DNA from: an uncultured Coriobacteriales bacterium
GTDB lineage: Bacteria > Actinomycetota > Coriobacteriia > Coriobacteriales > Atopobiaceae
Assembly: GCA_946530775.1 (NCBI GenBank)
Contig: CAMNAH010000011.1
Coordinates: 1-14,393, forward strand
Reading direction: 5' to 3'
Length of the DNA stretch: 14,393 nt
Position numbers and translations under genes: made by a program
Notes under the pieces: generated by a model
What the model saw: only the letters and a program-made list of their open reading frames with translations
Databases searched by the model: none
Told to the model about the DNA's origin: nothing
In this document: positions 1 through 14,393 of the stretch, one piece after another
Layout of the letters: each line of letters begins with the position of its first letter
Numbering within the stretch: the stretch's first letter is position 1

Positions 1-77
1 AGCGCGACAAGCCCAGCTCGTCTGCCGGCATGCCGGAGCCGCATTCCTGCGAGAACTGCCCGCATAAGGGCGAGTAG
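1..77 (+). CDS. 3' end of an unidentified protein with a C-terminal CxxC
   Basis: A reading frame open from base 3 ends at TAG (75-77). It encodes the last 24 residues of a protein, ending in SCENCPHKGE. The tail is hydrophilic and holds a CxxC pair (CENC) followed by His, which would suit a small metal-binding or redox tail. Codon use is GC-rich, like the housekeeping genes. The other two forward frames lack this continuity: frame 2 stops at 64-66, and frame 1 reads through as an Arg-rich low-complexity peptide. I do not recognise the family from this fragment. The gene points toward rsmB, so the palindrome-flanked unit that follows lies downstream of both genes. Confidence 0.5.
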   Translation, partial: RDKPSSSAGMPEPHSCENCPHKGE

Positions 78-97
78 GCGCATTCCCTCCTTCCTCC

Positions 98-174
98 AAT
101 AACACGCACTTCTCAGCGATTATTCGGGCTTCTCTTTTTGAAGTCCGAATAGTATTGATAAAGTGCTTGTTATT
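98..174. repeat. 77-base imperfect palindrome, left copy flanking the 199-1425 gene
   Basis: Outer arms AATAACACGCACTT (98-111) and AAGTGCTTGTTATT (161-174) are complementary except at one position. Inner arms TATTCGGGCTT (121-131) and AAGTCCGAATA (141-151) are also complementary except for one position. Two 9-base unpaired spacers (112-120 and 152-160) and a 9-base loop (132-140) separate them. A similar 77-base palindrome lies at 1426-1502. By hand count the two share 57 of 77 positions when one is reverse-complemented, and 47 of 77 in direct orientation, so they are best seen as inverted copies. There is no clear U-tract after either arm, so a simple terminator does not explain it well. 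Confidence 0.85.
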
Positions 175-198
175 TAAGGCCCTGCTCTTGGAGAAACC

Positions 199-1425
199 GT
201 GCGACTGACCCTCAATTCCCTCACCGCGCTCCGAATCACCCGTGCAATCCGGCTTGGCATGATTCCATGCGACCTTTCCCACCGCTGCGGTTTCATTGCA
301 CCAGACCCCCAACCGAGAATCCGCTGGACTGCAAAAAGCCTTGCTTCAGGCCTTGATTTTCTTGGAAGCACGTCCGGAATCTCAGATTGCAAGCAGCTCG
401 ACGTCTTGGTTTCCGAAAGATCGCAGCGCCTGCAGTTGAAGTGTGCGCACAATACGTTCCGCTGCGGCAGCTATCCCTCCGGGTCGTTTGTCTACCTAGG
501 TAACGGCATTGCCATGAGCGGACCGGAACTGCTCTTCGTAGAGCTCGCAAACGTTATGGACCCCGCCGTGCACCTGTTACTGGGCATGGAGCTCTGCGGC
601 CGCTTCTCACGCGATGCTGGGAATCCGCGCACGGGCACTGTTCGATACGACATTCCTCCGGCCACGACGGTCAAGCGGCTCCGTAAGTTCGCCGAGGAAG
701 CGCACTGGATCCGCGGCGCCGAGCGCGCCCTCTCGACCATCAACCGTATCGTCGAAAATGCCTGGTCGCCCATGGAGGCAATCGCTGCTGCACTTATCGT
801 GCTCCCCCGCAGCGAGCTGGGCTATGACATGTGGCCGATCACGCTCAATCCGCGAAAGGTGTTAGATGAGAGGCTTGCACAGTATAGCGATGCCGACTCG
901 CGCGTGCCAGACATCATGTTCTCGGGAACCAGTGTTGGGCTTAACTATGATGGCGAGGATCATTTCCGCCTCTCCGAGATTGTTCGCGCAGCTGTTGCGG
1001 CTGACCGCGAACCGGGAAACGCGGCCCTCTCCCAAGAGCTCGAGTCGGCGCTTTCCGAAGCACGGGAAAGGATCGTGTCCGATAAGCGACGCGACCGCGA
1101 CCTCATGGCCCTCGGTCTCACCGTTTTCTCTATTACAAAAGAAGATTTAGAGGAACGGGGTGGGTTCGACCGCGCGATGGGTCATGTTATCGAAGCAATA
1201 GACCGAAATGGGGAGCGAAACCTCGCTCTGCAACGAAGTGCGCTCGAGAGCGGTTTGCTTGCAGATGCGCGACAGGACTTCATCTGGTCGCTTATGCCAG
1301 GTCCACAGTCACTCGAGGCGCGTAAACGACTCGAATATTGGAAACAGATGGAGCTGAGCGAATTCGTGGTTGAATTTGAGCTGAGCAACGGGGAAACCCG
1401 CATGATATCAGTTAAAGAGCTCTAA
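199..1425 (+). CDS. Hypothetical protein with PD-(D/E)XK/DUF559-like nuclease-fold region
   Basis: This 408-residue protein starts at GTG 199, with GGAG (190-193) five bases upstream. The next in-frame ATG (259) has no good ribosome binding site and would remove the conserved-looking N-terminal LTALRITR segment. No signal peptide or membrane segment is seen. Blocks I associate with a Coriobacteriia hypothetical family are PELLFVELANVM (109-120), GMELCGRFS (129-137), SPMEA (190-194) and GYDMWPITLN (208-217). Next come PDIMF (237-241), LNYDGEDHF (248-256) and DRDLMALGLTVFSITKEDL (299-317). The last three resemble the D, (E)xDGxxH and distal strand-helix elements of Vsr/DUF559-type endonucleases. 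Asn249 sits where a catalytic Glu would be expected, so activity is doubtful. The gene stands alone between two large palindromes, and its GC is lower than rsmB's. A role in DNA binding, defence or as an antitoxin-like protein is inference only. Confidence 0.75.
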   Translation: MRLTLNSLTALRITRAIRLGMIPCDLSHRCGFIAPDPQPRIRWTAKSLASGLDFLGSTSGISDCKQLDVLVSERSQRLQLKCAHNTFRCGSYPSGSFVYLGNGIAMSGPELLFVELANVMDPAVHLLLGMELCGRFSRDAGNPRTGTVRYDIPPATTVKRLRKFAEEAHWIRGAERALSTINRIVENAWSPMEAIAAALIVLPRSELGYDMWPITLNPRKVLDERLAQYSDADSRVPDIMFSGTSVGLNYDGEDHFRLSEIVRAAVAADREPGNAALSQELESALSEARERIVSDKRRDRDLMALGLTVFSITKEDLEERGGFDRAMGHVIEAIDRNGERNLALQRSALESGLLADARQDFIWSLMPGPQSLEARKRLEYWKQMELSEFVVEFELSNGETRMISVKEL

Positions 1426-1502
1426 AATAACAAGCACTTTGGCAAAGTTATTTGGTCTCAAAAAAATGGAGGTCGAATAATACCTGCAAAGTGTATGTTA
1501 TT
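1426..1502. repeat. 77-base imperfect palindrome, right copy flanking the 199-1425 gene
   Basis: It begins right after the TAA of the 199-1425 gene. Outer arms are AATAACAAGCACTTT (1426-1440) and AAAGTGTATGTTATT (1488-1502), with two mismatches. Inner arms TTATTTGGTCTC (1448-1459) and GAGGTCGAATAA (1469-1480) differ at three positions, some of which can form G-U pairs. Spacers of 7 bases lie at 1441-1447 and 1481-1487, and the loop (1460-1468) is nine bases. Length and plan match the left copy. The arm nearest the gene is a perfect 15-base inverted match to bases 160-174. The outer arm contains the rsmB stop codon (TAA on the - strand, 1498-1500). Confidence 0.85.
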
Positions 1503-2748
1503 TTCGCTTGAGGACGGCGCAGAAGTGGCCATCGCAGGAGCCTGATGCGGTGACGGTCTGCATATCGTCGCGAACACGCGAGAACCCCTTGCCTGCACCG
1601 CTTGCGAGAAACGCATCCACCACGCAGCCGTTCTCCTCGGCAAGCACCGAGCACGTCGAATAGACGAGATGCCCGCCGGGCGCCACACGCGCAGATGCAG
1701 CGGTAAGCAGCGCGGCCTGGAGCCTTGCCTGCTCTGAAACGCCCTCGGGCGTGAGCGTTGATGCGATCTCGGGGTGGCGGCGCATGGTCCCCGTACCCGA
1801 GCACGGCGCATCGAGAAACACGCAGCCAAAGGTTCGGTTGAGCGCTTTGGGAAGGTCGGAGCCGGCAAGCAGGGTGCCGTCAAAGGCACACGAGCGCACG
1901 CGATTGCCGAGACCGGCACGGCGGATACGCCCCTGAGCTGCGGAGACCTTCGATTCGAGCACATCGACAGCCGTGATGCTGGCAGAGCAGCGACGTGCGA
2001 TGATGAGCGACTTGGTGCCGCTCCCCTGCCCAATCTCGAGCAGGTCGTCGCCCGCGAGCTCCGCAACCGTTGCGCACACGCGCTGCGCGGCGAGATCGCT
2101 CACGACGACGTCCCCGGATTGCACGAGGCCGGAGGAGAACAGCCCCGCAGGCTCGCGGAGCTCGTACACGCGGTCGAGGCCCGTGGCGCGCGGCGAGAAC
2201 CGCGCAAGCGGGCCGGCGTCATCGGCAAACACGTAGACCGGGGCAGGCTCGAGGTTGCAGCATGCAAGCGCCTCGGCAGCCTCACGTCCATGATCTGCAG
2301 CGATGCGCTCGATCAGCCATGCAGGCAGCCCCGAGCGCATGTGCAGGTCGTCATCGGCCACCTTGACCTCGGCGATCTTGCGCAGCACCGCGTTCGCAAG
2401 GCCAGCGGCGCGGGACGATGCCGAGCGCACAAGCTCGACGCCCTGGCTCACGGCAACCTCGGCAGGCGTTCCGAGATAGAGCAGCTCGAAGGCGGCGATG
2501 CGCAGCGCATCGCGCACCCGGGGTTCGAGCGCCGAAGGTTTTCTCACCTGCGCATCGATGATCTCGTCGAGCACGATACGGGCGGCAACCGCACCGATAG
2601 CGAGCCGTGTGGCGAGAGCCGTATCCGAAGCGGACAGCTGTGCGAACGCCTTATGCGTGCGGATGATATCGCGGATGCGGCCATCGCGGCGCCGCGCATC
2701 GGAGAGCGCGGCGAGGGCGGCACGCCTGGCAGGGGCCAGCTTGGTCAT
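1498..2748 (-). CDS. rsmB: 16S rRNA (cytosine(967)-C5)-methyltransferase RsmB
   Basis: RsmB transfers a methyl group from S-adenosylmethionine to C5 of C967 in 16S rRNA. The protein is 416 residues. Residues 1-130 are the helical NusB-like RNA-binding domain (an RRAALAAL start, then VSQGVELVR and LANAVLRK). Residues 160-416 are the Rossmann methyltransferase. The family signatures are DAPCSGTGTMRRHPEI (313-328, Cys316) and STCSV (364-368, nucleophile Cys366). Motif I reads EIGQGSGTKS (238-247) rather than the usual DxCAAPGGKT. The start at 2748 gives an ATGA overlap with the fmt stop, implying translational coupling. An upstream in-frame start would add 15 residues inside fmt and lacks support. 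The stop codon lies inside the 1426-1502 palindrome. The operon order priA-def-fmt-rsmB supports the call. Confidence 0.93.
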   Translation of the reverse strand: MTKLAPARRAALAALSDARRRDGRIRDIIRTHKAFAQLSASDTALATRLAIGAVAARIVLDEIIDAQVRKPSALEPRVRDALRIAAFELLYLGTPAEVAVSQGVELVRSASSRAAGLANAVLRKIAEVKVADDDLHMRSGLPAWLIERIAADHGREAAEALACCNLEPAPVYVFADDAGPLARFSPRATGLDRVYELREPAGLFSSGLVQSGDVVVSDLAAQRVCATVAELAGDDLLEIGQGSGTKSLIIARRCSASITAVDVLESKVSAAQGRIRRAGLGNRVRSCAFDGTLLAGSDLPKALNRTFGCVFLDAPCSGTGTMRRHPEIASTLTPEGVSEQARLQAALLTAASARVAPGGHLVYSTCSVLAEENGCVVDAFLASGAGKGFSRVRDDMQTVTASGSCDGHFCAVLKRK

Positions 2749-3659
2749 GAGATGGCGCACCACGACTTGGCATCGCGCAGGCCGGCCGCCCAAGCGGACG
2801 CCTCCATAGCGCGCTTGCCATCGGGCTTGACCTCGAGAACCTCGATGGATTCGACGGCGCAGCCCAAGAACACGCGTCCCGAGTGCACGGCAACCTCGCC
2901 TGCAGCGAGGGACTCGGCAGAGTGCTTGGCGCGCAGGATTCGCACACCGCGCTTCTCGACGATGCAGCGGGCGGGAGCGGCGTCGCTCGACGCCTGAACG
3001 CGCGCGCAGTTGTAGAGCGCGGTCGCATCGGGATCGAGGAGCATCTCGACCTTGTCGATCTTGTGCGCATAGGTGACAAGACCCTCGTCCTGCCGGGACC
3101 AGACGGCCGTGCCCGCCTCGATCTGCCCGAGCGCCTCGATGAGCGCATCGGCGCCGAGGTGCGCGAGCTCGTCGGTGAGCTCGGCTGCGTTCTTGGAGCC
3201 GATGGCCGTCGACGCCTGCAGGCAGTAGGCGCCGGCATCGAGATCGTGGACGACCTCCATGATGGAGACGCCCACCTCGGCATCTCCGGCGAGGATAGCA
3301 CGCTGGATAGGAGCAGCGCCGCGCCAGCGCGGCAGCAGCGAGGCATGCACGTTGATGCAGCCGAGCGGCGCGATCCCGAGCACATCGTCGGGCACGATGG
3401 CGCCGAACGCGGCGACGACGGTTATATCGGGATGGAGCTCCTCGAGCAGCGAGATCTCCTCATCGGTGATACGCGTGCACTCATGGACATCGAGCCCGAG
3501 CTCGAGGGCCCGCGCCTTGACCGCGGACGGCTCGAGGGCCTTGCCGCGCGAGCGCACGGCATCGGGGCGCGTGAGCACGCGCACGACATCATGATGGGCC
3601 GCGAGGGCCTCGAGGGAGGGCACGGCGAAATCGGGCGTGCCCATGAAGACGACGCGCAT
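2745..3659 (-). CDS. fmt: Methionyl-tRNA formyltransferase
   Basis: Fmt transfers the formyl group of 10-formyltetrahydrofolate to initiator Met-tRNA in the cytoplasm. The protein is 304 residues, close to the family's roughly 310-315. It opens with the typical MRVVFMGTPDFAVPSLEAL. The catalytic triad equivalent to Asn106/His108/Asp144 of the E. coli enzyme is visible as N103 and H105 in INVHASLLPRWRGAAPIQ (102-119) and D141 in LDAGAY (140-145). The C-terminal OB-like domain ends with a PDGKRAM segment. The chosen ATG (3659) has GGAGGT upstream and is ten bases from the def stop. The longer open frame extending into def would overlap that gene and has no family support. The gene acts in the same pathway as def next to it. 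Confidence 0.97.
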   Translation of the reverse strand: MRVVFMGTPDFAVPSLEALAAHHDVVRVLTRPDAVRSRGKALEPSAVKARALELGLDVHECTRITDEEISLLEELHPDITVVAAFGAIVPDDVLGIAPLGCINVHASLLPRWRGAAPIQRAILAGDAEVGVSIMEVVHDLDAGAYCLQASTAIGSKNAAELTDELAHLGADALIEALGQIEAGTAVWSRQDEGLVTYAHKIDKVEMLLDPDATALYNCARVQASSDAAPARCIVEKRGVRILRAKHSAESLAAGEVAVHSGRVFLGCAVESIEVLEVKPDGKRAMEASAWAAGLRDAKSWCAIS

Positions 3660-3669
3660 GGCGGACCTC

Positions 3670-4218
3670 CTACTCGGCTTCTCCCACATCGCCGGGAAGC
3701 GCACCGTTCTCGATGGCGCGGCGGCATTCGGCGAGCGCGCGCATGCGCTCCATGGGACGCAGGTAATCGACCATCGTCTTGCCGTCGAGATGGTCGATCT
3801 CGTGCTGCAGGCACACGGCCATAAGGTTGTTGGCGGCCTCGTAGCGCAGCGTGTCGCCATCGAGGTCCTCCGCTTCCACGATCACGTGCGACGGGCGGGA
3901 CACCTCGACCGCAATGCCGGGGAACGACAGGCAGCCCTCCTCGAACGGGCGCTCCTCGCCGTCGGCGACGATGATACGCGGGTTCACGAGCACATACGGG
4001 TTGCGGTCACGGCCGCCGGCGTAGTCGCAGTCGATGACCACGAGGCGCACGAGCTCGCCCACCTGCGGTGCGGCGAGACCGCAGCCGTTGGAGAGGTACA
4101 TGTCGTCGAGCATGCGCTCGGCGAGGTCGCGGATCTCGGGCGTGATCTCCGTGATCTCGGCGCAGCGCTGCGTGAGGCGCGGGTCGCCGGTCAGGACGAT
4201 ATCCTCGAAGGAAGCCAT
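3670..4218 (-). CDS. def: Peptide deformylase
   Basis: The enzyme is a metal-dependent hydrolase that removes the N-formyl group from new proteins, complementing Fmt. At 182 residues it carries all three family motifs: GCGLAAPQ (45-52, GxGLAAPQ), EGCLS (94-98, metal ligand Cys96) and HEIDH (139-143, two His ligands and the catalytic Glu140). The start at ATG 4218 is preceded by GAGGAG. An upstream in-frame extension to 4302 lies inside the priA 3' end and is Arg/His-rich junk. The gene starts 11 bases after the priA stop and ends 10 bases before fmt, so it is the second gene of the priA-def-fmt-rsmB operon. Confidence 0.97.
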   Translation of the reverse strand: MASFEDIVLTGDPRLTQRCAEITEITPEIRDLAERMLDDMYLSNGCGLAAPQVGELVRLVVIDCDYAGGRDRNPYVLVNPRIIVADGEERPFEEGCLSFPGIAVEVSRPSHVIVEAEDLDGDTLRYEAANNLMAVCLQHEIDHLDGKTMVDYLRPMERMRALAECRRAIENGALPGDVGEAE

Positions 4219-4229
4219 AGAAAACTCCT

Positions 4230-6527
4230 CTACATCATGTCGTAAGCGTCGACGTCGATCGACATGCTCGCACCGCGCCGCGCGGGCAGCGCATGCGTGC
4301 AATTCTCAAGGATAGCACCCAAATCCGCGTCGAGGGGTGCCTTCACCATAACATGACGTCTGGTGCGGTCCTTCACGCGCGCCTTGATGCAGTCCGAGGG
4401 GCCGAGCACCTCCCAGCCAGCGAGCATGCCGACCTGAGCTCGCAGCTCGGCGGCGAAGGCATCGCAGAGCGCGGAGACCTCCCCGGCGTTCTTTCCCCAG
4501 AAGGTGATGTTGGCGAGGCGCGAGAAGGGCGGATACCCCGCCTCGCGGCGCTCGGCGAGCTCGGTGGCGAGGAATGGCGCGCGGTCGTGTCGGGCGGCCG
4601 CGGTGATGGCGGGATGGCTCGCCCACCAGGTCTGGATGATGACCTCGCCGGGCTTGCCTCCCCTGCCGGCGCGTCCCGACACCTGCTCGAGCAGGGCGTA
4701 GGTGCGCTCGGCCGCGCGGAAATCGGGCAGCTTGAGCATGGTGTCGGCGTTGATGACGCCCACGAGCGTGACCTCGGGGAAGTCGAGGCCCTTGGCGATC
4801 ATCTGCGTGCCCACGAGCACCGCCGACGGGCTCGCATCGAACTTCTCGAGCAGCTCCTGGTGCGCGCCCTTGGTGCGCGTGGTGTCGGCATCCATGCGGA
4901 TGATGTCCATGGTGTCGGGCAAAAGCATCCTGAGCTCGTCCTCGACGCGCTGCGTGCCCACGCCGAAGGCAGCCAAGAAGCGGCTGCCGCAGTTGGGGCA
5001 GGTGGTCGTGGGGTCGGGATAGGCCTTGATGGGCCAGCTTTGGCCGCAGGTATGGCACATGAGCGAATGCGTGCGCTCATGGTAGGTGAGCGAGGTCGAG
5101 CAGTGCGGGCATTCCGGCACGCACCCGCAGTCGCGGCACATGAGGAAGGTCGCGAACCCGCGGCGGTTGAGCAGGAGCACGGCCTTCTCGCCGCGCTCGG
5201 CGACGCCTTTGAGCGCCGCTACGAGCTCCGCCGAGAAGATCGAGCGGGCACCGGCGCGGAACCCGGCTGCCATGTCGACAACCGTGACCTTGGGAAGATG
5301 CGCCGTGCCGGGGCGCTCGGGCATCTCGACGCGCGTCCAATGCGCGCCGCGGTACGAGCCCGCACGGCAGCGCTCGAGGCTCTCGAGCGACGGCGTGGCG
5401 GAACCCAGCACGAGCGCGGCGCCGCGCTCCGCAGCAAGGCGCGCCGCAAGCTCGCGGGCATGGTAGCGCGGTGCGGAATCCTGCTTGTAGGAGCCCTCGT
5501 GCTCCTCGTCGATGATGATGAGGCCCACGTTCTCCAGCGGCGCGAAGAGCGCCGAGCGGGCACCGACGACAACATGCGCCATACCTTGGCGCACCATGTC
5601 CCACTGGTCGAAACGCTCGCCCACCGAGAGGCGCGAGTGCAGGATGGCCACATCGTCGCCGAAGCGCGAGCGGAACCGACCCACGGTCTGCGCGGTGAGC
5701 GAGATCTCGGGCACCAGCACGAGAGCGCCCTTGCCCTGCGCGCGCACGCGTTCGATGGCGGCGAGATAGACCTCTGTCTTGCCCGAACCCGTGACGCCGT
5801 CCACAAGGACCACATCGCCGCGGGCGGCCGTCGCAGCCTCGTCGATAGCGGCGAGGGCGTTGCGCTGGCCTTCCGTGAGATGCTCGGGACGGCTCGCATG
5901 CGCGCTCGAGAGCGTCGTGCCGTCGCTACCGCGCACGCGGCGGCGCGCGGTGCAGGCGACGACCCCGCGCTTCTCGAGCGATTTGACCGCGGCCCCGGAG
6001 GCGCCGATGAGCGCCGTGAGCTCGGCGAGGCGCATGGGACCGGCGGAAAGCGCTTCGATGACCTGACGCTGGCGCGATGCGGTGGCGGCAGGTTCGAACG
6101 ATGCATCGATGAGCTCGACCCAGCGGTCGTCCACGGCGCCGGCGCGCTCGTTGACGAGCTCCCACGGCGAGGCCTCGTCTTCGCGTACGACCTTGACCTT
6201 CTGGCCGGGGGCGAGGAACGGGCGCACGGCCTCCGAGAGCGGGCAGGCGTACTCGCGCGCGATCCATGCGATCACGCGAGCCGCGGCCTCGTCGAACGCG
6301 GGCGGGGCGAGCACCTGGCACACATCGAGGATCTTCCCAGGGTCGATACCTGCGGGAGCCTCGTTGGAGAGCGCCATCACGTAGCCCACGGCAGCGCGGC
6401 GCGAGAAGTCCACGAGCACGGTGGCACCCACGGCGACCGTTTCCGCCAGCTCGGGCGGGATGCGGTAGCTGTACGCGCCGTCGAGCGCGCGCGTGGGTAT
6501 GTCGAGCACGATGCTTGCGAAAGCCAT
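4230..6527 (-). CDS. priA: Primosomal protein N' (replication restart helicase PriA)
   Basis: PriA is a superfamily 2 3'-5' DNA helicase that recognises stalled or D-loop forks and reloads the replisome. The protein is 765 residues, slightly longer than the usual 730 or so. Residues 1-110 form the 3'-DNA-binding domain and about 140-200 a winged helix. The Walker A sequence is GVTGSGKT (244-251) and the DEEH box is at 340-343. A Zn-binding insertion has eight cysteines (464, 467, 473, 476, 491, 494, 510, 513), and LLNRRGFATF and VGTQMIAKGLDF are helicase motifs. The ATG at 6527 has GGGAGA upstream. It heads the housekeeping operon. A TACACT sequence on the - strand (6557-6562) could be a -10 element, but no good -35 accompanies it. 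A long open frame on the opposite strand is only a codon-bias shadow. Confidence 0.97.
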   Translation of the reverse strand: MAFASIVLDIPTRALDGAYSYRIPPELAETVAVGATVLVDFSRRAAVGYVMALSNEAPAGIDPGKILDVCQVLAPPAFDEAAARVIAWIAREYACPLSEAVRPFLAPGQKVKVVREDEASPWELVNERAGAVDDRWVELIDASFEPAATASRQRQVIEALSAGPMRLAELTALIGASGAAVKSLEKRGVVACTARRRVRGSDGTTLSSAHASRPEHLTEGQRNALAAIDEAATAARGDVVLVDGVTGSGKTEVYLAAIERVRAQGKGALVLVPEISLTAQTVGRFRSRFGDDVAILHSRLSVGERFDQWDMVRQGMAHVVVGARSALFAPLENVGLIIIDEEHEGSYKQDSAPRYHARELAARLAAERGAALVLGSATPSLESLERCRAGSYRGAHWTRVEMPERPGTAHLPKVTVVDMAAGFRAGARSIFSAELVAALKGVAERGEKAVLLLNRRGFATFLMCRDCGCVPECPHCSTSLTYHERTHSLMCHTCGQSWPIKAYPDPTTTCPNCGSRFLAAFGVGTQRVEDELRMLLPDTMDIIRMDADTTRTKGAHQELLEKFDASPSAVLVGTQMIAKGLDFPEVTLVGVINADTMLKLPDFRAAERTYALLEQVSGRAGRGGKPGEVIIQTWWASHPAITAAARHDRAPFLATELAERREAGYPPFSRLANITFWGKNAGEVSALCDAFAAELRAQVGMLAGWEVLGPSDCIKARVKDRTRRHVMVKAPLDADLGAILENCTHALPARRGASMSIDVDAYDMM

Positions 6528-6631
6528 GGGGTCTCCCGTCGGAATAGCTGCGTCCTAGTGTACCCCGACCCGCGGACGCGCATGCAGAGGCGATGCGACA
6601 CGCATGGAGCTCGCCGTGTTTCCCGAAGACC

Positions 6632-7915
6632 TCAATCGCCACACGCCTCAATAAGCTGCTGCCATGTCTGGTTCGGCGTCCGACCATTCCGCTTAAAGAA
6701 GAAATCTATTCTGTAAGGAAGCGCTGTGCGCACATTCTCCTTCTTTTGGGGATACGCACCGTCCCTGGCAAACGTCCCGAAAACCACATCTGAGAGACCG
6801 ATTGTTGGATCGAGCCAATCCGCCTTCTTCATAATCCAGGCCGCATATCCCCTGTCCGGACCCGATTTGCCAGACACAAGTCCCTTGGCATACGATCTGA
6901 GCTTGGAAGCGGCATCGAAACGCTCTGATTCCTCAAGCGCATTTCTCAACCTATCAATCTCTGTGTTGAACGCATCGACTTCCCGCTGTGCCTCGACAAC
7001 TTTCCTTGTATAAGCCTCGGCTTCGGACTCCACTTCAAGACGATGCAAGCGTTTTGCTGCGCACACACGGCAAATCGCGAGAAAAACCTCGTCAAGTTGC
7101 TGCTCCAAAGCCATGTCGTCTCGCTCCGAGAAAACAGTTTTGAAGGTCCAGTTCCATCTGTCATTCATGTAGGGGGTGACGCCAGTTAATACGGAGATAG
7201 ATAGCATTCCCGTGAAACGCTTATCCCATTTTCGGATGTTGGGTTTATCCCAATCGTTCTTCGTCTTCTCGTAGCGCGAGATGGCCTTCTTCTCGTTAGC
7301 GGTAAGCGCATGGCTCTCGTTCACAGTGCGCTCTCGGATTTCCAAGGAGACCCTCTCGCCAAATGCCTGTATCTCAAGCGGGCCCGACATGCAACCGCCG
7401 ATACTCTCCACCGCCCGCGCGATCGTCTCCATCATTGACATCGATCTGCTGGCTTGCTCGGTGCTAACAAAATCATCGAACGAGTAGTACTGTGGGTGAT
7501 TCACCCTCATAATGGTCCCCAGACACCCACGGTGCTTCATCTCTGACAAGATAGGCCTTAACCTTGCCTTTGGATGATGCTCGATTCCCTCGGCAACTAG
7601 GAAAACCTTCTTTCGCACGGCTTCCTCGAACAGCGAAAGGGGGTCGCGCGGGTCTCTATGGGCCATCTCGTCCTCGTCCAAACCTTTTCCAATGACAAAA
7701 CCTCGAGTCGCCGAATCGGAAAGCTTGGGTTTATGCACGCTTTTCCCTGCGCGGACCTTTGCCCAATACCCGCGTGGCGGAGTTGGAACGTCAAGTTTGC
7801 GACATATCTTTTTAAGCATCACGCTCGAGATACCATACTTGCGGGCCACCTCGACCATCGGGGACTCCCAAACTTCCTCATATAGCGCCTGGCGTTCATA
7901 GATATTGCGTTTCAA
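6632..7915 (-). CDS. Hypothetical protein with N-terminal helix-turn-helix and coiled coil
   Basis: This 427-residue protein starts at TTG (7913-7915), with AGGGGG eight bases upstream (7924-7929) overlapping the stop of the ATPase gene. Residues 5-52 (YERQALYEEVW, VARKYGISSVMLKKICRK, PTPPRGYWAK) form a helix-turn-helix module. I recognise it as a recurring N-terminus of uncharacterised bacterial proteins. About 285-350 is a Glu/Arg-rich region likely to form a coiled coil. The C-terminus (LPYRIDFFFKRNG, TWQQLIEACGD) is compact and has no catalytic motif I can identify. It is the second gene of an operon with the DUF4143 ATPase, 12 bp apart, and is visibly less GC-rich than priA just downstream. 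Sequence-specific DNA binding is likely; the function is unknown. A defence or stress role is inference from the setting only. Confidence 0.85.
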   Translation of the reverse strand: MKRNIYERQALYEEVWESPMVEVARKYGISSVMLKKICRKLDVPTPPRGYWAKVRAGKSVHKPKLSDSATRGFVIGKGLDEDEMAHRDPRDPLSLFEEAVRKKVFLVAEGIEHHPKARLRPILSEMKHRGCLGTIMRVNHPQYYSFDDFVSTEQASRSMSMMETIARAVESIGGCMSGPLEIQAFGERVSLEIRERTVNESHALTANEKKAISRYEKTKNDWDKPNIRKWDKRFTGMLSISVLTGVTPYMNDRWNWTFKTVFSERDDMALEQQLDEVFLAICRVCAAKRLHRLEVESEAEAYTRKVVEAQREVDAFNTEIDRLRNALEESERFDAASKLRSYAKGLVSGKSGPDRGYAAWIMKKADWLDPTIGLSDVVFGTFARDGAYPQKKENVRTALPYRIDFFFKRNGRTPNQTWQQLIEACGD

Positions 7916-7927
7916 AAGGCCAACCCC

Positions 7928-9193
7928 CTATCGAAGAAAGAAATCAGCCGCGCGAATGATGCGAATACCTTCGATGTTTTGGGGATAGTTCCCCTGGCGA
8001 ACAACCACACACTTCGCATGGTTATCTGGAATCGATCTTAATGGCGCCAATTCACGCTCGAGCGTATCCTCGCCAAACATGTTGTCGGCAACCTGTATAT
8101 ACTGGACTTCTCCGTTTCGGATACACACGAAGTCGACCTCTTTTTGATACAGCTTTCCCACCTTTACGGACCAGCCCTCGTGCAAAAGCTGCAGGAACAC
8201 AGCGTTCTCGAAAACGCGTCCCATATCGGACGGCCGATAACCGAGCAGAAAAGAGCGTAGGCCAGTGTCGACGATATACTGCTTGGGCAGCGTTTTGAGA
8301 ACTGCCTTTCCGTGCAAGTCGTATCGTCTCACTGGGTAGAACGCATATGCATCGTTCAGCGCCCTCACATAGGCTGAGACGGTCTTATCGGTCACCTTCA
8401 TAGTCTGCGAGAGCGCCCCGGCCATTCCGTTTGCCGAAAGCGTATTGCCGATATTGTCTGCAAGGAACTCACAGATGAGTCTGAGCAGGTCTGAATTGCC
8501 GATGGCGCGCTCTATAACATTTCGCTGTCTGTCGAGAATATCTCGAACCAAGACCGTCTCATAAAGCGACGAGAGATACGCTGCATGCTGCAATTGCGTA
8601 GTGGAAAGGGAGGCTATCGCGGGCATGCCTCCAAATTGAAGGAAACGAGCCAGAAGATCGTCTGTCAAAATCGGCTCCCCGCCATCACGTAGCATAAGGG
8701 AATTGCCTGCGTTGGGTCTAAGACCGCAGAAATCCGCGTACTCTCTAAATGACAACGGGAGCATCTTGATTTCCACATAGCGTCCGGAGAGATAGGTTGC
8801 CAATTCCCCCGAGAGCAGAAATGCATTCGAACCCGTCAGATATATATCGCAGTCGAAGCCAACACGAAGCGAGTTTATAACATCATGCCATCCCGCAATA
8901 CGCTGGATTTCGTCAATGAAGATATAGGTCCTGCCCTCCCCCATCTGGGCCTTGCAGCATTCATAAAGATCTTCGTCTGTACGAACGCCAACCTCCCGGT
9001 CCTCTAGGTTGAGCGATACAAAGGCACGTCCCGGGACGCTCTCCCGCTCGATATGATCTTTAATTAGTTGGAGCAGGGATGACTTTCCGCAGCGGCGCAC
9101 TCCCGTAATAACCTTTACCAAATCGGTATCGCGGAACATAAGGGCTTGCTCAAGATATACTGGTCTCTGTATGAGGTCGTCAGCCATTTGCAT
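7928..9193 (-). CDS. AAA_14/DUF4143 family ATP-binding protein
   Basis: The protein has 421 residues from ATG 9193. It has a P-loop GVRRCGKSS (31-39), Walker B YIFIDE (90-95) and sensor LTGSN (119-123), followed by the DUF4143 domain. That domain has a PD-(D/E)XK-like C-terminus: GRVFEN (Glu329), KEVDFV (Glu352, Asp354) and YIQV (Gln367). The family is widespread and of uncertain biological role, though many members are accessory genes. I prefer ATG 9193 (ATG 9187 is also possible) over ATG 9244. A TATAAT box lies at 9233-9238, so transcription would begin inside the longer frame, and GGA precedes 9193. Members typically begin a few residues before the IxRPxYL segment. It is the first gene of a two-gene operon and divergent from the MerR gene. 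Confidence 0.9.
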   Translation of the reverse strand: MQMADDLIQRPVYLEQALMFRDTDLVKVITGVRRCGKSSLLQLIKDHIERESVPGRAFVSLNLEDREVGVRTDEDLYECCKAQMGEGRTYIFIDEIQRIAGWHDVINSLRVGFDCDIYLTGSNAFLLSGELATYLSGRYVEIKMLPLSFREYADFCGLRPNAGNSLMLRDGGEPILTDDLLARFLQFGGMPAIASLSTTQLQHAAYLSSLYETVLVRDILDRQRNVIERAIGNSDLLRLICEFLADNIGNTLSANGMAGALSQTMKVTDKTVSAYVRALNDAYAFYPVRRYDLHGKAVLKTLPKQYIVDTGLRSFLLGYRPSDMGRVFENAVFLQLLHEGWSVKVGKLYQKEVDFVCIRNGEVQYIQVADNMFGEDTLERELAPLRSIPDNHAKCVVVRQGNYPQNIEGIRIIRAADFFLR

Positions 9194-9197
9194 CACT

Positions 9198-9234
9198 ATT
9201 CCGAAAAAAGCATTTTTATTTGACTTTTCGGAAT
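9198..9234 (-). promoter_or_regulatory. Perfect 10-bp inverted repeat in ATPase leader (candidate operator)
   Basis: ATTCCGAAAA (9198-9207) and TTTTCGGAAT (9225-9234) are perfect inverted repeats with a 17-base spacer. One half overlaps the -10 element of the predicted ATPase promoter, and the other lies just before the ATG at 9193. That position would suit a dimeric repressor site or a leader hairpin masking the start. What binds it is unknown; autoregulation by the operon's HTH protein is a guess. Confidence 0.6.
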
Positions 9235-9260
9235 TATAACGCATGACATTCTCTTATCAG
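9233..9260 (-). promoter_or_regulatory. Sigma-70-type promoter of the ATPase-HTH operon
   Basis: On the - strand, CTGATA (9255-9260, four of six to TTGACA) is followed after 16 bases by a perfect TATAAT (9233-9238). Transcription would begin near 9226. The spacing and the AT-rich context in an otherwise GC-rich window support it; the -35 is weak. Confidence 0.55.
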
Positions 9261-9294
9261 GCGAAATAAAGGCACTCAACGTTTGAAAACCTCC

Positions 9295-9325
9295 TTGACT
9301 ATGACGTTACGTTATAGTTCAGACT
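9295..9325 (+). promoter_or_regulatory. MerR-type promoter with operator dyad upstream of the TipA-like gene
   Basis: TTGACT (9295-9300) is a good -35. Bases 9298-9318 form a 21-bp dyad, ACTATGACGT-T-ACGTTATAGT, symmetric except for the centre and one pair. CAGACT (9320-9325) would be a weak -10 with a 19-bp spacer. A long spacer filled by a dyad is the hallmark of promoters activated by MerR-family proteins, which untwist the DNA. The site sits about 30 bases before the regulator's start, so autoregulation is likely. Confidence 0.65.
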
Positions 9326-9347
9326 GTCATCAGAAGGAGGTGCGCGC

Positions 9348-10115
9348 ATGGGCGTTAAGGGATATTCGCCAGCGCAGTTGGCGGCCATGAGCGGCGTGAG
9401 CGTGCGGACGCTCCACCACTACGACCAGATCGGCCTGCTCGTGCCCGAGCGACTCGCGAACGGCTACCGCAGCTACAGCAGCGCCGATGCCGCGCGCCTA
9501 CAGCAGATCCTGATCTTCAGGAGCTGCGGCATGGAGCTCGCCGAGATCGGGAGCCTGCTCGACTCCCCCGGCTTCGATGCCGCCGAGGCGCTCTACGCGC
9601 ATCTCGCAGAGCTCAACCGCAGGCGCGATGCGCTCGATGCGCTGATCGCCAACGTCGAGAACACCATCATGCATATCGAGGAAGGAATACCCATGGCAGA
9701 CGAGAAGCGCTTCGAGGGAATCAAGGCGGAGGCGATCAAGGACAACGAGCACGCGCACGGCGAGGAGGCGCGCAAACGTTGGGGCGATGCCGCCGTCGAT
9801 GAGGCGAACGAGAGGCTCGAGGCCATGGACGAGGAAGCGTGGAACGATATGGAGACGCTCACCGAGGATATCAAGGCGCAGCTCAAGGTTGCGATGGCGA
9901 CCGGCGACCCCGCGGGTGCGGAGGCCGAGAAGCTCGTGCGCATGCATGCCCGCTGGCTCCAGATGCACTGGGGAGAAGGCACCTACACGCCCGAGGCGCA
10001 TCGCGGCATGGGAAAGATGTACACGTGCGACGAGCGCTTCACCGCCTACTACGACGATGCCTGCGGTGTCGGTGCCGCGCAGTTCCTCTGCGATGCGATC
10101 GAGGCGTGGGCGTAG
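9348..10115 (+). CDS. MerR family transcriptional regulator with TipAS drug-sensing domain
   Basis: This 255-residue regulator has an N-terminal MerR winged helix-turn-helix (YSPAQLAAMSGVSVRTLHHY, 6-25; wing NGYRSYS, 39-45). A dimerisation helix follows (about 80-112), then a TipAS ligand-binding domain (about 116-255, with WLQMHWGEGTYTPEAHRGMG). In the family the domain senses drugs or peptide antibiotics such as thiopeptides, and binding turns on transcription. Cysteines 227, 239 and 248 lie in the C-terminal part; whether any serves as a covalent ligand site cannot be told from sequence alone. The ATG at 9348 has the strong Shine-Dalgarno AGAAGGAGGT seven bases upstream. A MerR-type dyad precedes it. 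No target transporter gene lies beside it, so the wider regulon is unknown. Confidence 0.93.
   Translation: MGVKGYSPAQLAAMSGVSVRTLHHYDQIGLLVPERLANGYRSYSSADAARLQQILIFRSCGMELAEIGSLLDSPGFDAAEALYAHLAELNRRRDALDALIANVENTIMHIEEGIPMADEKRFEGIKAEAIKDNEHAHGEEARKRWGDAAVDEANERLEAMDEEAWNDMETLTEDIKAQLKVAMATGDPAGAEAEKLVRMHARWLQMHWGEGTYTPEAHRGMGKMYTCDERFTAYYDDACGVGAAQFLCDAIEAWA
9678..10115 (+). promoter_or_regulatory. Internal ribosome binding site and start for a short TipAS-like product
   Basis: Inside the MerR gene, GAGGAAGGA (9678-9686) lies six bases before an in-frame ATG (9693-9695, Met116), exactly at the border between the dimerisation helix and the ligand-binding domain. Translation from here would give a 140-residue TipAS-like protein without DNA-binding domain. 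Streptomyces tipA is known to make such a short drug-binding form from an internal start. Here it is a prediction from position and Shine-Dalgarno quality. Confidence 0.5.
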
Positions 10116-10131
10116 GCGCCGCAGGGGGCGC
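10116..10131. terminator. Weak GC hairpin between converging genes
   Basis: GCGCC (10116-10120) and GGCGC (10127-10131) can pair around a 6-base loop between the convergent MerR and DUF5655 genes. There is no U-tract on either strand, so a terminator role is only suggested by position. Confidence 0.25.
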
Positions 10132-10146
10132 TCCGCAAACCCGCCC

Positions 10147-10530
10147 CTAGCGCTTCGATTCCGCGAACGCGTACGCCTCGCCGAGCCATGAGAGCAGCTC
10201 GTCGTCGACGTCCTCGAAGCTTCCGATGACTATATGCATCGTCCATCTTCCCGGATACGGCTCGGTCAGCACGGCAACCCGTTCGGACTCCAGAGGATGC
10301 GGAAGGCCCAGCGTCACCACGAGATAGGGGTTGGGCAGCTCCGCCCTCCTCTTCACGCGGGCGAACGAGACGCACGCGAAGACATGGCGGTTGAAGAAGG
10401 TGATCTGGGTTTTCTGAACCCGCCTCCCCGCATCGGGATAGAGCCCATGCAGGCAGGTCTCGAAGGCCTCGTACAGGGGAAGGGCATCTTCATGCCCCTC
10501 GAAGAACGCCAGCACGTCGGAGTCGATCAT
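10147..10530 (-). CDS. DUF5655 domain protein
   Basis: A 127-residue soluble protein with no signal or membrane segment. The core RRVQKTQITFFNRHVFACVSF (36-56) matches what I recall of DUF5655, a small conserved domain of unknown function often annotated as a transporter-associated or predicted nucleic-acid-related protein. A second conserved-looking part is GRWTMHIVIGSFEDVDDELLSWL (94-116). The start ATG (10530) overlaps the stop of the DUF2200 gene as ATGA, so the two are translationally coupled. A longer open frame starting at 10917 in this frame is only a shadow of the DUF2200 gene. Its biochemical role is unknown. Confidence 0.8.
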   Translation of the reverse strand: MIDSDVLAFFEGHEDALPLYEAFETCLHGLYPDAGRRVQKTQITFFNRHVFACVSFARVKRRAELPNPYLVVTLGLPHPLESERVAVLTEPYPGRWTMHIVIGSFEDVDDELLSWLGEAYAFAESKR

Positions 10531-10877
10531 GAGCGGAGCACCTTCTCCATCGGCCTTCCCTTGGCGAGCTCGTCGACCAGCTTGTCGAGCTGGCGCATCC
10601 GCCTGGCCATCGGATCCTCGATGGTCTCGACCCGGACACCACACACCTTCCCGGTGATGAGCTCGGAGGCGGGGTTGTACTCGGGCGCCTGCTCGAGGAA
10701 CGCCCCGTAGCTCGCATCCGATGCCATGAGCGCATCGAGCTGCCCCACCGTGTATCCCGTAAGCCAGCAGGTCGCTTCGTCGAGCTCCGCGCGCGTGCGG
10801 CCCTTCCGTTCCACCTTGTCCGCAAGCGCTCGGTATACGGCGGAGAAGGGCATCTCGAACACCGATTTCCTGGGCAT
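10527..10877 (-). CDS. DUF2200 family protein
   Basis: The protein is 116 residues, the usual length for DUF2200. Recognisable family blocks are YRALADKVERKGRTRAELD (15-33), CWLTGYTVGQL (37-47), ITGKVCGVRVETIEDPMARR (74-93) and LDKLVDELAKGRPMEKVLR (97-115). The ATG at 10877 has GAGGAG six bases upstream; longer in-frame starts add a poorly coded N-terminus. It is the first gene of a pair with the DUF5655 gene (ATGA overlap) and is divergent from the TPR gene. A possible -10, TAGAAT, lies on the - strand at 10916-10921 without a clear -35. The function of the family is not established. Confidence 0.88.
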   Translation of the reverse strand: MPRKSVFEMPFSAVYRALADKVERKGRTRAELDEATCWLTGYTVGQLDALMASDASYGAFLEQAPEYNPASELITGKVCGVRVETIEDPMARRMRQLDKLVDELAKGRPMEKVLRS

Positions 10878-10993
10878 GGCACGCTCCTCGGTCATGTATC
10901 CCGCGTCCTTGCCCCATTCTACGTTACGGACGGAGCCGCGCGGACTTCCACGGCAGCGCCAATCCACCTGCGGAGGGAAGGACGATGCGATTG

Positions 10994-11027
10994 CGGTAGG
11001 ATAGCCATAGAGCCATCCCTCCTACCG
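10994..11027 (+). repeat. 8-bp inverted repeat in the leader of the TPR gene
   Basis: CGGTAGGA (10994-11001) and TCCTACCG (11020-11027) are perfect inverted repeats with an 18-base spacer, ending just before the Shine-Dalgarno AGGAG (11030-11034). It could be an operator or a leader hairpin affecting translation of the TPR gene. Chance occurrence cannot be excluded. Confidence 0.35.
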
Positions 11028-11040
11028 TTAGGAGACAGCC

Positions 11041-11895
11041 ATGACCGACCGCGCACCGCTCCCGCCCGAGGACTACCTCGAACCCGCATGCCTTCTGAAC
11101 GGCGTCCCCAATGGAGCCGACCCCGCCGTCAAACCCATCCCCCAGCAGCGCGTCATCGAGAAGATGGACGACTATATGGCACGCCGTGACTACGCGGGTG
11201 CCGAGCGGCACCTGCTGTACTGGCTCGAGGAGGCGCGCGCCTGCCGCGACCTGCGCGGCCAGCTCATGATCGAGGGCGAGCTCGTAGGCCATTACCGCAA
11301 GACGGGCGAACGCGACAACGCCCTCGCGCACGGCGAGGAAGAGCTGCGCCTGGTGGAGGAGCTCGGCTATGAGGACTCCATCAGCGGAGGCACCGCGTTC
11401 GTCAACGTTGCCACCGCCATGAACGCGTTCGGCGAGAACGAGCGCGCCATGGAGCTCTTCGGTCGTGCCCGCGCCGCCTATGAGGCAAGCCCCGCCACCA
11501 GGCCCGAGCTGCTCGGCGGTCTCTACAACAACATGGCGCTCACCTGCGTCTCGCTTGAGCGCTATGCCGATGCGCGCGAGCTCTACGCGCTGGCCATCGA
11601 TCAGATGGGCAAGGTCGCGGGCGGCGAGCTCGAGCAGGCCATCACTTGCCTCAACATGGCGGACGCCCTCGTAGCCGAGCAGGGCATGGAGCAGAGCGAG
11701 GACGAGGTCGAGCGGCTCCTCGACACCGCATATGCGCTCCTCGACACCACCTCAGCCCCGCGCGACGGCTACTATGCCTTCGTCTGCGAGAAGTGCGCTC
11801 CGGTCTTCTCGTACTACGGGTACTTCCTCGCAGCCGACGACCTGACCGCCCGCTCCAAGGGAATCTATGAGGCCAACGGGGATGATGCCCGATGA
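11041..11895 (+). CDS. Tetratricopeptide repeat protein, partner of the DUF4037 gene
   Basis: This 284-residue cytoplasmic protein is built mostly of helical hairpins. TPR-like units are visible at about 38-74 (DYAGAERHLLYWLEEA), 76-112 (RDNALAHGEEELRLVEEL), 118-155 (NERAMELFGRARAAYEA), 160-195 (YADARELYALAIDQM) and 200-240. No catalytic motif is seen, so it is probably a protein-interaction scaffold. The ATG at 11041 has AGGAG six bases upstream. Its TGA overlaps the start of the DUF4037 nucleotidyltransferase-like gene (ATGA), so the two products are made together and may form a complex. I recall similar pairs in Firmicutes and Coriobacteriia, but no function is established. Confidence 0.85.
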   Translation: MTDRAPLPPEDYLEPACLLNGVPNGADPAVKPIPQQRVIEKMDDYMARRDYAGAERHLLYWLEEARACRDLRGQLMIEGELVGHYRKTGERDNALAHGEEELRLVEELGYEDSISGGTAFVNVATAMNAFGENERAMELFGRARAAYEASPATRPELLGGLYNNMALTCVSLERYADARELYALAIDQMGKVAGGELEQAITCLNMADALVAEQGMEQSEDEVERLLDTAYALLDTTSAPRDGYYAFVCEKCAPVFSYYGYFLAADDLTARSKGIYEANGDDAR

Positions 11896-12833
11896 ACGGC
11901 CTCGAGATCTCGCGCGCATACTTCGAGCAATTCGGCCGGCCCATGCTCGAGGAGCAGTTCGCCGAGGTGCTGCCGCACCTTGCCGTGGGCCTTATCGGCT
12001 CCGGCTCGGAGTGCTTCGGCTTCGACGACGATATCTCGCGCGACCACGACTTCGAGCCCGGGTTCTGCATCTTCCTGCCCGGCGAGGACATCGTCGACCG
12101 CCGCACCGCGTTTCTCATGGAGCGCGCCTACGCCAAGCTTCCCCGCGAGTTCGAGGGGGCCAAGCGCTCGCTCATGGCGCCCGTGGGCGGCGCCCGTCGG
12201 GGCGTCATCCGCACCGCGGAGTTCTTCTCCGAGAAGGTAGGCTCGGCCGACGGCACCCTCACGCTGGGGCAATGGCTCGCCCTTCCCGAGCAGGCGCTCG
12301 CGGAGGCGACGAACGGCGAGCTTTGGCTCGACAACCTGGGCGAGGTCACGGCCATACGCGAGCGGCTCTCCACCTGGCCCGAGGACGTGCGCCGCAAGAA
12401 GCTCGCGGGGCAGCTCCTGCTCATGGCGCAGGCCGGGCAATACAACTATGCCCGCTGCATCGCCCATGGCGAGGTCGCGGCGGCTCAGCTGGCCGTCTTC
12501 GAGTTCGCGCAGGCCGCCATCTCGGCGATCTTTTTGCTCAACAACGCCTACAAGCCCTACTACAAGTGGTCGTTCCGCGCACTGCGCGCACTGCCTGCGC
12601 TCTCCATCGAGGCCGAGCTGCTCGAGTGGCTCATCACCACGGGCAACGAGCCCGAGCAGGCCGAGGAGAAGCACGACGTGATCGAGGGCATCTGCGCCGA
12701 TGTGATCGACGAGCTCCAGAACCAGGGCCTCACGCAGGCAATCTGCGGCGACCTCGAGAAGCACGCCTACTCGGTGAACGACTCCATCGCCGATGGCGAG
12801 CTCCGCAACGACCATATCCTGTCGGCGATCTAG
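11892..12833 (+). CDS. DUF4037 nucleotidyltransferase-like protein
   Basis: The 313-residue protein has an N-terminal nucleotidyltransferase-fold signature: GSGSE (36-40), then FGFDDDISRDHDF (42-54), with Asp51 and Asp53 as the likely metal-binding DxD pair. The DUF4037 C-terminal half is helical (about 165-215, LAVFEFAQAAISAIFLLNNA). It resembles the helical substrate-side domain of aminoglycoside-type nucleotidyltransferases, though this is by eye only. The likely reaction is transfer of a nucleotide to an unknown acceptor (small molecule, protein or RNA). Its start overlaps the TPR gene's stop by four bases. Its TAG is ten bases before a large palindrome. An antibiotic-modifying, signalling or toxin-like role cannot be told apart from sequence. 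Confidence 0.85.
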   Translation: MNGLEISRAYFEQFGRPMLEEQFAEVLPHLAVGLIGSGSECFGFDDDISRDHDFEPGFCIFLPGEDIVDRRTAFLMERAYAKLPREFEGAKRSLMAPVGGARRGVIRTAEFFSEKVGSADGTLTLGQWLALPEQALAEATNGELWLDNLGEVTAIRERLSTWPEDVRRKKLAGQLLLMAQAGQYNYARCIAHGEVAAAQLAVFEFAQAAISAIFLLNNAYKPYYKWSFRALRALPALSIEAELLEWLITTGNEPEQAEEKHDVIEGICADVIDELQNQGLTQAICGDLEKHAYSVNDSIADGELRNDHILSAI

Positions 12834-12843
12834 ATTCCTAACG

Positions 12844-12939
12844 GATTCCCCATTGGGGGATACTCCCCGAATGGGCGGATGAATAATCTGGCCTGAAGGC
12901 CTATCATCCCATTCGGGGAATATCCCCCAATGGGGAATC
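12844..12939. repeat. Near-perfect 32-bp-arm palindrome upstream of the nrdG-type gene
   Basis: Arms 12844-12875 and 12908-12939 are reverse complements at 31 of 32 positions. The 32-base loop contains GGCC-TGAA-GGCC (12890-12901), which would form its own small hairpin. Each arm has two shorter dyads of the form CCCC-ATT-GGGG and CCCC-GAAT-GGG, so four such units occur in 96 bases. Neither end has a U-tract. It lies between the DUF4037 stop and the nrdG start. It could be a strong bidirectional transcription barrier, a set of repressor sites, or a mobile REP-like repeat. Confidence 0.85.
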
Positions 12940-12970
12940 AGAACGGATCGGAGCGAGAAAGGCGCGCACC

Positions 12971-13663
12971 ATGAAGATCTACGGTTTGCAGAAGATGACC
13001 CTGCTCGACTACCCGGGCCATGTGGCCTGCACGGTCTTCCTCGGCGGCTGCGACTACCGCTGCCCGTTCTGCCACAACTTCGAGCTCGCAGAGGGCACCG
13101 CACCGGTTGTCATGGACGACGAGGAGCTCCTCTCGTTCCTCTCCAAGCGCACCGGACTTCTCGACGGCGTGGCCATCACGGGCGGCGAGCCCACGCTCTC
13201 CAAGGGCCTGCCCGAGCTGCTCGCACGCATCCGCGAGCTGGGCTTTGCCACCAAGCTCGACTCCAACGGCGCCCACCCCGATGTGCTCGCCCGCATCTTC
13301 GACGAGGGCCTCGCGGACTATATAGCCATGGACATCAAGAACTCGCCGGCCAAGTGGGCGCAGACCGTAGGCCGCGCGCAGGTCGACCTCGCACCCATCC
13401 GCGAGAGCATCGCGCTCATCAAGGCCCAGGCGCCCGACTACGAGTTCCGCACCACGGTGGTCGACCAGCTCCACGACGAGTCCGACTTCCACGCCATGGG
13501 CGAGATGATCGCCGGCGCGAAGGCCTACTTCCTCCAGAGCTTCACCGACCGCGACACCGTTCCCTTCGCCGGGCTCTCGGCGCCCGCGCCCGAGAAGCTC
13601 CGCGCCTACGCGGACATCGCGCGCCTCTACGTTGCGAACACGCAGGTACGCGGCGTAGACTGA
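12971..13663 (+). CDS. nrdG: Anaerobic ribonucleoside-triphosphate reductase activating protein (radical SAM)
   Basis: This radical SAM activase generates the glycyl radical on NrdD. At 230 residues it is longer than E. coli NrdG (about 154) and fits the NrdG2-type activase family. The [4Fe-4S] motif CDYRCPFC (Cys27, 31, 34) follows MTLLDYPGHVACTVFLGGC. GGEPTL (71-76) is the SAM-binding motif. The ATG at 12971 has a modest Shine-Dalgarno GAAAGG (12957-12962) eight bases upstream. It precedes nrdD on the same strand, 171 bp away, which supports the pairing. NrdR boxes lie after it rather than before it, so it may have its own promoter between the upstream palindrome and its start. Confidence 0.9.
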   Translation: MKIYGLQKMTLLDYPGHVACTVFLGGCDYRCPFCHNFELAEGTAPVVMDDEELLSFLSKRTGLLDGVAITGGEPTLSKGLPELLARIRELGFATKLDSNGAHPDVLARIFDEGLADYIAMDIKNSPAKWAQTVGRAQVDLAPIRESIALIKAQAPDYEFRTTVVDQLHDESDFHAMGEMIAGAKAYFLQSFTDRDTVPFAGLSAPAPEKLRAYADIARLYVANTQVRGVD

Positions 13664-13701
13664 GAACCCCTCTGCCGCTCGCGGCACATTTAACGCCGAA
13701 G

Positions 13702-13749
13702 GCACAATATATTGTGTCCACACCCGAAAATCGACACAATATCTCGGTT
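13702..13749 (+). promoter_or_regulatory. Tandem NrdR boxes controlling nrdD
   Basis: Box 1, GCACAATATATTGTGT (13702-13717), agrees at 15 of 16 bases with the symmetric NrdR consensus. Box 2, ACACAATATCTCGGTT (13734-13749), has a perfect left half and a decayed right half. Centres are 32 bp apart, about three helical turns, as is usual for NrdR sites. NrdR is the ATP/dATP-sensing repressor of ribonucleotide reductase genes. TTGTGT (13712-13717) and CACAAT (13735-13740), 17 bases apart, could be a promoter covered by the repressor, but this is weak. Confidence 0.85.
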
Positions 13750-13834
13750 CCATCCCCTCCCAATAGTGGTATGGTAGTTGGGCTTGAAATTACGGCAGCA
13801 TCTACAACACATCCGCAACTTTGGAGGGAACAGC

Positions 13835-14393
13835 ATGTACCAAGTCGTAAAGCGCGACGGCACCATCGCCGAATTCAATATCGCCAAGATCAGCGCCGCC
13901 ATCACCAAGGCGTTCGATGCCTGCGGCAAGCAGAGCCATCCCAGCATCATCGATCTCATCGCGCTTCACGTCACGGCCGACTTCGACGCCAAGGTCAAGG
14001 ACGGCAAGATCACGGTCGAGGAGATCCAGGACTCCGTCGAGAAGGTCCTCTCCGAGTCCGGCTATGCCGACGTCGCCAAGTCCTACATCCTCTACCGCCG
14101 CCAGCGCGAGAAGGTCCGCAACGTCAACTCCGCCCTTCTCAACTACAAGGACCTCGTCGACAACTACCTCAAGATCAACGACTGGCGCGTGAAGGAGAAC
14201 TCCACGGTCACGTACTCCGTCGGCGGCCTGATCCTGTCCAACTCCGGCGCCATCACGGCCAACTACTGGCTGAGCGAGGTGTACGACGAAGAGGTGGCCG
14301 AGGCGCACCGCTCCGCCGCCATCCACCTGCACGACCTCTCCATGCTGACCGGCTACTGCGCGGGCTGGAGCCTGAAGCAGCTGATCCAGGAAG
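13835..14393 (+). CDS. nrdD: Anaerobic ribonucleoside-triphosphate reductase NrdD, N-terminal part
   Basis: The frame is open from ATG 13835 to the window end (about 186 residues), so the gene is truncated by the window only. NrdD is the oxygen-sensitive class III enzyme that reduces ribonucleoside triphosphates using a glycyl radical. Residues 1-92 form an ATP-cone allosteric domain (MYQVVKRDGTIAEFN, then VEEIQDSVEKVL and ILYRRQRE). The start of the catalytic domain follows (WRVKENSTVTYSVGGL, then AAIHLHDLSMLTGYCAGWS). The catalytic cysteines and C-terminal glycyl-radical site lie beyond the window. The Shine-Dalgarno GGAGGG (13823-13828) is six bases upstream. NrdR boxes about 90-130 bases before the start fit the annotation. 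Confidence 0.95.
   Translation, partial: MYQVVKRDGTIAEFNIAKISAAITKAFDACGKQSHPSIIDLIALHVTADFDAKVKDGKITVEEIQDSVEKVLSESGYADVAKSYILYRRQREKVRNVNSALLNYKDLVDNYLKINDWRVKENSTVTYSVGGLILSNSGAITANYWLSEVYDEEVAEAHRSAAIHLHDLSMLTGYCAGWSLKQLIQE

Follow-up and report, generated by a model that had tools for sequence, protein, structure and literature searches.

A single gene enclosed by two palindromes

The window analysed here, a stretch of 14,393 nucleotides, comes from an uncultured Coriobacteriales bacterium, and this host is of the gut type. Near its left end one open reading frame lies between two palindromes, U upstream and D downstream (Table 1). The unit that they form occupies the space between the 3′ ends of two convergent genes, namely a zinc-ribbon gene, which we take to be of the fmdB type, and rsmB, whose stop codon (1498-1500) is overlapped by palindrome D.

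Table 1. Coordinates of the unit, its parts and its borders in the window
Feature	Position	Strand	Description
Upstream palindrome U	98-174	.	77 nt; outer arms 98-112/160-174, inner stem 119-131/141-153, loop 132-140
Downstream palindrome D	1426-1502	.	77 nt; outer arms 1426-1440/1488-1502, inner stem 1447-1459/1469-1481, loop 1460-1468
Unit gene	199-1425	+	ORF, GTG start, 408-aa protein of a Coriobacteriia family
Candidate nuclease core within the unit gene	901-1098	+	R235, D238, N249-Y250-D251-G252, H255, DKRRDR 295-300
3′ end of fmdB-type zinc-ribbon gene	1-76	+	left border of the insertion site, outside the unit
rsmB (16S rRNA methyltransferase)	1498-2748	-	right border of the insertion site, outside the unit; frame extends to 2793

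An initial annotation had described two palindromes of equal length around one gene, with a common two-stem plan, and our analysis recovered this arrangement. As exact dyads, 25 of 38 positions self-pair in U and 24 of 38 in D. Compared as inverted copies, U and D are identical at 57 of 77 positions, the same figure that had been counted by hand, and 42 was the highest value that any inverted 77-nt pair attained when positions 1-1502 were mononucleotide-shuffled 20 times. The arms on the gene side are identical over at least 15 nt, and repeat detection returned arms at 98-178 and 1422-1502 that are 74% complementary. Folding of the four strands as single-stranded DNA gave z values of -6.5, -6.2, -4.9 and -3.1 relative to dinucleotide shuffles, with an outer stem, a weak spacer, an inner stem and a loop. 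The G+C content is 36% and 32% in the palindromes, 57% in the gene and 66-69% in the neighbouring genes. The covariance model R1 found both palindrome places in the window and no third one. No known RNA family matched the palindromes in the first 3 kb of the window or in 13 loci; a Corio-PBP match in one locus (L129) is an element separate from the palindromes.

Matching palindromes flank the gene across the family

In the flank test, the 350 nt upstream of a gene were compared with the 350 nt downstream in both orientations, and a score of at least 40 was taken as a match. Palindromes matched across the gene in 48 of the 72 loci with both flanks (of 79 loci), and no match was detectable in the other 24. 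The threshold was reached by 1.9% of 1500 cross-locus pairs and by no neighbour ORF from these loci (67 scored, highest 36); these statistics ignore phylogeny. The window was scored apart from the 72 loci because its upstream flank is short, and its score of 57 is above the threshold. The flank repeats of the family are palindromes of about 70-105 nt, placed direct or inverted relative to each other, and their sequence differs greatly between units.

Within the window subfamily, 13 hand-chosen palindromes align without gaps in a 77-nt core. The inner stem TATTCGG/CCGAATA is conserved, and 9 of the 15 pairs of the outer stem change on both sides. Three measures of covariation lay above all 500 shuffles (paired cells, 79.3% vs 72.9; doubly changed cells, 49 vs 28.8; score, 0.294 vs 0.183), and two of the five lay within them (both-side-changed pairs, 16 vs 15.2; further pair types, 37 vs 36.0). 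The covariation shows that the two ends of a palindrome stay alike, and it does not prove a hairpin. Palindrome similarity also rises with protein identity: over 74 genes, with pairs under 80% identity, the Mantel statistic was 0.191, and none of 999 permutations was as high (best 0.117). By reading, the stem type tracks the gene lineage rather than the locus. The trend that links gene and palindrome is real but modest.

The protein family and its relation to nucleases

The window protein matched no Pfam, NCBIfam or PADLOC family, and a reading of the unit as a defence system was set aside for want of a PADLOC match. The search returned 168 homologues; few of the 120 listed carry source names, and those that do are Coriobacteriia. 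The record titles of loci L001-L079 name Coriobacteriia taxa in 71 of 79 cases, with broader names in the other 8. A family member at E ≤ 1e-40 was present in 44 of 296 genomes that sample the class evenly, and at E ≤ 0.001 each of 18 genomes reached via the loci gave 2-16 matches, fragments among them. No homologue was matched on plasmids, phages or viral contigs, and carriage of the unit by any of these was set aside for want of a match. Among 34 chosen sequences, 36 alignment columns are invariant.

The family profile aligned with distant paralogs (set A3, seven sequences chosen from 20 fetched) over 318 columns, with an hhalign probability of 100 and an E value of 1.7e-42. At E ≤ 1, five of these seven matched DUF559 (best 1.5e-4) and six matched MTES_1575 (best 8.6e-6); when four paralogs were searched singly, one DUF559 match exceeded the curated cut-off (22.1 vs 20.6 bits) and one protein had no match. 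DUF559 and MTES_1575 proteins are presumably Vsr-like. Some nuclease proteins of these two types have AbiEi-type N-termini, and AbiEi_1 matched two members of the close-family set A1 weakly (best E 0.057). The A3 profile also matched PDB entry 3r3p, 'Mobile intron protein' (E 1.5e-6), which we take to be I-Bth0305I; no PDB chain was matched by the close family's own profile. The link to nucleases runs through the distant paralogs, since the window protein and the family profile have no such match of their own. The Y1 (HUH) transposase family PF01797 is not among the nine families matched by any of 34 members.

The close family carries the motif NYDGxxH, in which N249 stands where DUF559-type paralogs have E, and the N is present in 34 of 34 aligned members. 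Because it replaces an acidic residue of the DUF559 motif, the family protein may not cut. The window protein is predicted to have a nuclease fold of the DUF559/EDxHD-like (PD-(D/E)XK) kind, and its activity is uncertain. A review (excerpts of PMC3943268) counts I-Bth0305I among the EDxHD enzymes and describes how it forms a dimer on its target, which spans nearly 60 bp, a length that offers a suggestive parallel to the 73-79-bp dyad of the palindromes.

Palindromes without the gene are dispersed in relatives

Model R1 matched 16 of 101 family genomes at E ≤ 0.01, with at most 46 candidates scored per genome; five of the 16 (G031, G032, G050, G057 and G099) match weakly, at 5e-4 to 2e-3, and G003 holds 10 distinct places. 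A second class was defined by the pattern TAACRCGCA-N(48-78)-TGCGYGTTA (TAAC type). It is found in 4 of 17 gene-bearing genomes; the reversed pattern gave 1-2 matches in five of the 17, none of them among the four TAAC genomes. In 31 congeners of G010, the TAAC pattern occurs in 20 and the reversed pattern in none. The largest number of TAAC places is 28 (G118), a count of exact pattern matches that includes gene-flanking copies and passes over diverged ones. Another palindrome type, AAGTGAACACG, was present in all seven genomes searched. Further palindrome copies are therefore found elsewhere in relatives, both by pattern and by covariance model, as the initial annotation had expected of a mobile unit.

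Each TAAC end is a site of 9 nt, and the end-to-end distance is mostly 73 nt. Among 50 distinct TAAC palindromes, 37 are exactly 73 nt long; CWG occupies the exact centre in 33 of the 37, with the core ATATCCGCAGKT. By eye, the middle of the TAAC palindromes pairs poorly; dyad-symmetric binding of a protein fits the conserved inverted ends as well as a hairpin does. The stretches around 20 solo palindromes contain no family ORF in 20 of 20 cases and no recurring gene set beside the palindrome.

The abundance of the TAAC palindromes follows the gene. The 11 congeners with a cognate-flanked gene carry 3-28 palindromes, and 17 of the 20 congeners without one have 0-2 (Mann-Whitney p = 2e-5, with kinship ignored and gene-flanking copies included). 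This comparison read all family matches except the second copy in G123, and some of them are cut by contig ends. The exceptions, in which no intact cognate-flanked gene was found, are G119 (4 palindromes), G079 (5) and G112 (13); G112 has a decayed family gene between two TAAC palindromes (L342). Four intervals that lie between neighbouring palindromes and lack an intact family gene were read; one holds this remnant, and the other three enclose other genes (L341, L344 and L345). One observation runs counter to mobility. At about 13 kb from the unit, all four species compared have palindromes of the AAGTGAACACG type, and on its other side such palindromes stand at about 17 kb in three species and 28 kb in the fourth. 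Some palindromes of G004, G006, G007 and G018 lie at similar distances to the unit. Because such distances are similar across species, palindrome copies can be old.

The unit is polymorphic at fixed loci

In 15 of 20 relatives with rsmB loci, the fmdB-type gene is convergent to rsmB. One of these, G001, carries a 1345-nt unit in which the gene has the opposite orientation relative to rsmB and the distal palindrome is truncated; another, G047, has a single palindrome of another stem (by reading). The gap is 51 nt or less in G002, G103, G003, G084 and G042, and the first three are empty sites without a palindrome. The remaining eight of the 15 have spacers of 54-372 nt. The G001 gene compares with the window gene at 67%, and rsmB at 66%. 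Since gene and rsmB are similarly divergent, descent at this locus with an inversion in place fits, and an independent insertion in G001 could also account for the arrangement.

A second locus, between a conserved gene and tRNA-Leu, was classified by reading in 30 congeners: 9 are empty (15-52 nt), 8 carry palindrome-gene-palindrome units, 11 carry repeats only and 2 carry other genes. The right border lies outside the stretch in G102, G108, G016, G123 and G110, and the second palindrome of four units among these five genomes was read in separate stretches. G079 has exactly one palindrome where its close relatives G008 and G010 carry the unit; the adjoining flank blocks are 87-94% identical and the next block 82-84%. 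It had been suggested that the gene might have entered a palindrome already in place. The comparison of G079 with G008 and G010 agrees with such an entry, and loss of the gene in G079 is at least as likely.

The ten genes at the tRNA-Leu locus, two of which (G110 and G114) have contig breaks or one border only, fall into more than one clade: the tree requires no fewer than 3 label changes, with 4 in the best tree, and losses may be among these changes. The genes also cluster on the tree more than shuffled labels do (shuffle mean 8.5; none of 500 as low), so some of them were inherited in place. At a third spacer, 9 of 20 loci were readable with both borders; six carry three stem types (G008/G102, G010/G079 and G104/G113), and the other three hold decayed or unlike repeats.

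No clear target-site duplication was found in the comparison of G079 with G010, and other comparisons were too diverged. DNA queries around two G008 palindromes gave no clean duplication, nor did a palindrome pair beside tRNA-Met, where an island at the tRNA complicates the region. Some differences that first looked like insertions of the unit turned out to be other genes (by reading, a short-chain dehydrogenase; G104 and G113). The initial annotation had proposed that the unit is mobile, against which the same unit in every relative, with no further palindrome copies, would have spoken. The relatives instead hold empty sites, a site with one palindrome and dispersed copies, which bears out the proposal.

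Alternative explanations for the palindromes

The first description had weighed two familiar kinds of palindrome. An integron-like cassette, with attC-like sites recombined by an integrase, would likewise present one gene between folded, poorly conserved border sites; the repeats are lineage-specific, and a few palindrome pairs enclose other genes, as such a reading would have it. However, the core consensus RYYYAAC/GTTRRRY is absent at both window palindromes, as had been noted before, no cassette array was met among the loci read, the flanking palindromes occur in both relative orientations, and the units hold one gene family; we regard this reading as very improbable. Ordinary bidirectional terminators that chance to flank an immobile gene would fit a unit placed between convergent genes, but no terminator-like site is predicted in positions 1-1700. 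The flanks match family-wide, and cognate copies are dispersed. Terminators are hardly credible here, and are refuted by the presence/absence data at the polymorphic loci.

Two further readings accept that the palindromes are specific and assign the gene another role. The protein could be a regulator that binds DNA sequence-specifically, or a nucleoid protein, with a nuclease fold that is no longer active; the palindromes would then be its operators, and the two flanking copies would serve autoregulation or insulation. The N in place of the expected acidic residue and the 9-nt TAAC ends, spaced as for a dimeric binder, are consistent with this, and in some cases a solo palindrome precedes a gene, as in L176, where the gene is presumably rpsL. 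A regulator is nonetheless unlikely, given the presence, absence and replacement of the unit at the same locus among congeners, the two flanking copies, the position of units between convergent transcripts at the window and tRNA-Leu loci, the gene remnant between palindromes and the lack of a recurring neighbour gene set in the 20 stretches read. Alternatively, the gene could be a passenger, and a Y1/RAYT transposase or a tyrosine recombinase of the host would mobilise the palindromes together with the DNA that they enclose. Y1_Tnp genes are present in 19 of 20 genomes searched (52 matches), three of the four palindrome intervals read without an intact family gene enclose other genes, and the flanks of one RAYT gene (L284) contain two core-like strings of the CCCAGTTG/CCGCAGG class, with one each at L289 and L292. 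Against it, all 20 RAYT genes read of the 52 have matching flank repeats of their own, none with the TAAC stem, 9 TAAC palindromes occur in G011, whose assembly has no Y1 gene, and the palindrome stem tends to track the phylogeny of the bracketed gene. The RAYT flank repeats were above their own shuffles in 20 of 20 cases and scored at least 40 in 18 of 20; since RAYT genes also score matching flanks, they serve as a positive control for the flank test. As the Y1 genes read carry their own repeats, RAYT-driven palindromes were rejected as a source, and we consider a passenger gene quite unlikely.

A probable selfish unit that may spread its own palindrome

The stretch 98-1502 is thus probably a selfish mobile palindrome-gene-palindrome unit, whose nuclease-fold protein would recognise its own palindrome and whose gene-less copies would be non-autonomous, much as in a REPtron. 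Because the gene-less palindromes would be its dispersed, non-autonomous relatives, the unit would work in a REPtron-like manner with an unrelated enzyme. The build of the unit, its association with the gene family, the cognate stems, the dispersed copies, and the polymorphism and opposite orientations at fixed loci are observations; that the protein itself moves the palindromes is our inference. A dimer would bind the two inverted ends of the 73-79-bp dyad and cut at or near the palindrome. Repair of the break from another copy would then spread the palindrome, at times as palindrome-gene-palindrome, to new intergenic sites, and recombination or deletion between flanking palindromes would leave solo palindromes or inversions. 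Such a homing-like process of nuclease and repair seems likelier than strand transfer of the transposase type, since no target-site duplication was found and the fold is that of homing and restriction nucleases.

The closest likeness is to the RAYT/REP systems (REPtrons and REPINs, with a TnpA-REP related to IS200/IS605): in both, an enzyme-like gene has its own palindrome on either side, further palindromes are dispersed without the gene, gene and palindrome co-evolve, and palindrome abundance follows the cognate gene. Excerpts of PMC2817692 describe the same features for RAYTs, and further RAYT/REP papers are PMC3116915 and PMC8266576. In contrast to these systems, the family protein is not of the Y1/HUH type, the flanking copies are direct or inverted, and the palindromes measure about 70-105 nt, whereas REPs have 20-40 bp (excerpt of PMC3733652). 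Neither window palindrome has the REP heads GTAG/CGTC, and at most 28 exact-pattern copies of one type occur here vs over 100 for REP. RAYTs that carry repeats of their own are found alongside family units in these genomes.

With the EDxHD or PD-(D/E)XK homing endonucleases the unit may share, via the distant paralogs, a nuclease fold; a long dimer-bound target is described for I-Bth0305I and would be a further likeness. Unlike theirs, its gene is free-standing and intergenic, with no intron or intein, and whole palindromes lie on both sides, with no split target in a host gene. The distant paralogs match both the DUF559 and the MTES_1575 model, but in the close family N takes the place of the conserved acidic residue, and no curated model matched the window protein. 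To our knowledge, there is no report of the DUF559-type nuclease family as a spreader of palindromes.

According to excerpts of PMC2817692 and PMC8266576, HUH transposases are the proposed agents that spread REP-like palindromes. We found no component of the unit that is homologous to a described palindrome-spreading system, though its plan resembles that of REPtrons, and the available excerpts of the literature searched, including PMC8040213 and PMC12306157, contain no description of such a unit. Together, the unit and the loci of its relatives point to an undescribed kind of selfish mobile DNA. For the wider proposal we see about even chances. It holds that the units form a new class of bacterial mobile elements, in which a nuclease of the homing/restriction type (DUF559-EDxHD) would bind its own 70-100-bp palindrome as a dimer and propagate it, giving rise to autonomous palindrome-gene-palindrome units and to gene-less palindromes, with stem specificities that co-evolve with the protein lineage by lineage. 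Such a class would be a convergent counterpart of RAYT/REP, founded on unrelated chemistry and widespread in Coriobacteriia. Since the signatures recur here with a gene family unrelated to the first, the strategy of a palindrome plus a cognate enzyme would have evolved at least twice. If this is true, many natural pairs of protein and site with changing specificity would be on offer, part of the intergenic turnover in Coriobacteriia would be explained, and an unannotated protein family would gain a testable role.

Gene content between neighbouring palindromes

Neighbouring palindromes were also found to enclose genes outside the Coriobacteriia family to which the nuclease-like window gene belongs. 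In one relative's locus (L345), two palindromes of the window's type enclose an ATPase-like ORF of 231 aa without a family gene, a possible capture of other cargo. Non-family genes are likewise enclosed by neighbouring palindromes in L344 and in L341, where they include a gene for a 585-aa zinc-ribbon protein. In L342, a family-gene remnant with a broken reading frame lies between two palindromes of the TAAC type (ends TAACRCGCA...TGCGYGTTA), and this segment is a decayed unit.

Coordinates of palindrome-enclosed segments and other features
Feature	Location	Context
Segment with palindrome-enclosed ORF	L345 1801-2688	
Palindrome-enclosed genes	L341 1214-3316	
Palindrome-enclosed genes	L344 1921-5018	
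Family-gene remnant	L342 1785-2300	
Apparent island	G010 ~871-942 kb (L245, L249)	tRNA-Met; adjoins a palindrome
Corio-PBP RNA (Rfam RF02945)	L129 1595-1666	near distant paralog of the family
ORF pair	window 6632-9193	flanked by priA and merR-type gene

Rearrangement, repeats and an apparent island

In genome G110 (L339 and L306), a whole palindrome and the left flank lie on one contig, and the gene and right flank on another, and the gene-side palindrome is reduced to its last bases; this is a rearrangement break at the palindrome edge. At the apparent island insertion in genome G010, part of the tRNA region is apparently repeated at both ends.

Three places matching R1, a covariance model that matches both 77-nt palindromes in the window, fall within 270 nt in L349 (G051:C120), and the G051 genome carries 46 R1 strand matches; here a related palindrome is expanded and array-like. 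CGAGAAG/CTTCTCG strings recur within and around the palindromes of many congeners (L056, L059, L119, L318, L320 and others). The Corio-PBP RNA in L129 apparently has no relation to the nearby paralog.

Y1 genes were present in 19 of the 20 Coriobacteriia genomes searched. RAYT genes with flanking repeats of their own, as read for 20 of 52 genes (L281-L300), are common in these genomes.

Away from the unit, the window ORF pair has a G+C content of 51-52%, versus 64-69% in its surroundings. One ORF encodes an unknown 427-aa protein, and the other an AAA_14/DUF4143 ATPase that matches PDC-S01 in PADLOC. The pair looks like a separate insertion.
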